Assembly: GCA_032250735.1 (NCBI GenBank)
Contig: JAVVEP010000016.1
Location: 1 to 64,000, forward strand
Length of the DNA: 64,000 nt
Direction: 5' to 3'
Source: Gammaproteobacteria bacterium
GTDB lineage: Bacteria; Pseudomonadota; Gammaproteobacteria; SZUA-152
Shown here: positions 1 through 64,000 of the stretch, one piece after another
Layout: every line of letters starts with the position of its first letter
How positions within the stretch are numbered: position 1 is the first letter of the stretch
Made by a program: the position numbers and the translations under genes
Notes under the pieces: model-generated
What the model was told of the DNA's origin: nothing
The model's input: the letters and a program-made list of their open reading frames with translations, nothing else
Database searches by the model: none

Positions 1-112
1 CCATGTACGCTCGACAGCAGCATCCCTCGGTAACTGCTCCTGCGTTACTCTACCTTCTGCATCCATGCAGTCGTGCTGCTGACGGTCTTGATTGCAGGGT
101 ATCCTTTCCATG
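1..112. repeat. Palindromic repeat element, copy 1 (left end outside window, interrupted)
   Basis: This is the right part of the element seen in full at 1520-1627 and 12939-13045, in the same orientation as the latter. Positions 85-112 carry the right terminal inverted repeat, with one change (TTGATTGCAGGG instead of TTGATTGAAGGG). The inner part reads like the other copies up to position 26 and resumes at 74. Between them lies a 47-base stretch (27-73) absent from the other two copies. The flank after 112 (GCCTTGTTAGTA) matches the flank of copy 3, so the repeated unit extends past the inverted repeats. Confidence 0.8.
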
Positions 113-192
113 GCCTTGTTAGTAGATATGACTTTAGATATGAATCCAGGGACACATGATTATGGTTAGGCAATACAGCGTGGAGAATACAT

Positions 193-1467
193 ATGCTCAT
201 CGAGGTTAAGGTGCCCGTGTTGTCGGAATCGATTGCCGATGCCACCTTGGTGAGCTGGCATAAAAAGGTCGGTGATATCGTCCGCCGGGACGAGAGTCTG
301 GTCGACCTGGAAACCGACAAGGTGGTGCTGGAGGTGGTGGCGCCGGGCGATGGCGTGCTCAAGAGCATCAAGCGCCAGGAAGGCGCCGTGGTGGTCGCGG
401 ATGAGGTGCTTGCCATCATTGACAGCGAGGCGCAGGCCGCGACGGTGGACGAGGGCCAGACCAATGCCCCGGCAACCATTTCACGGCTCAGCGGGGTGGC
501 GGCGACCGCGCCGCGGGTCGATGCGAAATCGATCGAGATCTATCTGAGCCCGGCCGCCCGCAAGCTGGCCGCCGAAAATAATATCGACCCCACGCGGGTG
601 AGCGGCACCGGCAAGGATCAGCGGATCACCAAGGCGGATGTTGTCGATTACTTGGTAACAAACAAATCGCACACAAACAGATCGGAAGCTGACAGAGTGC
701 AAGCGAACAAATCAGAGACAGACCGATCAGAGCCGCGTAGGGACAACCGCGAAACAGTCGCAGCGGGGCGTATGGAAAGGCGGGTGCCCATGAGCCGGCT
801 GCGGGCGCGTGTCGCCGAACGGTTGAAAGAGGCGCAGAACACGGCGGCCATCTTGACCACCTTTAACGAGGTGAATATGGACCCGGTGATGGCGCTGCGG
901 AGCAAATACAAACAGGCGTTTGAAAAGACCCACGGCGTGAAGCTCGGCTTCATGTCATTTTTTGCCAAGGCCGTGACCGAGGCGCTGAAACAGTACCCGG
1001 TGATCAACGCCTCGGTGGATGGTCAGGACATCGTCTATCATGGTTATTACGACATCGGCATCGCCGTCGGTTCGCCGCGGGGGCTGGTGGTGCCCATCCT
1101 GCGTGACGTGGAACAGATGAGTTTTGCCGATATCGAAAAGGGCATCGCGGACTTTGGGCTGCGCGCCCGCGAGGGGAAACTGACCCTCGATGAGCTGACC
1201 GGTGGCACCTTCAGTATCACCAATGGCGGCACCTTTGGTTCCATGCTGTCGACGCCGATCCTGAACCCCCCGCAGAGCGCGATTCTGGGGATGCACAATA
1301 TTCAGCCGCGTGCGGTGGTGGAAGAGGGCGAGGTGGTGGTGCGGTCGATGATGTACCTTGCCCTGTCCTATGATCACCGTATTATTGACGGGCATGAGGC
1401 GGTACTGTTTCTGGTGGCGATCAAGAATGCCTTGGAAGATCCGGCCCGTCTGTTGCTGGAGTTATAG
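193..1467 (+). CDS. sucB: Dihydrolipoyllysine-residue succinyltransferase, E2 of 2-oxoglutarate dehydrogenase
   Basis: E2 core enzyme of the 2-oxoglutarate dehydrogenase complex (TCA cycle, cytoplasm), moving the succinyl group from E1 via lipoamide to CoA. The 424 residues show an N-terminal lipoyl domain with the modified lysine at about K43 (DLETDKVV), a peripheral subunit-binding domain at about 116-154, and a C-terminal catalytic domain from about 195. That domain has the acyltransferase motif DHRIIDG (H395, D399). GGAG lies 7 bases before the ATG. The linker at about 156-190 is unusual: it is polar and built from two copies of an NKSxTxRSE-like unit, so it looks like a local duplication. 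lpdA follows on the same strand; sucA would be expected upstream, outside the window. Confidence 0.95.
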
Positions 1468-1519
1468 TCTCGGTGTTGTGGTATTTTTACGGGAAATGTT
1501 CGGGATACTTAAGACGGCG

Positions 1520-1627
1520 CATGGAAAGGATACCCTTCAATCAAGACCGTCAGCAGCAGGGATGCTGCTGTCGAGCGTACATGGATGTATTCTCAGCGTG
1601 TCTTGATTGAAGGGTATCCTTTCCATG
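1520..1627. repeat. Palindromic repeat element, copy 2 (complete)
   Basis: A 108-base unit in the sucB-lpdA gap. It begins CATGGAAAGGATACCCTTCA and ends with the reverse complement of the same arm, giving terminal inverted repeats of 27-28 bases. The inner part holds a smaller hairpin (GCAGCA..TGCTGC). The centre is inverted relative to copy 3. The right flank TGACTCAATAA also occurs, inverted, beside copy 3. No open reading frame is carried, so it is a non-autonomous, MITE-like or REP/BIME-like element (inference). As RNA it would fold into a long hairpin between the E2 and E3 genes. Confidence 0.85.
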
Positions 1628-1657
1628 TGACTCAATAATAAATACAGGGAAAATACC

Positions 1658-3076
1658 ATGTCCGATTTTGATGTGATGGTTATCGGCGGAGGACCGGGGG
1701 GTTATGTGGCCGCCATTCGCTGTGCCCAGCTGGGCATGAAGACGGCCTGCGTCGATGCCTATCTTGATCCCCGGGGCGAGTCCGTACTGGGCGGCACCTG
1801 TCTGAATATCGGCTGTATTCCCTCCAAGGCTCTGCTGGATACCACCCACCACTTTCATCGCGCCCAACATGAATTTGCCGACCACGGCATCAGCACCGGC
1901 GAGCTGCGCATCGACGTGCCGATCATGATGCGGCGCAAGCAGAAGGTGGTCGAGACCCTGACCGGCGGCATCGCCCTGCTGTTCAAAAAACACAAGGTCA
2001 CCTGGTTGAAGGGGCATGGCGCCCTGCTGGGCGAGCGGCGCGTGGCGGTCACTGAACCGGGGGCGGATGGCGCGGCGCAGGTGTATCAGGCCGCGCAGAT
2101 TATTATCGCCACGGGATCGTCTCCCGTCGCACTCAAAGGCGTGGCCTACGATGAGCGGGTGGTGAATTCCACCGGTGCGCTGGCCTTTGACAGCGTGCCC
2201 AAACGGCTGGCGGTGATCGGTGGCGGCGCGATCGGCCTGGAGCTCGGCAGTGTATGGAGCCGGCTGGGCGCGAAGACCACGGTGCTGGTGCGCGGCGACA
2301 AATTTCTCAAGCAGGTGGATCAGCAGCTGGCCAGGGCGGTGCAGGCCAATCTACAGCAGCAGGGCATGGACATCTGCCTGGGGGCGGAACTGCTGTCGGT
2401 GAAATCGACGGCCAAACAGGTGACGCTGACCTACCGCACGGCCGAGGGCGAAAAGCGCCTGCTGGTTGACCGCGTGCTGGTGGCCACCGGGCGCACGCCG
2501 AACAGCGGCGCAATCGGTGCCGAGGTGGCGGGGCTTGCGCTGGATGCCCGGGGCTTCATCGAGGTGGATGAGGACTGCCGCACCAACCTGCCGGGGGTGT
2601 ATGCCATCGGCGACGTGGTGCGCGGGCCGATGCTGGCGCACAAGGCATCGGAAGAGGGCGTTGCGGTGGCCGAGCGGATTGCCGGACAGCGGCCGGATCT
2701 CAATTACACGGTGATTCCCTCGGTGATCTACACCTGGCCGGAGCTGGCCTGGGTGGGGTCCACCAGCGAGCAGTTACAGGCCGAGGGGGTTGCCTTCAAG
2801 AGCGGCGTGTTTCCCTTTGCCGCCAGTGGCCGCGCCCACGCCGCCGGTGAAACCGCGGGCATGGTGAAGATCCTCAGCGATGCCGCCACGGACCGGATTC
2901 TTGGCGTGCACATCTACGGCCCGAATGCCTCGGAGCTGATCGCCGAGACCGTGGTCGCCATGGAATACGCCGCCTCGGCGGAAGACATCGCGCGTATCGT
3001 GCATGCCCATCCGACCCTGTCGGAGGCGGTGCATGAGGCGGCGCTGGCGGTGGATGGTCGACCGATCCATTTGTAA
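1658..3076 (+). CDS. lpdA: Dihydrolipoyl dehydrogenase (E3)
   Basis: FAD-dependent E3 subunit that reoxidises dihydrolipoamide on E2 with NAD+. The 472-residue length is typical. Seen in the sequence: the N-terminal FAD-binding glycine motif GGGPGG, the redox-active disulfide GGTCLNIGC (C48 and C53), the second dinucleotide-binding motif GGGAIGLELG, and the C-terminal catalytic His-Glu pair in HPTLSEAVHEA. AGGG lies 8 bases before the ATG. It follows sucB on the same strand with the palindromic repeat between them, so cotranscription is likely but the repeat could modulate it. Confidence 0.96.
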   Translation: MSDFDVMVIGGGPGGYVAAIRCAQLGMKTACVDAYLDPRGESVLGGTCLNIGCIPSKALLDTTHHFHRAQHEFADHGISTGELRIDVPIMMRRKQKVVETLTGGIALLFKKHKVTWLKGHGALLGERRVAVTEPGADGAAQVYQAAQIIIATGSSPVALKGVAYDERVVNSTGALAFDSVPKRLAVIGGGAIGLELGSVWSRLGAKTTVLVRGDKFLKQVDQQLARAVQANLQQQGMDICLGAELLSVKSTAKQVTLTYRTAEGEKRLLVDRVLVATGRTPNSGAIGAEVAGLALDARGFIEVDEDCRTNLPGVYAIGDVVRGPMLAHKASEEGVAVAERIAGQRPDLNYTVIPSVIYTWPELAWVGSTSEQLQAEGVAFKSGVFPFAASGRAHAAGETAGMVKILSDAATDRILGVHIYGPNASELIAETVVAMEYAASAEDIARIVHAHPTLSEAVHEAALAVDGRPIHL

Positions 3077-3090
3077 GTTTCTAGTTATGG

Positions 3091-3948
3091 TTACGGTGCG
3101 ACGCTGATCGAATTCATGCGAATGCCCAGCGGGCCGCGCGGCACATAAAACTGCATCACCTGCTTGTCGCGCAGGATCTCGATCGACACACTCTCGCTGC
3201 TGTCGCCCTGGGTGGTGGCGTTGCGCAGATCCTGGCCGTTGTAGATGCGCTCCCCGTTGTAGCGAATCACCTGATCCCCCGATTGCATGCCGGCGAGGCT
3301 GGCCGCGGAACCGGACAGTACGCTTTGCACGGCAATCCGGTTTGCCTGCCCTGCGGCGAACAGATAGGCGTCATAGGCGTTTTCGCCGAGTGTCTGTTTG
3401 ATGTTAGCGGACTTAGCCTCCAGTTTCTGATACTCCTCCCGGTAGCGTTTTGCCCCCGACCAGCCTTCACGTATGGCCTGATCGCGCAGATAGAGTTTCT
3501 CCAGTTCCAGTTGCTCAAAGTGGGTCTTTAACTGTTCGGCCTCTGTCGCGGCCATGCCGGCATCGATCAGGGCCTGCTGATTGAACCACGCCGTCGCGGG
3601 GGCCTGTGCTGCGGTCGCCGGTGCCTCGTCCGCCGTCGGCGGCGTGGCAGGGGTCTTGTCGATTTCGGTACTGATGGCAGAGGCGACAGAGGCAGCAGCG
3701 TTGGCAGAACCGGCAAGCACCGTCAGCCGCTTGCCCAGCGTCGCGACCTCGCCCTCCAGTTGCTGTCGAGCCAGGGTCTCCTGCTCAAGCTGCTGTGCCA
3801 GCGCGGCCAGTGTTTGCGTCAGCTCGCGGTTAGTCGTGGTGGCCTGGGCTGGCGAGCCGGGCGGGGCCGGAGTCGGTGACTGCAACAGCAGGCCGATAAC
3901 GATGCCGATGATGGCGGCGAGACTCAGACTGATAATGGAAGAGCGCAT
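3091..3948 (-). CDS. Membrane-anchored PDZ-domain protein with coiled coil
   Basis: A 285-residue protein convergent with lpdA. It starts with one hydrophobic segment (IISLSLAAIIGIVIGLLL), which is a signal anchor. An Ala/Pro/Thr-rich stretch and a predicted coiled coil (TLAALAQQLEQETLARQQLE) follow, then a second charged helical region. The last 90 residues form a PDZ-like domain (SGSAASLAGMQSGDQVIRYNG). PDZ domains bind protein C-termini, often in envelope proteases or secretion scaffolds; here no protease domain is present. The start at 3948 was chosen because an upstream extension would only overlap the ATPase gene in another frame and the hydrophobic anchor begins here. Its partner is unknown. 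Confidence 0.75.
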   Translation of the reverse strand: MRSSIISLSLAAIIGIVIGLLLQSPTPAPPGSPAQATTTNRELTQTLAALAQQLEQETLARQQLEGEVATLGKRLTVLAGSANAAASVASAISTEIDKTPATPPTADEAPATAAQAPATAWFNQQALIDAGMAATEAEQLKTHFEQLELEKLYLRDQAIREGWSGAKRYREEYQKLEAKSANIKQTLGENAYDAYLFAAGQANRIAVQSVLSGSAASLAGMQSGDQVIRYNGERIYNGQDLRNATTQGDSSESVSIEILRDKQVMQFYVPRGPLGIRMNSISVAP

Positions 3949-4036
3949 GGCTGGGTGGTTTTTCCTCGGTGGCGAAAGCATGGATGGCCGGTCGATTGAG
4001 CGGTAAAAATTTGGATATCGAGCGGAGATCAAAAGT

Positions 4037-5731
4037 TCATCCGCTCCAGTGGCCCTCGCGTATCCGGTTGATCGCCGCGGCCAGTTCATGCAGCCGGGGC
4101 AGGGCGAGGTTGCCGATCTTGTATTCGCTGAACACATCCAGGCCCTGCTGCTCGGCATCGGCCATCACTCGCCGCAGACCGCTGAGCAGGTTCTCGCCTT
4201 CCTCCGCATAGTGCTGTGCAAAATAGTGAATCATCAGGCCGATGCTGCGCGTCTGGCCGCTGTCGATGAGCTGTTCGACGCCGCTGAGGTCGATACGGTG
4301 CTCGCCATACAGCAGCTCGCGGGTGTCGCGCGTATCGATCTTCACCGCGCGATTGCCCCGTGCCGGGCTGAGCACATCGGCCATGGGTCGGCGGCTGGTG
4401 GGGGTGCAAAAGGGGCGGCCCGGGCTACGGTATTGCACGCCGGGGTCGGCGAGTGCCCGGGCCTGTTGGGTGACATCCCGTGGCTCGTAGGCATCCATCA
4501 TGATCACGGTATCCGCCACGTCAAAATAATCGCCCGAGCCACCCATCACGATCACCGAGGAGACACCGTGTTGTTCATACAGCTCACGCACCCGGTGCAG
4601 CAGCGGGGTGATGGGTTCCTTGTCGGCGGCGACCAGGGCCTGCATGCGCTGGTCGCGGATCATGAAATTGGTGGCCGAGGTATCCTCGTCAATCAGCAAC
4701 AGGCGGGTGCCGCACTCCAGGGCCTCGATGATATTGGCCGCCTGCGAGGTGCTGCCGCTGGCGTTTTCGGTACTAAAGGAGACGGTGTCGCGGCCAAAGG
4801 GCAGGTGGTCGATAAAGGGGCTGATGTTGACCCGGGCGATGGCGCGGTTGTCTTCCGCGCGCACCTTCACCGCATCTTCCAGGGTGGCGACCCGTTCGCG
4901 GCCGTCACCGGGAATGTGGTTGTACACCCCACGTTCCAGGGCATGCAGCAGGGTCGACTTGCCATGAAAACCGCCGCCGACGATCAGCGTGATGCCGCGC
5001 GGAATGCCCAGTCCGCGCAGCGGGCCGGCATTGGGTAGCTCGACGCTGCGGGCCAGCGAGGCCGGCGCCGCAAAGCGCAGCGCGTCCCGGCTCAGCGGGC
5101 GGTCGTCCACTCCGCTGGCGCGCGGCAGCAGCGAGCCATCGGCGATAAAGCCCACCAGTCCGGCCGATGCCAGCCAGTGACGCAGGGCGTCCTGATCCTC
5201 GATACTCTGCACATGCCGGCGCACACGCTCGGCATCCAGACTGTCGTGGTACAGGGCAGCCTTGACCACGCGGGGCAGCTCCTCCAGCAGCATGGCGATG
5301 GCCTCGCGTCCCGCCGCCCGCCGCCCCTGTGCGGGCAGGCCGAGGGTGAGGCGGGCCTCGACACCTTCGGCGTTCACCGCGACCGCATTGCGCACCAGCA
5401 CCTGCTGGCCACTCACCGAGATGTGCATCTCACCGCTGCCGCCGCTGCCGCGCCGACCCTTGACGTGCTGGCGGATGCCGTCCTGCACGGCGCGAGCGAT
5501 GAAATCCTCCAGCGCGATGCGGCGCACCGCCGTCTGCCACAGGGCCTCGGGAAAGCCCGCCAGCCCGGCGGCCAGCCGCACGCTGATGCGTGATGGAGTG
5601 GCGAAGGGATCGCCCTGGACATGATCGATGCTGAGGTCAAAATCGGCTATCTGATAAAGCCCGGCAATCGCCTTGTAGGCCTTGTAGCCCTTGCCGTCGA
5701 GCGCCAGCAGTTTTTTGCGTAAGGTTTCCAT
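4037..5731 (-). CDS. Predicted ATPase of the ABC class (COG3044-type)
   Basis: A 564-residue soluble P-loop protein of the family often annotated as predicted ATPase of the ABC class. It has an N-terminal domain of about 240 residues, then Walker A GGGFHGKSTLL, a Walker B-like RLLLIDEDTSATNFM, and a late IVMGGSGDYFDVAD segment. Family members lack transporter membrane domains; a nucleic-acid-related role has been proposed for eukaryotic relatives, and the bacterial role is unknown. The PDZ protein gene lies downstream on the same strand after 88 bases. No strong ribosome binding site is seen before the ATG at 5731. Confidence 0.85.
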   Translation of the reverse strand: METLRKKLLALDGKGYKAYKAIAGLYQIADFDLSIDHVQGDPFATPSRISVRLAAGLAGFPEALWQTAVRRIALEDFIARAVQDGIRQHVKGRRGSGGSGEMHISVSGQQVLVRNAVAVNAEGVEARLTLGLPAQGRRAAGREAIAMLLEELPRVVKAALYHDSLDAERVRRHVQSIEDQDALRHWLASAGLVGFIADGSLLPRASGVDDRPLSRDALRFAAPASLARSVELPNAGPLRGLGIPRGITLIVGGGFHGKSTLLHALERGVYNHIPGDGRERVATLEDAVKVRAEDNRAIARVNISPFIDHLPFGRDTVSFSTENASGSTSQAANIIEALECGTRLLLIDEDTSATNFMIRDQRMQALVAADKEPITPLLHRVRELYEQHGVSSVIVMGGSGDYFDVADTVIMMDAYEPRDVTQQARALADPGVQYRSPGRPFCTPTSRRPMADVLSPARGNRAVKIDTRDTRELLYGEHRIDLSGVEQLIDSGQTRSIGLMIHYFAQHYAEEGENLLSGLRRVMADAEQQGLDVFSEYKIGNLALPRLHELAAAINRIREGHWSG

Positions 5732-5842
5732 GTGCGAGGGTTGCGTGTCTTGTGCCGTGGCCTGTCGCCGTTATCGGCGTTTATTAAAGCACACTCGGCC
5801 GGCGATGGCCTGCAATGCTGTCACAGGCCCTGGACCGGGAAC

Positions 5843-6550
5843 TCAGGTGTCGGCGACAAAAAATATCGGCGCGTGCGAGATACGCTTGTAGACCTTGATG
5901 ATATTGCGTTGCGGAACCCAGTTGATCAGAAAGGTCGCGATGGCGGTCCACAGCGAGACCCAGGCGGCGACATTGAGCCCCTCTGTCAGGACATGGGCGA
6001 TAAAGGTGTCGTGATCGGTGATCTGGTGATTGATCCAGAACGACAGGAACAGGATGACGATGCCGATAATAAAATAGATCAACGAGGTGCGCAGCATTCT
6101 GCTCACCTCGCGATGCTCGCGTTCAACCAGGTATAAAAAATAGTTGTGGATACTGATCTTCACCCGTTCCATGAGGTTGTCATCTTCCAACTGGGCGAGC
6201 CGAAACTGGATGATAAAGTCTTCCTTGCCGATCTCGGTGACCGATTCGATCAGATAGTCGACCAGTCCGGCATCCAGCTCTTTTCTGACGTAGGGCGCAT
6301 GTTTGTCGAAATCATTGTAGAGATCCTTGATGCTGCCGGCGTCAATCTCAACCATGACCCTGTTATCATCGGTACGTTGATAGCGGCTCAGTGTGTTCTG
6401 CCGCATTAGGGATGTGATTTCGCGCAAGCTCGATGGCCATTGTGGGTGGAAGAGTTCAGCAAGTGTAGCCACTTTTTTGCTGACTGCCAGACGCGGCTCG
6501 GATAGCGCCAGGAGGGGGGTGGCATTGGCAGATCGCTGGCCGGTAGCCAT
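5843..6550 (-). CDS. Two-helix membrane protein of unknown function
   Basis: A 235-residue protein I do not recognise. Residues 1-145 are hydrophilic, including an acidic region (IDAGSIKDLYNDFDKH). Two transmembrane segments follow, at about 153-172 (SLIYFIIGIVILFLSFWI) and 193-212 (AAWVSLWTAIATFLINWV). The short C-terminus runs to FFVADT. A later start at 6406 (MRQNTLSRY) is possible; neither start has a clear ribosome binding site. It is transcribed divergently from the flavoprotein gene at 6685 and lies upstream of the ATPase gene on the same strand. Confidence 0.65.
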   Translation of the reverse strand: MATGQRSANATPLLALSEPRLAVSKKVATLAELFHPQWPSSLREITSLMRQNTLSRYQRTDDNRVMVEIDAGSIKDLYNDFDKHAPYVRKELDAGLVDYLIESVTEIGKEDFIIQFRLAQLEDDNLMERVKISIHNYFLYLVEREHREVSRMLRTSLIYFIIGIVILFLSFWINHQITDHDTFIAHVLTEGLNVAAWVSLWTAIATFLINWVPQRNIIKVYKRISHAPIFFVADT

Positions 6551-6684
6551 GGGACGATAACTGTTAGTAAGTGAGGGGGCGAAGTGGAGGGAACGGTATC
6601 GATGCTTGTTTGTGCGCGCGTTGGTGATACTGTTTTCGCGGCCCGGTTGCTACTGTCGATCTGTTCATCATCGCCGAGTAAGTC

Positions 6685-7944
6685 ATGAAAGGAAACCCTG
6701 AATCCCGACCCGGGCCGAGCGCCCTTCCGGTGCAGGTTGCTGTCATCGGCGGCGGCGCGGCCGGCTTTTTTGCAGCCATCGCCGTCAAGGAGAATCATCC
6801 CGCGGCCACGGTCACCCTGTTTGAGAAATCAAAACGCTTGCTGGCCAAGGTCAGGATATCGGGCGGTGGGCGCTGCAATGTCACCAATGCCTGCGACACC
6901 ATCGAGCAGCTCGCCGCGGCCTATCCCCGCGGCGGCAAGGCCCTGAAAAAGGCCTTTCGGCTGTTTGATAACAGACATGCCATGCACTGGTTTGAATCGC
7001 GGGGCGTGCCGCTGGTGGTGCAGGAGGATGGCTGTGTGTTTCCCGCCTCGCAGAATTCGCAGAGCATCATCGACTGCCTGTTCGGCCAGGCGAAAAAATG
7101 CCAGGTCCGCATCGAGACCGGGATGGGGGTGACGGCGATCCGGCCGCTCGATGGCCGGCTGAGTCTGGATTTCGCGCCGCCGGGGGCGGCCGCAAGGGTG
7201 TTTGATAAGGTGATTGTCACGACCGGCGGCTGTCCGAAACGCCACAACCTGCAATGGCTGGAAGACCTGGGTCACAAGATCGAGACGCCGGTGCCGTCGC
7301 TGTTTACCTTCAACATGCCGACCGAGCCGGTGACCGCGTTAATGGGCATTGTGGTGGAAAAGACCCTGGTGGCAATCCAGGGCAGCAGACTGAAGGCCGA
7401 TGGTCCGCTGTTGATTACCCACTGGGGCATGAGCGGGCCGGCGATCCTCAAACTGTCGGCGTTCGGCGCACGCCTGCTCAGTGAGCGGGACTATCGCTTC
7501 AACATCCAGGTGAACTGGGTGAATGTGCCGCGCCACGATGTGGTGATGGCCGACCTGAAAAACATTGCCGAGCACCATCCCCAAAAGCTCCTCACCAGCA
7601 TCCGCCCCTATGACCTGCCCGACAGGTTATGGCGTTACCTGCTGGAGAAGGGCGGCCTGCCCGCGCAGAAAAAGTGGAGTGAGCTCGGCAACAAGGGGCT
7701 GAATAAACTGGTGGAGGTGTTGAGTAACGACGTGTATGCGGTGCAGGGCAAGACCACCTTCAGGGAGGAGTTCGTCACCTGCGGTGGTATCAGCCTGGAG
7801 AGCGTCGATCCCACCACCCTGCAAAGCCGGGTCTGCAACAATCTCTATTTCGCCGGCGAGCTGCTGGATATTGACGGCATCACCGGCGGGTATAATTTCC
7901 AGGCCGCCTGGACCACCGGTTACATCGCCGGCAAGTTGCAGTAG
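6685..7944 (+). CDS. BaiN/YhiN-type NAD(P)/FAD-dependent oxidoreductase (HI0933-like)
   Basis: A 419-residue flavoprotein of the HI0933/YhiN family. It has an N-terminal Rossmann FAD motif (VIGGGAAGFFAAIAV), the family signature SGGGRCNVTNAC near residue 60, the segment TGGCPKRHNLQW, and the C-terminal FAD-contact region ELLDIDGITGGYNFQAAWTTG. Members are linked to flavin-dependent reduction of varied substrates (bile acid dehydroxylation in BaiN); the substrate here cannot be read from sequence. It starts at an ATG preceded by GAGTAAG. A repeat-rich 230-base gap follows before the UMF1 transporter on the same strand. Confidence 0.9.
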   Translation: MKGNPESRPGPSALPVQVAVIGGGAAGFFAAIAVKENHPAATVTLFEKSKRLLAKVRISGGGRCNVTNACDTIEQLAAAYPRGGKALKKAFRLFDNRHAMHWFESRGVPLVVQEDGCVFPASQNSQSIIDCLFGQAKKCQVRIETGMGVTAIRPLDGRLSLDFAPPGAAARVFDKVIVTTGGCPKRHNLQWLEDLGHKIETPVPSLFTFNMPTEPVTALMGIVVEKTLVAIQGSRLKADGPLLITHWGMSGPAILKLSAFGARLLSERDYRFNIQVNWVNVPRHDVVMADLKNIAEHHPQKLLTSIRPYDLPDRLWRYLLEKGGLPAQKKWSELGNKGLNKLVEVLSNDVYAVQGKTTFREEFVTCGGISLESVDPTTLQSRVCNNLYFAGELLDIDGITGGYNFQAAWTTGYIAGKLQ

Positions 7945-7954
7945 GTTTTGCGCG

Positions 7955-8112
7955 CTACGGTCTGTGGCTTTTACTTGGCACTATCTTGGCGTCGGGGATA
8001 CGGCGCAATGCCCTTCGGTTATTGCGCCCTACGGTCTGTGGCTTTTACTCGACACTCGGTACTCAAAACTCGGTACTCAAAACTCGGTACTCAAAACTCG
8101 GTACTCAAAACT
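7955..8112 (+). repeat. Direct repeats and a 14-bp tandem array
   Basis: A 21-base sequence (CTACGGTCTGTGGCTTTTAC plus T) occurs at 7955-7975 and again at 8029-8049. Directly after it, the unit CGGTACTCAAAACT is repeated four times without change (8057-8112). The array lies between a stop codon and the next true start, so it is intergenic. The reading frame that runs through it (to 7986) is an artefact of repeat units that happen to lack stops. Confidence 0.9.
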
Positions 8113-8177
8113 CGGCACTACCTTGGTGTTTCTATTTGACCTCGGCTGATGGACAATCGGCCACTGATCAAAAACCG

Positions 8178-9473
8178 ATGACCGCTGTGAAATTTCACTC
8201 CTTGCACAAATCGACCATTGCCTGGGCCCTGTATGACTGGGCCAATTCGGCCTTTGCCACGACGGTGTTGGCTGGCTTTTTCCCGTTATTCTTCAAGCAA
8301 TACTGGAGCGCGGGGGTGGTGAGTACCGAGAGCACCTTTCATCTGGGCATCGGTAATGCCGCGGCGAGTCTGGTGATCGTGCTGATCGCGCCCCTGCTGG
8401 GGGCGATTGCCGACCGGGGTGGTCTGCGCCGGCGTTTTCTGTTGCTGTTTGCGCTGACTGGCATGGTGGCCACTGCGGCGCTGTACGGCGTGGGACAGGG
8501 TGAGTGGTTGGCGGCCCTGGTGCTGTTCGTGACCGCGACCATCGGCTTCATGGGCGCGAATATCTTTTATGACGCCCTGCTGGTGGGCGTGGCAAAAGAG
8601 GACGACTGGGATTTTGTCTCGGCGCTGGGTTATGCGCTGGGTTATCTGGGGGGCGGTCTGCTGTTTGGGCTGAATGTCGCGATGACCCTGTCGCCGGAGA
8701 GTTTTGGCCTGGCCTCCGCCGCCGAGGCGGTGCGTCTTTCCTTCCTGAGCGTTGCCATCTGGTGGGCGCTGTTTTCCCTGCCCCTGTTGCTGTGGGTCAG
8801 GGAGCGGCCCGCACCCCAGGCAGCCTCCGGCTGGGCGGTGGCGCGGGCGGGTTACCGGCAGCTGATCGAGACCTTTCAGCACCTGCGCCAGTTGCGCATG
8901 GTGGTGCTGTTTCTGGTGGCCTACTGGCTGTATATCGATGGCGTCGACACCATCGTGCGCATGGCGGTGGATTACGGGCTGTCCCTCGGTCTGGCGCAGG
9001 AGGACCTGATCACCGCCCTGTTGATCACCCAGTTTGTGGGCCTGCCGGCGACCATCGCCTTCGGCTATCTGGCCCAGCACCTCGGCGCGGACGGGGAGGG
9101 GGCCAAAAGGGGCATCTTGCTGGCGCTGGCGGTGTACGTGCTGGCCACCCTGGGGGCCTTTTTCATGGACAGCAGCGCCGAGTTTTATGCCCTGGCGGTG
9201 ACCATCGGCCTGGTGCAGGGCGGGGTGCAGGCCCTGAGCCGCTCGTATTACGCCCGGCTGATCCCGCTGGACAAGTCGGCCGAATTTTTTGGTTTCTACA
9301 ACATGCTGGGCAAGTTTGCCGCCGTGCTGGGGCCGTTGATGATCGGTGTGGTGAGTCTCGCCAGCGGCAGTCATCGCTGGGGGATGGTGTCGATTATCGG
9401 CCTGTTCCTGCTGGGCGCCGGTCTGCTGCTGAGAGTCGACCCGTCCGCGGCAAAACGGCAGACCGGTTTCTAG
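8178..9473 (+). CDS. Major facilitator transporter, UMF1 family
   Basis: A 431-residue polytopic inner-membrane protein with about 12 hydrophobic segments. The N-terminus contains the UMF1/Atg22-like signature ALYDWANSAFATTVLAGFFP followed by FKQYW; a later segment carries ALGYALGYLGGG. UMF1 members are putative exporters, fused or related to yeast vacuolar Atg22, with poorly defined substrates. The start at 8178 is preferred over the upstream in-frame 7986 because the extra 64 codons are encoded by the tandem repeat array and are not hydrophobic in the family pattern. The C-terminus ends shortly after the last helix. Confidence 0.88.
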   Translation: MTAVKFHSLHKSTIAWALYDWANSAFATTVLAGFFPLFFKQYWSAGVVSTESTFHLGIGNAAASLVIVLIAPLLGAIADRGGLRRRFLLLFALTGMVATAALYGVGQGEWLAALVLFVTATIGFMGANIFYDALLVGVAKEDDWDFVSALGYALGYLGGGLLFGLNVAMTLSPESFGLASAAEAVRLSFLSVAIWWALFSLPLLLWVRERPAPQAASGWAVARAGYRQLIETFQHLRQLRMVVLFLVAYWLYIDGVDTIVRMAVDYGLSLGLAQEDLITALLITQFVGLPATIAFGYLAQHLGADGEGAKRGILLALAVYVLATLGAFFMDSSAEFYALAVTIGLVQGGVQALSRSYYARLIPLDKSAEFFGFYNMLGKFAAVLGPLMIGVVSLASGSHRWGMVSIIGLFLLGAGLLLRVDPSAAKRQTGF

Positions 9474-9613
9474 GAGGCTGCTCGCCACCTCAAGCTGGGC
9501 GCGGCGCGGGTCGATGTGATGGATGCACGGACTCAGGTTATTGATATCCTGCTGAAATATGGAATAAGACAAATTCAGGGTGGGGATCATCATTTGATGG
9601 TGGGGATTTTTCG

Positions 9614-12073
9614 TTGCTAAGGGCGTTGCTAAGGACGTTGCCAAGGGTGTTGGGACGGCACCGTATTCTCGTGTTGCTGCTGGGGCTGGGCCTGCTGGGC
9701 TGGAGCTTTATGCCGGGCGCACAGCGCCTGGAGCATTGGCTGTATGCCCAGTTGAGCGCGGTGGTGCCGGCGGCGGAGACGCCGGTCAATACACTGCTGG
9801 TGACGCTGGAAAACCGTCAGGTCTCCTACCCGCTGCTGGCCGAGTTGCTAACCCGTCTGCAATCCGCCAGGGTGGCGGCGGTGGGTATAGCTGTGCCGCT
9901 GCACCGCTCCCAGACCTCGCTCAGTGCCGAGCTGCTCGCAAAGTTAAGTGCACAGTCAGGCGCACCGTTAGATCCACAGCTGCGCCGGCAGCTGGACCCC
10001 GATGCCGAATTGCAGGCCGCCCTGGCCGCGCTGCCCGGGCTGGTACTGGCAGCAACACCGGCGTTTGTGTCGAATACGGCGCTAGCGGTGGAGGCCCCGG
10101 CCAACCGCCTGGCCTGGCTGCTGCCGGTGTTGTCGCCGGGCCCGTGGCCGGCGGCCCCGCCCTTCGTCGTCGACACCACCCCGCTGGCGATTTTTTCCGC
10201 TAACGCCGTTGTGGCGGGCTCGGCCCTGTTCGCTCGCCCGCTGCCCGCGGTGCTGGTGTCTGCCCCGCTGGCCCTGCGCAACGGGGAGTCACCTGATTCT
10301 CGTTATACCCCCGGCTTTGAGCTGGCGCTGGCCGCCACCGCCCTGGGCGTGCCCATGGACGCCATCAAGGTGCACCCCGGAACGGGGCTGGAAATCGGCA
10401 CCGCCTGGTATGCCACGGACGCCGCTCTGCGGATCTATCCCCGCCTCTCGTCCGCCTCCCGGCCGATTCCGCGCCTGTCGGCCGAGGCCGTGCTGGCGGG
10501 GGATATCCCCAATCAACAGCTGCGGGGCAAGACCGTGCTGGTGGGGCTGGCGGACACGGCGCCGGCCGACAGCGCCCTGTTACCGGGGGGCATGCGGGGC
10601 AGCGGGCTGGACTGGTCGGCACGGACCGTCAATGCGCTGACCAATGTGACCTTTGTCTCGGCTCCCTATTGGTCGTTAGGCGTGCAGCGTGGCGTGCTGC
10701 TGCTGATCCTTGTCTATCTGCTGATCCTGCCCGCCCGCCTGCGCAGCGGCCTGGGGCTGGCGGTGGGCCTGGGGCTGGCCTTCCTGTTGCTCAATGCCGA
10801 GTTGCTGTTGCTGATCCTGCGCAATACCAGCCTGCCGCTGGGGCTGCCGGTGCTGTTTTTGCTGCTGGGACACAGCCTGCTGTATGCACATCGCCGCATC
10901 GGCGGCCATTATTACCGGCTGCGTGATGCGCGTGACCTGGCCCTGGTGGAGCTGTCGAATAACCTGCGCGCACAGGGGCGGCTGGATACGGCCCACCGGC
11001 GCCTGACCGTGGAGGCGGGGGGCGAGGCCCTGCGCGAGGCGCTGTATCAGCTGGGGCTGGATTTTGAACGCCGCCGCCAGTTCGCCAAGGCCCTGGCGGT
11101 GTACGAGCGCATCGCCGAGCAGGACGATAATTATCGCGATATCCGTGAACGCCGCGCCCGGCATCAGTCGCTGCCGGAGACCAGCCTGGCGAGCACCACG
11201 ATCTCCCATGCCTCCACCAGGCTGGTGGTGGACGATCCCGCGGTTGCGCGGCCGGTACTGGGGCGTTATGAGATCGAACGCGAACTGGGTCGGGGCGCCA
11301 TGGGCACGGTGTATCTGGGGCGCGACCCGCGCATCAGCCGCACGGTCGCGATCAAGACCCTGGCCTTCAGCGAGGAATTCGAGAGCGAGCAACTGGCCGA
11401 GGTGCGGCGGCGTTTTTTTCAGGAGGCCGAGACCGCCGGGCGGCTCAATCACCCCAATATCGTGACCATCTACGACGTGGGCGAGGAGCATGACCTGGCC
11501 TATATCGCCATGGATTACATCAGCGGCGAAAGCCTGGATCGGCATGTGCGCCCCGAGGCCTTGCTGCCCATCGCCCAGGTGTTCGCCATCGGCGTGCAGG
11601 TGGCGGAGGCGCTGGATTATGCGCATGCGCAGAAGGTGGTGCACCGTGATGTGAAGCCCGGCAATATCATTTTCGATCTCGACCGGGGCCAGCTGAAGGT
11701 GACCGATTTCGGTATTGCCTGCCTAACGGATAATAGTCGGACCCGCACCGGCACGGTGCTGGGCAGTCCGTTTTATATGTCGCCGGAACAGATTGCCGGC
11801 AAAAAGGTGGACGGGCGCTCGGACCTGTTTTCGCTGGGCGTTACCCTGTATCAGTTGCTGACCGGGCAGCTGCCCTTTGAGGGCGACTCGCTCACCAGCC
11901 TGATGTATCAGATCACCCACGAGAAACCCCGGCCCATCCGCAAGCTGCGCCCGCAACTGCCGAACTGCGTGACCCGCATGATCAACCGGGCCCTGGAAAA
12001 GCAGCCGGACAAGCGTTATGCCAATGGTCAGGCCATGGCCGAGGCGATCAGGCGCTGCGCCGAGCAGCTGTAA
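9614..12073 (+). CDS. CHASE2-domain transmembrane serine/threonine protein kinase
   Basis: An 819-residue sensor kinase. After an N-terminal hydrophobic segment (about 17-33) comes a large extracytoplasmic CHASE2-type sensor region (about 40-345), then three transmembrane helices (about 355-425). A helical repeat-like stretch (about 430-520) precedes a Hanks-type kinase domain from residue 552. The kinase shows the glycine loop LGRGAMGTVYLG, catalytic lysine K581 (VAIKTL), HRDVKPGN with D679, DFG at D698 and the activation segment TVLGSPFYMSPEQ, so it should be active. The TTG start at 9614 is tentative. The 5' end is made of a 12-bp unit (GTTGCTAAGGGC-like) repeated three times. PP2C and FHA genes follow, suggesting one phospho-signalling module. 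Confidence 0.88.
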   Translation: MLRALLRTLPRVLGRHRILVLLLGLGLLGWSFMPGAQRLEHWLYAQLSAVVPAAETPVNTLLVTLENRQVSYPLLAELLTRLQSARVAAVGIAVPLHRSQTSLSAELLAKLSAQSGAPLDPQLRRQLDPDAELQAALAALPGLVLAATPAFVSNTALAVEAPANRLAWLLPVLSPGPWPAAPPFVVDTTPLAIFSANAVVAGSALFARPLPAVLVSAPLALRNGESPDSRYTPGFELALAATALGVPMDAIKVHPGTGLEIGTAWYATDAALRIYPRLSSASRPIPRLSAEAVLAGDIPNQQLRGKTVLVGLADTAPADSALLPGGMRGSGLDWSARTVNALTNVTFVSAPYWSLGVQRGVLLLILVYLLILPARLRSGLGLAVGLGLAFLLLNAELLLLILRNTSLPLGLPVLFLLLGHSLLYAHRRIGGHYYRLRDARDLALVELSNNLRAQGRLDTAHRRLTVEAGGEALREALYQLGLDFERRRQFAKALAVYERIAEQDDNYRDIRERRARHQSLPETSLASTTISHASTRLVVDDPAVARPVLGRYEIERELGRGAMGTVYLGRDPRISRTVAIKTLAFSEEFESEQLAEVRRRFFQEAETAGRLNHPNIVTIYDVGEEHDLAYIAMDYISGESLDRHVRPEALLPIAQVFAIGVQVAEALDYAHAQKVVHRDVKPGNIIFDLDRGQLKVTDFGIACLTDNSRTRTGTVLGSPFYMSPEQIAGKKVDGRSDLFSLGVTLYQLLTGQLPFEGDSLTSLMYQITHEKPRPIRKLRPQLPNCVTRMINRALEKQPDKRYANGQAMAEAIRRCAEQL

Positions 12074-12087
12074 AGAGGGTAGTGTTT

Positions 12088-12888
12088 ATGTCACTGGATG
12101 AGACCACCAATACGATGCAGCCACAGTTCAGCCTACAGCTATGCGGCCTGACGGATACTGGGCGTGCCCGCGAGCATAACGAGGATGCCATCGCCTGGGA
12201 TGCCGGCCATGGCCTGGCGATGCTCGCCGACGGCATGGGCGGGCACAATGCCGGCGATGTCGCCAGCCGCCTGTGTATCGAACAGTTGCTGGCCACCCTG
12301 GTGCCGGCCCTGTCCGGCCCCCTGCGGCTGCGTGCCAACAAGGGCGTGAGCAGACAAGCCACTCTGGTGCGTCGCGCCGTGAATGGCGCCAATGCGGCGA
12401 TCTTTGCCAATGCCGCCGCCAATCCCGCCCGTCAGGGCATGGGCACCACCCTGGTGCTGGCGCTGTTTTACCGTGACCGGGTGGTGGTGGCGCATGTGGG
12501 GGATTCGCGGGTCTATCGCCTGCGTGGCCGCCGCCTGGAACAACTGACGGCGGACCATTCCCTGGTGCGCGCGCTGCTGGAAAAGGGCGTGATCTCCCCC
12601 GAAGAGGTGGACAACAATCCCTATAGCCACGTGATCACCAAGGCGGTCGGTATCCGCGAGCGGGTCGTCGCCGAGGTGCAGGAGCTGGAGACCCGGGCGG
12701 GCGACGTGTTCCTGCTGTGCTCGGACGGACTCACCGATCTGGTGGACGATGCGACCATCGAGGACACCCTGGTGACCGCGGCGGGTAACTGGGCGGCGGC
12801 CGCGCAGCGGCTGGTGGATCTCGCCAATGGGCGGGGTGGGCGGGACAATATCTCCGTGCTGCTGGCGGCGCTGGGCGGGCCGCGTTGA
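12088..12888 (+). CDS. PP2C-family serine/threonine protein phosphatase
   Basis: A 266-residue soluble Mn2+/Mg2+-dependent phosphatase, the expected eraser for the kinase just upstream (14-base gap). Metal-binding PP2C motifs are present: REHNEDA near the N-terminus, LADGMGGHNAGD, VAHVGDSRVYRL, LLCSDGLTDLV and GGRDNISVLL. The ATG at 12088 is chosen over GTG 12082 because AAGAGGG (12073-12079) stands at a normal distance from it. Length and motif order match stand-alone bacterial PP2C (PrpC/PppA type). Confidence 0.93.
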   Translation: MSLDETTNTMQPQFSLQLCGLTDTGRAREHNEDAIAWDAGHGLAMLADGMGGHNAGDVASRLCIEQLLATLVPALSGPLRLRANKGVSRQATLVRRAVNGANAAIFANAAANPARQGMGTTLVLALFYRDRVVVAHVGDSRVYRLRGRRLEQLTADHSLVRALLEKGVISPEEVDNNPYSHVITKAVGIRERVVAEVQELETRAGDVFLLCSDGLTDLVDDATIEDTLVTAAGNWAAAAQRLVDLANGRGGRDNISVLLAALGGPR

Positions 12889-12938
12889 TCGAGTCCCGAC
12901 ATTCACGCCATAATAGATGCCACTTGTTATTGAGTCAC

Positions 12939-13045
12939 ATGAAAAGGATACCCTTCAATCAAGACGCGCTGAGAATACATCCGTGTACGCTCGACAGCAG
13001 CATCCCTGCTGCTGACGGTCTTGATTGAAGGGTATCCTTTCCATG
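12939..13045. repeat. Palindromic repeat element, copy 3 (complete)
   Basis: Same element as at 1520-1627 but with the centre inverted. The left arm is CATGAAAAGGATACCCTTCA (one base differs from copy 2) and the right arm ends GGGTATCCTTTCCATG. The inner part GCGCTGAGAATACATCCGTG and the GCAGCATCCCTGCTGC hairpin are the reverse complement of copy 2. The left flank TTATTGAGTCA matches the inverted right flank of copy 2, and the right flank GCCTTGTTAGTA matches copy 1. It lies between the phosphatase and FHA genes and supplies the 5' leader of the latter. Confidence 0.85.
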
Positions 13046-13096
13046 CGCCTTGTTAGTATATTCCCTGTTGATTTCAATCATTTGAGGTTTCACACC

Positions 13097-13447
13097 ATGC
13101 CCAAACTTGTGCATTCCCGCGACGGCCAATTTCTGGAAGATATCACGCTACAGGAAGGCAACTGGCTCATCGGCCGTCGGCCGGAGTGCGACATTCGGCT
13201 GGATGACGATACCGTCAGCGGCAAGCATGCCCTGCTGACGGTCGCCGCCAGTGTCTATATGGAAGGCCTGCTGGACGTGCACATCGAAGACCAGGGCAGC
13301 ACCAACGGCACCACGGTCAACGGCAAGGCGGTCAAGCGGCATATGCTCAAGCACGGCGAGGTGGTGAAGGTCGGCAGCCACGAATTCGCCTTGGTGGACG
13401 AATCGACGCGCGGTTTCGAGACCACCACCGTGGTGCTGCCGGACTAG
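13097..13447 (+). CDS. FHA-domain protein
   Basis: A 116-residue protein that is essentially one forkhead-associated (phosphothreonine-binding) domain. It has the family signature IGRRPECDIRLDDDTVSGKH, then DQGSTNGTTVNG. The conserved Gly-Arg, Ser-x-x-His and Asn-Gly residues are all there, so phosphopeptide binding is likely. The ATG at 13097 is taken as the start because GAGG sits 9 bases upstream; the 24 codons further upstream come from the palindromic repeat. It probably reads out the kinase/phosphatase pair upstream (inference from context). Confidence 0.9.
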   Translation: MPKLVHSRDGQFLEDITLQEGNWLIGRRPECDIRLDDDTVSGKHALLTVAASVYMEGLLDVHIEDQGSTNGTTVNGKAVKRHMLKHGEVVKVGSHEFALVDESTRGFETTTVVLPD

Positions 13448-13464
13448 TCCGTCGGAAATAGAAA

Positions 13465-13947
13465 ATGGCCGTCGAGATCGAACGCAAATTTCTGCTGGCC
13501 AGTGCCGACTGGCGGGCGCAGGCCGATGACGGCGTGACGATGCGACAGGGTTATCTCTGCACCGCGGGAGCCGGCCCGGCGGCCAAGGCCTCGATCCGGG
13601 TGCGCATCGCCGGCAGCCGGGCCCACCTCAACATCAAGAGCGCCACGCTGGGTGTCACCCGGCAGGAATATGAATATGCAATTCCGCTGGCCGACGCCAA
13701 TGAATTACTCGACACCCTGGCCGACGGTCCGCTCATCGAGAAAACCCGGTACCATGTGCAACATGGTGCACACTGCTGGGAAATCGATGTCTTTGCGGGC
13801 GACAATCAGGGCCTGGTGGTGGCCGAGATCGAGCTGTCCGCGCCCGATGAAGACTTCCAGCGTCCCGCCTGGCTGGGCGCAGAGGTCTCGGATGATCCGC
13901 GCTATTACAATGTCTGCCTGGTCAAACACCCCTTTAAAGACTGGTAA
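13465..13947 (+). CDS. CYTH-domain protein (triphosphate tunnel enzyme)
   Basis: A 160-residue CYTH protein with the hallmark EIERKFL at the N-terminus (the ExExK metal and triphosphate-binding motif), RVRIAGSRAHLNIKS, and EIDVFAGDNQGLVVAEIEL with the second acidic cluster. Single-domain bacterial members act as inorganic triphosphatases or, less often, class IV adenylate cyclases; sequence alone does not decide. It begins 17 bases after the FHA stop, so it is likely in the same operon as the kinase, phosphatase and FHA genes. Confidence 0.88.
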   Translation: MAVEIERKFLLASADWRAQADDGVTMRQGYLCTAGAGPAAKASIRVRIAGSRAHLNIKSATLGVTRQEYEYAIPLADANELLDTLADGPLIEKTRYHVQHGAHCWEIDVFAGDNQGLVVAEIELSAPDEDFQRPAWLGAEVSDDPRYYNVCLVKHPFKDW

Positions 13948-13951
13948 GGCC

Positions 13952-15439
13952 TTGCCCCTTTTGCGCCCGCTGCTGCTGGGACTGCTGCTGTTGCAGGCGG
14001 CCTGCGCGCCCGTCAGCGATGACACCCTGCGCATCGGGCTGGCCAGCGCCCCCATCACCCTGGACCCCCGTTTTGCCACCGATGCCACCTCCAGCCGCAT
14101 CAATCGGCTGCTGTATGCGCGGCTGGTGGATTTCGACGATCGCCAGCTGCCGGTGCCCAGCCTGGCCGACTGGCAGGTGCTCACTCCCACCCATTACCGC
14201 TTTCGGTTGCGCGATGTCGGCGCGCGAGAGTTCCACACCGGCCAGCGGCTCACCGCCGGGGATGTAAAGGCCACCTATGACGCGGTGCTCGATCCGGCCA
14301 CTGCCTCGCCGCACCGCGCCACCCTGGCCATGATCCGGCGCATCGAGGTCGTCGATGCCGACACCATCGACTTCCACCTCAGCAAGGCCGACCTGCTGTT
14401 TCCCGGCTATCTGGTGATCGGCATCCTGCCGGCGGTGCAGATGACCGCCGGCCACCCCTTCAATCAGCAGCCGATCGGCAGCGGTCCGTTTCGGTTTGTT
14501 GCCTGGCCGGAGGAGGGGCGGCTGCAATTGCTGCGTCGCAGTGACCAGCAGCGCCTGAGTTTTATCCAGGTCAGTGATGCTACCGTGCGGGTACTCAAGC
14601 TGCTGCGGGGCGAGGTGGACATGCTGCAAAACGATCTGTCGCCGGAACTGGTCGGCTATCTGCAAAAGCGCCAGGGCATCGAGGTCAGTCGGGCGCGTGG
14701 CTCCAACTTCACCTATCTCGGCTTTAATCTGGAGGATGGCGTGACCGGCGAGGCGGACGTGCGGCGGGCCATCGCCATGGCCATCGATCGCCGCTCCGTG
14801 ATCCGTTATGTGATGGGCGACGCGGCGAGTCCGGCCAGCGCCCTGCTGCCGCCCAGCCACTGGGCGGGAAACCCGCAGCTGGCCGCAATCCCCTATGACC
14901 CGGATGCCGCCCGGGCGCTGCTGGCCAGGCACGGCTACAGCCCACAGCGGCCGTTAAAGATCAGCTACAAGACCTCCACCAATGCGTTTCGGGTGCGGTT
15001 GGCCACGGTGTTGCAGAGCCAGCTGAAGGCGGTGGGCATCGACATGGATCTGCGGACCTATGACTGGGGCACCTTTTATGGCGATATCAAGGCGGGTAAC
15101 TTTCAGATGTTTAGCCTGTCCTGGGTGGGGATCAAGACGCCGGATATTTTCCGTTATGCCTTTCACAGCGACGCTATGCCCCCCAATGGCGCCAACCGCG
15201 GCCGTTTTCGGGATCAGGCCGTGGATCGCCTGATCGAGGTGGCGGCGGATGCCGACACACTGGACGCGCAGGCGGCGGCCTATCGGCAGCTGCAACAGCG
15301 CTTGCTGGAGACCCTGCCCTATGTCCCCTTGTGGTATGAAGACCATGTGTTTGTGGCGCGCAAGGGGATCACCGATTACGCCCTGAGCCTGGACGGTAAT
15401 TACGATGGGCTGCTGACGGTGCGCTATGCGCCTCGTTAG
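13952..15439 (+). CDS. Peptide ABC transporter substrate-binding lipoprotein (family 5)
   Basis: An extracytoplasmic solute-binding protein of the DppA/OppA type, about 495 residues. It has a short lipoprotein signal (LLLGLLLLQAAC; acylation at that Cys). The mature family-5 start is DTLRIGLASAPITLDPRF and a typical SYKTSTNAFRVRLATVLQSQ segment follows. A TTG at 13952 is chosen (13961 TTG is an alternative). An upstream in-frame ATG at 13652 would run 100 codons through the CYTH gene and is rejected. Permease genes of the same transporter class lie at 20127-21898, but no ATPase gene is in the window. Confidence 0.85.
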   Translation: MPLLRPLLLGLLLLQAACAPVSDDTLRIGLASAPITLDPRFATDATSSRINRLLYARLVDFDDRQLPVPSLADWQVLTPTHYRFRLRDVGAREFHTGQRLTAGDVKATYDAVLDPATASPHRATLAMIRRIEVVDADTIDFHLSKADLLFPGYLVIGILPAVQMTAGHPFNQQPIGSGPFRFVAWPEEGRLQLLRRSDQQRLSFIQVSDATVRVLKLLRGEVDMLQNDLSPELVGYLQKRQGIEVSRARGSNFTYLGFNLEDGVTGEADVRRAIAMAIDRRSVIRYVMGDAASPASALLPPSHWAGNPQLAAIPYDPDAARALLARHGYSPQRPLKISYKTSTNAFRVRLATVLQSQLKAVGIDMDLRTYDWGTFYGDIKAGNFQMFSLSWVGIKTPDIFRYAFHSDAMPPNGANRGRFRDQAVDRLIEVAADADTLDAQAAAYRQLQQRLLETLPYVPLWYEDHVFVARKGITDYALSLDGNYDGLLTVRYAPR

Positions 15440-15451
15440 TCGCTGGTAGCC

Positions 15452-16318
15452 TTAGGCCTCGATACCGAAAAAGGCGAGGCAATCGGGACTGAGTCGTTGC
15501 CGGGCCCGGTCGAGAATGCGCTGCTCCTGTTCAGCGGACAAGGCGCTCTTCCCGTCGCCGATCTGGCCTTTGCGAATAAATCCACCGGGCTTGAAGACGG
15601 CCTCGCCGGTGCTGTCCTGTCGTGCGAAGCGAATCGTGTTGGCCTTCATCCACTCGAAGGAACAGAGTGTCAGTACCCGCGCACGCTGTGGCGCACCGAG
15701 CTCCCAGCCGAGAAAACCGAGGATGCGATCCAGCCCGGCATCAAGGTCCTGTTTCAGGTCTTCGTAGCGCAGCCATAACACATTGTCGTCATTGCGATGC
15801 GGCCACCAGCTGCTGACGTTGCGATACCAGCTTTCATAGTGCAGCCATTCATCCAGGAAGGCATCGAAGTCTTCGGTGTGGCGGATATTCATGCGTGCCT
15901 TTGCCGCATCGGTCATATCCCTTTTGTGGTGATAAAAACTGATGCAGCAGTCGCGTGGGTCGCGTGAGGTGAGGATGAAGCGCGCGGTGTCGATGCCGGG
16001 GGTCTGTTCATAGGTGCAATGGGTCTTGAAGATGCGCGGCGCGGGCAGGGCCTCATAGTCGGCGAGCACCTCCGACCAGTGCCGCCCTGCGCGCGGCAGT
16101 TCCAGCCAGGGCACCACCTCATCGATGGCGTGAAACCGGTCGTCACCACCGCAGCGCAACTGGTGCAGGATCTGCTGCATCCAGGTGGTGCCTGCCTTGG
16201 GCGCCGTGGTGATGAGCACGTCGCCGGGGCGGGCCCGAAAATGCGCCAGTATGTAGGGATCATGGGTGGGGTCGGGCTCGCCCCATTTGGTGTCGATGTG
16301 GTCTGCGGGGGTTGTCAT
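15452..16318 (-). CDS. Sulfotransferase-domain protein
   Basis: A 288-residue protein resembling cytosolic PAPS-dependent sulfotransferases. The 5'-phosphosulfate-binding loop APKAGTTWMQQI lies near residue 40, the 3'-phosphate region TSRDPRDCCISFYHH in the middle, and the segment LWLRYEDLKQD is typical. The C-terminal GxxGxxK-like part reads FIRKGQIGDGKSAL. The acceptor cannot be inferred. It is convergent with the peptide-binding protein gene. No partner for sulfate activation lies nearby. Confidence 0.85.
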   Translation of the reverse strand: MTTPADHIDTKWGEPDPTHDPYILAHFRARPGDVLITTAPKAGTTWMQQILHQLRCGGDDRFHAIDEVVPWLELPRAGRHWSEVLADYEALPAPRIFKTHCTYEQTPGIDTARFILTSRDPRDCCISFYHHKRDMTDAAKARMNIRHTEDFDAFLDEWLHYESWYRNVSSWWPHRNDDNVLWLRYEDLKQDLDAGLDRILGFLGWELGAPQRARVLTLCSFEWMKANTIRFARQDSTGEAVFKPGGFIRKGQIGDGKSALSAEQEQRILDRARQRLSPDCLAFFGIEA

Positions 16319-16465
16319 GCGGATCTGAACCTGTGGTTGTCGGTGATCGTGGCGGCTTCGCGCTCATTCGCTACTGCGTCGTGCGGATGACGGTCTGCAG
16401 TAGTGCCATCTCAAACTGTTTTCTTCATGTGCGATCACCGGGCGACATTTTATATCCTGTTTCAG

Positions 16466-16504
16466 CGCGCATCTCACAGCCTAACGCGTATCTCAACAGC
16501 CTAA
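16466..16504 (+). repeat. Imperfect tandem duplication in intergenic DNA
   Basis: CGCGCATCTCACAGCCTAA (16466-16484) is followed directly by CGCGTATCTCAACAGCCTAA (16485-16504), two units of 19 and 20 bases with two differences. It lies in the 289-base gap between the divergent sulfotransferase and L,D-transpeptidase genes, where I see no other gene. Confidence 0.75.
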
Positions 16505-16607
16505 GGAATACCCCGGGCACGTGCAAGGCGCGGTTACGGTTTAGGGTGAGTTGCCGTATATTGTTGCTATCAAACATTGGACATCAGACATCGATAGGGT
16601 AGTGCGT

Positions 16608-17126
16608 GTGAATACCGACAGTATCATTGTTGTCGATCTTGCCGAGCAACGCCTGCAGTTGCGCTCCGACCATCAGCTGCGCATGGAGGTGGCGATTGCG
16701 ACGGCCAGCAACGGCCCTGGCGAACAGATGGGCAGTGAGTGCACGCCGCGTGGCTGGCATCAGGTGCGGGCGATGATCGGCGCCGATGCGCCGGCCAATA
16801 CGGTGTTCGTGGGGCGGCGCGCCACCGGCGAGATCTATTCGCCGGCCCTGCGCGAGACGTTTCCGGATCGCGACTGGATACTGACGCGGATACTCTGGCT
16901 GTCCGGTCTGGAGCCGGGCAGGAATCGTCTGGGGCCGGTGGATACCATGCGGCGTTATATCTACATTCATGGCTGTCCCGATGAGGATGTGATGGGCGTG
17001 CCCGGTTCGCACGGTTGCGTGAAGATGCGCAATGCCGATGTGGTGGCGCTGTTTGACGCCGTCGCGCCCGGGGTGAAGGTGTATATCGGTGATCCGGCCG
17101 AGATCGACAGTGGACCGATGTCATGA
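16608..17126 (+). CDS. L,D-transpeptidase (YkuD) domain protein without signal peptide
   Basis: A single YkuD-type domain of 172 residues. The catalytic signature is complete: IHG, then PGSHGCVKMRNADVVALFD with the conserved His and nucleophilic Cys. Such enzymes form 3-3 cross-links or attach lipoproteins in the periplasm, but this protein begins VNTDSIIVVDLAEQRLQL with no signal peptide from any candidate start. GTG 16608 is chosen because AGGG lies 8 bases upstream; TTG 16551 and GTG 16602 are alternatives. The stop overlaps the next start (ATGA), so it is coupled to the sugar kinase gene. Confidence 0.82.
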   Translation: MNTDSIIVVDLAEQRLQLRSDHQLRMEVAIATASNGPGEQMGSECTPRGWHQVRAMIGADAPANTVFVGRRATGEIYSPALRETFPDRDWILTRILWLSGLEPGRNRLGPVDTMRRYIYIHGCPDEDVMGVPGSHGCVKMRNADVVALFDAVAPGVKVYIGDPAEIDSGPMS

Positions 17127-18052
17127 CAGAAAGCACCCCAACAAACAGGCCGACGTTTCCAGCCGGGGCGCGGCCGATCATCTTCGGCGAGGTATTGTTC
17201 GACTGTTTTGCCGATGGTCAGGCGGTGTTGGGTGGCGCGCCCTTCAATGTCGCCTGGCACCTGCAGGGTTTCGGCTGTGCGCCATTGATGATCAGCAGCG
17301 TGGGAAGCGATGCCCTCGGTGACAAGGTCTGCGCCACCATGCGCGAGTGGGGGATGGATGTCGCGGGCCTGCAACGCAGCGAGCATTACCCCACGGGTCA
17401 GGTGACGGTGCATGAGCAGGACGGCCAGCCGAGCTACGAAATTGTGCCCGGGCAGGCCTACGATCATATCTCCGCACCGGCCGCCCTGGCGGCGGTGGGG
17501 CAGCAGCCGGCGGCCCTGGTCTACCATGGCAGTCTGGCGCTGCGGGAGGCGGCCTCGCGGGCGGCCCTGGATTCCCTGTTGCAGTTAGATGGCCGGCAGT
17601 CCGGGCCACCGGTTTTTCTTGACCTCAACCTGCGCGCCCCCTGGTGGGAGCCGCCACGGATCGAGCAACTGATGCAGCGCGCCCGCTGGCTGAAGCTCAA
17701 TGACGAGGAGCTGTGCGAGGTCAGCCGTCGGCCGTTGACCGAGGGGCCCGAGCTACAGGCCTATGCAAAGACCCTGTTTGCAGACTGCGCGCTGGAACGG
17801 CTGATCGTGACCCGCGGGGCGCAGGGCGTCTTTGTGGTGAGTGCGGAGGGACTCGCGGAGGGCCGGCCGGTGGCGGCCAATGCCATCGTCGATACCGTCG
17901 GCGCGGGCGATGCCTTCAGCGCGGTGACTATCCAGGGGATTCTGCAGGGCTGGTCAATCGCCTACACGCTGGATCGCGCCCTGGCCTTCGCCGCCAGGAT
18001 CTGCCAGCAGCGGGGTGCCACCGCGCAGCACCCGGAGCTGTATCGGGACTAG
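17123..18052 (+). CDS. PfkB-family carbohydrate kinase (fructokinase-like)
   Basis: A 309-residue ribokinase/PfkB-family kinase. The N-terminal substrate region reads FGEVLFDCFADG and LGGAPFNVAWHLQGFG, and the C-terminal ATP and catalytic motif is DTVGAGDAFSAV with the catalytic Asp. It resembles fructokinases, phosphorylating a sugar with ATP in the cytoplasm. Its ATG overlaps the L,D-transpeptidase stop as ATGA, so translation is coupled. Exact substrate is uncertain (fructose most likely). Confidence 0.88.
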   Translation: MTESTPTNRPTFPAGARPIIFGEVLFDCFADGQAVLGGAPFNVAWHLQGFGCAPLMISSVGSDALGDKVCATMREWGMDVAGLQRSEHYPTGQVTVHEQDGQPSYEIVPGQAYDHISAPAALAAVGQQPAALVYHGSLALREAASRAALDSLLQLDGRQSGPPVFLDLNLRAPWWEPPRIEQLMQRARWLKLNDEELCEVSRRPLTEGPELQAYAKTLFADCALERLIVTRGAQGVFVVSAEGLAEGRPVAANAIVDTVGAGDAFSAVTIQGILQGWSIAYTLDRALAFAARICQQRGATAQHPELYRD

Positions 18053-18206
18053 TCCCCTCGTCGCTCAGCGTGAGCGCCTGCACGCGCCTGAATGCCGCCC
18101 GGTTGCCGGTCGATACGCAAACTGTGAGCCACGTCACAGTGTGGCTGACGACGCATTCCGATACCGGTGGGAAGATCATCACACTTCCTTACCGGGTACC
18201 GGCGAC

Positions 18207-19352
18207 ATGACATCGATTGAAACTACCCATGGCCATATTCTGGTTGTCGATGATGAAATCACCAATCGTGACATTCTTCAGCGGATGCTGGTGCGGCAGG
18301 GCTACAGCGTCTCGCTGGCCAGTGGCGGCCGTCAGGCGCAGGAGCTGATCAGGCTCAATGCCTATGACCTGGTGCTGCTGGATATCATGATGCCCGAGGT
18401 GGACGGCATCGCCGTGCTGAAGGCGGCGCGTCAGCAGTTTTCCATGACCGAGCTGCCCATTATTATGGCCACGGCCCTGGACGAGACCGACCAGGTCGCC
18501 AACGCCCTGAGCCTTGGCGCCAATGACTACCTCACCAAGCCCTTTAATAAAAAAATCCTGCTGGCCCGGGTCCATACCCAAACGGCCCTCGCCCAGGCCT
18601 ACAACAAGGCCATCCATCTGGCGGAGGATGTTTCCCGACGCAACAAACTGCTGCTCAAACTGTTCGGCCGCTATGTGACCGATGAGGTGGCGAAGAATCT
18701 GCTGGAGTCGCCGTCGGCCAGCAAAATGGGCGGTGAGCTACAGAAGGTCGCCGTGCTATTCGCCGATATCCGCAACTTCACCGAGATCTCCGAGCACCTG
18801 CCACCGGGACGGGTGGTGGAGATGCTGAACAATTTCTTCGATGTGATGATCGACGTAATCCGTAAATACCGTGGCACGGTGGACAAGCTGATCGGCGACG
18901 AGGTGCTGGCCACCTTTGGCACCACCCGGGAACGCCCCGACGACACCGAACGCGCCCTGGCCTGTGCGCTGGAAATGCAGCTGGGGATGGCGGCGGTCAA
19001 TGCGCGGAATCGCGCCAGCGAGCTGCCGGAACTGAAGATGGGCATCGGTATCAACACCGGGGATGTGATGGTAGGCAACATCGGTTCCGAAAAACATTCC
19101 AACTACAGCGTCATCGGCAAACACGTGAACCTCGCCGCCCGCATTCAGGGCTGTGCCGCGGGTGACGAGATCATGATCTCGGAATCGGCCTTTCTCGGCG
19201 GGAGGCTGGAGGTGTGGGTGGACGGCAAGCGTGAATTCACGCCCAAAGGTATCGACCATCCGATCATCGTCTATCGCCTGTCCGGTCTGGGCGGGCGCTA
19301 CCAGTTGAGCCTTGAGCGCAACGTGCCGGAGATCAGCGCCTACCGCGCCTGA
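18207..19352 (+). CDS. Response regulator with class III adenylate/guanylate cyclase output
   Basis: A 381-residue two-domain regulator. Residues 8-125 form a receiver domain with VVDDE, phosphoacceptor D59 (LLDIMMPEVDG) and K111 (YLTKPFN). Residues about 175-360 form a class III nucleotide cyclase domain with metal-binding D187 (LFADIRNFTEIS) and D231 (KLIGDEVLATFG), and GIGINTGDVMVGNIGS. It should make cAMP (or cGMP) in response to phosphorylation by an unlinked histidine kinase; none is adjacent. The start at 18207 is set by the receiver domain; the reading frame continues upstream without conserved sequence. Confidence 0.9.
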   Translation: MTSIETTHGHILVVDDEITNRDILQRMLVRQGYSVSLASGGRQAQELIRLNAYDLVLLDIMMPEVDGIAVLKAARQQFSMTELPIIMATALDETDQVANALSLGANDYLTKPFNKKILLARVHTQTALAQAYNKAIHLAEDVSRRNKLLLKLFGRYVTDEVAKNLLESPSASKMGGELQKVAVLFADIRNFTEISEHLPPGRVVEMLNNFFDVMIDVIRKYRGTVDKLIGDEVLATFGTTRERPDDTERALACALEMQLGMAAVNARNRASELPELKMGIGINTGDVMVGNIGSEKHSNYSVIGKHVNLAARIQGCAAGDEIMISESAFLGGRLEVWVDGKREFTPKGIDHPIIVYRLSGLGGRYQLSLERNVPEISAYRA

Positions 19353-19362
19353 ATCACCCGGG

Positions 19363-19884
19363 CTAGGGCCGCTGCAGCAACTCCCCGTTACACCGGCGAC
19401 AAAAATAGTGGGACTGCCCCCTGGCTATTCTATTGTGGCGTATGGTCGTCAACTGATGGGTCATGCAGTCACAGACATAACTGAAGCGACGCTGCCGTTT
19501 GACCGGTATACCGTCAAGATCATAGTCCCCCGTCACCCGGGGTTCCGCCCCCAGGGTCTGCATGATGGATTTCCATTCCCGGCCATGCGGCCGGATTCTC
19601 TTGAGCCCGAATAACACCTGCGTGACATAGTGTGCCACTTCGTGGGGCACCGTGTTGTCGAGGCTGTCGGCAAAATATTTTGCAAAGATGAAGGGATTGA
19701 AGCGCAGCCACTGCTGGCGATGTTTGAAGACATACATGCCCGAGATTCGCCCGCGCAGGTCAAAGCGGATCTCGATCGGCGCGAAGGGCCGGTTGAAGTG
19801 TCGTTCGCACTGGCGCAGCAGCTCGGCGACACGGTCGGTCACCGTCTGCTGCTGGCTTGCGGTGATGGGCTGGATGGTCGGCAT
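19363..19884 (-). CDS. SprT-like zinc metalloprotease domain protein
   Basis: A 173-residue SprT-family protein. The zinc-binding motif HEVAHYV lies in the middle with a downstream HGREWK His, and the C-terminal zinc-ribbon-like part has CDC and CRRC pairs (YVCDCMTH, HYFCRRCNGE). SprT relatives (Spartan in eukaryotes) act on DNA-protein crosslinks; the role of bacterial SprT is not firmly known. It is convergent with the cyclase gene. Confidence 0.88.
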   Translation of the reverse strand: MPTIQPITASQQQTVTDRVAELLRQCERHFNRPFAPIEIRFDLRGRISGMYVFKHRQQWLRFNPFIFAKYFADSLDNTVPHEVAHYVTQVLFGLKRIRPHGREWKSIMQTLGAEPRVTGDYDLDGIPVKRQRRFSYVCDCMTHQLTTIRHNRIARGQSHYFCRRCNGELLQRP

Positions 19885-20126
19885 GTAGGGTATTGGGTCA
19901 GGTTATCGGGTCAGGTGTCGGATGTTATGTCGGTTTGTTTTCCAGCCGCTGTCCCGGCGACGCCCGCTGTCAGTCGGCGGCGGATGAGGGCCTATTGTAC
20001 AAGTGCCGTGGCCAGCGGCAAATTTTCCCTTGCGCGCCCGGCGGTTGTAGAGGGGGGGGGAAACACGCACAATGCAGAAAATTATTTTCTAGGTTTATTG
20101 TCGAGACTTATTGTCGAGGGAGTGTT

Positions 20127-21053
20127 TTGCCGCTGTTGATTTCTCGTTTGGCCAGTGCCGCGGTGGTGATCCTGGGTGTGCTGTGTCTGGTGTTTCTGCT
20201 GATCCATCTGGTGCCGGGTGATCCGGTGGAGGTGATGCTGGGTGAATCGGCACAGGCGGCGGATCGCGAGGCGCTACGCCAATCGCTGGGGCTGGATAAA
20301 CCCCTGTGGGCGCAGTTCGGCAGCTACCTGGGCAACGTGCTGCAGTTTGACCTCGGGACCTCGCTGCATTCCCAGCGTCCGATCGCCGACATCCTGCTGG
20401 AGCGCCTGCCCGCCACGCTGGAGCTGGCCCTGGCGGCATTGCTGGTGGCGGTGCTGGTGGCGTTTCCGCTGGGCATGATGGCGGCGGTGAAAAAGGATTC
20501 GGCCTGGGATCACGGCGCGATGGCGGTGTCACTGCTGGGGGTGTCTATCCCCAATTTTCTGATGGGGCCGATCCTGATTCTGGTGTTCGCCGTATGGCTG
20601 GGCTGGTTTCCGGTGAGCGGCCGGGAGGGGCTGAGTTCGCTGGTGCTGCCGGCCATCACCCTCGGCACGGCCATGGCCGCGATCCTCTCGCGCATGGTGC
20701 GGGCCACCCTGCTGGAGGTGCTGGGCGAGGACTATATCCGCACCGCCCGCGCCAAGGGGCTGGGGCCGCGGGCGGTGATCTGGCGCCATGCCCTGCGCAA
20801 TGCCCTGCTGCCGGTGATTACCCTGCTGGGCCTGCAGCTCGGCGCGCTGCTGGCGGGGGCGGTGATCACCGAGGCGGTGTTCTCGTGGCCCGGTATCGGC
20901 CAGCTGGTGATCGAGGCCATCCAGCGCCGCGACTACCCGGTGGTGCAGGCCTGCGTGTTGTTGATCAGCGTGAGTTATGTGCTGGTCAATACCCTCACCG
21001 ATGTGGCCTACAGCCGGTTTGATCCCCGCGTGCGACTGGGTGGCTCGGCATGA
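20127..21053 (+). CDS. Peptide/nickel-type ABC transporter permease, DppB family
   Basis: A 308-residue inner-membrane permease. The N-terminal helix ends FLLIHLVPGDPVEVMLG, the classic DppB start. The binding-protein-dependent transport segment ILSRMVRATLLEVLGEDYIRTARAKGL is present, with the EAA-loop region for the ATPase. TTG 20127 is chosen with GAGGGAG just upstream; TTG 20136 is an alternative, and the longer upstream frame carries no family sequence. A tandem TTATTGTCGAG duplication and a 9-G run (20052-20060) lie in the leader. The stop overlaps the next start (ATGA). Confidence 0.87.
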   Translation: MPLLISRLASAAVVILGVLCLVFLLIHLVPGDPVEVMLGESAQAADREALRQSLGLDKPLWAQFGSYLGNVLQFDLGTSLHSQRPIADILLERLPATLELALAALLVAVLVAFPLGMMAAVKKDSAWDHGAMAVSLLGVSIPNFLMGPILILVFAVWLGWFPVSGREGLSSLVLPAITLGTAMAAILSRMVRATLLEVLGEDYIRTARAKGLGPRAVIWRHALRNALLPVITLLGLQLGALLAGAVITEAVFSWPGIGQLVIEAIQRRDYPVVQACVLLISVSYVLVNTLTDVAYSRFDPRVRLGGSA

Positions 21054-21898
21054 ACCGGCCGTACGCGCTGCGGGCGCCGACCGTCAGCGTGGCCACGCTG
21101 CTGGGCCTGTGGTTGCCGCTGGCGGTGATCGTGCTGTGGGCCCTGGTGGCACTGCTCGGCCCCTTGCTGCCCCTGGCGCCGGACACCATCGTGTTGCAGC
21201 ATATCCTGCTGCCACCCGGCAGCGAGCACTGGCTGGGGGCCGATGATCTGGGCCGGTCGCTGGGCGTGCGGGTGCTGGCGGGCGCGCAGACCTCGTTCAT
21301 CGTCGCCCTGTGGGTGGTGTTGGTGTCCACCCTGGTCGGTACCGGCATCGGCATGTTCAGTGGTTATCTCGGCGGGCGCTGGGACCTGCTGGTGGTGCGC
21401 ATCATGGACATCTTTCTGGCCTTTCCCGGTATCCTGCTGGCTATCGCCCTGGCCGGTATCCTCGGCCCCGGTATCGAAAACGTGGTGATCGCGCTGAGCG
21501 TGGTGGGCTGGGTGGGTTATGCCCGGCTGGCGCGGGCCCAGGTGCTGAGCCTCAAACACCGCGAGCATGTGCAGGCGGCCGTTGCCCTGGGCGCGGGCAC
21601 GGGGCGGATCGTGTTTCGGCACCTGTTGCCGCTGATCATGGCGCCGCTGATCGTCGAGGCCAGCTTCGGCATTGCGGGTATTGTCATCGCCGAGGCCGGC
21701 CTGTCCTTCCTGGGGCTGGGTGTGCAACCGCCCGAGGCCTCCTGGGGCAGCATGATCCGTGACGGCGCGCGCTATCTGCTGGTGGCGCCGCACATGGTGC
21801 TGGTGCCCGGCGTGGCCTTGATGCTGGTGGTGTTGTCGGTCAATCTACTGGGTGATCGGCTGCGCGACCGGCTGGATGTGCGTAACCAGAAACGGTAG
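21050..21898 (+). CDS. Peptide/nickel-type ABC transporter permease, DppC family
   Basis: A 282-residue partner of the upstream permease. It shows the N-terminal helix, then WLGADDLGRSLGVRVLAGAQTS (the DppC-type DxxGRD-like motif, here DDLGRS), and the EAA-type loop LSLKHREHVQAAVALGAGTG. The pair should form the membrane channel of an oligopeptide importer. The solute-binding lipoprotein at 13952-15439 is a candidate partner (inference). ATPase subunits (DppD/F) are not encoded here, so they must be elsewhere. Confidence 0.88.
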   Translation: MNRPYALRAPTVSVATLLGLWLPLAVIVLWALVALLGPLLPLAPDTIVLQHILLPPGSEHWLGADDLGRSLGVRVLAGAQTSFIVALWVVLVSTLVGTGIGMFSGYLGGRWDLLVVRIMDIFLAFPGILLAIALAGILGPGIENVVIALSVVGWVGYARLARAQVLSLKHREHVQAAVALGAGTGRIVFRHLLPLIMAPLIVEASFGIAGIVIAEAGLSFLGLGVQPPEASWGSMIRDGARYLLVAPHMVLVPGVALMLVVLSVNLLGDRLRDRLDVRNQKR

Positions 21899-21936
21899 GT
21901 TCGCAGTCTGTAGGGTGTACCCGCGGGGCATAAAGG

Positions 21937-21985
21937 CATTGCCCACCAACGAGGCTTATATAAACTACGAATGGTGGGCAATGCC
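21937..21985. repeat. Inverted repeat between permease and nagZ
   Basis: GCATTGCCCACCA (21937-21949) and its exact reverse complement TGGTGGGCAATGC (21972-21984) are separated by 22 bases. A further GCCCACCC follows. There is no T-tract, so it looks more like a REP-type palindrome or mRNA-stabilising hairpin than a Rho-independent terminator. Confidence 0.6.
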
Positions 21986-22011
21986 CACCCTTGTATGAGG
22001 TTTTTTGAAGG

Positions 22012-23064
22012 ATGTCACTCGGCCCCATCATGCTGGACCTCGTCGGACTGGAGATCAGCCCCGAGGAACGCGAAATCCTGTTACACCCGCTGGTCGGCGG
22101 GGTCATCCTGTTTACCCGCAATTATGAATCCCCCGAGCAGCTGCAGCAGCTGGTAGCCGCCATCCATGGCCTGCGCGACCCTCATCTGCTGGTGGCCGTG
22201 GATCACGAAGGGGGGCGGGTGCAGCGCTTTCGTCACGGCTTTACCTCTCTGCCGCCGGCGGGGATCTTCGGTAGGATCTACGCCGATGAGCCCAAACGGG
22301 CCAAGCAGCTGGCCGAGACCTGCGGCTGGCTGATGGCGGCAGAACTGCGCGCGGTGGGGGTGGATTTCAGTTTCGCGCCGGTGCTGGATCTGGATTATGG
22401 CGTGAGCACGGTGATCGGGGATCGCGCCTTTCATCGCCAGCCGGAGGTGGTGGGCGAGCTGGCCGTCTCCTACATGCTGGGCATGCAGCGGGCGGGCATG
22501 CTGGCCACCGGCAAGCACTTTCCCGGCCACGGCGCGGTGGTGGCGGATTCCCACATCGACATGCCGGTGGATGAGCGCAGCCTTGAGGACATCTATGCGC
22601 GGGATGTGAAACCCTTTGGCCGGCTGATCCGCGCCGGGCTGGGGGGCATCATGCCCGCGCACGTGATCTATCCGGCGGTGGACGACAGGCCCGCCTGTTT
22701 TTCCGCCCGCTGGCTGAAGTCGATTTTGCGCGAGCGGCTGGGTTTTCAGGGGGTGATCTTCAGCGATGATCTCACCATGAAGGGCGCGCAGGTGATGGGC
22801 GATATCGTGCAACGCGGTCAGGCGGCGCTGGCGGCAGGCTGCGACATGCTGCTGGTGTGCAATCACCCTGAAGAATCGGTCCGCCTGCTGGAGCGCCTGG
22901 ATGCCCCGGCCGATCCGGTGGCCCACGTGCGCCTGGCCCGTCTCCACGAGCGCCACCAGTTCGATCGTGCGGCCCTGCAGCAGAATCCGGCCTGGCAACA
23001 GGCGGTGGCGGAGGCGGAGGCGGAGGGGCTGTGCGCGCAGGCCACGGGGGAGCTTGAGTTGTAG
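22012..23064 (+). CDS. nagZ: Beta-N-acetylhexosaminidase (NagZ)
   Basis: A 350-residue cytoplasmic glycoside hydrolase family 3 enzyme of peptidoglycan recycling, removing GlcNAc from GlcNAc-anhydroMurNAc peptides. Family motifs are present: KHFPGHGAVVADSHIDMP with the catalytic His/Asp loop, AVDHEGGRVQRF, and the nucleophile Asp in IFSDDLTMKGA. Length matches E. coli NagZ. GAAGG immediately precedes the ATG; ATG 22030 is an alternative start. The peptide permease genes upstream would fit muropeptide uptake, but this link is only inference. Confidence 0.95.
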   Translation: MSLGPIMLDLVGLEISPEEREILLHPLVGGVILFTRNYESPEQLQQLVAAIHGLRDPHLLVAVDHEGGRVQRFRHGFTSLPPAGIFGRIYADEPKRAKQLAETCGWLMAAELRAVGVDFSFAPVLDLDYGVSTVIGDRAFHRQPEVVGELAVSYMLGMQRAGMLATGKHFPGHGAVVADSHIDMPVDERSLEDIYARDVKPFGRLIRAGLGGIMPAHVIYPAVDDRPACFSARWLKSILRERLGFQGVIFSDDLTMKGAQVMGDIVQRGQAALAAGCDMLLVCNHPEESVRLLERLDAPADPVAHVRLARLHERHQFDRAALQQNPAWQQAVAEAEAEGLCAQATGELEL

Positions 23065-23222
23065 GAGGCTATTGTATCTTCTGTTGTAACAATGCCCCGT
23101 CCTGTGTGTCAAAGCCTGGTGTGCAGGTCATGGCGAGAGGCGCTCGACCGGAACGCCCTGGGTTGCGCGCAATGCCTGTGAACACAGGTTTATGAATGTT
23201 GATTTATAACGAAGGTGATTTT

Positions 23223-23276
23223 ATGGGTTGTCGTGATAGTTGCGGGATAATTTCCTGTCTTAATGATGATGCGTAG
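23223..23276 (+). CDS. Possible 17-residue Cys-rich leader peptide
   Basis: A tiny frame with a good ribosome binding site (GAAGGTG) encodes MGCRDSCGIISCLNDDA, with three cysteines in ten residues. It lies 75 bases upstream of bufA in the 286-base gap after nagZ, where no longer gene is visible. A cysteine-rich leader ahead of a metal-responsive operon could sense metal or cysteine supply, but frames this short arise by chance and there is no second support. Confidence 0.25.
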   Translation: MGCRDSCGIISCLNDDA

Positions 23277-23350
23277 TTTGATCGACGCCCAATATTTGTG
23301 CTCATACTGTTTATAGTTACTTTTTTAGTCAACCCATGGAGAGAGATACA

Positions 23351-23605
23351 ATGAAAGCAATGAAAACCACCAATGTTGCCCTGGCCATCGCCGCGGCGAG
23401 CCTGTTTGCCTTTGCCCCAATGGCAACGGTACATGCCGGCGACGAAGCCAAGGTCCATTGTTATGGCGTCAACAAGTGCAAGGGCAACAATGACTGCAAA
23501 TCGGCAAGCAATGCCTGCAAGGGTCAAAGCTCCTGCAAGGGCCAGGGCTTTGTCAGCATGTCCAAGAGTGCCTGTGACAAGGTCGGTGGCAAGATCGGCG
23601 ACTGA
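23351..23605 (+). CDS. bufA: BufA-type bufferin precursor (periplasmic Cys-rich metallophore)
   Basis: An 84-residue precursor with a signal peptide (cleavage likely after VHA) and a mature part of about 55 residues with six cysteines, in CYGVNKCKG, NDCKS, NACKG, SSCKG and SACDKVGG. This resembles the BufA2 kind of bufferin. In these, a MNIO enzyme converts cysteines to thiooxazole heterocycles and the product binds copper in the periplasm (family knowledge). The start at 23351 is chosen because GGAGAGAG stands just upstream; ATG 23336 would place that site inside the gene. bufB and bufC follow after a terminator hairpin. Confidence 0.85.
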   Translation: MKAMKTTNVALAIAAASLFAFAPMATVHAGDEAKVHCYGVNKCKGNNDCKSASNACKGQSSCKGQGFVSMSKSACDKVGGKIGD

Positions 23606-23626
23606 TCGTTGGTTATGCGTCAAGGA

Positions 23627-23677
23627 GGCCGGTGTCGCGCAGGGGGATTCAATCACCTCGTGGCACCGGCCTTTTTT
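23627..23677 (+). terminator. Rho-independent terminator or attenuator between bufA and bufB
   Basis: GGCCGGTG (23627-23634) pairs perfectly with CACCGGCC (23664-23671), followed by six T. It lies 21 bases after the bufA stop and 57 bases before bufB. Partial termination here would give more bufA than bufB/bufC mRNA, which suits a substrate peptide and its catalytic enzymes. Confidence 0.75.
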
Positions 23678-23734
23678 ATGCGCGATGGTTCGGTTGCGGT
23701 TTTCATTAATGTGATGGTGGTTTAGGTTGTAATT

Positions 23735-24610
23735 GTGCAGACTGAAATTCTTAAAAAACACGACAAACCGTTTCTGGGTTACGGCCTGGGACTGCGGCCG
23801 GAGTATTACGACACCATTGTTGACACCCGGCCCGCGGTCGACTGGTTTGAAATACTCTCGGAAAACTACATGGTGGACGGTGGCAAGCCGTTACATTTTC
23901 TGGAGCGGGTGCGGGAAAACTATCCGCTGGTGATGCACGGCGTGTCGATGTCCATCGGCAGCACCGATCCGCTGGACAAGGCCTATCTGCGGCGATTAAA
24001 ACAACTCATCGCGCGGGTCGAACCTCGCTGGGTCTCCGACCACATGTGCTGGACGGGACAGGGCGGCCACAATCTGCATGACCTGATGCCACTGCCGTTC
24101 AACGAAGAGGCTATTGCCCATGTGGTGGACCGCGTGCAGCAGGTACAGGATTACCTGGGCCGGCGAATCCTCCTGGAGAATGCCTCCAGTTACGTGAGTT
24201 ATGCCCAGTCGGAAATGAGCGAGTGGGAGTTCCACACGGAGATCATGCGGCGTGCGGACTGCCTGATGCTGTTCGATGTCAACAATGTCTACGTCAGTGC
24301 GCGCAACCACGGTTTTGATCCGCTGGATTATATTCGCGGTGTGCCGGCGGACCGCGTCTGGCAGCTTCATCTGGCGGGGCATGCGGATTATGGCGATTAT
24401 GTGATCGATACTCACGACCACCCCGTGGTGCAGCCGGTGTGGGATCTGTATGCCGAGGCGCTGAAACATTTTGGCCCGGTGTCGGCGATGATAGAACGCG
24501 ACGACCGCTTTCCCCCCTTCGAGGAACTGATGGCGGAGCTGGGCGAACTGCGGCAGATTGCCGATGCCACCCTGGACGAAAGGCCGGAGACGCCACCATG
24601 CCCGACCTGA
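23735..24610 (+). CDS. bufB: MNIO-family bufferin-modifying enzyme (DUF692)
   Basis: A 291-residue TIM-barrel multinuclear non-heme iron enzyme. Recognisable segments: GLGLRPEYYD, DWFEILSENYM, VMHGVSMSIGS, WVSDHMCW, LLENASSYVSY, DVNNVYVSA, LHLAGHADYG and DTHDHPV. These carry the His, Asp, Glu and Asn iron ligands of the family. It should modify cysteines of the BufA peptide together with BufC. GTG 23735 is the most upstream plausible start; the ribosome binding site is weak. The 3' end overlaps bufC by 13 bases. Confidence 0.92.
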   Translation: MQTEILKKHDKPFLGYGLGLRPEYYDTIVDTRPAVDWFEILSENYMVDGGKPLHFLERVRENYPLVMHGVSMSIGSTDPLDKAYLRRLKQLIARVEPRWVSDHMCWTGQGGHNLHDLMPLPFNEEAIAHVVDRVQQVQDYLGRRILLENASSYVSYAQSEMSEWEFHTEIMRRADCLMLFDVNNVYVSARNHGFDPLDYIRGVPADRVWQLHLAGHADYGDYVIDTHDHPVVQPVWDLYAEALKHFGPVSAMIERDDRFPPFEELMAELGELRQIADATLDERPETPPCPT

Positions 24611-25380
24611 AAGCATTGCAGAACGCCTTCAAGCGCAACGTGGTGAACGGTGATGAAGAATTCTCCCAGTACATCATCAGTACCCAGGCGGTGCCCAGCG
24701 ATGTGCGCCTGGCCATCTACGGCAACGCCTATTATTCCCGCCTGGAAGAGGCGCTGGGGACCGATTTTGAGATACTCAAAAAACTGCTGGGCGAGGAGGT
24801 TTTCAGTGAGGCCTGCATGGCTTACATCCATCGTTACCCGTCACGCTATTATTCGTTACGCTGGTTTGGTCAGGATTTTCCCGCCTTTTTAGGCTATCAG
24901 GCCGATTCGGGGGAGCATCATTGGCCGGCCGAAATGGCGCAACTGGAATGGAACTTCACTGCGGCGTTTGACGCGGCCGATGCCGAGCCGGTCACGGAAG
25001 CAGCGGCGGCGGCCATTCCCCCCGAAGCCTGGCCCGAGCTGCGGATGCGCTTTCATCCCTCGGTGCGGATGATCACCATCTGGTGGAGCACCCTGGCCTG
25101 TTGGCGGGCGGCAAAAAACGGGGAATCCCTTCTTGCGCCAGTGCACCTGTCCGAGCCGGCCCAGTGTTTGTTATGGCGTCAGGCATTGCTGACCCAGTAC
25201 CGGTCACTGGAGGCCGCTGAAGCGGTCGCGCTGCAGGCGGCTTTGTCGGGGGCCGGCTTTTCCGAGATCTGCGGTGCGCTGGCGGAGGAGATGCAGAATC
25301 AGAAAATGGTGCCCATGCAGGCGGCCGGTTTTCTTAAGGCCTGGCTGGCGGCGGGGATGATTACGGCGTTTGAGACCTAG
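24598..25380 (+). CDS. bufC: Bufferin partner protein BufC (DUF2063-like)
   Basis: A 260-residue protein with the DUF2063 / HvfC-like N-terminus (LQNAFKRNVV, RLAIYGNAYYSRLEEALGTD, FSEACMAYIHRYPSRYYSLR). Family knowledge: it is the recognition partner that brings the precursor peptide to the MNIO enzyme. The ATG at 24598 lies inside the end of bufB, indicating translational coupling. No DoxX-type membrane protein (often the fourth gene in such operons) follows; a polypyrimidine stretch (25381-25419) comes next. Confidence 0.88.
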   Translation: MPDLKALQNAFKRNVVNGDEEFSQYIISTQAVPSDVRLAIYGNAYYSRLEEALGTDFEILKKLLGEEVFSEACMAYIHRYPSRYYSLRWFGQDFPAFLGYQADSGEHHWPAEMAQLEWNFTAAFDAADAEPVTEAAAAAIPPEAWPELRMRFHPSVRMITIWWSTLACWRAAKNGESLLAPVHLSEPAQCLLWRQALLTQYRSLEAAEAVALQAALSGAGFSEICGALAEEMQNQKMVPMQAAGFLKAWLAAGMITAFET

Positions 25381-25527
25381 GCGGTCTCCTTTCCCTTCTC
25401 TTCTCCTCTCTTCCCTTCGTACTCTTTTATGGCGTCTGTTTGCCCTACCTTTTAGGCCGCTATTTTTCTCCGCCTTTATCCTTCAGCCGGCAGGCCCATA
25501 CGGGCAGATATGCGTTAGACTTACGGC

Positions 25528-26865
25528 ATGATGATCAAGAATTTCCCACAGTGGTTTGAGCATTTACAGCGGGTGCTCTGGATTTCCGATGCAGAGCGGA
25601 TGTCCAGGCCGCAGGCGCTGGCCCTGGTTGCCGCACGCATCCTGTATCGTGTGGTTGAAGATTTCATGCGCGGACAACTTACCCTGCGTGCCATGAGCCT
25701 GGTTTACACCACCTTGCTCTCGATGGTGCCGCTGTTGGCACTGAGCTTTTCGCTGCTCAAGGCCTTTGGGGTGCATAACCAGATCGAACCGCTGTTGCTG
25801 AATTTTCTTGCCCCGCTGGGCGAAAAGAGCGTCGAGATGACGACGCAGATTGTGCGCTTTGTGGAAAACATCGGCGTTGGCGTGCTGGGTTTCCTGGGCC
25901 TGCTGTTGCTGATCTACACGGTGGTGTCATTGTTGCAGAAGGTGGAAGAGGCCTTCAATTTTATCTGGCATGTGTCCAGTCTGCGCAACCTCCCGCAGCG
26001 CCTGAGCGGTTATCTCAGCGTGGTAATGGTGGGGCCGATGCTGATAGTAACGGCCCTGGGTATTACGGCATCGGTTATGAGCAGCGCCCTGGTCACTGAA
26101 CTGCTGGCCATCGAACCATTTGGCAGCCTGTTCTATGTGCTGAGCAAGGTGTTGCCCTACCTGCTGGTGATCGTCGCCTTTACGCTGACCTATCTGATCA
26201 TCCCCAACACGACCGTGCACTGGCGTAGCGCCCTGATCGGCGGCACGATTGCGGGCGTGCTGTGGGAGACGGTGGGTTGGGGCTTTGCCTCGTTTATTGT
26301 CGGCTCGGCAAAATACACGGCGGTCTATTCAGGCTTTGCCATCGTGATTCTGTTTCTGTTGTGGCTGTACCTGAACTGGCTGGTGTTGTTGCTGGGATCG
26401 AGTATCGCCTTTTATCATCAGAATCCCGGTTATCAGACCAGCAGCGGTGCCCGCGCCCGGCTGGGCTTGCGACATCAGGCGGTCATGGCGCTGGAGATCA
26501 TGCGCCGGCTGGGGCAAGGTTTTCATGGCGGCGACAACCGATGGACGGTGGATGCTCTGGCGGCGGAATTCGCCTTGCCTATGGAGACGGTTGATGAGGT
26601 GGTGTCGAGGCTGATCGCGCACAGACTGGTGGTGAAGGCCGGGGATGACTCTTCGCAGCTGATGCCGGGCCGGGATCTGGAAACCATTTTAGTGAAGCAG
26701 GTGCTCGATGTGGTGAGCGGGGATTCCCTGCCAGGGCAGGAAACAACCCTGCATGCCGGGCAGCCGGTGCTGGATATTATGGAGCAGATCGATGCCCTGA
26801 CCGCTGAGCACCTCGCTCAGTTGAGCGTCAGGGATATCATCGAGTCCTCAGCCCTGCCGAAATAA
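25528..26865 (+). CDS. YihY/UPF0761 family inner membrane protein
   Basis: A 445-residue protein with about six transmembrane helices in residues 45-300, with the typical LRAMSLVYTTLLSMVPLLAL, TYLIIPNTTVHWRSALIGG and FASFIVGSAKYTAVYSGFAI. A soluble C-terminal extension of about 140 residues (from LGLRHQAVMALEIMRRLG) resembles a winged-helix-like domain. The family was once called ribonuclease BN in error; the real role is unknown. It is convergent with fccB, ending 5 bases from its stop. Confidence 0.88.
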   Translation: MMIKNFPQWFEHLQRVLWISDAERMSRPQALALVAARILYRVVEDFMRGQLTLRAMSLVYTTLLSMVPLLALSFSLLKAFGVHNQIEPLLLNFLAPLGEKSVEMTTQIVRFVENIGVGVLGFLGLLLLIYTVVSLLQKVEEAFNFIWHVSSLRNLPQRLSGYLSVVMVGPMLIVTALGITASVMSSALVTELLAIEPFGSLFYVLSKVLPYLLVIVAFTLTYLIIPNTTVHWRSALIGGTIAGVLWETVGWGFASFIVGSAKYTAVYSGFAIVILFLLWLYLNWLVLLLGSSIAFYHQNPGYQTSSGARARLGLRHQAVMALEIMRRLGQGFHGGDNRWTVDALAAEFALPMETVDEVVSRLIAHRLVVKAGDDSSQLMPGRDLETILVKQVLDVVSGDSLPGQETTLHAGQPVLDIMEQIDALTAEHLAQLSVRDIIESSALPK

Positions 26866-26870
26866 AACCG

Positions 26871-28151
26871 TCAGGAAAAAATATCCGCAGTAATGGCCTT
26901 GTACCAGCCCTCGGCGTAGAGGGCCTCCATACGTCGGGTCTCTCTTGGCGCATCGCGCGGACCGACGCCACCCGCACCCTCCACCGGCATGATGACGTTG
27001 TCGGTAAGCCGGTAGACCGCGGCCACTGAAATACCGTAGTCCGGTGTCACCAGGCTATAGCAGGTATTTACCCAGGACGAGGTGCCGACACTTTCACCAC
27101 GCAGTTCGGCGGCGATTTCGGCGGCGCAGGCCTTGGCCTGGCTGCTGGCGGCATAACCTGATTTAGGCATTTTACCCGCAATACTGGCGTCACCAATGAC
27201 GTGGATATTTTTGTGCAGGGTCGAGGCGAAGGTTTTCTGGTTGACAGGGCACCAGCCTTTCTCGTCGGTCAGGCCGCTGCTATGCGTAATGGCGGCGGCG
27301 GTCTGTGGCGGAATGATATTGATGACGGCAGCCTTATGCGCCTCGTCCCCCGTATGCACCGACATCTGCCTGGTATCGACACGCGTCACCTTGCCGCCCT
27401 GAGAACCGGGCACCCACTCAATATGGTCCGGATAGAATTCATCCCAGGCATCCTGAAATAGCGGCTGCTTGGAGAATTTATCCTTCGCATCAAGAATCAG
27501 AACCTTGGAGCGGGGTTTATGCTGTTTCAGATAATGGGCGATGAGGCTGGCGCGTTCATATGGCCCCGGTGGACACCGAAAGGGGTCTGCGGGGGCGGCG
27601 ATGATGACGACACCGCCATTGGGCATGGCTTCCAGCTGCTTGCGCAACAGGGTGGTCTGTGCTCCCGCCTGCCAGGCGTGTGGCATGACCTGGCTGGCGG
27701 CCTGGTCATAGGCCTCGATCGCATTCCACTGAAAATCGATGCCCGGTGACAAAACCAGCCGATCATACGCCAGTGTTTTGCCGCCTGCGGTGTGAACCTT
27801 TTTGCTATCGGGGTCTATGGTTTTGACGCTATCGTGGACGATATCGACGCCGTGCACTGTGCGTAATTTTTCATAGTTATGGGTAATGAAGCCGATCTTT
27901 TTCAGCCCCCCAATCACGGCATTGCTGAAGGGGCAGGTGATAAAGGTCGGTTCGGGTGCAATCAGGGTGACGGTAAGTGAAGGATCAAAACGTTTAAGAT
28001 ATTTTGCACAGGTGGCACCGCCAAAGCCTCCGCCCACAACAATAATCCGGGCGCTGGACCGGGAGAACGAGAGCGAGGGCATGCCGAATGCGCTCAGCGC
28101 GGATGCAGCCCCTAACCACTGTAAAAAACGGCGACGGTCCAAGGTGTTCAT
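26871..28151 (-). CDS. fccB: Flavocytochrome c sulfide dehydrogenase, flavoprotein subunit
   Basis: A 426-residue periplasmic FAD enzyme that oxidises sulfide (HS-) and passes electrons to its cytochrome subunit. A Tat signal (RRRFLQW) precedes the FAD motif VVGGGFGGAT. Key cysteines fit the Allochromatium FccB pattern: C73 in ITCPFSNAV (covalent FAD), C193 in FRCPPGPYER and C364 in NTCYSLVTPDYG (active-site disulfide); the alignment was made by eye. AGGAGG stands 6 bases before ATG 28151, so the 15 upstream codons are excluded. It is cotranscribed with fccA, 66 bases upstream. Confidence 0.92.
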   Translation of the reverse strand: MNTLDRRRFLQWLGAASALSAFGMPSLSFSRSSARIIVVGGGFGGATCAKYLKRFDPSLTVTLIAPEPTFITCPFSNAVIGGLKKIGFITHNYEKLRTVHGVDIVHDSVKTIDPDSKKVHTAGGKTLAYDRLVLSPGIDFQWNAIEAYDQAASQVMPHAWQAGAQTTLLRKQLEAMPNGGVVIIAAPADPFRCPPGPYERASLIAHYLKQHKPRSKVLILDAKDKFSKQPLFQDAWDEFYPDHIEWVPGSQGGKVTRVDTRQMSVHTGDEAHKAAVINIIPPQTAAAITHSSGLTDEKGWCPVNQKTFASTLHKNIHVIGDASIAGKMPKSGYAASSQAKACAAEIAAELRGESVGTSSWVNTCYSLVTPDYGISVAAVYRLTDNVIMPVEGAGGVGPRDAPRETRRMEALYAEGWYKAITADIFS

Positions 28152-28217
28152 GATGCACCTCCTGGTGTTGTTATTGCCGTAACTGCAAATAAACAACTGC
28201 CAATAAATAGCCTGATG

Positions 28218-28529
28218 TTAACGGCCGGCCTCAAAGTACCCGGCCATGAGTTTGATCTCCTCATCGGTGTAGCCCTTGGCGATGCGATTCATGACGGTGC
28301 CCTGGCGCTGGTCCGTCTTGAAGGCCTGCATGGCGGAGATGATGTAGCTGCCGGGCAGGCCTTTCAGGGGGGGTATCGGTCCCGGGCTGGCGCCATCCGG
28401 GCCATGGCAGCCTGCGCAGGGATTGGCCAGCATGGCCGGCCGGTAGTCGGTGGCAAGGCTGTTGCCTGTGGTGAACAGGAACAGGCCGCCAACGAGGGCA
28501 ATCAGGGTTTTATGATTTTTTTGTTTCAT
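28218..28529 (-). CDS. fccA: Flavocytochrome c sulfide dehydrogenase, cytochrome c subunit (monoheme)
   Basis: A 103-residue class I c-type cytochrome with a Sec signal peptide (LIALVGGLFLFTTGNSLA), one heme site CAGCH, and a likely Met axial ligand in the GTVMNRIAKGY segment. It accepts electrons from FccB in the periplasm. Some purple sulfur bacteria have a diheme FccA about twice as long; this is the short monoheme type. The ATG at 28529 has GGGGGAG upstream. It is the first gene of the fccAB pair. Confidence 0.9.
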   Translation of the reverse strand: MKQKNHKTLIALVGGLFLFTTGNSLATDYRPAMLANPCAGCHGPDGASPGPIPPLKGLPGSYIISAMQAFKTDQRQGTVMNRIAKGYTDEEIKLMAGYFEAGR

Positions 28530-28879
28530 GACGTCAGCTCCCCCGTATTCATCGTTATCGGTACGAATCAAACTGATGATGGTGGTCAAGATCATGTTTC
28601 TATAGGTCGAGGCCATGTTGGGACGACAGTGAGACCACGTTGAGACTTCATTGAGACTTCATTGAGACTATGCATAAAGGTTCATGCTCTATCCCGCATG
28701 CCATATGTTGGATACCTTGTTCGATACCTTGTTCGATACCTTGTTCGATACCTTGTTCGATACCTTGCCGGATCATGTGCTTTTGTGAGGCTTGAAACCA
28801 TTTTTTTAATCTATTTTAGCTATAGACCATAACAATGGGTTTTGCACCCTGTTGAAGCACTAAATTTTTCCCAAGGGGC
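28530..28879. other. Intergenic region with two short tandem arrays
   Basis: This 350-base gap separates fccA and the antiporter gene, both on the minus strand. It holds an 11-base array (GAGACTTCATT and variants, about four units, 28631-28672) and a 12-base array (GATACCTTGTTC, four perfect units plus one variant, 28711-28770). No gene is seen. The fccAB promoter must lie here but no clear hexamer pair stands out. Confidence 0.85.
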
Positions 28880-30049
28880 TCAGTCTCGTCGGAGGCTGTC
28901 GTCGATGGCAATGGGTGTCGGGTAGTGCCTTACGATGACGTAGGAAGAGACGATAAATGTCAGCAGGGTGGCCAGCTGAATAAGGGCAGATGCCGCGTCA
29001 CTGATGATGTGCAATTCCAGTGCGAGCACGGCAATCAATAACGAAAACTCGCTGATCTGACCAAGACGAACGCCGATTTCGCTGGAGCGATCCGCTGCCT
29101 CGCCGGAGCCGCGCAACAACCAGCGAAACGCCAGAGGTTTTCCCAGCAGCACAAGGGCGGCCAGCAGGATGGCGGGAATAAAAATGGTCGACAACATTCG
29201 CAGTTCAAAGCTGGCGCCCAGTGAAAAAAAGAAAATAATCAGAAAGAAGTCTCGCAAGGGCTTCAGGCTTTCACCGACAAATAGCGCAATGGGGTTTCGG
29301 GCCAGGGCGACCCCGGCGAGAAAGGCGCCAATCTCGGTGGAAAGTCCCATCGCTGCGGCAAGTTGGGCAAATCCCAGGCACCAGGCAATGACCAGAAGAA
29401 AGATATATTCCTGGATTTTATCGAAGCGGGCGACGAGTCGGAGCAGGATGTAGCGTTCCAATAGATAGGCGATGCCGATGAGTGCGGGCAGCGCGGCTAT
29501 TCTCAGCACGATCTCTACCCAGGGGAGGCCGCCCTGGCCGGCGGTCTGTAACAATAGCAGGATGATGATGGCGATGATGTCCTGTAACAGCAAAATGCTG
29601 ATGATGATTTCGCCGCTGCGTTTGTGGTGCAATACCGTTGTCGGCAACAGTTTCAGGCCAATGATGGTGCTGGAAAAGGTGAGGCTGGCGCCGATAATCA
29701 GGCATTCGGTGGGGGTGAATCCGAATGCCCAGCCGACACCGGCGCCGACAATGGCAAACAATATCGAGCTTACGCCGGTGACCAGGGTGGTTTTCTGAAT
29801 CAGCGGAATCAGCTTGGCGAGTGGCAGGTTGAGGCCGAGCAAGAACAGCAGAAACATGATGCCGACGTGGGAGATTTGTTGGATCAACACCGGGTCGCTG
29901 ACCAGCCCCAGCACTGACGGGCCAAATAAGACACCCAGAAAAATGTAGGCGACCAGCAGTGCCTGGCGGGCGTACAGGGCGATCGTGGCGGCTATGGCGG
30001 CACCGACAAAGATCAGGAAAATGGTGAATACGAGGGGGTGTTGGTGCAT
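28880..30049 (-). CDS. CPA2-family cation:proton antiporter (KefB-like, membrane domain only)
   Basis: A 389-residue polytopic protein with about 12 helices. It has typical CPA2 segments: ALLVAYIFLGVLFGPSVLG near the N-terminus, GASLTFSSTIIGLKLL, ILLLQDIIAIIILLLL, and GAFLAGVALARNP. It would exchange K+ or Na+ for H+ across the inner membrane. It lacks the C-terminal TrkA-N/RCK domain of KefB/KefC, so regulation by NAD(H) or glutathione is not expected from this chain. Substrate ion is uncertain. Confidence 0.9.
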   Translation of the reverse strand: MHQHPLVFTIFLIFVGAAIAATIALYARQALLVAYIFLGVLFGPSVLGLVSDPVLIQQISHVGIMFLLFLLGLNLPLAKLIPLIQKTTLVTGVSSILFAIVGAGVGWAFGFTPTECLIIGASLTFSSTIIGLKLLPTTVLHHKRSGEIIISILLLQDIIAIIILLLLQTAGQGGLPWVEIVLRIAALPALIGIAYLLERYILLRLVARFDKIQEYIFLLVIAWCLGFAQLAAAMGLSTEIGAFLAGVALARNPIALFVGESLKPLRDFFLIIFFFSLGASFELRMLSTIFIPAILLAALVLLGKPLAFRWLLRGSGEAADRSSEIGVRLGQISEFSLLIAVLALELHIISDAASALIQLATLLTFIVSSYVIVRHYPTPIAIDDSLRRD

Positions 30050-30196
30050 GATTTGCGATACGTGGTTTTTAGTATCACTAAAGGTAGTCTATCTGCCACT
30101 AAAGCGATAGCCAAAATCAGCGGCTTATCGGATCAGGTCGCGCCGATCGTGCGCACGTTAATCTGCGGCTGTTTTTCTTAATCAAGGGGGCGAAAA

Positions 30197-30382
30197 ATGA
30201 TGGATGAACAAGAGGGCCGGTGTGTCGTGGTGACGGATATTCGTATGCCATTTCTGTCGATGGTGGTGTTCATGGTGAAGTGGGTGGTGGCATCTATTCC
30301 GGCATTTATCATCCTGTCGATTATTGGCAGCATCATAATGATGCTGTTTGGTGGAATGATGGGCGGCATGAGCCGCTTTTAG
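30197..30382 (+). CDS. Small membrane protein of unknown function
   Basis: A 61-residue protein with a short polar N-terminus and a long hydrophobic C-terminal part (ASIPAFIILSIIGSIIMMLF) ending GGMMGGMSRF, Met- and Gly-rich. A strong ribosome binding site (AAGGGGG, 6 bases before the ATG) supports translation. It stands alone between the divergent antiporter gene and the convergent ppc. I do not recognise a family. Confidence 0.6.
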   Translation: MMDEQEGRCVVVTDIRMPFLSMVVFMVKWVVASIPAFIILSIIGSIIMMLFGGMMGGMSRF

Positions 30383-30461
30383 CGAGAAGGGTGATGCCGA
30401 AAATAGCGGACCAGTGCCTGGAGGGTATAAACCCCAATTCTCTAATCCGCTTTTTTCAGGG

Positions 30462-33281
30462 CTAGCCGGTGTTGCGCATGCCCGCAGCAATCGCATTAAT
30501 GGAACGCAGTAGCGGATTGAGCCAGTTCTCGCGTTGCTCGTCGCTCAGCGTCTCGTCACGGTAGCGTCTTAACAGGGTGAGCTGAATATGGTTCAGGGGG
30601 TCGAGGTAGGGATTGCGGCGCGTCAATGACAGCTCCAGCACCGGGTTCTCTTCCAGTAGGCGTTGTGAGTCCGTGATCTCCAGTACCTGCCTTACGGTAC
30701 GCGTGTATTCTTCGAGGAATATCCGGTAAACCCGTTCACCGGTCTGCTTGTTCACGCACAGTCCCGCATACTCTTTGGCGATGTTCGGCTCCGCCTTGAA
30801 CAGGGCCATCTGTGTGTTGCTGAGCAGGGCGCGAAAGAAGGGCCACTGCTGGTACATCTTTTGTAATCGCTCCAGACAGCCGGGATCATTTTGTCGACAC
30901 TGTTCCAGTGCGGCACCAATGCCGAACCAGGCCGGCAGGGTATGACGCGACTGCGCCCAGCCAAACACCCAGGCGATGGCGCGGACCGAGGTCTTGGCGC
31001 GATCACCCTTATTCCGATGCGAGGGGCGTGAGCCGATGTTCATCAGGCCGATTTCGCTGACCGGTGTGGCTTCGTAGAAATAATCCAGAAAGCCTTCGGT
31101 GTGATCGGTCAGCTGGCGATAGCTGGCCTCGCCGGTTTTGGCCAATTCATTCATGGTGGTCAGATAATCCTGGCGCTCCGGGGTGGTGGGCTGGACCAGG
31201 TTGGCGCTGGCCTTGATCAGCCCGGTGAGCCCCATGGTGAGTTCATAGACTGCGGTTTCCCGATTGCTGTATTTGAAGGACAGCACCTCACCCTGTTCAG
31301 TGAACTTGATCTGGCCATGCACCGTGCCCTCGGGTTGCGACAGAATCGCCTCGTGGGTCGGGCCGCCACCACGGCCGATGGTGCCGCCACGGCCGTGGAA
31401 CAGGCGGCAGCGCACGCCGTGCTGGTTGGTCAATTGGGTGACGCGTTGCTGTGCCTCGTACAGGTTCCACACCGAGGCGAGGATGCCGCCATCTTTACAG
31501 GAGTCGGAATATCCCAGCATGATTTCCTGCAGGTTGCCGACCTGCTTCAGCATGGCTGAGTAGGTTGGGTTGTCGAGTAGCGTGCTCATCACCGGTTCGA
31601 TATGAGTCAGATCTTCGATGGTTTCGAATAACGGGGCGATGCGAATTGCGCATTCGGCTTTGCCGTTGTGATAGCCGGCCAGACCCGCGAGCCGTGCCAT
31701 GAATAATACTTCCATTACATGACTGGCTTCATGGGTCATGGAAATGACATAACTGCCAAAAGCTTTTTGACTGACCTCGTCTCTCATTTGTACCATTACC
31801 CGGAATACATCCAGTGTTTCCTGTGTGGTCTCACTGAGTCCGGCGCGTTCTGTATCGATGCCATCAGGGTCCTGAATAGCCTTTTCCAGCGCGGCGAGGC
31901 GGGCGCTTTCGTCTAGCGACAAATAGTCAATATTGATCTGCTGGAAAATCTCGGCAACCGCTTCGCTGTGACGTGTGGATTCCTGGCGTATATCAAGACG
32001 CAGGCAATAAAAGCCAAATGTCTCAGCGAGACGAATCAGGTCTTTGAGTCTGCCGTCGGCGATACGTTTGTCGCCATGGCTGACCAATGATTCATAGATG
32101 GTTTTAAGGTCGGTCAGGAATTCTTTTTCGGACGGATAACGGTCGGCAATGTGTGCATCACCGCGCTCGTGACGTTTATGTAATTTGTCCTTGAGCGCCA
32201 CCAGATTGCGCTCAAGGCGATAACGCATGATGCTCAGCTTGCGGCGATACGGTTCATGGCGAAAACGTTCCGGTTTGTCGGCAAAGCTCTGCTCCATGTA
32301 CTGTTCATCGCGCTTGAGGCTTTCCTGCATCGCCACGGTGGGCGTGCATAGTCTGTCGGAATGGGTCAGTAACTCGATGAGTTCGGGGATACGGTTGAGG
32401 TACTCCAGCAAGATGGTTTGTGACTGCAGACGCACCGCCATGGCCGTGGTGTCCGGTTTGACGTTGGGGTTGCCATCGCGGTCACCACCGATCCAGGAAC
32501 CGAAGCGTAAGAAGCTGGGGATAGTGACTTTCGGATTGCCTTCTGGCGTTCTACCGCAGACGCGCAACGCGGCGTTTTCAAAATTTCGATAGGTGTTGGG
32601 AACCGCATCAAACAGGCATTCATTGAAATAGCTGAGCCCGTAACCAATTTCGTCTTTAACGCGGGGACGAATGGTGCGGACTTCGTCGGTCTTCCACAGA
32701 ATCTGGATCTGGCTTTCCAGCTTGTCGATCAGCTCTATTTTATCCAGTTTGGTGAGCCGGGTATCGTTGAGCTCTTCATTGGTCTCAAAGATGCGGCGCT
32801 GCGCATCCATGATGGTGCGACGCTTGGCCTCGGTGGGATGGGCGGTGATGACGGGAATATAGGCCAGCTGATTCAGCAGGATCTGTAATTGTTCGGGATT
32901 GATTCCCTGATCGCGCAGCTCGCGCAGGGTGGCGTCAAACGAACCGGTCCAGAGGCTCTCGGTGCTGCCTATCTGGCGAAGCTGTTTGCGACGCTGATGG
33001 TGCTGGTACGATTCCTCGGCGAGGTTGGTGAGGCTGAAATAGGTGCTAAAGGCCCGCACGACATGCACCAGACTTTCCGAAGACAGACCTTCAATCAGTT
33101 GATTAAGGCGACGACGTTTGGCGGGATTATCATTTTTCCGAAGATTGATGTAGCCCTTGCGCAGGGTCTCAACCGCGGATAACACATCTCTACCTTCCTG
33201 CTCGTGCAGAATGTTGCCTAAAAGGGTGCCCAGTAGTTTCACGCGCGAACGCAGGGCCTTGTCGTCAGTCTTCAATGCCAT
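30462..33281 (-). CDS. ppc: Phosphoenolpyruvate carboxylase
   Basis: A 939-residue anaplerotic enzyme making oxaloacetate from PEP and bicarbonate. The catalytic motifs are clear: VITAHPTEAKRRT (active-site His), GSWIGGDRDGNP, LFHGRGGTIGRGGGPTHEAI, and a C-terminus ending RNTG, matching the conserved QNTG tail. ATG 33281 is chosen; a TTG 11 codons upstream (33314) is less likely. Together with the TCA enzymes it fits carbon flow into oxaloacetate in an autotroph or facultative organism. Confidence 0.97.
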   Translation of the reverse strand: MALKTDDKALRSRVKLLGTLLGNILHEQEGRDVLSAVETLRKGYINLRKNDNPAKRRRLNQLIEGLSSESLVHVVRAFSTYFSLTNLAEESYQHHQRRKQLRQIGSTESLWTGSFDATLRELRDQGINPEQLQILLNQLAYIPVITAHPTEAKRRTIMDAQRRIFETNEELNDTRLTKLDKIELIDKLESQIQILWKTDEVRTIRPRVKDEIGYGLSYFNECLFDAVPNTYRNFENAALRVCGRTPEGNPKVTIPSFLRFGSWIGGDRDGNPNVKPDTTAMAVRLQSQTILLEYLNRIPELIELLTHSDRLCTPTVAMQESLKRDEQYMEQSFADKPERFRHEPYRRKLSIMRYRLERNLVALKDKLHKRHERGDAHIADRYPSEKEFLTDLKTIYESLVSHGDKRIADGRLKDLIRLAETFGFYCLRLDIRQESTRHSEAVAEIFQQINIDYLSLDESARLAALEKAIQDPDGIDTERAGLSETTQETLDVFRVMVQMRDEVSQKAFGSYVISMTHEASHVMEVLFMARLAGLAGYHNGKAECAIRIAPLFETIEDLTHIEPVMSTLLDNPTYSAMLKQVGNLQEIMLGYSDSCKDGGILASVWNLYEAQQRVTQLTNQHGVRCRLFHGRGGTIGRGGGPTHEAILSQPEGTVHGQIKFTEQGEVLSFKYSNRETAVYELTMGLTGLIKASANLVQPTTPERQDYLTTMNELAKTGEASYRQLTDHTEGFLDYFYEATPVSEIGLMNIGSRPSHRNKGDRAKTSVRAIAWVFGWAQSRHTLPAWFGIGAALEQCRQNDPGCLERLQKMYQQWPFFRALLSNTQMALFKAEPNIAKEYAGLCVNKQTGERVYRIFLEEYTRTVRQVLEITDSQRLLEENPVLELSLTRRNPYLDPLNHIQLTLLRRYRDETLSDEQRENWLNPLLRSINAIAAGMRNTG

Positions 33282-33588
33282 ATGTGATAAAGTCCAAAAC
33301 CCGGTCGCCGGCAAACCGGAGGCTGGCGGGGAACCGTGTTTTTTTTTGGTGTTGTCAGTAAGTTTCGACCAACTTGATCAACCCCTTGTCTGGATCCTTT
33401 CGAGGTCCCTTTCTGGTGGTCAGTTGGACGAACAGCCGCGCATTATACCTGATACGGGGACATTACAGTCCCTTGACTTGGTGGGTGGGCTGAGGTAGCG
33501 GGAATCGACGTTGGGTGAAGGGCATCCTTATTCTCTGTGTTTCAATCCCTGTGTCCCAGTAATAAATTATGTTTTGTGAGGGTTTGTT
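33282..33588. promoter_or_regulatory. Divergent intergenic region; likely ppc promoter
   Basis: On the minus strand a perfect TATAAT -10 box occurs at 33447-33442, about 165 bases upstream of the ppc start; no strong -35 hexamer is seen at the right distance. A small inverted repeat GGGAC..GTCCC (33457-33472) lies just upstream of it. The rest of the 307 bases shows no gene. Confidence 0.4.
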
Positions 33589-33822
33589 ATGCGATGGTTA
33601 GAGAAAATCCCGCTGGTGCCGCTGATCCTGGCCGCCATTTTTATGGGGCTGGCGCCGTTTGTCCCTCAACCCCATCTATGGGAAAAGCTGACGATGTTAG
33701 TGGATGGTTCGCTAACGAAACCAGTGGATATATTTGATCTGTTATGGCATTCGGCATTACCCATTCTGCTCGTGGTGAAAGTGGTGCTGGCGCGCCGGCA
33801 ACGGGTGGCGGGTGTGAAATAA
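33589..33822 (+). CDS. Small two-helix membrane protein
   Basis: A 77-residue protein with two hydrophobic segments (LVPLILAAIFMGLAPF and LPILLVVKVVLA) joined by a loop containing PHLWEKLTMLVDGSL and PVDIFDLLWH. Similar small proteins exist in other sulfur-oxidising gammaproteobacteria, from memory sometimes annotated as RND transporter, which the size does not support. GAGGG precedes the ATG at good distance. It ends before a bidirectional terminator. Confidence 0.65.
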   Translation: MRWLEKIPLVPLILAAIFMGLAPFVPQPHLWEKLTMLVDGSLTKPVDIFDLLWHSALPILLVVKVVLARRQRVAGVK

Positions 33823-33840
33823 CTCGTACTAGCGTACGCA

Positions 33841-33866
33841 AAAAGCCCCGCAGTGCGGGGCTTTTT
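33841..33866. terminator. Bidirectional Rho-independent terminator
   Basis: AAAAGCCCCGCAGTGCGGGG followed by CTTTTT forms a GC-rich stem with an A-tract on one side and a T-tract on the other. It serves the small membrane protein gene (plus) and the DUF2892 gene (minus), which converge here. Confidence 0.9.
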
Positions 33867-33885
33867 GGCAATGAGGTGAATGACC

Positions 33886-34191
33886 TTAGTGTGGATGGAG
33901 CATGTGATCGATCTGGTTCGGCAGGGTGCTACAGGTATTGCGCTTATCCATTCCACAGGATTTTGTGCGGAATATCGCATAGACCGGACACCAGCCGAGG
34001 ATGCCGGACAGCAAAGGAAAAACGCCGAGCAGGGGCAGCATCGCAAACCATAGGCTGACCGATTCAACAGGGTAGAAAAACCAGCTACCGACCATCGCTA
34101 AACCGACCAGTATCCGCACGCTTCGATCGATCAGGCCAATATTTTGCAGGGCATTGCTGTTTTGCAGTGATTTATCGATGAGCTGAGCCAT
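33886..34191 (-). CDS. DUF2892 (YgaP-like) membrane protein
   Basis: A 101-residue protein with the DUF2892 pattern NIGLIDRSVRILVGLAMV, a second helix (LWFAMLPLLGVFPLLSGILG) and the motif GWCPVYAIF that ends such domains. In YgaP this module anchors a rhodanese; here no rhodanese is attached. GGAGGTG sits 6 bases before ATG 34191, so 34 further upstream codons are excluded. In sulfur oxidisers such stand-alone proteins are common, but the function is not established. Confidence 0.85.
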   Translation of the reverse strand: MAQLIDKSLQNSNALQNIGLIDRSVRILVGLAMVGSWFFYPVESVSLWFAMLPLLGVFPLLSGILGWCPVYAIFRTKSCGMDKRNTCSTLPNQIDHMLHPH

Positions 34192-34879
34192 AAAAACACC
34201 TCCATTACATACATGATGCCAGTGGATGGGCAGGCCGTCCGGGGTCTTATGTCCTGATTGATAGACAAGATACCGCAGACGACTTGTGTCCACCCGGATG
34301 AGCCGCGGCGACAGACGATATTCGCCAGGGTTTCATTATTTGCCAGCCTGAACTTGCCAACCTGTACTTGCCAACCCTGAACTTGCCAACCTAAGAACGG
34401 CCGATAAGTACATCGTTGCTGTGGCATCGATAAGCTTTATCGACATGTTAAATAAAGCGTAGTCGATGTGATGTCAGTGACAAGCGATTTGCCCAGGGAA
34501 TGATTTTGGGGCGCAGAAAAAATACTTATGTGTTTTTCTCAAGTATTGTGCGGGATGGTCGGTGTGAGGGGGGAATGCATTTTCAAAATCAAAGGGACGT
34601 GCGCGGCCATAGACGGCGAAGCCGGGATTGGTGGACGAAAAACCCGGTTGAAGATAAGTGTTTGGCTTAAGTGAATTTTTGGTTCATAGTCAGTATTTTC
34701 AGAGGATTGCAATGAAATTGACAATTGTCTAGAGTTGCCAACTGCGCGTCTGAGCGTGTCCGGCGGCTTGCCGATTCATCGATGTCGCGGGGCCGTGATC
34801 TACAATAGGAATTGTGGAATGACGTGTTTCATTGGTTGGTTTGTTAGTCAGACCAGTAAAGGAATAAGAGGTTGAGATT
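34192..34879. other. 688-base intergenic region upstream of cold shock gene
   Basis: No protein gene is supported. It contains a 14-15-base tandem array (TGCCAACCTGTACT and variants, four units, 34341-34397), a perfect palindrome-like element TCGATAAGCTTTATCGA (34427-34443), and TTGACAATTGTC (34718-34729), whose core GACAATTGTC is a 10-base palindrome and which includes a perfect TTGACA. No good -10 box follows at 17 bases. A long leader for the cold shock mRNA is possible, as in cspA. Confidence 0.6.
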
Positions 34880-35107
34880 ATGCAATCAGGAACAGTGAAG
34901 TGGTTTAATAACGCCAAGGGTTACGGGTTTATTGTGCCGGAGGATGGCGGGGAAGATGTCTTCGTTCATTATTCGACGATTGATGGCGCAGGCTTCAAGA
35001 CCTTGAAAGAAGGTCAGCCGGTAAAATTCGAGATATTAAGCAGTCCCCGTGGCGTGCAGACCACGCGCGTGATCGGGCCGGAAGGCGACCCTTCAAGCCA
35101 CAATTAA
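34880..35107 (+). CDS. Cold shock domain protein
   Basis: A 75-residue CspA-family protein, a single five-stranded OB fold binding single-stranded RNA/DNA. RNP1 is KGYGFI and RNP2 is VFVHYS, preceded by GTVKWFNNA. It carries a short tail ([10 protein letters not shown]) beyond the usual end. Such proteins melt RNA structure and act as chaperones. Several cold-shock paralogues usually exist in a genome, so no specific symbol is given. Confidence 0.95.
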
Positions 35108-35227
35108 TAGCGGGTCTGTTTGGGTCGCTCCTGATACCGATATCGGTCGCGTAGGACGGGTGCGGCCTGGCGGGTACATGTACCGTAACCGGTCTGATGA
35201 GGCCGGTGCGGCGGTGCATGAATGCCG

Positions 35228-36166
35228 CTATGAGCGATACCGTTTTAGTAATTCGGGGTAGGCATCAATGCGACGGTCACGCAGGTATGGCCAGGCCTGG
35301 CGGACCTTTTCGTTGTGAGTAAGGTCCAGCGTGGCGAGAATCACGGCCTCCTTGTTAGTGGCGGCCTGGGCCAGGATTTCACCTTGCGGCCCGGCAATAA
35401 AGCTCGACCCCCAAAACGCAATCCCCTTATCCTGCAGTGCTGAACCGTTGTCCGTGGTCTGCGCCGAGCCCTGCGGCTCGATCGGCTCAAAGCCGTTGCG
35501 ATTGCAGGCGGCGACAGGCAGCCCGTTGGCAATGGCATGTGCGCGTTGCACCGTTATCCAGGCATCGCGTTGTCTGTTTTGTTCAGTTTCGTCGTCCTGT
35601 TTGTCCCACCCAATCGCGGTCGGAAAAAGCAATAACTCGGCCCCTGCAAGCGCCATCAAGCGTGCCGCCTCCGGGAACCATTGATCCCAACACACCAAAA
35701 TCCCCAGCCTTCCGACGGAGGTGTCGACAGGTTCAAAACCCTGTCGTCCCGCTTCATAATCGCCGGGCGTAAAATAATATTTTTCGTAATAATCCGGATC
35801 ATCCGGAATGTGCATTTTTCGATAGGTGCCGACGATGCCGTGTTGTCCGTCGAGCACCACCGCGGTGTTGTGGTAGATGCCGGCGGCACGACGTTCGAAG
35901 ATGGATGCAACAATGACAATATCCAGTTCGGCGGCCAGATGGGCAAGCTGGTCGGAACTTGGGCCCGGTATGGATTCGGCGTATTTGAAATTCTCGGCGG
36001 ATTCCTGCTGGCAGAAATAATGCGTTGCATGCAGTTCCTGCAATAACACTAACCGGGCGCCTTGCTGTGCAGCAGCCCGCACACCATCGATTGTTTTTTT
36101 GAGATTGCTGGCGGGGTCAGGGGTGCAGGCGTGTTGCACGAGGCCCAGGGTGACGGTTCTGTTCAT
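35228..36166 (-). CDS. aguB: N-carbamoylputrescine amidase
   Basis: A 312-residue nitrilase-superfamily hydrolase that converts N-carbamoylputrescine to putrescine, CO2 and ammonia. The catalytic Glu-Lys-Cys triad is visible in LLQELHATHYFC, YRKMHIPDDP and LVCWDQWFPEAARL. ATG 36166 overlaps the aguA stop (ATGA), giving translational coupling, and excludes 21 upstream codons. Together with AguA it completes the agmatine route to putrescine; the arginine decarboxylase is not in the window. Confidence 0.94.
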   Translation of the reverse strand: MNRTVTLGLVQHACTPDPASNLKKTIDGVRAAAQQGARLVLLQELHATHYFCQQESAENFKYAESIPGPSSDQLAHLAAELDIVIVASIFERRAAGIYHNTAVVLDGQHGIVGTYRKMHIPDDPDYYEKYYFTPGDYEAGRQGFEPVDTSVGRLGILVCWDQWFPEAARLMALAGAELLLFPTAIGWDKQDDETEQNRQRDAWITVQRAHAIANGLPVAACNRNGFEPIEPQGSAQTTDNGSALQDKGIAFWGSSFIAGPQGEILAQAATNKEAVILATLDLTHNEKVRQAWPYLRDRRIDAYPELLKRYRS

Positions 36167-37272
36167 GGTTTCATTTCCGGTGTGCTGAGAGACGATAAAG
36201 CGCCGCGTGGAAACTGCATGGTCGCGCAATGCAGGCTGCCAAATTGTTGCAGCAGGCTGTGACAGTTAATGCCGATGACCTTTCTGTCCGGGAAACAGCC
36301 CTCCAGTGTCTGTAGGGCAAGGGCATCGTTGGGATCATTGTAGGTGGGGACAAGCACCGCATTGTTGATGATCAGGAAATTCGCATAGTTTGCAGGCAGG
36401 CGATCACCTTGCGGATTGTAGATGGCGGCGGGTATGGGGAGTGGTAGCAACCGATAGGGTTTGCCGTCGGCGGTTTTTAGTGTGGCGAGCTCGCTGGCCA
36501 TCGCCACCAGTGGCGCATATTGGATGTCGGATTCATCGTTACAGTGGGTGTAGGCAATCGTGTCATGGGAGCAGAAACGCGCCAGGGTATCAATGTGTCC
36601 ATCGGTGTCGTCGCCAATGAGCTGGCCATGGTTGAGCCACAGGATACGTTTTGCACCTAGTTCGGTGCGTAATATTTTTTCGATGTCCTCTATCGACAGC
36701 TGCGGATTACGGTTGGGATTGGCCAGGCAGCTGGTGGTGGTCAGCAAGGTACCCTGTCCATCCGATTCGATGCTGCCGCCTTCGAGTATCATCGGGTGAT
36801 TGATCACGGGATGTTGCCCAAAGATACGCCCCTCGGTGAGGTGTTGGGTAATGGCGTTATCCAGTGCCGAGGGATATTTGTCGCCCCAGCCATTGAAGGT
36901 GAAATTGAGCAGGTAGAAGTGCTCTTTATTCTCGCCATTTTCGCCGCTGTCGTCACGGTTTTCGATGATGCTGAAGGGGGCGGTGTCGCGCACCCAGCTG
37001 TCATTGCTGGCGGCAATGATGAATCGCAGATTGTTTGGGTCGATATTTTTGGGGGCGAGGTGAAGATCCAGTTGCTGTTCGATATGGGCGTGATGCGCCT
37101 CATCAGCGCAGACGACCACTAGCGTTTCCTGCGCGCAGATCTCGGCGGCGATCGACAGATAGCTTTTTTCGACCTCGTCCAGATTGTGTTTCCAGTCGCC
37201 GAGGGCTTGCGGCCAGACCAGTATTACACCGCTCTGTGGTTCCCATTCTGCGGGTAGGCGTCGGTTGTTCAT
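36163..37272 (-). CDS. aguA: Agmatine deiminase
   Basis: A 369-residue guanidino-group-modifying enzyme that hydrolyses agmatine to N-carbamoylputrescine and ammonia. Recognised features: the PAEWEPQSGVILVWP start, DSWVRDTAPF, MILEGGSIESDGQGTLLTT, DTDGHIDTLARF, and the C-terminal catalytic Cys region SLHCATMQFP. The stop overlaps the aguB start. corB lies just downstream of its promoter side, 22 bases away on the same strand, so a larger operon is possible. Confidence 0.95.
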   Translation of the reverse strand: MNNRRLPAEWEPQSGVILVWPQALGDWKHNLDEVEKSYLSIAAEICAQETLVVVCADEAHHAHIEQQLDLHLAPKNIDPNNLRFIIAASNDSWVRDTAPFSIIENRDDSGENGENKEHFYLLNFTFNGWGDKYPSALDNAITQHLTEGRIFGQHPVINHPMILEGGSIESDGQGTLLTTTSCLANPNRNPQLSIEDIEKILRTELGAKRILWLNHGQLIGDDTDGHIDTLARFCSHDTIAYTHCNDESDIQYAPLVAMASELATLKTADGKPYRLLPLPIPAAIYNPQGDRLPANYANFLIINNAVLVPTYNDPNDALALQTLEGCFPDRKVIGINCHSLLQQFGSLHCATMQFPRGALSSLSTPEMKP

Positions 37273-37293
37273 GTTGGTTAGAGTGTCCGGAAG

Positions 37294-38592
37294 TTAGGCC
37301 GCGGATTGATTGCTGGAATCACTGCTTTTGGGGCGACGGAAGTTGGGGTTGATTTGTGCGGTTTTCACCATGTTGTCTTTGGTTTGCACAATTTCCACGG
37401 GGTAACCCGCCAGCATCAGGCTGGTGCCCGGCTCGGGGATGCTTTCCATGTGCTCGGTGATAAGGCCGCTGAATGTTTTCGGTCCACTGGTTGGCAGTTT
37501 CCAGTGCATAACCCGATTTAGCTCGCGTACGGATGCGCTGCCGTCCACCAGGTAGGTTCCATCGCTTTGGCGATGAACTTCCTTGATGTGCATGGTGGGG
37601 TCGGTGGTAAATTCACCGACAATTTCCTCAAGTATATCTTCCAGCGTGACCAGGCCCTGTACGTCCCCATATTCATCAATCACCAGCGCGCTACGGCGTT
37701 TTTCCCGCTGAAAATACAGCAGCTGTTTGTTGAGCGGGGTGCCTTCGGGGACGAAATAGGCAGGCCGGATCCATCGTTCCAGATCTTCCTTTTGTGTTTC
37801 TTTTTGGGTGAGCAAATGCAAGGTATTGCGCACGTGGATCATGCCGACAACATTGTTGATGTCACCCTTGTAGACGGGCATGCGGGTGTGTTGGGCGTTG
37901 GTCAATTGCCTGAGAATGTCATCCCAGTCCACGTCCATGTTAATGCCGATCAAGTCATTTCGCGGCACCATGATGTCGTCCACCGTGGCCTTTTCCAGGT
38001 CGAGGATGTTGGTGAGCATCATTTGATGCCGGCGTGGAATCATCGCTCCGGCCTCGGTGACGACCAGGCGCAGTTCTTCGCTGCTCAGTGCCTGGCTGGT
38101 TGCCGTGTTGACATTGACGCCGCACAGTCTCAACAGGCCATTGGCCGCAATGTTGACTAACCACACCAGGGGATAGAGCAGCTTTAATAAGGGCGACAGG
38201 ATCCAGGTGGCGGGAAAGGCAAAGCGTTCCGGGTGCAACACCGCCAGGGTTTTGGGGGCGACTTCCGAAAAAATGAGGATCACCAGCGTGAGTATGCCCG
38301 CCGCAATGGCGATGCCGCCCTCACCATACAGACGTAGCGCAAGTATCGTGGCGATGGAAGAGGCCAGAATGTTGACGAAATTGTTGCCCAGCAATATCAG
38401 TCCGATCAGTCTGTCGGGACGTTCAAGCAATTTTGCTGCGCGTGTGGCGCCGCGATGCTTGGTCTTTGCCAGGTGCCGCAGGCGGTACCGATTCAGACTG
38501 ACCAATCCAGTTTCAGATCCGGAAAAAAAGGCGGAAAGGATAATCAGGAATATGAGAACGCCGAATAAGGCTTCTATGGGAATCTCGTCCAA
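37294..38592 (-). CDS. CNNM/CorB-like membrane protein with CBS domains
   Basis: A 432-residue protein of the HlyC/CorC (YfjD, CorB, CNNM) family linked to Mg2+/Co2+ transport. It has an N-terminal DUF21 membrane domain (FFSGSETGLVSLNRYRLRHL, four helices), two CBS domains (PRNDLIGINMDVDWDD and the following VIDEYGDVQGLVTLEDIL), and a C-terminal CorC_HlyC domain (GSASVRELNRVMHWKLP). The start is TTG 38592. The neighbour order corB, ypjD, ffh resembles E. coli yfjD-ypjD-ffh. Confidence 0.93.
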   Translation of the reverse strand: MDEIPIEALFGVLIFLIILSAFFSGSETGLVSLNRYRLRHLAKTKHRGATRAAKLLERPDRLIGLILLGNNFVNILASSIATILALRLYGEGGIAIAAGILTLVILIFSEVAPKTLAVLHPERFAFPATWILSPLLKLLYPLVWLVNIAANGLLRLCGVNVNTATSQALSSEELRLVVTEAGAMIPRRHQMMLTNILDLEKATVDDIMVPRNDLIGINMDVDWDDILRQLTNAQHTRMPVYKGDINNVVGMIHVRNTLHLLTQKETQKEDLERWIRPAYFVPEGTPLNKQLLYFQREKRRSALVIDEYGDVQGLVTLEDILEEIVGEFTTDPTMHIKEVHRQSDGTYLVDGSASVRELNRVMHWKLPTSGPKTFSGLITEHMESIPEPGTSLMLAGYPVEIVQTKDNMVKTAQINPNFRRPKSSDSSNQSAA

Positions 38593-38736
38593 AAAGCGTA
38601 GTGCCTCGCAAGCCGTGTGTTAAAGGAATATTTTGAATGAAGTCAGTGGCGTGTCAAGTTGCCGGGGCCGGTGCTGTTTCTATCGGTGTTTTTTCGCGTG
38701 ATGGGCGCGGGCCTGTCGATAGCGGTGGGAGGGTGG

Positions 38737-39558
38737 TTAGCGTCCCAGCATGATTTCGGCCACCCATTTACTGCCGATGTAGGCGAGCAGCAAGACGACA
38801 AAACCGGTGAGTGTCCAGCGAATGGCGACGCGTCCGCGCCAGCCGAATTTCCAGCGCCCCCACAGCAGGGTGGCGAATACGACCCAGGCGGTCATCGAGA
38901 GTATGGTCTTGTGCACCAGATGCTGGGCGAACATGTCCTCCAGATAGATAACGCCGCTGATCAGGGAGAGGGTCAGCACCGTCAGTCCCAGGCCGATTAA
39001 CTGAAATAGCAGGGTCTCCATGGTCTGCATGGGGGGCAGGGTGCGGATAAAGCCGCCGGGGCGTTTTTCGCGCAGATGCTTGTCCTGTATCGCGAGCAAG
39101 ACGGATTGCACGGCGGCGATGCTCAACAGGCTGTAGGCCAGCACCGACATCATGATGTGCAGTTTCAGCTCCAGCGCCTGCACAGCCATCAGCGTGTGCT
39201 GGGTGGGAAAAATCATCTCCAGTGAAATGGCGATCGTGGCCAGCGGCAGCAGGAATACCCCGAGGCTTTCCACCGGGTTCGACAGCGCGGCGAGTAATAT
39301 CAGCAGGGCAATCAGCCAGGAAATCAGCGACACGGCGTTGAAAAAGCCGATATTCAGTCCGCCATCCACAAACAGGGTGAAATACAGCGTTATGGTGTGG
39401 AATAGCACCGCAATCAAACCGATCGCGATGATCTGCGCCTTGCTTAAGCCGCCAGTCTTTTCCGGTTTGGTGCGATCATGGAACAGCCGTCTGGCCAGCA
39501 GCAGGCCGGCAACAGAATAGAGAACGAGGGCGATAATGCCGGTGAGTGTTTGAATCAT
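38737..39558 (-). CDS. ypjD: CcsA-like cytochrome c assembly family protein (YpjD)
   Basis: A 273-residue membrane protein with about eight helices. It shows the cytochrome c assembly family pattern with two conserved His (LKLHIMMSVLAYSLLSIAA and LVHKTILSMTAWVVFATLLW) able to ligate heme, but lacks the WWD motif of true heme lyases. Its E. coli relative lies beside ffh and yfjD, as here. ATG 39558 is chosen because the first helix begins directly after it. Confidence 0.88.
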   Translation of the reverse strand: MIQTLTGIIALVLYSVAGLLLARRLFHDRTKPEKTGGLSKAQIIAIGLIAVLFHTITLYFTLFVDGGLNIGFFNAVSLISWLIALLILLAALSNPVESLGVFLLPLATIAISLEMIFPTQHTLMAVQALELKLHIMMSVLAYSLLSIAAVQSVLLAIQDKHLREKRPGGFIRTLPPMQTMETLLFQLIGLGLTVLTLSLISGVIYLEDMFAQHLVHKTILSMTAWVVFATLLWGRWKFGWRGRVAIRWTLTGFVVLLLAYIGSKWVAEIMLGR

Positions 39559-39907
39559 GTCTTTTTTTAGTCGCAAATGGCGGTGGCAGCGCACCTGTTG
39601 TGTGGGCGTATTAAGTCGGTTCGGTGCCCGGTTTGTCAATGTTTTTCATTAATTTGTGACCTGTCACCGCCTTTCTGTGGGTGCGCGGGCTAAATATTCA
39701 TTATTTACTTGCCGCTAGTGTCTTCATTGAACTGTTTACGGTTAGGGGGTACCGAAAAGGGCTATCCCGACGTTCGTCCTGGCACAGGGCGGCGTTCATG
39801 ATACTGAAAAATTATTGGGCTGGCACATTGCGCTATCATCATGTAAATTCAGGGAAAAATTATATTTCCCTCGCTGTTAAACGAATCAACAACCCATTGG
39901 GTGGTCT
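39559..39907. other. Divergent intergenic region between ypjD and the MBL hydrolase gene
   Basis: The 349 bases hold no supported gene; a 76-codon frame at 39681-39911 shows no family features and runs through an AT-rich tract. A 7-base hairpin AGGGAAA..TTTCCCT occurs at 39851-39871, shortly before the MBL gene. Promoters for both neighbours should lie here but are not clear. Confidence 0.6.
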
Positions 39908-40672
39908 ATGAAGCTACGCGTGCTGGGATGCAGCGGTGGTGTGGGGAATGACCTGCGTACCACCTCTCTCCTGCTTGATGATGACATTCTGATCGATGCC
40001 GGCAGCGGTGTAGGTGAACTGACGCTGGATGAGATGCGCAAGATTCGCCATGTTTTTCTGACCCATTCACACCTCGACCATTTCTCCTTTCTGCCCTTGT
40101 TGGTGGACAGTATTTTCCCCAGTATTCGTGACCCCCTGATCGTCCACGGTCAGCCCGTGACCTTGCAGGCCCTGCAGACTCATGTCTTCAACTGGACCAT
40201 CTGGCCCGATTTCGCCAAGCTGCCCACCGAGGACAAACCCGTGATGCAGTACCGGACCTTGACCCCCGGTGACGTGTTCGAGCTGGAAGGGCGCACGCTG
40301 GAGATGATTGAGGTGAACCATATCGTGCCCGGGGTGGGGTATCGCGTGGCCTGTGCATCCGGTGCGTTTGCCTTCAGTGGCGATACCACCACCAATGACA
40401 ACTTCTGGGAGGTGCTCAACGGCCACGACCGCCTTGACCTGTTGCTGGTGGAGGCCGCTTTCGCCAATGCGGATATCGAGCTCAGCAAACGTTCCGGACA
40501 CTACACGGCCGAGCTGTTGGCGGCCGATCTGAAGAAGCTCAAGCACCAGCCCGATGTGTATATCACCCACAACAAGCCCGGCCATGAATCGGTGATCATG
40601 GCGGAGTGCCGCAAGGCCATCGCCGACCGCAAAATCACTGCCGCCGGAACGGGATTGATTTTCACGTTATAA
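39908..40672 (+). CDS. MBL-fold hydrolase, class II cyclic-nucleotide phosphodiesterase-like
   Basis: A 254-residue metallo-beta-lactamase-fold protein. It has the metal motif THSHLDHFSF near residue 55, then a conserved SGDTTTNDNFWEVL with the bridging Asp, and ITHNKPGHE. These resemble class II 3',5'-cyclic-AMP phosphodiesterases and RNase Z-like hydrolases. If it cleaves cAMP it would oppose the receiver-cyclase at 18207-19352 (inference). It stands alone, divergent from ypjD and upstream of ffh. Confidence 0.82.
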   Translation: MKLRVLGCSGGVGNDLRTTSLLLDDDILIDAGSGVGELTLDEMRKIRHVFLTHSHLDHFSFLPLLVDSIFPSIRDPLIVHGQPVTLQALQTHVFNWTIWPDFAKLPTEDKPVMQYRTLTPGDVFELEGRTLEMIEVNHIVPGVGYRVACASGAFAFSGDTTTNDNFWEVLNGHDRLDLLLVEAAFANADIELSKRSGHYTAELLAADLKKLKHQPDVYITHNKPGHESVIMAECRKAIADRKITAAGTGLIFTL

Positions 40673-40854
40673 TCCTCACCTTATCGATCGACTGGATCGA
40701 TTCACATTCGACGCCCAAAGTAGCATGGCACGGCCGTAGCGGTAGCGTGCTGCTGTGGTTTTTATCAGCCACACGGTTCCAGCAAGCGGCACGGGGCAGG
40801 CTATCCGGGTGTTTTGATGTGACACTTTACTCAGTACCTTTTAGGAAATGACCC

Positions 40855-42213
40855 ATGTTTGACAGCCTTAGCGAACGCCTCAGTGGCACCCTTAAGACCC
40901 TGCGAGGTCAGGCGCGACTGACGGAATCCAATATCAAGGATACCCTGCGTGATGTGCGTATGGCCCTGCTGGAGGCGGATGTCGCCTTGCCGGTGGTGCG
41001 TGAATTTGTCGACCACGTGAAGGAGCGCGCCCTGGGTGAAGGGGTGATGCAGAGCCTCACACCCGGCCAGGCCCTGATCAAGATCGTCAACGACGAACTG
41101 GTGAAGGTGATGGGCGAGGCCAATGAGGAACTGGACCTCACGGTGCGCCCACCGGCGGTGATTCTGATGGCCGGCCTGCAGGGCTCGGGCAAAACCACCA
41201 GCGTGGCCAAGCTGTCGCGCTGGCTCAAGGAACGCAAGAAAAAATCGGTGCTGGTGGCCAGTGCCGACGTCTATCGCCCGGCCGCCATCGAGCAGTTGAA
41301 AACCCTGGCGGCGGAAGTCGGTGTGGAGTTTTTCCCCAGTGACCCCTCCCAGAAGCCGCTGACCATTGCCCAGGGCGCCGTGGAGCAGGCCCGCAAGATG
41401 GGCGTGGACGTGGTGATCATCGATACCGCTGGCCGCCTCGCCATCGACGAGGAGATGATGGCCGAGATCAAGGATCTGCATGCGGCCATCACGCCGGTGG
41501 AGACCCTGTTCGTGGTGGACAGCATGACCGGCCAGGACGCCGCCAATACCGCCAGGGCCTTTAACGAGGCTCTGCCGCTCACCGGCGTGATTCTCACCAA
41601 GACCGATGGCGACGCTCGTGGCGGTGCGGCGCTGTCGATCCGCCAGATCACCGGCAAGCCCATCAAGTTCCTCGGTGTGGGTGAAAAGACCACCGCGCTG
41701 GAGGCCTTCCATCCGGACCGCATGGCCTCGCGCATCCTCGGCATGGGTGATGTCATGTCGCTCATCGAAGAGGCGCAGCACAAGGTCGACCACAAGGCGG
41801 CCGAGCAGCTTGCCAAAAAGGTCTCCAAGGGCAAGGGCTTTGATCTGGAGGATTTCCGTACCCAGTTGCAACAGATGCAGAACATGGGCGGCATTGCCGC
41901 ATTGATGGACAAAATGCCCGGCATGGGCCAGATGGCCGGCGCCGCCAAGAATGTCGATGAAAAGCAATTTTCCCGCCTGGAGGCCATCATCAGCTCCATG
42001 ACCATGAAGGAGCGCCAGTATCCGGCCATCATCAAGGGTTCGCGCAAGCGTCGCATTGCGGCGGGCTCGGGTACCCAGGTGCAGGATGTCAACCGCCTGC
42101 TCAAGCAGTTCACCCAGATGCAGAAGATGATGAAAAAGATGACCCAGGGTGGCGGTCTGGCCAAGATGATGCGCGGCCTCAAGGGCAGAATGCCGCCGGG
42201 AATGCCCTTTTAG
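40855..42213 (+). CDS. ffh: Signal recognition particle protein Ffh (SRP54)
   Basis: A 452-residue GTPase that binds 4.5S RNA and targets membrane-protein ribosome complexes to FtsY. The N domain is followed by the G domain with G1 GLQGSGKTTSVAKL, DTAGRLAID (G3) and TKTDGDARGG (G4), then the Met-rich M domain (MGGIAALMDKMPGMGQM; GSRKRRIAAGSGT; KMMKKM). The C-terminus is MPPGMPF. No SRP RNA gene was seen in the window. Confidence 0.98.
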   Translation: MFDSLSERLSGTLKTLRGQARLTESNIKDTLRDVRMALLEADVALPVVREFVDHVKERALGEGVMQSLTPGQALIKIVNDELVKVMGEANEELDLTVRPPAVILMAGLQGSGKTTSVAKLSRWLKERKKKSVLVASADVYRPAAIEQLKTLAAEVGVEFFPSDPSQKPLTIAQGAVEQARKMGVDVVIIDTAGRLAIDEEMMAEIKDLHAAITPVETLFVVDSMTGQDAANTARAFNEALPLTGVILTKTDGDARGGAALSIRQITGKPIKFLGVGEKTTALEAFHPDRMASRILGMGDVMSLIEEAQHKVDHKAAEQLAKKVSKGKGFDLEDFRTQLQQMQNMGGIAALMDKMPGMGQMAGAAKNVDEKQFSRLEAIISSMTMKERQYPAIIKGSRKRRIAAGSGTQVQDVNRLLKQFTQMQKMMKKMTQGGGLAKMMRGLKGRMPPGMPF

Positions 42214-42241
42214 CGCCCCGTGACTCCGCGTTATACGCCAT

Positions 42242-42269
42242 TTCCTTTTCTAGCGGATTGGCGTAGAAT
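42242..42269 (+). promoter_or_regulatory. Possible sigma-70 promoter of the rpsP operon
   Basis: TTCCTT (42242-42247) and TAGAAT (42264-42269) are separated by 16 bases, about 95 bases upstream of rpsP and after the ffh stop. The GC-rich GCGCGG that follows resembles a stringent-type discriminator, common at ribosomal protein promoters. Confidence 0.4.
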
Positions 42270-42362
42270 GCGCGGCTCTCTTGGGCTGCCTGTTGATGGG
42301 TACGGCCTGATCGACCAGAATTTATTGACGACTTTTATTGATTAAATGAAGGATTTACACGC

Positions 42363-42614
42363 ATGGTAACCATCCGTATGTCACGTAGCGGCGCCAAAAA
42401 ACGCCCTTTCTACCACATCGTTGTGACCGATAGCCGCAACAAGCGCGACGGCTGTTTCATTGAGCGCCTGGGCTTTTTCAACCCTGTCGCAAAGGGCGTT
42501 GAAGAGCCATTACGCATGGATGTCGAACGCATTGCGCACTGGGTCTCTCAGGGCGCCCAGGTCTCTGATCGTGTCGCCAGCCTGCTGAAACAGAAGCAGA
42601 AAGCGGCCGCTTAA
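42363..42614 (+). CDS. rpsP: 30S ribosomal protein S16
   Basis: An 83-residue S16 with the invariant start [20 protein letters not shown] and the following [21 protein letters not shown]. It is the first gene of the conserved rpsP-rimM-trmD-rplS block. AAGGA precedes the ATG at a normal distance. Confidence 0.98.
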
Positions 42615-42631
42615 TCGATTGTTTATGATGG

Positions 42632-42652
42632 CCGGCGCAAGCCGGTCTTTTT
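42632..42652 (+). terminator. Small GCAA-loop hairpin with T-run after rpsP
   Basis: CCGGC-GCAA-GCCGG followed by TCTTTTT, 18 bases after the rpsP stop. The stem is only five pairs but has a stable GNRA tetraloop. It probably acts as a partial terminator, giving more S16 than RimM and TrmD transcripts, as known in E. coli for this operon. Confidence 0.55.
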
Positions 42653-42688
42653 AGCACAGCCGGGGTTGTCTCCCCGGTTTCAACAGCG

Positions 42689-43273
42689 ATGACCTCGAAA
42701 GCAGTCTCGAAAGCAATGACGTCAACAGAAACGGTCTCCACCGAGACGCAGTACCTCGTTGTCGGCAAAATCGGCGCACCCTATGGTGTGCGTGGCTGGT
42801 TGAAACTCTATTCCTATACCGATCCGCTGGACAATCTGCTGGACTACGATCCCTGGTATACCCGACCGATAAACAACAAGGCGCCCGCAACCGGTGATAC
42901 GGGCTGGGATATCGCGCCCGTGACGGAAGTCAAAACCCACGGCAAGGGCCTGGTGGCAAAATTCAGGGGGGCGGATGATCGCGATGCTGCCGCCCGTCTC
43001 ACCGGGCAGGAAATCGCCATTCGCCGTGACCAGCTCCCCCCCGCCGCAGAAGGTGAATACTACTGGAGCGATCTGCAGGGACTCACGGTGCTGACCGTGG
43101 AGGGTATAGTGCTTGGCGTTGTGGATCATCTGCTGGAAACCGGCGCCAACGACGTCTTGGTGGTGAAGGGTGATCGTGAGCGATTGATCCCCTATGTGCT
43201 GGGGCCCATCGTTAAGGCCGTCGATCTCCATGCCGGTACGCTACAGGTGGACTGGGATCCCGATTGTGAATAA
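42689..43273 (+). CDS. rimM: Ribosome maturation factor RimM
   Basis: A 194-residue 16S rRNA processing factor. The RimM N-terminal barrel (VGKIGAPYGVRGWLKLYSYTD) and the PRC-barrel (YYWSDLQGLTVLTVEG, NDVLVVKG, IPYVLGPIVKAVD) are both present. The first 20 residues are polar and poorly conserved and arise from a small duplication (TCGAAAGCA twice); ATG 42716 would remove part of it. No strong ribosome binding site is seen at either start. Confidence 0.95.
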   Translation: MTSKAVSKAMTSTETVSTETQYLVVGKIGAPYGVRGWLKLYSYTDPLDNLLDYDPWYTRPINNKAPATGDTGWDIAPVTEVKTHGKGLVAKFRGADDRDAAARLTGQEIAIRRDQLPPAAEGEYYWSDLQGLTVLTVEGIVLGVVDHLLETGANDVLVVKGDRERLIPYVLGPIVKAVDLHAGTLQVDWDPDCE

Positions 43274-43318
43274 TGCCCCCAGCGCCCGCCTCTCGCCTAC
43301 CAGCCGTACGACGCTGAG

Positions 43319-44065
43319 ATGATGCACATCGGCGTGGTGACGCTGTTCCCGGAGATGCTGGATGCCGTGAGCCAGGTGGGCATCACCGGGCGTGCGGTGG
43401 AGCAGGCACTGTTGTCGATCCACAGCTGCAACCCGCGGGACTTCACCACCGATCGGCACCGCACCGTGGATGACCGTCCCTACGGCGGTGGCCCCGGTAT
43501 GGTGATGAAGCTGGAGCCCCTGCGGGCGGCGATCCGTGAGGCCAGGGCTCAGGCCCCCGAGGGCTCGCCGGTGATCCACCTCTCGCCCCAGGGGCGGACC
43601 CTGACCCAGGCCGGGTTGCACGAGCTGGCGGCCCTGCCGGGCATGGTGCTGGTGGCGAGTCGTTACGAAGGCGTGGATGAGCGCCTGATCGCCGCGGAGA
43701 TTGATCAGCAATGGTCGATTGGCGATTACGTGCTCAGTGGTGGTGAATTGGCTGCCATGGTGCTGATCGATGGGGTGACGCGGCTGTTACCCGGTGCGCT
43801 GGGGCATGAGGATTCCGCGACGCAGGATTCGTTTAGTGACGGATTGCTGGATTATCCGCACTATACGCGCCCCGAACGGGTGGACGGGGTGGAGGTCCCT
43901 GCCGTGTTGCTCAGTGGTGACCATGCGGCCATCCATCGCTGGCGACAGAAACAGGCCCTGGGCCGAACCTGGCTGCTACGCCCGGATTTATTGCAGGATT
44001 TGACGCTGGATCCGCACCAGCAGCAGCTGCTGGATGAGTTCATTCGGGAGCATGCACAAAATTGA
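43319..44065 (+). CDS. trmD: tRNA (guanine-N1-)-methyltransferase
   Basis: A 248-residue SPOUT methyltransferase making m1G37 in tRNAs. Diagnostic segments are present: [39 protein letters not shown], and the knot motif [18 protein letters not shown]. The start has two consecutive ATG codons (43319 and 43322). It lies 45 bases after rimM, in the standard block. Confidence 0.98.
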
Positions 44066-44145
44066 TCGGCGCAGTTGCCCATCTGCCCGGCAATTTGTGC
44101 GTTATTTTATTGGACAAAGGCTATGTTTCCGGGGGCGGATGCAGG

Positions 44146-44151
44146 TATAAT
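44146..44151 (+). promoter_or_regulatory. Possible -10 box before rplS
   Basis: A perfect TATAAT stands about 90 bases upstream of the rplS start in the 176-base trmD-rplS gap. No good -35 hexamer is seen at 16-18 bases. An internal promoter would let L19 be made at ribosomal-protein level independently of trmD. Confidence 0.3.
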
Positions 44152-44241
44152 TCGCGCCTTGATTTTTAGGCCGGATTTTTGGCCCGTCTTTTTGAAAATG
44201 TTTTGGCGCAAGGTGATGGCCAGGAACGATTGGAGCAGGAC

Positions 44242-44586
44242 ATGAGCGAACTAATTAAACAAATCGAAGCCGAGCAGATGTCCAAAGTGGTTCCTGCTTT
44301 CGGTGCTGGCGACACTGTCGTGGTACAGGTCAAGGTGAAAGAAGGCACGCGCGAGCGTCTGCAGGCCTTTGAAGGTATCGTGATTGCCAAGCGCAATCGC
44401 GGCCTGAATTCTTCCTTCACGGTGCGTAAAATCTCCCATGGCGAAGGTGTTGAGCGCGTGTTTCAGACCTACAGCCCGCTGGTGAGCGAGATTGAGGTCA
44501 AGCGTCGCGGTGCCGTACGTCGCGCCAAGTTGTACTACCTGCGTGATCTGAAGGGTAAGGCAGCACGTATCAAAGAAAAGCTGTAG
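44242..44586 (+). CDS. rplS: 50S ribosomal protein L19
   Basis: A 114-residue L19 with the typical [38 protein letters not shown] and [20 protein letters not shown] segments. ATG 44242 is chosen: GGAG lies 6 bases upstream and L19 proteins begin at this point. The upstream 21 codons are not conserved. A strong terminator follows. Confidence 0.98.
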
Positions 44587-44609
44587 GCCGGCATCCTGTA
44601 TGTCGCATC

Positions 44610-44642
44610 AAAAAACGCCCGGTTTATCCGGGCGTTTTTTTT
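44610..44642 (+). terminator. Rho-independent terminator after rplS
   Basis: AAAAAACGCCCGG-TTTAT-CCGGGCGTTTTTTTT, 24 bases after the rplS stop: a seven-pair GC stem with long A and T tracts on the two sides. It closes the rpsP-rplS block. Confidence 0.93.
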
Positions 44643-44689
44643 GTCCCGGTTTTTCGTCAGAATAGGGCGATGAAACGAGTCCAGCATCC

Positions 44690-45217
44690 ATGAGCAAACC
44701 ATCACCGCGATTATCCGGTCAGTCATCTCCCTGGCCGGGTGCCGTCCTGCCCTTTGCCTTGCCCGGACAACCGCTGTGGCTGGCGATATACACCACGCAC
44801 AGCGGCGGCGCCCTGTGCAGCATCGATATTGTCCCCGCGCCGGCCGTGCCGCTGGGGCCATCGACCGCCCTGGCCGAGACGGTTGCGCGCCAGCTGGAGG
44901 CCTATCTGCAGGATCCACAGCGCCCCTTCGATCTGCCCCTGCAGATGCAGGGCAGCGAATTTCAGCAGCGGCTATGGTCCGCCTTGCGGGCGGTGCCGGT
45001 GGGAACGACCCAGACCTACGGTCAGCTGGCTCAGGCCCTGCGCAGTGGCGCCCAGGCGGTCGGCCAGGCCTGTCGACGCAACCCGGTACCCATCGTGGTG
45101 CCCTGCCATCGCATCCTGGCGCAATCCGGCATCGGCGGTTATGCCGGGGCTGTGGCCGGTGAACAGCTCTGTATCAAGCGGGCGCTGTTGGCCCACGAGG
45201 GCGTGGTCTGTGGTTGA
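44690..45217 (+). CDS. ogt: Methylated-DNA-[protein]-cysteine S-methyltransferase
   Basis: A 175-residue suicide repair protein that removes methyl groups from O6-methylguanine. The active-site motif IVVPCHRIL, preceded by TYGQLAQALRSG and RRNPVPI, and the following GGYAGAVAGEQLCIKRALL are diagnostic. No Ada N-terminal domain is present, so it is the Ogt type. Its stop overlaps the xerD start. Confidence 0.93.
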   Translation: MSKPSPRLSGQSSPWPGAVLPFALPGQPLWLAIYTTHSGGALCSIDIVPAPAVPLGPSTALAETVARQLEAYLQDPQRPFDLPLQMQGSEFQQRLWSALRAVPVGTTQTYGQLAQALRSGAQAVGQACRRNPVPIVVPCHRILAQSGIGGYAGAVAGEQLCIKRALLAHEGVVCG

Positions 45218-46127
45218 GCCCGCGCCGGGCGCCGACCGCGGCAGCGCCGAGATCGACCGCTTTCTCGATACCCTGTGGATGGAGCGGGGGCTGAGCCGCA
45301 ATACGCTGGCGGCCTATCGATCGGATCTCATCGGATTTGCCGGCTGGCTCGACCAGCATCGCCGCCAGCCACTGCTGGCGGCACGGCGGGAGGATCTGCT
45401 GGACTATCTGGCGGAACGGGTGGGGGCCGAGGCCAAACCCCGTACCACGGCACGACTGTTGTCCAGCCTGCGGCGCTTTTATCAGCAGGCGGTGCGTGAC
45501 GGGGAGATCCCCGAAGACCCCAGTGACCGCATCGAGGCGGCGCGTCTGGGACGTTCACTGCCCAAGGCGCTGACGGAGGCCGATGTCGAGCGGCTGATCA
45601 AGGCACCCGATACTGCCACCGAACTGGGTCTGCGGGATCGCGCCATGCTGGAGCTGCTGTATGCCACGGGGCTGCGGGTGTCGGAACTGGTGGGGCTGCG
45701 TGTATTGCAGGTCAACCTCCGCCAGGGCGTGGCGCGAACCCTGGGCAAGGGCAGCAAGGAACGGCTGGTGCCCATGGGTGAGGTGGCCGTCGAGTGGCTG
45801 GAGCAGTATCTGCTCGGCGCCCGTCCCGGGCTGCTGAAGGGGCGTGAATCGGAACAGCTGTTCGTCACCCAGCGTGGGGCGGGAATGACCCGGCAGGCCT
45901 TCTGGTACCTGATCAAGCGCCATGCGCAGCAGGCAGGGATCACCCGCCCCCTGTCGCCGCATACCCTGCGCCACAGTTTCGCTACCCACCTGCTCAATCA
46001 CGGTGCGGACCTACGCGTGGTGCAGATGTTGCTGGGGCACAGTGACTTGTCCACCACACAAATTTATACTCACGTAGCGCGCGAGCGTCTGAAAAGCCTG
46101 CATGCGGCACATCATCCTCGTGGTTGA
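45210..46127 (+). CDS. xerD: Tyrosine recombinase XerD
   Basis: A 305-residue tyrosine recombinase that resolves chromosome dimers at dif with XerC. The N-terminal SAM-like domain (ERGLSRNTLAAYRSDL) is followed by the catalytic domain with Arg (ATGLRVSELVGL), Lys (GKGSKER), HxLRH (SPHTLRHSFATHLL), His (LGHSDLSTTQIYTH) and Tyr. GTG 45210 is chosen, with GAGGG 8 bases upstream, overlapping the ogt end; longer in-frame starts run through ogt. dsbC downstream (E. coli has xerD-dsbC) supports XerD over XerC. Confidence 0.93.
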   Translation: MVEPAPGADRGSAEIDRFLDTLWMERGLSRNTLAAYRSDLIGFAGWLDQHRRQPLLAARREDLLDYLAERVGAEAKPRTTARLLSSLRRFYQQAVRDGEIPEDPSDRIEAARLGRSLPKALTEADVERLIKAPDTATELGLRDRAMLELLYATGLRVSELVGLRVLQVNLRQGVARTLGKGSKERLVPMGEVAVEWLEQYLLGARPGLLKGRESEQLFVTQRGAGMTRQAFWYLIKRHAQQAGITRPLSPHTLRHSFATHLLNHGADLRVVQMLLGHSDLSTTQIYTHVARERLKSLHAAHHPRG

Positions 46128-46277
46128 CGGGCGCGGACAGATTCGAATAAATCCATAGGGAAACCACCGTTGATCGTTGTTTGCCAGTCTGAGGGCAATG
46201 GTTAACGGGCGTTTGCTGCGACGATCGCCCATCGATTCTCGTTCAACGACCGTTTCCAGATTAGAGGGGAAAAGTGA

Positions 46278-46760
46278 ATGCCATCATTTGATGTGGTTTC
46301 TGAAGTCGATATGCACGAGCTCAGTAATGCCGTGGATCAGGCCAACCGGGAGGTCGGCACGCGCTTTGATTTCCGGGGCGCAGACGCCAAATTTGAACAG
46401 TCCGGCAATGAATTGACCCTGCTTGCCGAAGGGCCTTTCCAGTTGCAGCAGATGATGGACATTTTACGTAATAAAATGGTCAAACGTGGCATAGATACTG
46501 GCTGCCTGGATATCAGCGAACCGGAGACCAGTAATCTGAAGGTCAAACAGAAGGTCACCGTGCGCGAGGGCCTGGACAAGGAGACCGCCAAGAAGATTAT
46601 CAAACTGATCAAAGAGGCCAAGCTGAAGGTACAGGCCGCCATTCAGGATCAGCAGGTGCGGGTGACGGGCAAGAAGCGTGATGACCTGCAATCGGTAATG
46701 GCCCTGCTGAAGGAACATAAGCTGGAACTGCCCCTGCAATACACCAACTTTCGGGATTAA
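46278..46760 (+). CDS. YajQ-family nucleotide/c-di-GMP-binding protein
   Basis: A 160-residue protein of the UPF0234/YajQ family. The start MPSFDVVSEVDMHELSNAVD and FDFRGADAKFE are diagnostic, followed by two ferredoxin-like folds. Relatives bind cyclic di-GMP and act with transcription factors in Xanthomonas; direct evidence for this one is lacking. GAGGGG precedes the ATG. It lies between xerD and dsbC. Confidence 0.95.
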   Translation: MPSFDVVSEVDMHELSNAVDQANREVGTRFDFRGADAKFEQSGNELTLLAEGPFQLQQMMDILRNKMVKRGIDTGCLDISEPETSNLKVKQKVTVREGLDKETAKKIIKLIKEAKLKVQAAIQDQQVRVTGKKRDDLQSVMALLKEHKLELPLQYTNFRD

Positions 46761-46829
46761 TATCGGCGATTTTCGTCGTGATTGCTCGAGCCCCAACACA
46801 TCAAGCATCAACAGAGGTTATAAAATCGC

Positions 46830-47597
46830 ATGAAATATTTTACCCGCAAAGCCGCGCACGGAACCGCACTGCTCACATTACTGGCAGTGTTTGCGAGCCT
46901 GTCTTTTAGCGCGCAATCACTGGCGACGGAGTCCGACGATCTCGCCACCATAAAAAAGGTGCTGTCTGAACTGATGCCGCAGGCCCAGGCCGAAAGTATC
47001 AAGCCTGCCGGATTCCCCGGTATGTATGAGGCCGTTTTTGGGCCGCAGATTATCTACATCTCGGGCGATGGCCGCTACATGCTGGAAGGCGACCTGTACG
47101 ACCTGAAGAACCGGGTGAATCTCACCGAAGCCAAACGCAATGTGGGTCGCGCCAGCATTATCAGTGAGATGGATGAAAAGACCATGGTGGTCTTCTCGCC
47201 GGCGGCGGACAAGGTGAAATTTACCATCACCGCCTTCACCGATATCGACTGTGGCTACTGTAGAAAAATGCACCAGCAGATAGAAGAGTACAACAAGCTG
47301 GGCATCGCCATGCGCTACCTCGCCTACCCGCGCTCCGGGATAAACACTCCGTCCTATTTCAAGGCGGTTTCCGTGTGGTGTGCGGACGACCGCCCCGCGG
47401 CAATGACCAGGGCCAAGTCGGGAGAAACCCTGCCCAAGGCCGACTGCGCGACGCCGATCGAGGCCCACATGGATGCCGCCAAGCTGGTGGGCGTGACAGG
47501 CACGCCCACAATGGTGCTGGAGAATGGGCGGGTTATTCCCGGTTATGTGGAACCGAAGCGCCTGCTCCAGATTCTGGAACAGCTGAAAAATGGCTAA
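46830..47597 (+). CDS. dsbC: Thiol:disulfide interchange protein DsbC
   Basis: A 255-residue periplasmic disulfide isomerase. It has a Sec signal peptide (ALLTLLAVFASLSFSAQSLA), an N-terminal dimerisation domain, and a thioredoxin-like domain with active-site CGYC at C141/C144 (DIDCGYCRKMH), a second Cys pair (VWCADD, ADCATP) and the cis-Pro loop TGTPTMV. The xerD-dsbC neighbourhood matches E. coli, with yajQ inserted. Confidence 0.95.
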   Translation: MKYFTRKAAHGTALLTLLAVFASLSFSAQSLATESDDLATIKKVLSELMPQAQAESIKPAGFPGMYEAVFGPQIIYISGDGRYMLEGDLYDLKNRVNLTEAKRNVGRASIISEMDEKTMVVFSPAADKVKFTITAFTDIDCGYCRKMHQQIEEYNKLGIAMRYLAYPRSGINTPSYFKAVSVWCADDRPAAMTRAKSGETLPKADCATPIEAHMDAAKLVGVTGTPTMVLENGRVIPGYVEPKRLLQILEQLKNG

Positions 47598-47645
47598 TTT
47601 TTAACGTCTCGTTGAATGTGTAAATAGAGACATTAACGCTTTTCC

Positions 47646-47680
47646 GGGGTATCGACGTAATCGTCGATACCCCATTTTTT
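47646..47680 (+). terminator. Rho-independent terminator after dsbC
   Basis: GGGGTATCGACG-TAAT-CGTCGATACCCC followed by ATTTTTTT: a perfect 12-pair stem with a four-base loop, 48 bases after the dsbC stop. Confidence 0.95.
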
Positions 47681-47845
47681 TGCGTTGCGGGTTTTGCCCA
47701 ATGGATTGCCTGGAGGATGCGAGAGAGAATAAAAAGTGCGTAACTTCTTTTTGTGATTCGGTTGGCGTTTTTGACCGGGCTTTGGCTTATAACATGATGA
47801 CAGTTGGGAATGTGGTTATGCATTCCGTGGATAGAGGAGATCGAA

Positions 47846-49312
47846 ATGTCCTATATGGATATCTACATGATAGTGCCTAGCGCGTTTCTCTCTGGGCTGA
47901 TCTGGTTTGTGATACTGGCGTTGTTGCTGTACATCGCCCGGGAGCCGGCGCATCAAACCATCAATGCCTTAAGCCGCGTGCTGCACAATGCCCTGCGCCT
48001 GTCAGCCAATGCGGTGCTGCGCTGGGAAGGCTGGATGTTGCAACGCAATAAGGACGTGTTGCTGGCACAGGGGAGAGAGGCCGCCGAGCGCATGATCGAG
48101 CGTGAATTTGAACGCATCGACGCCACCGTGCGCCGTGACCTGGCGGAATATCCGGCATTGCATCGGCAGCTCAGCGAAGAGGTCATCTTGCTCGATGAAG
48201 ACTACCAGTCGAGCATTGAAGTGCCGCCGGCACCACCTGGCTGGGTTAAGGCGGTGGATGCGGTGGCGAAAATTCCCGCCAAGGGTGACCCGGTGGTCAG
48301 CAACATCCTCGAAGACATTCACGCCTCACTGGAAAAGGCGAGTGATGATGCGATAGAGCAGTGTCGAAAATCCAGTCGTGCGCGCCATCAAATCCTCAAG
48401 GGAATGATGCCGCACTGGCGCAAGGTCGGCCAACGCCTGACGCAGGTGAACAAGAACGTTGAGAGCCTGCTGGAGCGTTCCCGGGGCATTGATCGCCAGA
48501 TGGCGGACTACGAAGATATTGTGCGGGGCACGAGTCGGGCGGTGCGCACCCTGTCATCGTCCTCGCTCACGCAATTCTTTGTGGCCGGTTTTGTATTGTT
48601 GATTGCCGTGGGTGGCGCCGCGATCAATTTTAACCTGATCGCCACACCGATGTCCGAGATGGTCGGTGGCACGTCACGCATTATGGGTTATCCCGTCTCC
48701 AGCATCGCCGCGATGGTGATCATCCTGGTGGAGATTGCCATGGGCCTGTTCCTGATGGAGGCCCTGCGCATTACCCGTCTGTTCCCGGTGATCGGTGCGC
48801 TGGATGACAAACTGCGACGGGTCATCCTGTGGGCGGCCTTTATCTTTCTGTTTTCCCTGGCGGGCATTGAGGCGGGGCTCGCGTACATGCGTGAGATCCT
48901 CATGCAGGACGCCGCCGCCACCCGCGCCCTGTTGCGCGCCGATGGCGCCACCGAGATTGTGCAGAACTCCCACCTCTGGATCACCACCGCGGCACAGATG
49001 GGCATGGGATTTATATTGCCCTTCGCGCTGACCTTTGTGGCGATCCCGCTGGAATCCTTTGTCCATTCCACGCGCACCGTGCTGGGTGTGCTGGCGGTAA
49101 TGCTGTTGCGCCTGCTGAACTGGGGCCTGCGCTTTGCAGGGAATGTGGCGCGCTTTTCCGGTCGCATGCTGACCAATATCTATGATCTGCTGATCTTCGC
49201 CCCGCTGTGGGTAGAGCAGTTGATCCGTCGCGCAGCAAGGGAAAAGGACGCGCACGTAAGCCAGGACGAGGCTTTGAGTTCGGCAGCCTTGTCTCCAACC
49301 ATCACCCCCTGA
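47846..49312 (+). CDS. Membrane protein with coiled-coil domain, unknown function
   Basis: A 488-residue protein I do not recognise. One N-terminal helix (SGLIWFVILALLLYIA) is followed by a cytoplasmic, charged helical region (about 45-230) and then at least four transmembrane segments (FFVAGFVLLIAVGGAAINF; AAMVIILVEIAMGLFLM; VILWAAFIFLFSLAGIEAGL; GMGFILPFALTFVAIPL). The C-terminal amphipathic tail is charged. GAGGAG precedes ATG 47846, which is preferred to the upstream 47804. A VWA lipoprotein gene follows 14 bases later, so the two are likely one operon and perhaps one envelope complex. Confidence 0.75.
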   Translation: MSYMDIYMIVPSAFLSGLIWFVILALLLYIAREPAHQTINALSRVLHNALRLSANAVLRWEGWMLQRNKDVLLAQGREAAERMIEREFERIDATVRRDLAEYPALHRQLSEEVILLDEDYQSSIEVPPAPPGWVKAVDAVAKIPAKGDPVVSNILEDIHASLEKASDDAIEQCRKSSRARHQILKGMMPHWRKVGQRLTQVNKNVESLLERSRGIDRQMADYEDIVRGTSRAVRTLSSSSLTQFFVAGFVLLIAVGGAAINFNLIATPMSEMVGGTSRIMGYPVSSIAAMVIILVEIAMGLFLMEALRITRLFPVIGALDDKLRRVILWAAFIFLFSLAGIEAGLAYMREILMQDAAATRALLRADGATEIVQNSHLWITTAAQMGMGFILPFALTFVAIPLESFVHSTRTVLGVLAVMLLRLLNWGLRFAGNVARFSGRMLTNIYDLLIFAPLWVEQLIRRAAREKDAHVSQDEALSSAALSPTITP

Positions 49313-49326
49313 AAAGGAATAGAACC

Positions 49327-50016
49327 ATGCAGGCATTGATGCAGATAGTGAGCAAAACAAGATGGGCGGGTGTGTTGATTATCGCCACAGGATTGGCGTT
49401 AACGGCCTGCTCAAATGGCGCTGAGCCGGTGGCGGACAGCCGTGGCGTGTACCTGCTGATCGATACCTCCGGCACCTATACGCAGGAACTGGAGCAGGCG
49501 CGACGGGTCATCAACTTCACCCTGTCGGAACTCAATCCCGGTGATTCTTTTGCAGTGGCCCGGGTGGATACCGGTAGTTTTAGTGAAAAGGACATCGTCA
49601 CCAAGGCCAGCTTTGATCCGCGCCCCAGCGTCAGCAATGAGCAGAAGCGAAAATTCCAGGCGCATATCACCTCCTTTCTGAAAGACGTGAAAAGCAGTAC
49701 CCACACCGATATTACCGGCGGCATACTGCAGGCCGTCGAATACCTGAATGAAACCGGTGCCGGCCATAAAACCATTCTGATCTTTTCCGACCTGAAGGAA
49801 GAGCTGCGCGAAGGTTATGTGCGCGATGAGATCCCGTTACTGTTGAGCGGTTATCGCGTGGTGGCGCTGAACGTCACAAAATTGCGTGCCGATAATGTCG
49901 ACCCGCGGAACTATCTGGATCGTCTTGCCGGCTGGAAACAGCGAGTGGAGTCTGGCGGCGGACAGTGGAAGGTCGTGAATGACCTGGAGCGACTGGAATC
50001 TTTGTTGTCCCAGTGA
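49327..50016 (+). CDS. VWA-domain lipoprotein, unknown function
   Basis: A 229-residue protein with a lipoprotein signal ending TGLALTAC (acylated Cys about residue 28). A von Willebrand A-like domain follows, with the MIDAS motif DTSGT (YLLIDTSGTYTQEL), a later STHTDITGGILQA threonine site and LIFSDLKEE. Metal-dependent ligand binding at the envelope is expected. It is coupled by position to the coiled-coil membrane protein upstream. The upstream in-frame extension overlaps that gene and is rejected. Confidence 0.8.
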   Translation: MQALMQIVSKTRWAGVLIIATGLALTACSNGAEPVADSRGVYLLIDTSGTYTQELEQARRVINFTLSELNPGDSFAVARVDTGSFSEKDIVTKASFDPRPSVSNEQKRKFQAHITSFLKDVKSSTHTDITGGILQAVEYLNETGAGHKTILIFSDLKEELREGYVRDEIPLLLSGYRVVALNVTKLRADNVDPRNYLDRLAGWKQRVESGGGQWKVVNDLERLESLLSQ

Positions 50017-50071
50017 GCGGGGTTATTCGTTCAGGGCTCTCCGAGTCTGTGAAGAAACTGTCGGCCGTCAC

Positions 50072-50515
50072 TTACGCAACGACGGCGGGACACTGGTTGG
50101 TGACCAGCCAGTAGGGCCCGAGCTGGCCGACCGTCTTGATGAATTCATCAAAGTCTACCGGCTTGCGCACATAGCTGTTGGCGCCCAGGCCGTAGGCATT
50201 GAGAATATCTTCCTGCTCTGCCGACGAGGTGAGTACCACCACCGGCAGAAACCTGGTGCGCTGATCGGCGCGCAATCGCTTCAATACACCAAAACCATCG
50301 ATTTTTGGCAGCTGTAGATCCAGCAGGATCAGGGCGGGTAACTGATTGATGTTACGTCCCTGGTGCTGACCCTCCGCGAAAAGATAGTCAATGGCCTCTG
50401 CACCATCGCGGGCGATGATCAGCTCATTGCGGAGATTGTTCTTTTTGAGCGCGCGTACGGTGAGGGCCTCATCATCCGGATTGTCCTCCACTAGTAAAAT
50501 TGTATTTTCTTCCAT
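50072..50515 (-). CDS. Single-domain CheY-like response regulator
   Basis: A 147-residue stand-alone receiver of the Rcp1-like type (LLVEDNPDDEALTVRALKK start). The phosphoacceptor Asp is in LILLDLQLPKIDGFGVLKRL, with VVVLTSS and YVRKPVDFDEF for the Thr/Ser and Lys. The spacing and NPDDE acidic pair are those of regulators paired with phytochrome-like or hybrid kinases, but none is nearby. It is convergent with the VWA lipoprotein gene and followed, on the same strand, by addA. Confidence 0.92.
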   Translation of the reverse strand: MEENTILLVEDNPDDEALTVRALKKNNLRNELIIARDGAEAIDYLFAEGQHQGRNINQLPALILLDLQLPKIDGFGVLKRLRADQRTRFLPVVVLTSSAEQEDILNAYGLGANSYVRKPVDFDEFIKTVGQLGPYWLVTNQCPAVVA

Positions 50516-50614
50516 GAAACTTCCAGTTTTCGTGTCTTGATTACGTATAGTAAAAGCGAAAAACGGAGGGATGTCTACTGCATTTTGGGTTTCATTGTTG
50601 CCTGGTTTTTTTAC

Positions 50615-53600
50615 TCATGGCGAGACGTCGAAAAACGTTCCGGTCGCGGTGAACAGCAGACCGCCGCCAATTTCCTTTTGCGGAAACAGCTGCTGTGCCC
50701 CACTGCAGTACAGGCGGAGCTGTTCGCGGTATTGATCGACGAGACTGTTGCACTGTTGCGGGGTTGTGACGGCATGGGTTTTGTAGTCGATGACCCAGAC
50801 CTGATCATCGGTCTCGATGAGGCGGTCGATAATCCCGAACACGGTGTGGCCGGTTTGCGGCTGGCGATACGATACGGCGACCTCGTTGTAGGCGGTCTGC
50901 GGTTGCTGAGGGGAAAATATCCAGCCCAGATCCGGGTCCTGAAATATGCGGCGGGCCTCATCAAACCACTGCGCGATGTCGTGCTGGTGGGCGGCGATCG
51001 CCAACTCCGCGGCCACCCGTGTCGGGATGGTGGCCGGCGGTTGTTGTGCGCACAGCAGTTCCAGCATGCGATGTATGGCGATGCCGCGGGTGCCATCATC
51101 GGCGGCGGCCCCCGGTCGGCCTGGCGGGGACCCGCCGGCGGAGGCGGCGTGACTGGGGGCGATCACCCGGCTGGCCGGGCCGATCTCCAGGGGTTGCGCC
51201 AACACCGCGACCAGGGAAGGGGCACCGCCGGGGCCGGTCGTTTTGCGATCGGTTATGGTGTCGACGCTCGGGGGTTCGCCGCTGCGGATGACGATGGGCG
51301 CGGACTCATCCGGGGTAATCCCGGCCGTTGCCGTGGCGTCCTGCACCGCGGCTTCGGCCTCGCGGCACTGCGTTGCCATCAGCCCATACCAGCCCAGTTC
51401 CGTGCCGCGCGTGGGGCGACAGCCGGAGATATACAGGTGCTGCTTCGGTCGGGTGATGGCGACATACAGCAGGTTGGCGTCTTCCCGTGCCTCCGCCTGC
51501 TGGTGGCGTTCCAGGATCGCCGCAGTGAAGGGGTCGCGCTGCTCCTTGGTGCCAGCCAGTAAAAAACTGCCGGGATTGGCCGCATCGGCCGGCCAGTCGA
51601 CGATGGCACGATGGGCCTGGATGCTGCGCCCGGTATTGGTGGCGTCGGCCAGAAACACCACCGGCGCCTCCAGCCCCTTGGCGGCGTGAATGGTCATGAT
51701 CCGCACCCGCGCCCCCGTCTGCAGTGGCAGGCCCTCGTCCGGTGCGTCCTGTGCCTGTTGTTGCAGGCTGTGCAGGCGCGATACAAAACGCCCGACGCTG
51801 GGGTAACGGCCGCTATCGATCTCCAGGGCGAGTTCGATGAGCCGGGTCAGGTTGGCCATCACTCGATGCTGCAGGTGTTCCGGATAGGCCGCGTGATAAC
51901 GATTGAGCACATCGCCGTCACAATAGATCCGGTCGAGCAGGTCGTGCACGGGCAGGGTGCCCACCAGACCCTGCCAGCCTGCCAGCAGTCGATGGGCGCG
52001 GTGCAGCGGACTGACCGGCGGCTGCTGTGGGCCGATCACCGCCAGACGCGCCATCCAGTGGCCCTCGGTCAGGCTCGCCAGGGCGATGAGGTCCTGTTCG
52101 CTGCAGGAAAACAGGGGGGAGCGCAGCACGCTGGCCAGGGCCAGATTGTTGAACGGGGTGATCAGCAGATTTAACAGCGCCACCAGATCCTGCACCTCCA
52201 GGCTGTGCAGCAGGGTGCCGCGATTGGCGCCGATATAGGGAATGTCGGCCTTGCGCAGGGCCTGCTCGATCTCCCCGGCATGGGTGCGATGGCGCAGCAG
52301 AATAATGATATCGCCATAGTGCAGTGGGCGCGCGGCAGCGGCCGGGCCGATCAGGCAGTGGCCGTCGATCAGCCGGCGGATCCGGGCGGCGATCTGCTGA
52401 CCCTGTCGGAGGTAACGCTGATCCTGTGCCAGTAGGCGTGGCGCCTGCAGGGGATTGCGCAGGCCGGGGACCAATGTTGGGGCGGTATCCTCTACTTCCT
52501 CATTTTCCTCATTTTCCTCATCGGTCTCGATGAGGGGCAAAAATTCCACATGGCCCCACAGTGCGGGGTGGTGTGTGGTGTGGGTGGCAAACGCCGTCAA
52601 ACGCTGTTGCAATGGCCCGCTGGCAAACACCCGGTTCACCAGGGTCATGATCGCCTCGGCGGAGCGCCAGGAAACATCCAGCGGCTGGGTAACTGCCTGT
52701 AGATGTTGTCGCAGCCACCCCTGGGCGGCGACAAACAGCTCCGGATCGGCGCGGCGAAAACGATAGATCGACTGCTTGTTATCGCCCACCAGAAACACGC
52801 TGCGACCACGCTGGTCCTCGTTGGCCGCCAGCTCTTCCAGCAGCGGGAGAATCAGCCGCCACTGGGTGGGATTGGTATCCTGAAATTCATCAATCAGCAG
52901 ATGGTCGATGCGCTGGTCCAGCTTGTACTGTACCCAGTGCACGTTGTCGCTGTGGTTGAGCAGACGATAGGCCTGCCATTCGAGGTCGGAAAAATCGAGC
53001 AACCGTTGCTCGGCCTTTAACTGTTGATAGTGTGCAAGCAGTGCCGTGCCGGCCTGATACCAGGCGCGGGTGCGCAGCAGGGTCTGGATGGCATGGCGTC
53101 GACCCATGGCCTGTTCCAGCCGCACGCAGATCTGCCCGTGCAGTGCCAGAAAGCGGAGCTGGCCCTCGTCGCCCATGGACTTGGCCTGGGTCTTGGCCTC
53201 CTTGCGGGCCAGCGGTTTGCCGGCGGCGGTGAGAAAGGCCTTTTTGCACTGGTCGAAACGTGTCTCGATATCCACGCTGTCATCACGCGCGATACCCAGC
53301 GCGGTCAATGCCTCGGCATTTTTCTTGCCCGGGTGTTTGCGCAACAGGGCGGCAAACTCGGCCAGCGCCTCGGCCATGTCGGCATCGAAAAAATCCGCTT
53401 CCGGCTGATCCGTCGCCGACACCGCCAGCTGGGCGCTGAGCCTGTCGCAGGCGTAGTCCAGCGGCGCCGACTTCGCCTCGGTATAGGCCCACCAGTCACT
53501 GCGATGGGCGAGAAAGTTGTTCAGAGCGGACTGGGTGCTGGCCAGTCCATTACAGGCCTCGAACAGGTGTTCGATGGCCCGGGCCACGTCACTCTCGGGG

Positions 53601-54079
53601 GCCGTGCTGGCGCTGGCGCATAAGGCATCCCAGGCGGCCTGCTGTAATTCCGCGGTGGATTCCAGCAGCTCAAAGCCGGGGGGAATGCCGGCCTCCAGCG
53701 GGAAGCGCCGCAGGATGTCCTGGCAAAAGGCGTGAAAGGTGGTCGCCCGCACGCTGCGCGGCGCACGCAGCAGATCCTCATACAGGGTGGTGGCGCGTTG
53801 CAGGGTCTGCGGGTCGGTGGGGGCATCGATCTGTTGCAACAGGTCCCGCAGCTCATCGGGCCCGCAACGGGCCAGCTCCAGCAGGCGCTCATTGAGACGG
53901 GTCTGCATCTCGGTGGCAGCCTTGCGGGTGAAGGTCACCGCCAGAATGCCATCGGCGCGGGCACCGGCGAGCAGCAGGCGGATCAGTCGGGTGACCAGTA
54001 ACCAGGTCTTGCCGGTGCCGGCGGAGGCGCTGACGGTGGCGCTGAGGTCGGGCTGGGAGGCGTGGAGTGGATTGGGCAT
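50615..54079 (-). CDS. addA: AddA-type double-strand-break repair helicase-nuclease
   Basis: A 1154-residue UvrD-family helicase fused to a C-terminal RecB-like nuclease. Walker A SASAGTGKTWLLV, helicase motif LLIDEFQDTNPTQW, VGDNKQSIYRFRRADPELF, and TIHAAKGLEAPVVFLAD are seen in order; the nuclease motif is in WVIDYKTHAV with HRMLELL upstream. With AddB it should resect broken DNA ends for RecA, in place of RecBCD. The start at 54079 matches the family N-terminus. It is separated from addB by 561 bases, which is unusual for this pair. Confidence 0.88.
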   Translation of the reverse strand: MPNPLHASQPDLSATVSASAGTGKTWLLVTRLIRLLLAGARADGILAVTFTRKAATEMQTRLNERLLELARCGPDELRDLLQQIDAPTDPQTLQRATTLYEDLLRAPRSVRATTFHAFCQDILRRFPLEAGIPPGFELLESTAELQQAAWDALCASASTAPESDVARAIEHLFEACNGLASTQSALNNFLAHRSDWWAYTEAKSAPLDYACDRLSAQLAVSATDQPEADFFDADMAEALAEFAALLRKHPGKKNAEALTALGIARDDSVDIETRFDQCKKAFLTAAGKPLARKEAKTQAKSMGDEGQLRFLALHGQICVRLEQAMGRRHAIQTLLRTRAWYQAGTALLAHYQQLKAEQRLLDFSDLEWQAYRLLNHSDNVHWVQYKLDQRIDHLLIDEFQDTNPTQWRLILPLLEELAANEDQRGRSVFLVGDNKQSIYRFRRADPELFVAAQGWLRQHLQAVTQPLDVSWRSAEAIMTLVNRVFASGPLQQRLTAFATHTTHHPALWGHVEFLPLIETDEENEENEEVEDTAPTLVPGLRNPLQAPRLLAQDQRYLRQGQQIAARIRRLIDGHCLIGPAAAARPLHYGDIIILLRHRTHAGEIEQALRKADIPYIGANRGTLLHSLEVQDLVALLNLLITPFNNLALASVLRSPLFSCSEQDLIALASLTEGHWMARLAVIGPQQPPVSPLHRAHRLLAGWQGLVGTLPVHDLLDRIYCDGDVLNRYHAAYPEHLQHRVMANLTRLIELALEIDSGRYPSVGRFVSRLHSLQQQAQDAPDEGLPLQTGARVRIMTIHAAKGLEAPVVFLADATNTGRSIQAHRAIVDWPADAANPGSFLLAGTKEQRDPFTAAILERHQQAEAREDANLLYVAITRPKQHLYISGCRPTRGTELGWYGLMATQCREAEAAVQDATATAGITPDESAPIVIRSGEPPSVDTITDRKTTGPGGAPSLVAVLAQPLEIGPASRVIAPSHAASAGGSPPGRPGAAADDGTRGIAIHRMLELLCAQQPPATIPTRVAAELAIAAHQHDIAQWFDEARRIFQDPDLGWIFSPQQPQTAYNEVAVSYRQPQTGHTVFGIIDRLIETDDQVWVIDYKTHAVTTPQQCNSLVDQYREQLRLYCSGAQQLFPQKEIGGGLLFTATGTFFDVSP

Positions 54080-54111
54080 GGCGGCCTATGTTATCAGCTG
54101 ATGATTCGGCC

Positions 54112-54151
54112 CGGGGTTTTGTTTGGCGACTCGGGGTTTTGTTTGGCGAGT
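54112..54151 (+). repeat. 20-bp tandem duplication before addA
   Basis: CGGGGTTTTGTTTGGCGACT (54112-54131) is followed by CGGGGTTTTGTTTGGCGAGT (54132-54151). The two units differ in one base. It lies just upstream of the addA start (minus strand). Confidence 0.9.
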
Positions 54152-54437
54152 AGGCCGACGGTTTTTTCACCGGCTCTCAGTACCACGGGGTCGTCCAGAA
54201 TTTTATGCGTGGGTGGACTATGGGTGGACTAACAGTAATCGTATGTCGTGGGTTTTTACGCTTTTTGGGCGTGTAGGATTTTTCTGAAATACTTGTAGTC
54301 ATGGATTGATGCGGTAGTTTGTCGTGATCATAAAATAGCCAGCATCACCCTGTTTACACAGTAAAAAAGTCAGAAAACCCTTCAAATAGGGTGTTTAAAT
54401 CTGTTTAAGTGGTATGGGGTCTATATTTTATATGGCC

Positions 54438-54465
54438 TTGTGATGTGAAGATTCTTTGCTACTAT
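54438..54465 (+). promoter_or_regulatory. Sigma-70-like promoter of the putative CsrB/RsmZ-type RNA
   Basis: TTGTGA (54438-54443) and TACTAT (54460-54465) are 16 bases apart and would start a transcript near 54472. About 100 bases upstream a small inverted repeat TTTAC-ACA-GTAAA (54353-54365) occurs; it does not match the TGTAAG-N6-CTTACA GacA box, so a GacA link is not shown. Confidence 0.5.
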
Positions 54466-54471
54466 CCCGAA

Positions 54472-54612
54472 CAGTTCCCGGTTTTACCCTTTGGGGTAAA
54501 GGCACGGAAGATAGCAGGGATGAGGAACGGATATTTGTCGACGGATCGACGCGGTCACGGATCGACCGGTATGGAGGTAAACGAAGGCGGCCCAGGATGG
54601 GCCGCCTTTGCT
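54472..54612 (+). ncRNA. Putative CsrA/RsmA-sequestering small RNA (CsrB/RsmZ-like)
   Basis: An about 141-nt transcript is predicted in the addB-addA gap, on the strand opposite to both genes. It contains eight GGA triplets (starting at 54506, 54518, 54524, 54529, 54543, 54559, 54573 and 54595). Three sit in hairpin loops: GTCGA-CGGA-TCGAC (54537-54550), CGGTC-ACGGATC-GACCG (54552-54568) and the terminator loop AGGAT. A 5' hairpin TTTACCC-TTTG-GGGTAAA (54483-54500) comes first. Multiple loop-presented GGA motifs and a size of 110-140 nt are the hallmarks of RsmY/RsmZ, which titrate CsrA/RsmA. No longer protein frame here has family features. The identification is inference from motif density and structure. 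Confidence 0.65.
54584..54611 (+). terminator. Rho-independent terminator of the putative small RNA
   Basis: AAGGCGGCCC-AGGAT-GGGCCGCCTT plus one more T: an eight-pair GC stem (GGCGGCCC 54586-54593 with GGGCCGCC 54599-54606). On the minus strand it reads as a similar hairpin 30 bases after the addB stop, so it may serve addB as well. The loop holds a GGA. Confidence 0.75.
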
Positions 54613-54640
54613 CGTTCTGGGCTGGTGAATTTCGGGTGGA

Positions 54641-57619
54641 CTATTCCTGCCAGGCCTGACGCCGGCACAGGCCGGACATCTGGCAGTAGGCGCAGGTCAC
54701 CTCATCCCCCCATGCCGGCATGGCCTCTCCCGTCTGGATCTGGTTTACCAGCAGATCTAGACGCTCCGCGATGTCGTCTTTCAGGCTCTCCAGGGTCTCT
54801 GTCTCCAGCGTGCCAACGGTCTTGACCGCGGTCTTCCGCGAGGCGGACGCCGGGCGGCCATTGGCCAGATCCTTGCGCTCGTCCAGGGCGAGGTATTCGA
54901 CTCGGGTGACGGTTTCGCTGCCGGTGCTTTCCGCCAGCAGGGCATAAAAGGGCAGTTGCACGGACTCACCGCTCAACACCTCGGCAGCGTCAGGAATGGC
55001 GCCGGTCTTGTAGTCGATAATGCCCACCACCCTGGCGCCGGTCTCGGCATCCACCCCGGCATCGATACGATCCAGACGGCCGCGCAGGGTCACCGTGCTG
55101 TTGGGGCGCGGCGTCGAGACCGTCAGCTCGGTGGATTTCACCTGCCAGTCCTGTTGTCGGGTGAACTGCCAGTCGATGTATTCGGGGATCATCAGCTGCC
55201 AGCGTTTCAGCCAGCCCCGGTGCAGGAAATTATCCTCCAGGTCGCGGGCAAACACGGCGACCGCGATGTCGTGCAGGCACTGTACGGCGGCGGACCTGTT
55301 GTTGTCTGATAGCGGGGAGGCAAAGGGCCCCGGCAGGCCGCTGACGTCATGATGAAAGGCCTGCAGGCAGAGGTGCACGCGTTCGCCGTAGTCGGCCTTG
55401 GCCAGCATCTCGCGGATCAGCTCCGGGGGCTCCAGCTTCAGGCAGCGCGCCGCAAAAAACTGATACGGACAATTGATCAACTGCTGATAGCCGCTGGCGG
55501 ACAGAAATTCCGGAAACAGCTCGGCGCCAATCCGGGCCGTGGGATGGGCGGCCATCGGCTGCGGCAGGGGGTCGGCGACACGGGTGACCTGCAGGTTGCC
55601 GTGATTGACGAGCTGGGTGAGCGGCTGATCAATCAGGTCATCGTCATAGGCCAGCTGATGAAAGGACTGCAGGCGCTGCAGCCAGGCGGAGGCCACCACC
55701 GCCTCGCCGTCCTGTTCCTGGCGATGGGTGAGCAGGATGCGATCGGCCGACTCCAGCAGGCAGCGAAACTGGTGAAACTTTTCACTCAGGCGTTGGCTGT
55801 GGCCGCTGAGTCCCAGCGCCTGCCGCACCCCGTCATTGAAAAAGGGCGAGCCGCCCACCGTGCCCGGCAGGTATTCGGCCTCGCAGCCGGCGATGATGAG
55901 CGCATCGAACCGACTGAGGACGCTTTGCCCCAGGCTCATGAGCTGCACCTGGCCGGTCTGCGCCGGCGGCTGGAAATTGAAGCGCTCCAGGGTACGTCCC
56001 AGCCAGGTGCGGAATTCCGACCAGCGCATCCGCAGATTGCTGCCCTGGGTCGCGGCCTGCATCTGTTGCAGCTCCTGCAGGATGCGTTGACCGGCGGCGT
56101 CGTCCGTGAACGATTGGCTGAGGCCCAGCCGCTCGAGGCTGGTGGCCAGCGCGGCCAGGAACTCGCCGGGTGGATGGGGGGTGTCGCCGGTGAGATCCAG
56201 CAGCGGGCTGGCCGCGGTCGCCAGCTCATCTAACAGTAAGTGTATGTCGTCGTAGTCGGCCGCCATGTCGGCGGGCAGGCGGTTCTGGCGATAGCGCAAA
56301 TGCTGCCGGTAGCGGTTGAGGTTGCGCGCGACATTTTCCTTCAGCACCACGCCCTGTTCAAACCGGTACACGCAGGACAGGCGCGCTTCGCGATCCTGCC
56401 CGGGCAGCAGATAGGGCGACTTGAGCAGGTCCAGCAGGGGCTGGTAGGCAAAGTCGTCCTCGAGGGTTTCCAGCCAGCGCTCCAGCGTGGCGGCGGCGCT
56501 GGTGGTGGATAAGGCCCAGCCCGCCGCATCCTGCAGGTTGATGCCGGAGCGTTCCAGCAGCGCGCGGGTGCGGCGGGCGAGTCGCCGGTTCTCGGTGACG
56601 ATGCCGATGTTGCGTTTGCCCTCATGCCACCAGAGTCGCACCTGCAGGTCGATGGCCTGGGCCTCCCGTTCCGCATTGCCGGCGGCGAAGATGGCGATCC
56701 TTTCCGCCACCGGGCTGTGGGGGAAATCCTGCGCACAGGCGCTGGCGCGTAGGCGCAGCGGGCTGGGGCTGTCGCTGTAGATGGAGTCGAGGCACTGGCC
56801 GTACGGATTGTCGGCGGCGGCGGGGATCGCCGCGGCACTGTCGAGGCGCTGCAGGAGATCCTGCATCCCGCGAGCGGGGTGATAGTCCGTGTCCGGCAGC
56901 GCCAGGGGGCTGGCCTGTAACAGGATCTCGGCCTGCTGCCGCGCCAGCAGGTGGCGCAACCAGTGGGCCTGTGCCGGCGAAACATCGCCCAGGCCGGCGA
57001 TATAAAAATGCGCCCTGGGGGAGAGCGAGGCCTGGCAGGCGGCGAGTTTTAGCAGCTGGTCGGTGTGCCGATCGATCACCCCGGCGGCGTGCATCTGCTG
57101 GTGCCAGGCCTGCCAGAGGGAGTGCACCAGCCGCGCCTCGCCGACCAGGCTGTCGTGATCGAGACGCTCCAGCCCGTAGGCGCCGGCCAGTTGTTCAACA
57201 AAGGGGTCGAGCGTTTCGGGCAGGCTGAGATGGGTCGCGCCCAGTTCATCAAACAATTCCAGCAGGCTGTCCGCCAGCGTCCAGGGATTGCCCTGACCGT
57301 AGAGCCAGGGGTGGCTGATCAGCGCCTCGACCAGCATCAGCTCCCGCTGATGTTCCGAGAGCACCGCCTGTTCAGTAATGGATTGCTGATTGACCCAGCG
57401 GGGCAGGGTGTCGATGGTCGGCCCCAGCAGGGCCGGAAACTGGTGGTCGGCGGCTATCTCCAGTAACACCTGCCGAAATCGCAGGCTGGCCTGTGGGGTG
57501 GGTAGCAGGACAATGACATCGGTGAGCTTGGGTAGGGTGTCGCGGTGGGTTTCGATCAGCTGTTGGGCAAGCCTGCGCAAAGGGTCCTCGCCATAGGGGA
57601 TGACCTGCAGGGCGCACAC
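54641..57619 (-). CDS. addB: AddB-type PD-(D/E)XK nuclease with Fe-S cluster
   Basis: A 992-residue protein with a degenerate helicase-like N-terminal part and a C-terminal nuclease. The nuclease core reads GIIDYKTGAIP. A cysteine in NCPYQFFAARCL plus the C-terminal CAYCQMSGLC (C-x2-C-x5-C) form the four-cysteine iron-sulfur staple known in AddB. It pairs with AddA downstream. GTG 57619 overlaps the last base of the fdxA stop, and the frame upstream of it only duplicates fdxA in another frame. No strong ribosome binding site, so translation is probably coupled to fdxA. Confidence 0.88.
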   Translation of the reverse strand: MCALQVIPYGEDPLRRLAQQLIETHRDTLPKLTDVIVLLPTPQASLRFRQVLLEIAADHQFPALLGPTIDTLPRWVNQQSITEQAVLSEHQRELMLVEALISHPWLYGQGNPWTLADSLLELFDELGATHLSLPETLDPFVEQLAGAYGLERLDHDSLVGEARLVHSLWQAWHQQMHAAGVIDRHTDQLLKLAACQASLSPRAHFYIAGLGDVSPAQAHWLRHLLARQQAEILLQASPLALPDTDYHPARGMQDLLQRLDSAAAIPAAADNPYGQCLDSIYSDSPSPLRLRASACAQDFPHSPVAERIAIFAAGNAEREAQAIDLQVRLWWHEGKRNIGIVTENRRLARRTRALLERSGINLQDAAGWALSTTSAAATLERWLETLEDDFAYQPLLDLLKSPYLLPGQDREARLSCVYRFEQGVVLKENVARNLNRYRQHLRYRQNRLPADMAADYDDIHLLLDELATAASPLLDLTGDTPHPPGEFLAALATSLERLGLSQSFTDDAAGQRILQELQQMQAATQGSNLRMRWSEFRTWLGRTLERFNFQPPAQTGQVQLMSLGQSVLSRFDALIIAGCEAEYLPGTVGGSPFFNDGVRQALGLSGHSQRLSEKFHQFRCLLESADRILLTHRQEQDGEAVVASAWLQRLQSFHQLAYDDDLIDQPLTQLVNHGNLQVTRVADPLPQPMAAHPTARIGAELFPEFLSASGYQQLINCPYQFFAARCLKLEPPELIREMLAKADYGERVHLCLQAFHHDVSGLPGPFASPLSDNNRSAAVQCLHDIAVAVFARDLEDNFLHRGWLKRWQLMIPEYIDWQFTRQQDWQVKSTELTVSTPRPNSTVTLRGRLDRIDAGVDAETGARVVGIIDYKTGAIPDAAEVLSGESVQLPFYALLAESTGSETVTRVEYLALDERKDLANGRPASASRKTAVKTVGTLETETLESLKDDIAERLDLLVNQIQTGEAMPAWGDEVTCAYCQMSGLCRRQAWQE

Positions 57620-57942
57620 TAACGGATCAGCTTGTCGAGCTTGTTCGGCACGCCTTCCCATTGCTTGGCGTCGGCGGGCGCCGGTTTGATTTCGGTGATG
57701 ACCGGCCACTGCTGGCTCAGTTCGGCGTTGAGGGCGATAAACTTCAACTGGTCCTCCGGCAGATCGTCTTCCGAATAGATCGCGTTGATCGGGCACTCGG
57801 GTTCGCAAAGGGTGCAATCGATGCACTCCTCGGGGTCGATGACCAGCATGTTCGGACCTTCGTGAAAGCAGTCGACCGGGCAGACCTCCACACAATCGGT
57901 GTACTTGCACAAGATGCATTCTTCGGTAACAACGTAAGTCAT
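57619..57942 (-). CDS. fdxA: Seven-iron ferredoxin FdxA
   Basis: A 107-residue ferredoxin of the Azotobacter FdI type. The first cluster region is [20 protein letters not shown] (3Fe-4S and 4Fe-4S ligands), followed by [16 protein letters not shown]. The C-terminal extension ([14 protein letters not shown]) is typical. AGGAGG stands 6 bases before ATG 57942. The mutS-fdxA neighbourhood is conserved in many gammaproteobacteria. Confidence 0.95.
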
Positions 57943-58184
57943 TGGTTCCTCCTGCGCCAAATTTTGCACAAGTCTAACAAGGAAAACGGCAATCAGCCAC
58001 GTAGCGAAAAACAATAATCTGTGCTTCTGACTGGCGCCAATCGGCCGCTAGCTGCTTGTGCAAAATGGGGTGTTGGTATTGGTGGTCAGTTAATGGGGTT
58101 GCTGTGCCGGGTGCACTTTGCAGTATGGCATAGTTCATGGGGTGGGCCGGTGGTTGAACTGTGGTTGACTCAGGGCCGGGCGCC

Positions 58185-60863
58185 TCACGCAGGCTTGTCG
58201 ATCAGCCTCTGCAATTCGTAAAGCGCGGCCAGGGCCTCGCGGGGGGCCAGGCCGTCGGGGTCGATCTTCCGCAGCGCATGCAGGGCCGGATGATCGTCGC
58301 TCGGCGCGGCGAACAGGGAAAACTGTTCGACCGCCGTGCCCCGGGGGGCATTGGCGGTCTGGCTTTCCAGTTGCAGCAGGTGTTGCTGGGCGCGTTTGAT
58401 CACCGAGCCCGGCACCCCGGCCAGCGCGGCTACCTGCAGACCATAACTTTGATTAGCAGGCCCCTCTTTTACCGCATGCATAAATACGATGCCGTCGCCG
58501 TGTTCCACCGCGTCCAGGTGGACATTGGCCACCTGGGTCAGGGTTTCCGGCAGGCACGTGAGTTCAAAGTAGTGGGTGGCAAACAGGGTGAAGGCCCGCA
58601 CGCTGCTGGCCAGCTCCTCGGCGCAGGCCCAGGCCAGCGACAGGCCATCGAAGGTGGAGGTGCCGCGGCCCACTTCATCCATCAATACCAGGCTGCGTTC
58701 ACTGGCATTGTGCAGGATGTTGGCGGTCTCGGTCATTTCCACCATAAAAGTGGATCGACCACCGGCCAGATCGTCGGAGGCGCCGATGCGGGTGAAGATG
58801 CGATCGAACGGCCCGATCACCGCGCGGCGGGCCGGCACGAAACTGCCGGCGTGGGCCAGCAGGGTGATGAGTGCGGTCTGGCGCATGTAGGTGGATTTAC
58901 CACCCATGTTGGGTCCGGTGATGATCAGCATGCGCCGCTGTTCATCAAACTGCACGTCATTGGGAATGAAGGGGTTATCCATCACCTGTTCCACCACCGG
59001 GTGGCGGCCACCTTCGATGTGCAGTCCGGGCGTGTCGACTAATTCTGGTTGGCACAGATCCAGTGTCTCTGCACGTTCGGCGAGATTGACCAGCGCATCC
59101 AGCTCCGCTATTGCACTGGCGCTGTCTTGCATTGCCGGCAGCACCTCGGCCAGTTGCGTGAACAGCGCCTCATAGAGCATCTTTTCGCGGGCCAGCGCAC
59201 GCTCCTTTGAGGACAGCGCCTTGTCCTCAAAGCCTTTGAGTTCGGGAGTGATGTAGCGCTCGGCGCCTTTCAGGGTCTGGCGACGAATATAGTCTTCCGG
59301 CGCCTTGGCCGACTGCGCCTTGCTGATCTCGATGTAATAGCCGTGCACCCGATTGTAGGCCACTTTGAGGGTGCTGATGCCGCTACGCTCACGTTCGCGA
59401 TGTTCCAGGTCTAACAAAAACTGTCCGGCGTTGTGCTTGATCGCACGCAGCTCGTCCAGCTCGCTGTCATAGCCGGGGGCGATGACCCCGCCGTCGCGAA
59501 TCAGCATCGGCGGCACCTCGACGATGGCGGCGCGAAGCAGGGCGTGTTGCTTAGGGTATTCGCCGATGCGTTGTCGCAGGGTCTCCAGCAGCCGGCAGTC
59601 CTGGCCGGCGATGATGTCGCCGAGCGCCTGGCGTAGCGCGGGCAGGCGTTCCAGGGTATCGCGCAGCTGGGAAAAATCCCGCGGTCGGGCGTTGCCAATG
59701 GCGATGCGCGCGAGGATGCGTTCCACATCGCCGACGGCGCGCAGGATGCTCTGCAGCGCCTCGTAGCGATGTCCGTCGAGCAGCACTGCAATGGCCTGAT
59801 GCCGCTGGCGCAGGGCCGGGTGGTCGGCCAGCGGGCGGTTGATCCAGCGCCGCAGCAGGCGACTGCCCATGGGCGTGACGGTGTGGTCCATCACCCAGGC
59901 GAGGGTGTGTTCACGGCCGCCGCCGAGATTGGTTTCCAGCTCCAGATTACGGCGGCTGGCGGCGTCCAGCACGATGCTGTCTTCGCGGCGCTCCACCTGC
60001 AGGCCGCGCAGGTGCGGCAGGGCGGTACGCTGGGTATCCTTGACGTATTGCAGCAGGCAGCCGGCGGCGCTCACCGCCAGATGCAGCTGCTCGCAGCCAA
60101 AGCCGGCCAGGTCATGGGTGCCGAACTGCTGGGTGAGCAACCGCCGCGCGGTCTGCGCTTCAAAATACCAGGGTGGCTGGCGACGCAGGCCGGGGCGCTG
60201 GGGATCAATACCGGCGGGCAGCGCCTCGTCATTGAGCATTTCGTCATTTAACAACAGCTCGGAGGGATTGAGTCGCTCCAGCTCGCCGACCAGCGCCTCT
60301 TCGCCGTCCACCTCCAGCACGCTAAAGCGGCCGCTGGTGACATCCAGCGCGGCGATGCCGAATCGTGCGCCCAGCGCCTGCACCGCCACCACCAGATTGT
60401 CGCGGCGCTCTTCCAGCAGGGCCTCGTCGGTGACCGTGCCGGGGGTGACGATGCGTGTTACCTTACGTTCCACGGGGCCCTTGGAGGTGGCCGGATCGCC
60501 GATCTGCTCGCAGATGGCGACCGACTCACCCTGGCGCACCAGCCTGGCCAGATAGCCATCGGCCGCATGGTAGGGGATGCCGCACATGGGGATAGGGTCG
60601 CCGCCGGATTTGCCGCGCGCGGTGAGGGTGATGTCCAGCAGCTTCGCCGCCTTGCGGGCGTCGTCGAAAAATAATTCGTAAAAATCACCCATGCGATAAA
60701 ACAGCAGGGTATGCGGAAATTCTGCCTTGATGCGCAGAAACTGCGTAATCATCGGGGTGTGCTGGCCATCGGCCTGGGGTGTCTTGGTGCCGGCCTGGGT
60801 GCCGGCTTGAGTACCGGCCTGGTGACTGGCGTGAGGGGTTACTTTGGGGGCGCTGGCTGGCAT
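58185..60863 (-). CDS. mutS: DNA mismatch repair protein MutS
   Basis: An 892-residue mismatch-recognition ATPase. The mismatch-contact motif [15 protein letters not shown] lies near residue 55 and the ATPase motifs are [33 protein letters not shown] and [11 protein letters not shown]. The N-terminal about 38 residues before [16 protein letters not shown] are extra compared with E. coli. They contain three QAGT repeats, encoded by a 12-bp tandem unit (60786-60833). ATG 60863 is used; a shorter start is possible but no ATG lies before the conserved MITQF. Confidence 0.97.
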
Positions 60864-60930
60864 CGGCGAAGTTTAGCGAAATTGCGGGGCGGGCACTACC
60901 GCTGCCGGATCTACAAACGAGGGGGATATC

Positions 60931-62184
60931 GTGAACCACAGGTCATGGGGAAATACCGGCTCAGGCCCGTTGCGGGCTCTGCTCATCAGTATATTGTTGC
61001 TGTTGGCCGGCTGTGCGGGCGCGCCCAGTGTCACCGTTGACGCCGCCGAGGCGCAGCAGCAATTCAGCGGCAAGAGCGTCGCCCAGGCGCTGGAGGAGAC
61101 GGAGGCCGCCATGACCCGCGCCCGGCAGATGGAGCTGGCCTTCTATTCACCCGGCTTTTTTGCGCAGGCCAGCAAGGCGCTGGAAGAGGCGCGCTTCCTC
61201 GTCCTCGCCCCCAAGCAACCGGGCCCGGACGGGCAGGCGCCCGAGGCCGAGATCTTCGCCAAGCTGCTGTTGACCAACAAGGCCCTGGAGCAGGCGACGG
61301 CCATCAGGGCTGAGGTGCAGACACGGCTGCAGGATATCCTGAGCGTGCGCGATTCGCTGCTCGCCAAAGGCATTGACCGCTCTGCCGCGGCGGACTACAA
61401 CGACCTGATGAATGGGCTGTCCGATCTGTTCCGGCGTCTCGAAAAAAATGAACAGGACGGCTTCGCGCGCGCACAGGCCGTCACCCTGCGACAGTTTCAG
61501 CGCCTGGAATCGCAATCGGTCAAGGCCGTACAACTGGAAGAGGGAATTTCCATACTGCAAAAGGCCGAGGCCATTGGCGCAGGCGGTGCCGCACCCAGGA
61601 GCCACCAGAAAACCCGACAGGCCCTGAAGCAGGCCCAGGCCACGATCGAACGCGACCCCAATGACCAGGTCGCGATCCAGACCGCCGTAGAGCGGTTTGT
61701 GTTTGAGGCCCGGCATCTACTGCACGCCACCGAAGAGGTAAAGGAACTGCGCGTGCTCAATCACGCCGCCATGGAAAATATTCTGCTGGCCGCCGAGTCG
61801 CATCTGCTGGCGATCTCCGATGCCCTGCAGCAGCCGGACCTGCGTCAGCACAGTCTGCGCGACCAGACCGCCCTGATCACCTCCGCCGTCGAAAAACTCA
61901 TCGCCGCCAAGACCCCGGAAAAACAGACCCGTCCCCGCCCGGTGAATAAAAATGAACTGGAAGCGGCACAACTGCGCCTCGCGCAACTACAGGCACAGCT
62001 CAGCGAACTACAGACACAGAATGTCCAGCTCCAGCGTGCAGAAAAACCCCTGCAAAAACGCATCGATGCGCTGGAACGGGTGGTGATCAAATTGAATGCT
62101 GAGAGAGCGGCACTGGAGCTTGAACTGGCAAAGGCCACGCCTCCGGCAGAGGGTGTGGAGATTACTCCGATCGTACGGCCCTGA
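60931..62184 (+). CDS. Lipoprotein with long helical/coiled-coil body
   Basis: A 417-residue protein of unknown function, resembling helical DUF4398-like lipoproteins. The signal ends LLLLAGC (lipidated Cys about residue 28). The body is almost all alpha-helical and Ala/Gln/Glu-rich, with repeated patterns of KALEEARFLV and RQALKQAQATIE type, and a C-terminal coiled coil (AAQLRLAQLQAQLSELQTQN). A TPR-like or scaffold role in the envelope is possible. GAGGGGG precedes the GTG start. It is divergent from mutS by 67 bases. Confidence 0.75.
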   Translation: MNHRSWGNTGSGPLRALLISILLLLAGCAGAPSVTVDAAEAQQQFSGKSVAQALEETEAAMTRARQMELAFYSPGFFAQASKALEEARFLVLAPKQPGPDGQAPEAEIFAKLLLTNKALEQATAIRAEVQTRLQDILSVRDSLLAKGIDRSAAADYNDLMNGLSDLFRRLEKNEQDGFARAQAVTLRQFQRLESQSVKAVQLEEGISILQKAEAIGAGGAAPRSHQKTRQALKQAQATIERDPNDQVAIQTAVERFVFEARHLLHATEEVKELRVLNHAAMENILLAAESHLLAISDALQQPDLRQHSLRDQTALITSAVEKLIAAKTPEKQTRPRPVNKNELEAAQLRLAQLQAQLSELQTQNVQLQRAEKPLQKRIDALERVVIKLNAERAALELELAKATPPAEGVEITPIVRP

Positions 62185-62559
62185 TGCTCAGCACCGGCGT
62201 ATGACTGGGATACCTTGAACCTCCCCCCCCCCAGTTTAACGAACACTCCAAAAAGAGGACTGGACTTGCTGTTCCAGAACTGACCCTATCTGTTCCCTAA
62301 TATCATGTCCGGGGCCACATTTTTCGTCATTCAACCCATTTTTCGCATTGGAACAACGGGATCAGGGCTTGAGTACAGCGTGTGCGTGGCCAAATCCAGT
62401 GAGCTGTCGGAATATTTTACAGTGTCGCGAGGCGGCGGCCTGAGCCTATCTTATAAACCTAATAAAATCATTAAGGTAGAGTAAATGGCGTGGTTAATGC
62501 ATATTTGTTTCAATAAGAGCAACACGGGGGTGCTCAACTGTGTATTAAGGGGAAAAACC
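62185..62559. other. Intergenic region before the PEP-CTERM gene
   Basis: This 375-base gap holds a run of ten C (62223-62232) and AT-rich DNA before the PEP-CTERM gene. No TGGCAC-N5-TTGC sigma-54 site, often seen before PEP-CTERM genes, was found; no other gene is supported. Confidence 0.55.
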
Positions 62560-63417
62560 ATGAACAAAAGTGAAAGCAGGCCATTCAGTACCTTCGCCAA
62601 GGTGTCTGCGATGGCGTTATTCTTGGCCGGCGGCGCCGCGCAGGCCGCTCTGATAACAATTCCGGCCACGGCGTTGAACGATTCGCCGGGCGTCTACACA
62701 GCCGGCGGGTATTACACGGACACGTTGGGTCCGAACATCGTCACCACAGGTGGCGGCAGTTCGGCCAACGTCGGGCAGGCGGACGGCCGAAACGACGATG
62801 GCTTCATGGCCCTGGACCTGGGATTCAATGTCACCTTCTTCGGTAATACCTACAACAGCCTGTTCATTAACAACAACGGCAACGTCAGCTTCGGCGCGGG
62901 AATCTCCGCCTACATCCCGAGCGGCCCGACCGGCGCCGCCGCACCCATCATCTCGCCGTTCTTCGGTGACGTGGATACGCGCAATGCCGCGTCGGGCGTT
63001 GTTCACTACAACCTGAGCTCCGACCAGTTGATCGTCAGTTGGGACAACGTCGGCTGGTACAACTCACACGGCACTCCGACCAACAGCTTCCAACTCGTGC
63101 TGCGCAGCGACGGCTACGCCGTGCCTATCGGCGAGGGACTCATCGGCTTCTTTTACGAGACCATGGGGTGGGCTGGCACCGATACGAATACAGTCGCGGC
63201 GGCGGGCTTTGGTGACGGTGCAGGCAACGGCAACACGATCGAGGGTTCGTTGCTGGCCGGCCTGAACGGGGTTGTGCAGGACAAGTACCTCTGGTTCAAT
63301 GCCAACCTCGACGTTGTGCCGCCGACGAATGCCATCCCCGAGCCGGGATTGCTGCCCCTGATGGCCATCGGGCTGTTCGGTATTGGACTAGTCTCACGCA
63401 GGAAGCGCAACACTTAA
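62560..63417 (+). CDS. PEP-CTERM exported protein with nidogen-like domain
   Basis: A 285-residue exported protein. The signal peptide (MALFLAGGAAQAAL) is followed by a NIDO-like module (DDGFMALDLGFNVTFFG, INNNGNVSFG, ISPFFGDVDTR) and a C-terminal PEP-CTERM anchor: IPEPG, a hydrophobic helix (LLPLMAIGLFGIGLV) and SRRKRN. The PEP motif is recognised by exosortase for cleavage and surface display, usually with exopolysaccharide. AAGGGG precedes ATG 62560. The sorting enzyme is not in the window. Confidence 0.88.
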   Translation: MNKSESRPFSTFAKVSAMALFLAGGAAQAALITIPATALNDSPGVYTAGGYYTDTLGPNIVTTGGGSSANVGQADGRNDDGFMALDLGFNVTFFGNTYNSLFINNNGNVSFGAGISAYIPSGPTGAAAPIISPFFGDVDTRNAASGVVHYNLSSDQLIVSWDNVGWYNSHGTPTNSFQLVLRSDGYAVPIGEGLIGFFYETMGWAGTDTNTVAAAGFGDGAGNGNTIEGSLLAGLNGVVQDKYLWFNANLDVVPPTNAIPEPGLLPLMAIGLFGIGLVSRRKRNT

Positions 63418-63439
63418 ACTTTCGGCTTACGCATTACAG

Positions 63440-63464
63440 GGCGGCCTTCGGGTCGCCTTTTTTT
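63440..63464 (+). terminator. Rho-independent terminator after the PEP-CTERM gene
   Basis: GGCGGCC-TTCG-GGTCGCC with one G-T pair, then seven T, 22 bases after the stop. The TTCG loop stabilises the hairpin. Confidence 0.85.
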
Positions 63465-63534
63465 GTGGTGCGCAAAAGACCCGGGTCGGGTACAAAAGAA
63501 AAGTATTTTTCTTATTAGCAGCAATCTCGCTCGG

Positions 63535-64000
63535 TCACTGCCCGTGCCGTTGTAATCCGTGTTTTCTTTTTCCGGCTTTTCTTGCGAGCGGGATCAAGCC
63601 GCTCAGCAAAAGGAGTAATGAGTTTGGAGCCGGAACCGCGACCGGCGACCCGGTTGATGGTGTTTCATAAGTGTATGTGACAGCAACATCAAAACTGGAC
63701 CAGTATTTGACATGGATATCGCTGTAAAACAGTCCATGTTGATTTTGAAACGCGTACAAATCGATAGCTGCCAGCAACAGACCCAGATCGTTGGAATCGT
63801 CACCGAACTGTTCAACGTTTTCATCCGATGGGTATCCCTTGTGAAAGGCCCTGAAACCAGTGTATTCAGGCTTGCCTTCCCGATAAAAGACGAACACGTC
63901 ATCCGCTGGATCGTCAAGGTCGTCAATAAATCCCGCGACATCATCGTCCAGGAAAGAGAAAAGCAGTTCCTGGAAGTCAGCGCCGCCATTGGAGGCTGAA
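63535..64000 (-). CDS. PEP/VPLPA-CTERM-type exported protein, 5' part outside window
   Basis: The frame is open to the window edge, giving the last 154 residues. They show an acidic, Asp-rich stretch (FSFLDDDVAGFIDDLDDPAD), a Tyr-rich region (FYREGKPEYTGF), and a C-terminal sorting signal: VPAPNS, the helix LLLLLSGLIPLA and the basic tail RKAGKRK. The motif is nearer to VPLPA-CTERM than to PEP. It converges with the first PEP-CTERM gene. The N-terminal signal and domains lie outside. Confidence 0.7.
   Translation of the reverse strand, partial: SASNGGADFQELLFSFLDDDVAGFIDDLDDPADDVFVFYREGKPEYTGFRAFHKGYPSDENVEQFGDDSNDLGLLLAAIDLYAFQNQHGLFYSDIHVKYWSSFDVAVTYTYETPSTGSPVAVPAPNSLLLLLSGLIPLARKAGKRKHGLQRHGQ

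Follow-up and report, generated by a model that had tools for sequence, protein, structure and literature searches.

The window, a stretch of 64,000 nucleotides, very probably carries a stand-alone gene for a small RNA of the CsrB/RsmZ kind, activated by GacA, titrating CsrA and, by its position, most likely orthologous to Pseudomonas rsmZ. The predicted RNA, about 140 nt long with eight GGA motifs, extends from 54472 to 54612 on the plus strand, and homologues, covariation and GGA conservation characterize it as an RsmZ/CsrB-type CsrA sponge. Its role is almost certainly to sequester CsrA, a global regulator, and it reads as a lineage-specific relative of known RsmZ/CsrB RNAs that Rfam has missed. 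A preliminary description of this DNA had already proposed this identity, which is now supported by homologues in 23 of 24 family genomes, covarying GGA hairpins, a conserved upstream element, csrA and GacA in the genome and an RsmZ-like synteny, in addition to the anatomy of the gene itself.

The small RNA gene lies between two DNA-repair genes encoded on the minus strand. It diverges from an addA-like helicase gene (50615-54079; TIGR02784 addA, 629.5 bits, below the curated cut-off; Pfam UvrD helicase and PDDEXK_1) and converges with an addB-like gene (54641-57919 as the listed ORF; TIGR02786 addB, 194.7 bits, also below the curated cut-off; PD-(D/E)XK nuclease), whose stop codon is found, tail-to-tail, about 30 bp from the RNA. 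Direct reading of the locus bore out the earlier statement that the RNA and its neighbours addB and addA are encoded on opposite strands. Since the AddB match does not begin until residue 107, the real addB start must be internal to the listed ORF. This over-long ORF overlaps, in another frame, fdxA (57619-57942, minus strand; 7Fe ferredoxin, NF045490, 165.4 bits, over the cut-off), so that the order in the window is mutS-fdxA-addB-sRNA-addA, with the sRNA on the opposite strand and mutS (58185-60863, minus strand; Pfam MutS domains I-V) as a syntenic marker. The window also contains dsbC (46830-47597). The helicase-nuclease pair at 50615-57919 is of the AddAB type and resembles alphaproteobacterial models; its host is a gammaproteobacterium. 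A possible coding ORF at 54409-54825 on the plus strand was rejected because it runs antisense into addB and its frame is broken by indels in relatives. The preliminary description had included neither fdxA (57619-57942, minus strand) nor the 5' cap hairpin (54483-54500) nor the upstream activating element (54272-54289).

The promoter (54438-54465, plus strand) consists of a -35 hexamer TTGTGA (54438-54443), a 16-nt spacer and a -10 hexamer TACTAT (54460-54465) with an extended -10 TG (54457-54458), from which a transcription start around 54472 is predicted. The layout TTG...N16...TGnTA is common to all 23 family copies examined, which confirms the promoter previously placed in the addB/addA gap. 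At the other end of the gene, a terminator hairpin (54584-54608, plus strand) is formed by a 10-bp stem (54584-54593/54599-54608) closing the loop AGGAT; 99.5% of its cells are paired across the alignment and the loop GGA is present in 20/24 sequences. The Rho-independent terminator of the preliminary description thus holds as a hairpin, with an interrupted U-tract (UUUGCUCGUU) that makes it a weak-tailed one. This interruption is seen in genus g1, unlike g3. Moreover, a sequence conserved after the terminator in genus g1, GCUCGUUCC (54609-54618 in the window), can pair with an upstream GGAACG (54525-54530). Generic promoter and simple terminator scans of the window listed neither the promoter of the sRNA nor its terminator.

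The eight GGA motifs start at 54506, 54518, 54524, 54529, 54543, 54559, 54573 and 54595, all within 92 bases. Two of them (54543 and 54559) occupy small hairpin loops and one (54595) the terminator loop, so that count and covariation together uphold the arrangement first noticed in the gap; the other motifs are unpaired, and the three in loops belong to covarying hairpins. At least eight GGA per 141 nt are found in 0.2% of plus-strand windows and in no minus-strand window of the 64 kb. This density is reached by 1.8% of mononucleotide shuffles versus 17% of dinucleotide shuffles. Because of the latter figure, the GGA count was rejected as proof; alone it is only mildly unusual, and its significance comes from conservation. 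In an alignment of 24 cores (a core being 116 positions), the motifs at 54518, 54529, 54543 and 54573 are kept in 24/24 sequences, 54506 in 22/24, 54559 in 21/24, 54595 in 20/24 and 54524 in 10/24, while the sequence surrounding them varies. The motif at 54573, kept throughout, opens a Shine-Dalgarno-like GGAGGU of the CsrA type (54573-54578, plus strand) between the second GGA hairpin and the terminator, and this hexamer is intact in 22/24 alignment rows. That the gap is merely GGA-rich intergenic DNA giving no transcript would agree with the dinucleotide shuffles and with the silence of the generic scans, yet this reading has next to no probability in view of the conservation and covariation, the uniform promoter and the conserved upstream element seen in relatives.

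The structure of the RNA was supported by an unconstrained RNAalifold prediction on a MAFFT alignment, which recovered the terminator and two GGA hairpins. The first, GUCG-ACGGAU-CGAC (54537-54550, plus strand), keeps its GGA in 24/24 sequences and shows a compensatory change from G-C to A-U at one pair in 7 sequences; its loop is ACGGAU in the window and AAGGAU in most relatives, in agreement with the ARGGAU loop in the SELEX consensus for CsrA. The second, CGGUC-ACGGAUC-GACCG (54552-54568, plus strand), keeps its GGA in 21/24 sequences, with changes from C-G to U-A in 6 sequences and from U-A to A-U in 5. Over the whole consensus structure, 98.3% of cells are paired, a value that none of 500 shuffles equalled and that falls to 24-56% in slid versions. 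Both-sided changes occur at 8 of the 18 pairs, and the 27 compensatory cells compare with 7.9 +/- 2.1 in shuffles (0/500 as high). Folding of 54472-54612, which the preliminary description had proposed as a check, gave a divided result: the single-sequence minimum free energy fold lacks the two GGA hairpins (-54.8 versus -41.9 kcal/mol for the consensus fold), but covariation in the alignment reveals them, and the expectation that GGA loops would be conserved in relatives was borne out by hairpins that are both conserved and covarying. The absence of the two hairpins from the single-sequence fold is explained by their being near-repeats that cross-pair with each other. A further hairpin at the 5' end, UUUACCC-UUUG-GGGUAAA (54483-54500, plus strand), is kept as a tetraloop hairpin in relatives with different stems, its counterparts being UUGCUC(UUCG)GGGCAA in genus g1 and UUUGCC(UUCG)GGCAAA in g3.

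When 57 related genomes were searched at the DNA level, 13 had a match, the window's own included. A covariance model (R1) built from 13 sequences located the RNA in 23 of the 24 family genomes, covering six genera, and picked up plausible copies with weaker scores in further families of the class. The closest copies come from metagenome-assembled Gammaproteobacteria, including isolates SZUA-152, NORP100 and HyVt-540 as well as some labelled Chromatiales. Core lengths differ by 1, 2 or 3 nt, so there is no conserved reading frame and the RNA is not coding; the presence of homologues where addB and addA are not neighbours points to an independent gene. At the level of sequence, then, the uniform promoter, the paired terminator, indels that do not come in threes and the separation from neighbouring genes describe an independent non-coding unit. 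Genome G294 holds two near-identical GGA-hairpin sRNAs (L068 and L079), likely a duplicated CsrB-type pair, and one of the contigs also carries a 5S rRNA gene. In genome G011 (L006/L043), the 5' part contains about three 42-nt (2 x 21-nt) GGA-bearing tandem repeats (TRF score 222; 1594-1739 of L043), so that the RNA is predicted to be about 288 nt long and to contain 19 GGA; the promoter is the same and the upstream element intact.

This upstream element came to light when the upstream DNA of the loci was scored against the GacA/UvrY consensus TGTAAG-N6-CTTACA. No exact canonical site is present upstream of the sRNA, but most loci shared the position of their best partial match, and this revealed a conserved element, TGTAGGAATTTTCTGAAA followed by a TGTAGTC-like half-site. 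In the window, the putative GacA/UvrY activating site is the 18-bp TGTAGGATTTTTCTGAAA (54272-54289, plus strand; compare TGTAAGN6CTTACA), centred at about -190 from the predicted start, and the second half-site, TGTAGTC (54294-54300, plus strand; kept as TGTAGTC or TGTAATC), follows the inverted repeat after 4 bp. Only 9/12 bases match the E. coli/Pseudomonas consensus. Among the 18-mers in the 420 nt upstream, the element is the best conserved, being matched at 14/18 positions at least in 18 of the 21 other loci (median for other 18-mers, 0). Of 12 loci from other genera or families, 9 retain it, where shuffled versions reached a maximum of 2. It lies at a near-constant distance from the RNA, and the copies of g3 and f45 have it too. 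The UvrY repeat of E. coli csrB is centred at -183/-182, with a half-site TGTAGGAGA 5 bp downstream (PMC4682653), and the upstream site of Pseudomonas rsmZ is TGTAAGCATTCGCTTACT (PMC4353343); the Rfam-certified rsmZ of genome G170 is preceded at a similar distance by TGTAAGCATTTGCTTACG, then, after a few bases, TGTAAG. By comparison of these sites, the putative element matches those of E. coli csrB and certified rsmZ in sequence, spacing and position. A search of the same genome for sibling sRNAs by the upstream pattern gave three other sites (on C1, C4 and C12), none followed by a GGA-hairpin RNA. One perfect TGTAAG-N6-CTTACA palindrome, followed by TGTAGG, occurs at 1501-1518 of L105 (G000:C12:58956-58973); it stands upstream of a minus-strand gene with a lipoprotein-like start, which might be a direct, non-sRNA target of GacA.

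Both protein partners are encoded in the genome that carries the RNA. The preliminary description had made its proposal depend on a csrA/rsmA gene, and csrA is present in one copy (94.3 bits; also matched by NCBIfam CsrA), preceded by an aspartokinase gene and followed by tRNA genes; a GacA/UvrY orthologue scores 294.5 bits, over the curated cut-off. GacA was found in 24/24 family genomes and csrA in 21/24; of the three genomes with no csrA match, two are incomplete assemblies. The third, G014 (the genome of L052), is 97% complete, and both the RNA and GacA are present in it. We infer transcription, control by GacA, CsrA binding and a regulatory outcome as follows. Phosphorylated GacA would bind the inverted repeat at about -190 and the adjacent half-site, and might then activate the sigma-70 extended -10 promoter, leading to an RNA of about 140 nt that stops at the terminator hairpin with its GGA loop. 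Several CsrA dimers could be bound by the GGA motifs of this RNA, of which two are in hexa- and heptaloops, one is in the terminator loop and others are unpaired, including GGAGGU. CsrA would thereby be taken off its target mRNAs and translational repression relieved.

The surroundings of the RNA differ among lineages. In genus g3 and in L060, from another family, the order is dsbC and sRNA in the same direction, then a convergent fdxA; the RNA of L041-L048 and L060 is flanked by dsbC and fdxA with no addB or addA at its sides; fdxA adjoins the sRNA in g3 and f45. L052 (g4) and L070, from another family, show mutS and fdxA in the same direction facing a convergent sRNA, and L063 and L066, from two further families, have the sRNA flanked by addA and addB. 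These arrangements bear on the idea of a cis-acting addBA element, in which a shared bidirectional terminator and an antisense or leader RNA would control addB or addA. The tail-to-tail position of the sRNA about 30 bp from the addB stop codon, a weak U-tract that may allow read-through into antisense addB and the description of Alcanivorax CsrR2 as antisense to its adjacent fdx gene (PMC9788540) fit such an element. We nevertheless consider it very unlikely, because the RNA persists beside dsbC/fdxA or mutS-fdxA where addB and addA are not at its sides, because the upstream element is retained in the g3 and f45 copies, and because conservation is located in the GGA motifs and hairpins.

For a free-standing rsmZ-type gene, the neighbourhood offers positive evidence. 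The rsmZ gene of Pseudomonas is flanked by rpoS and fdxA, and mutS is depicted in this region as well (PMC3395598, PMC4353343). L052 and L070 have the sRNA adjoining fdxA-mutS convergently, and the window differs from them as mutS-fdxA-addB-sRNA. In genome G170 the certified RsmZ follows an rpoS-like gene, by reading of the ORF; neither fdxA nor mutS turned up in the 19 kb that were read, so the Pseudomonas fdxA/mutS arrangement is taken from the two published studies. The most parsimonious view is that of a single ancestral rsmZ locus that either acquired addBA on its flank or lost it. A bolder proposal, which we regard as doubtful, is that of an unrecognised rsmZ lineage spread over several gammaproteobacterial families, its titration capacity tuned by tandem duplication of GGA units (from 8 GGA to the 19 of G011); a second, longer form would moreover be free to act as antisense to addB in genus g1, where the terminator is weak and CUCGUUCC is conserved after it, coupling Gac/Rsm to double-strand-break repair.

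The Infernal/Rfam match foreseen in the preliminary description was not obtained at the locus. At gathering and relaxed thresholds, Rfam returned nothing significant in the window; RF00166 PrrB_RsmZ (gathering cut-off 44 bits) had no match there and none over the cut-off in the 24 family genomes, RF00018 CsrB (71 bits) did not match in the window, and no family reached its gathering score in relatives or looser homologues. The best CsrB-clan match at the locus, to rsmX, is misplaced and scores 15.9 bits against a cut-off of 56. This miss is uninformative, as Rfam covers the class narrowly: among the 276 genomes sampled from it, just 1 passed the RsmY cut-off. Weak RF00166 matches elsewhere in the family genomes (14-32 bits) were rejected: the four looked at match mainly in the terminator and are mostly GGA-poor. 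L084, one of the weak matches, is GGA-rich. L066 has a sub-threshold RsmZ match (25.7 bits, E 0.023) and is also matched by a second model, R2, built from this family and one outgroup, with no Rfam sequence. In the profile comparison bearing on orthology with RsmZ, R2 matches certified RsmZ (L107; 84.2 bits by Rfam) from end to end, with a score of 24.9 bits and E 6.9e-6 for the 9 kb searched. A base-pairing structured sRNA of the Hfq type, with GGA motifs by coincidence, would also possess its own promoter and terminator, and the best Rfam noise match is indeed the terminator of an Hfq-binding RNA. Such an sRNA is extremely unlikely in view of four GGA motifs invariant in 24 sequences and three motifs in covarying hairpin loops amid a variable intervening sequence, of a GacA-type upstream element and of a full-length model match to RsmZ.

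Read as a CsrA sponge, the RNA indicates that the Gac/Csr switch exists in a group of Gammaproteobacteria documented chiefly by metagenome assemblies, one recognisable sponge RNA having been found in this analysis. RNAs of this sort are missed by the Rfam CsrB-clan models, and the covariance model together with the promoter element provides a handle for locating them elsewhere; alignment A4 could seed a new Rfam family. Through the mutS-fdxA synteny, a number of scattered sRNAs are traced to a single ancestral rsmZ locus, and the doubled tandem-repeat RNA of G011 suggests a route from a short RsmZ to the size of CsrB.

Among known systems, the closest likeness is with RsmZ of Pseudomonas (PrrB/RsmZ, RF00166), which like the window RNA is about 130-140 nt long, has eight GGA with three in loops, as reported for P. 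fluorescens SS101 (PMC4353343), and possesses an independent promoter, an 18-bp upstream site and an fdxA/mutS neighbourhood. The window RNA differs in falling below the Rfam cut-off, in its repeat (TGTAGG-N6-CTGAAA versus TGTAAG-N6-CTTACA) and in having addB between fdxA and the RNA, and addA where Pseudomonas has rpoS. RsmY and RsmX (RF00195, RF02144) are of the same kind, size and GGA hairpin design, but they match the window RNA only at noise level and occupy another genomic place in Pseudomonas. CsrB and CsrC of enterobacteria (RF00018, RF00084) share multiple GGA and an upstream repeat with half-site, whereas CsrB is far longer (Rfam model of 356 positions versus the 116-position core of this family). 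Finally, CsrR2 of Alcanivorax, compared by its description, is likewise an sRNA predicted to titrate CsrA, located next to a ferredoxin gene and having a promoter of its own (PMC9788540); it belongs to another lineage and, in contrast to the window RNA, overlaps fdx in antisense.
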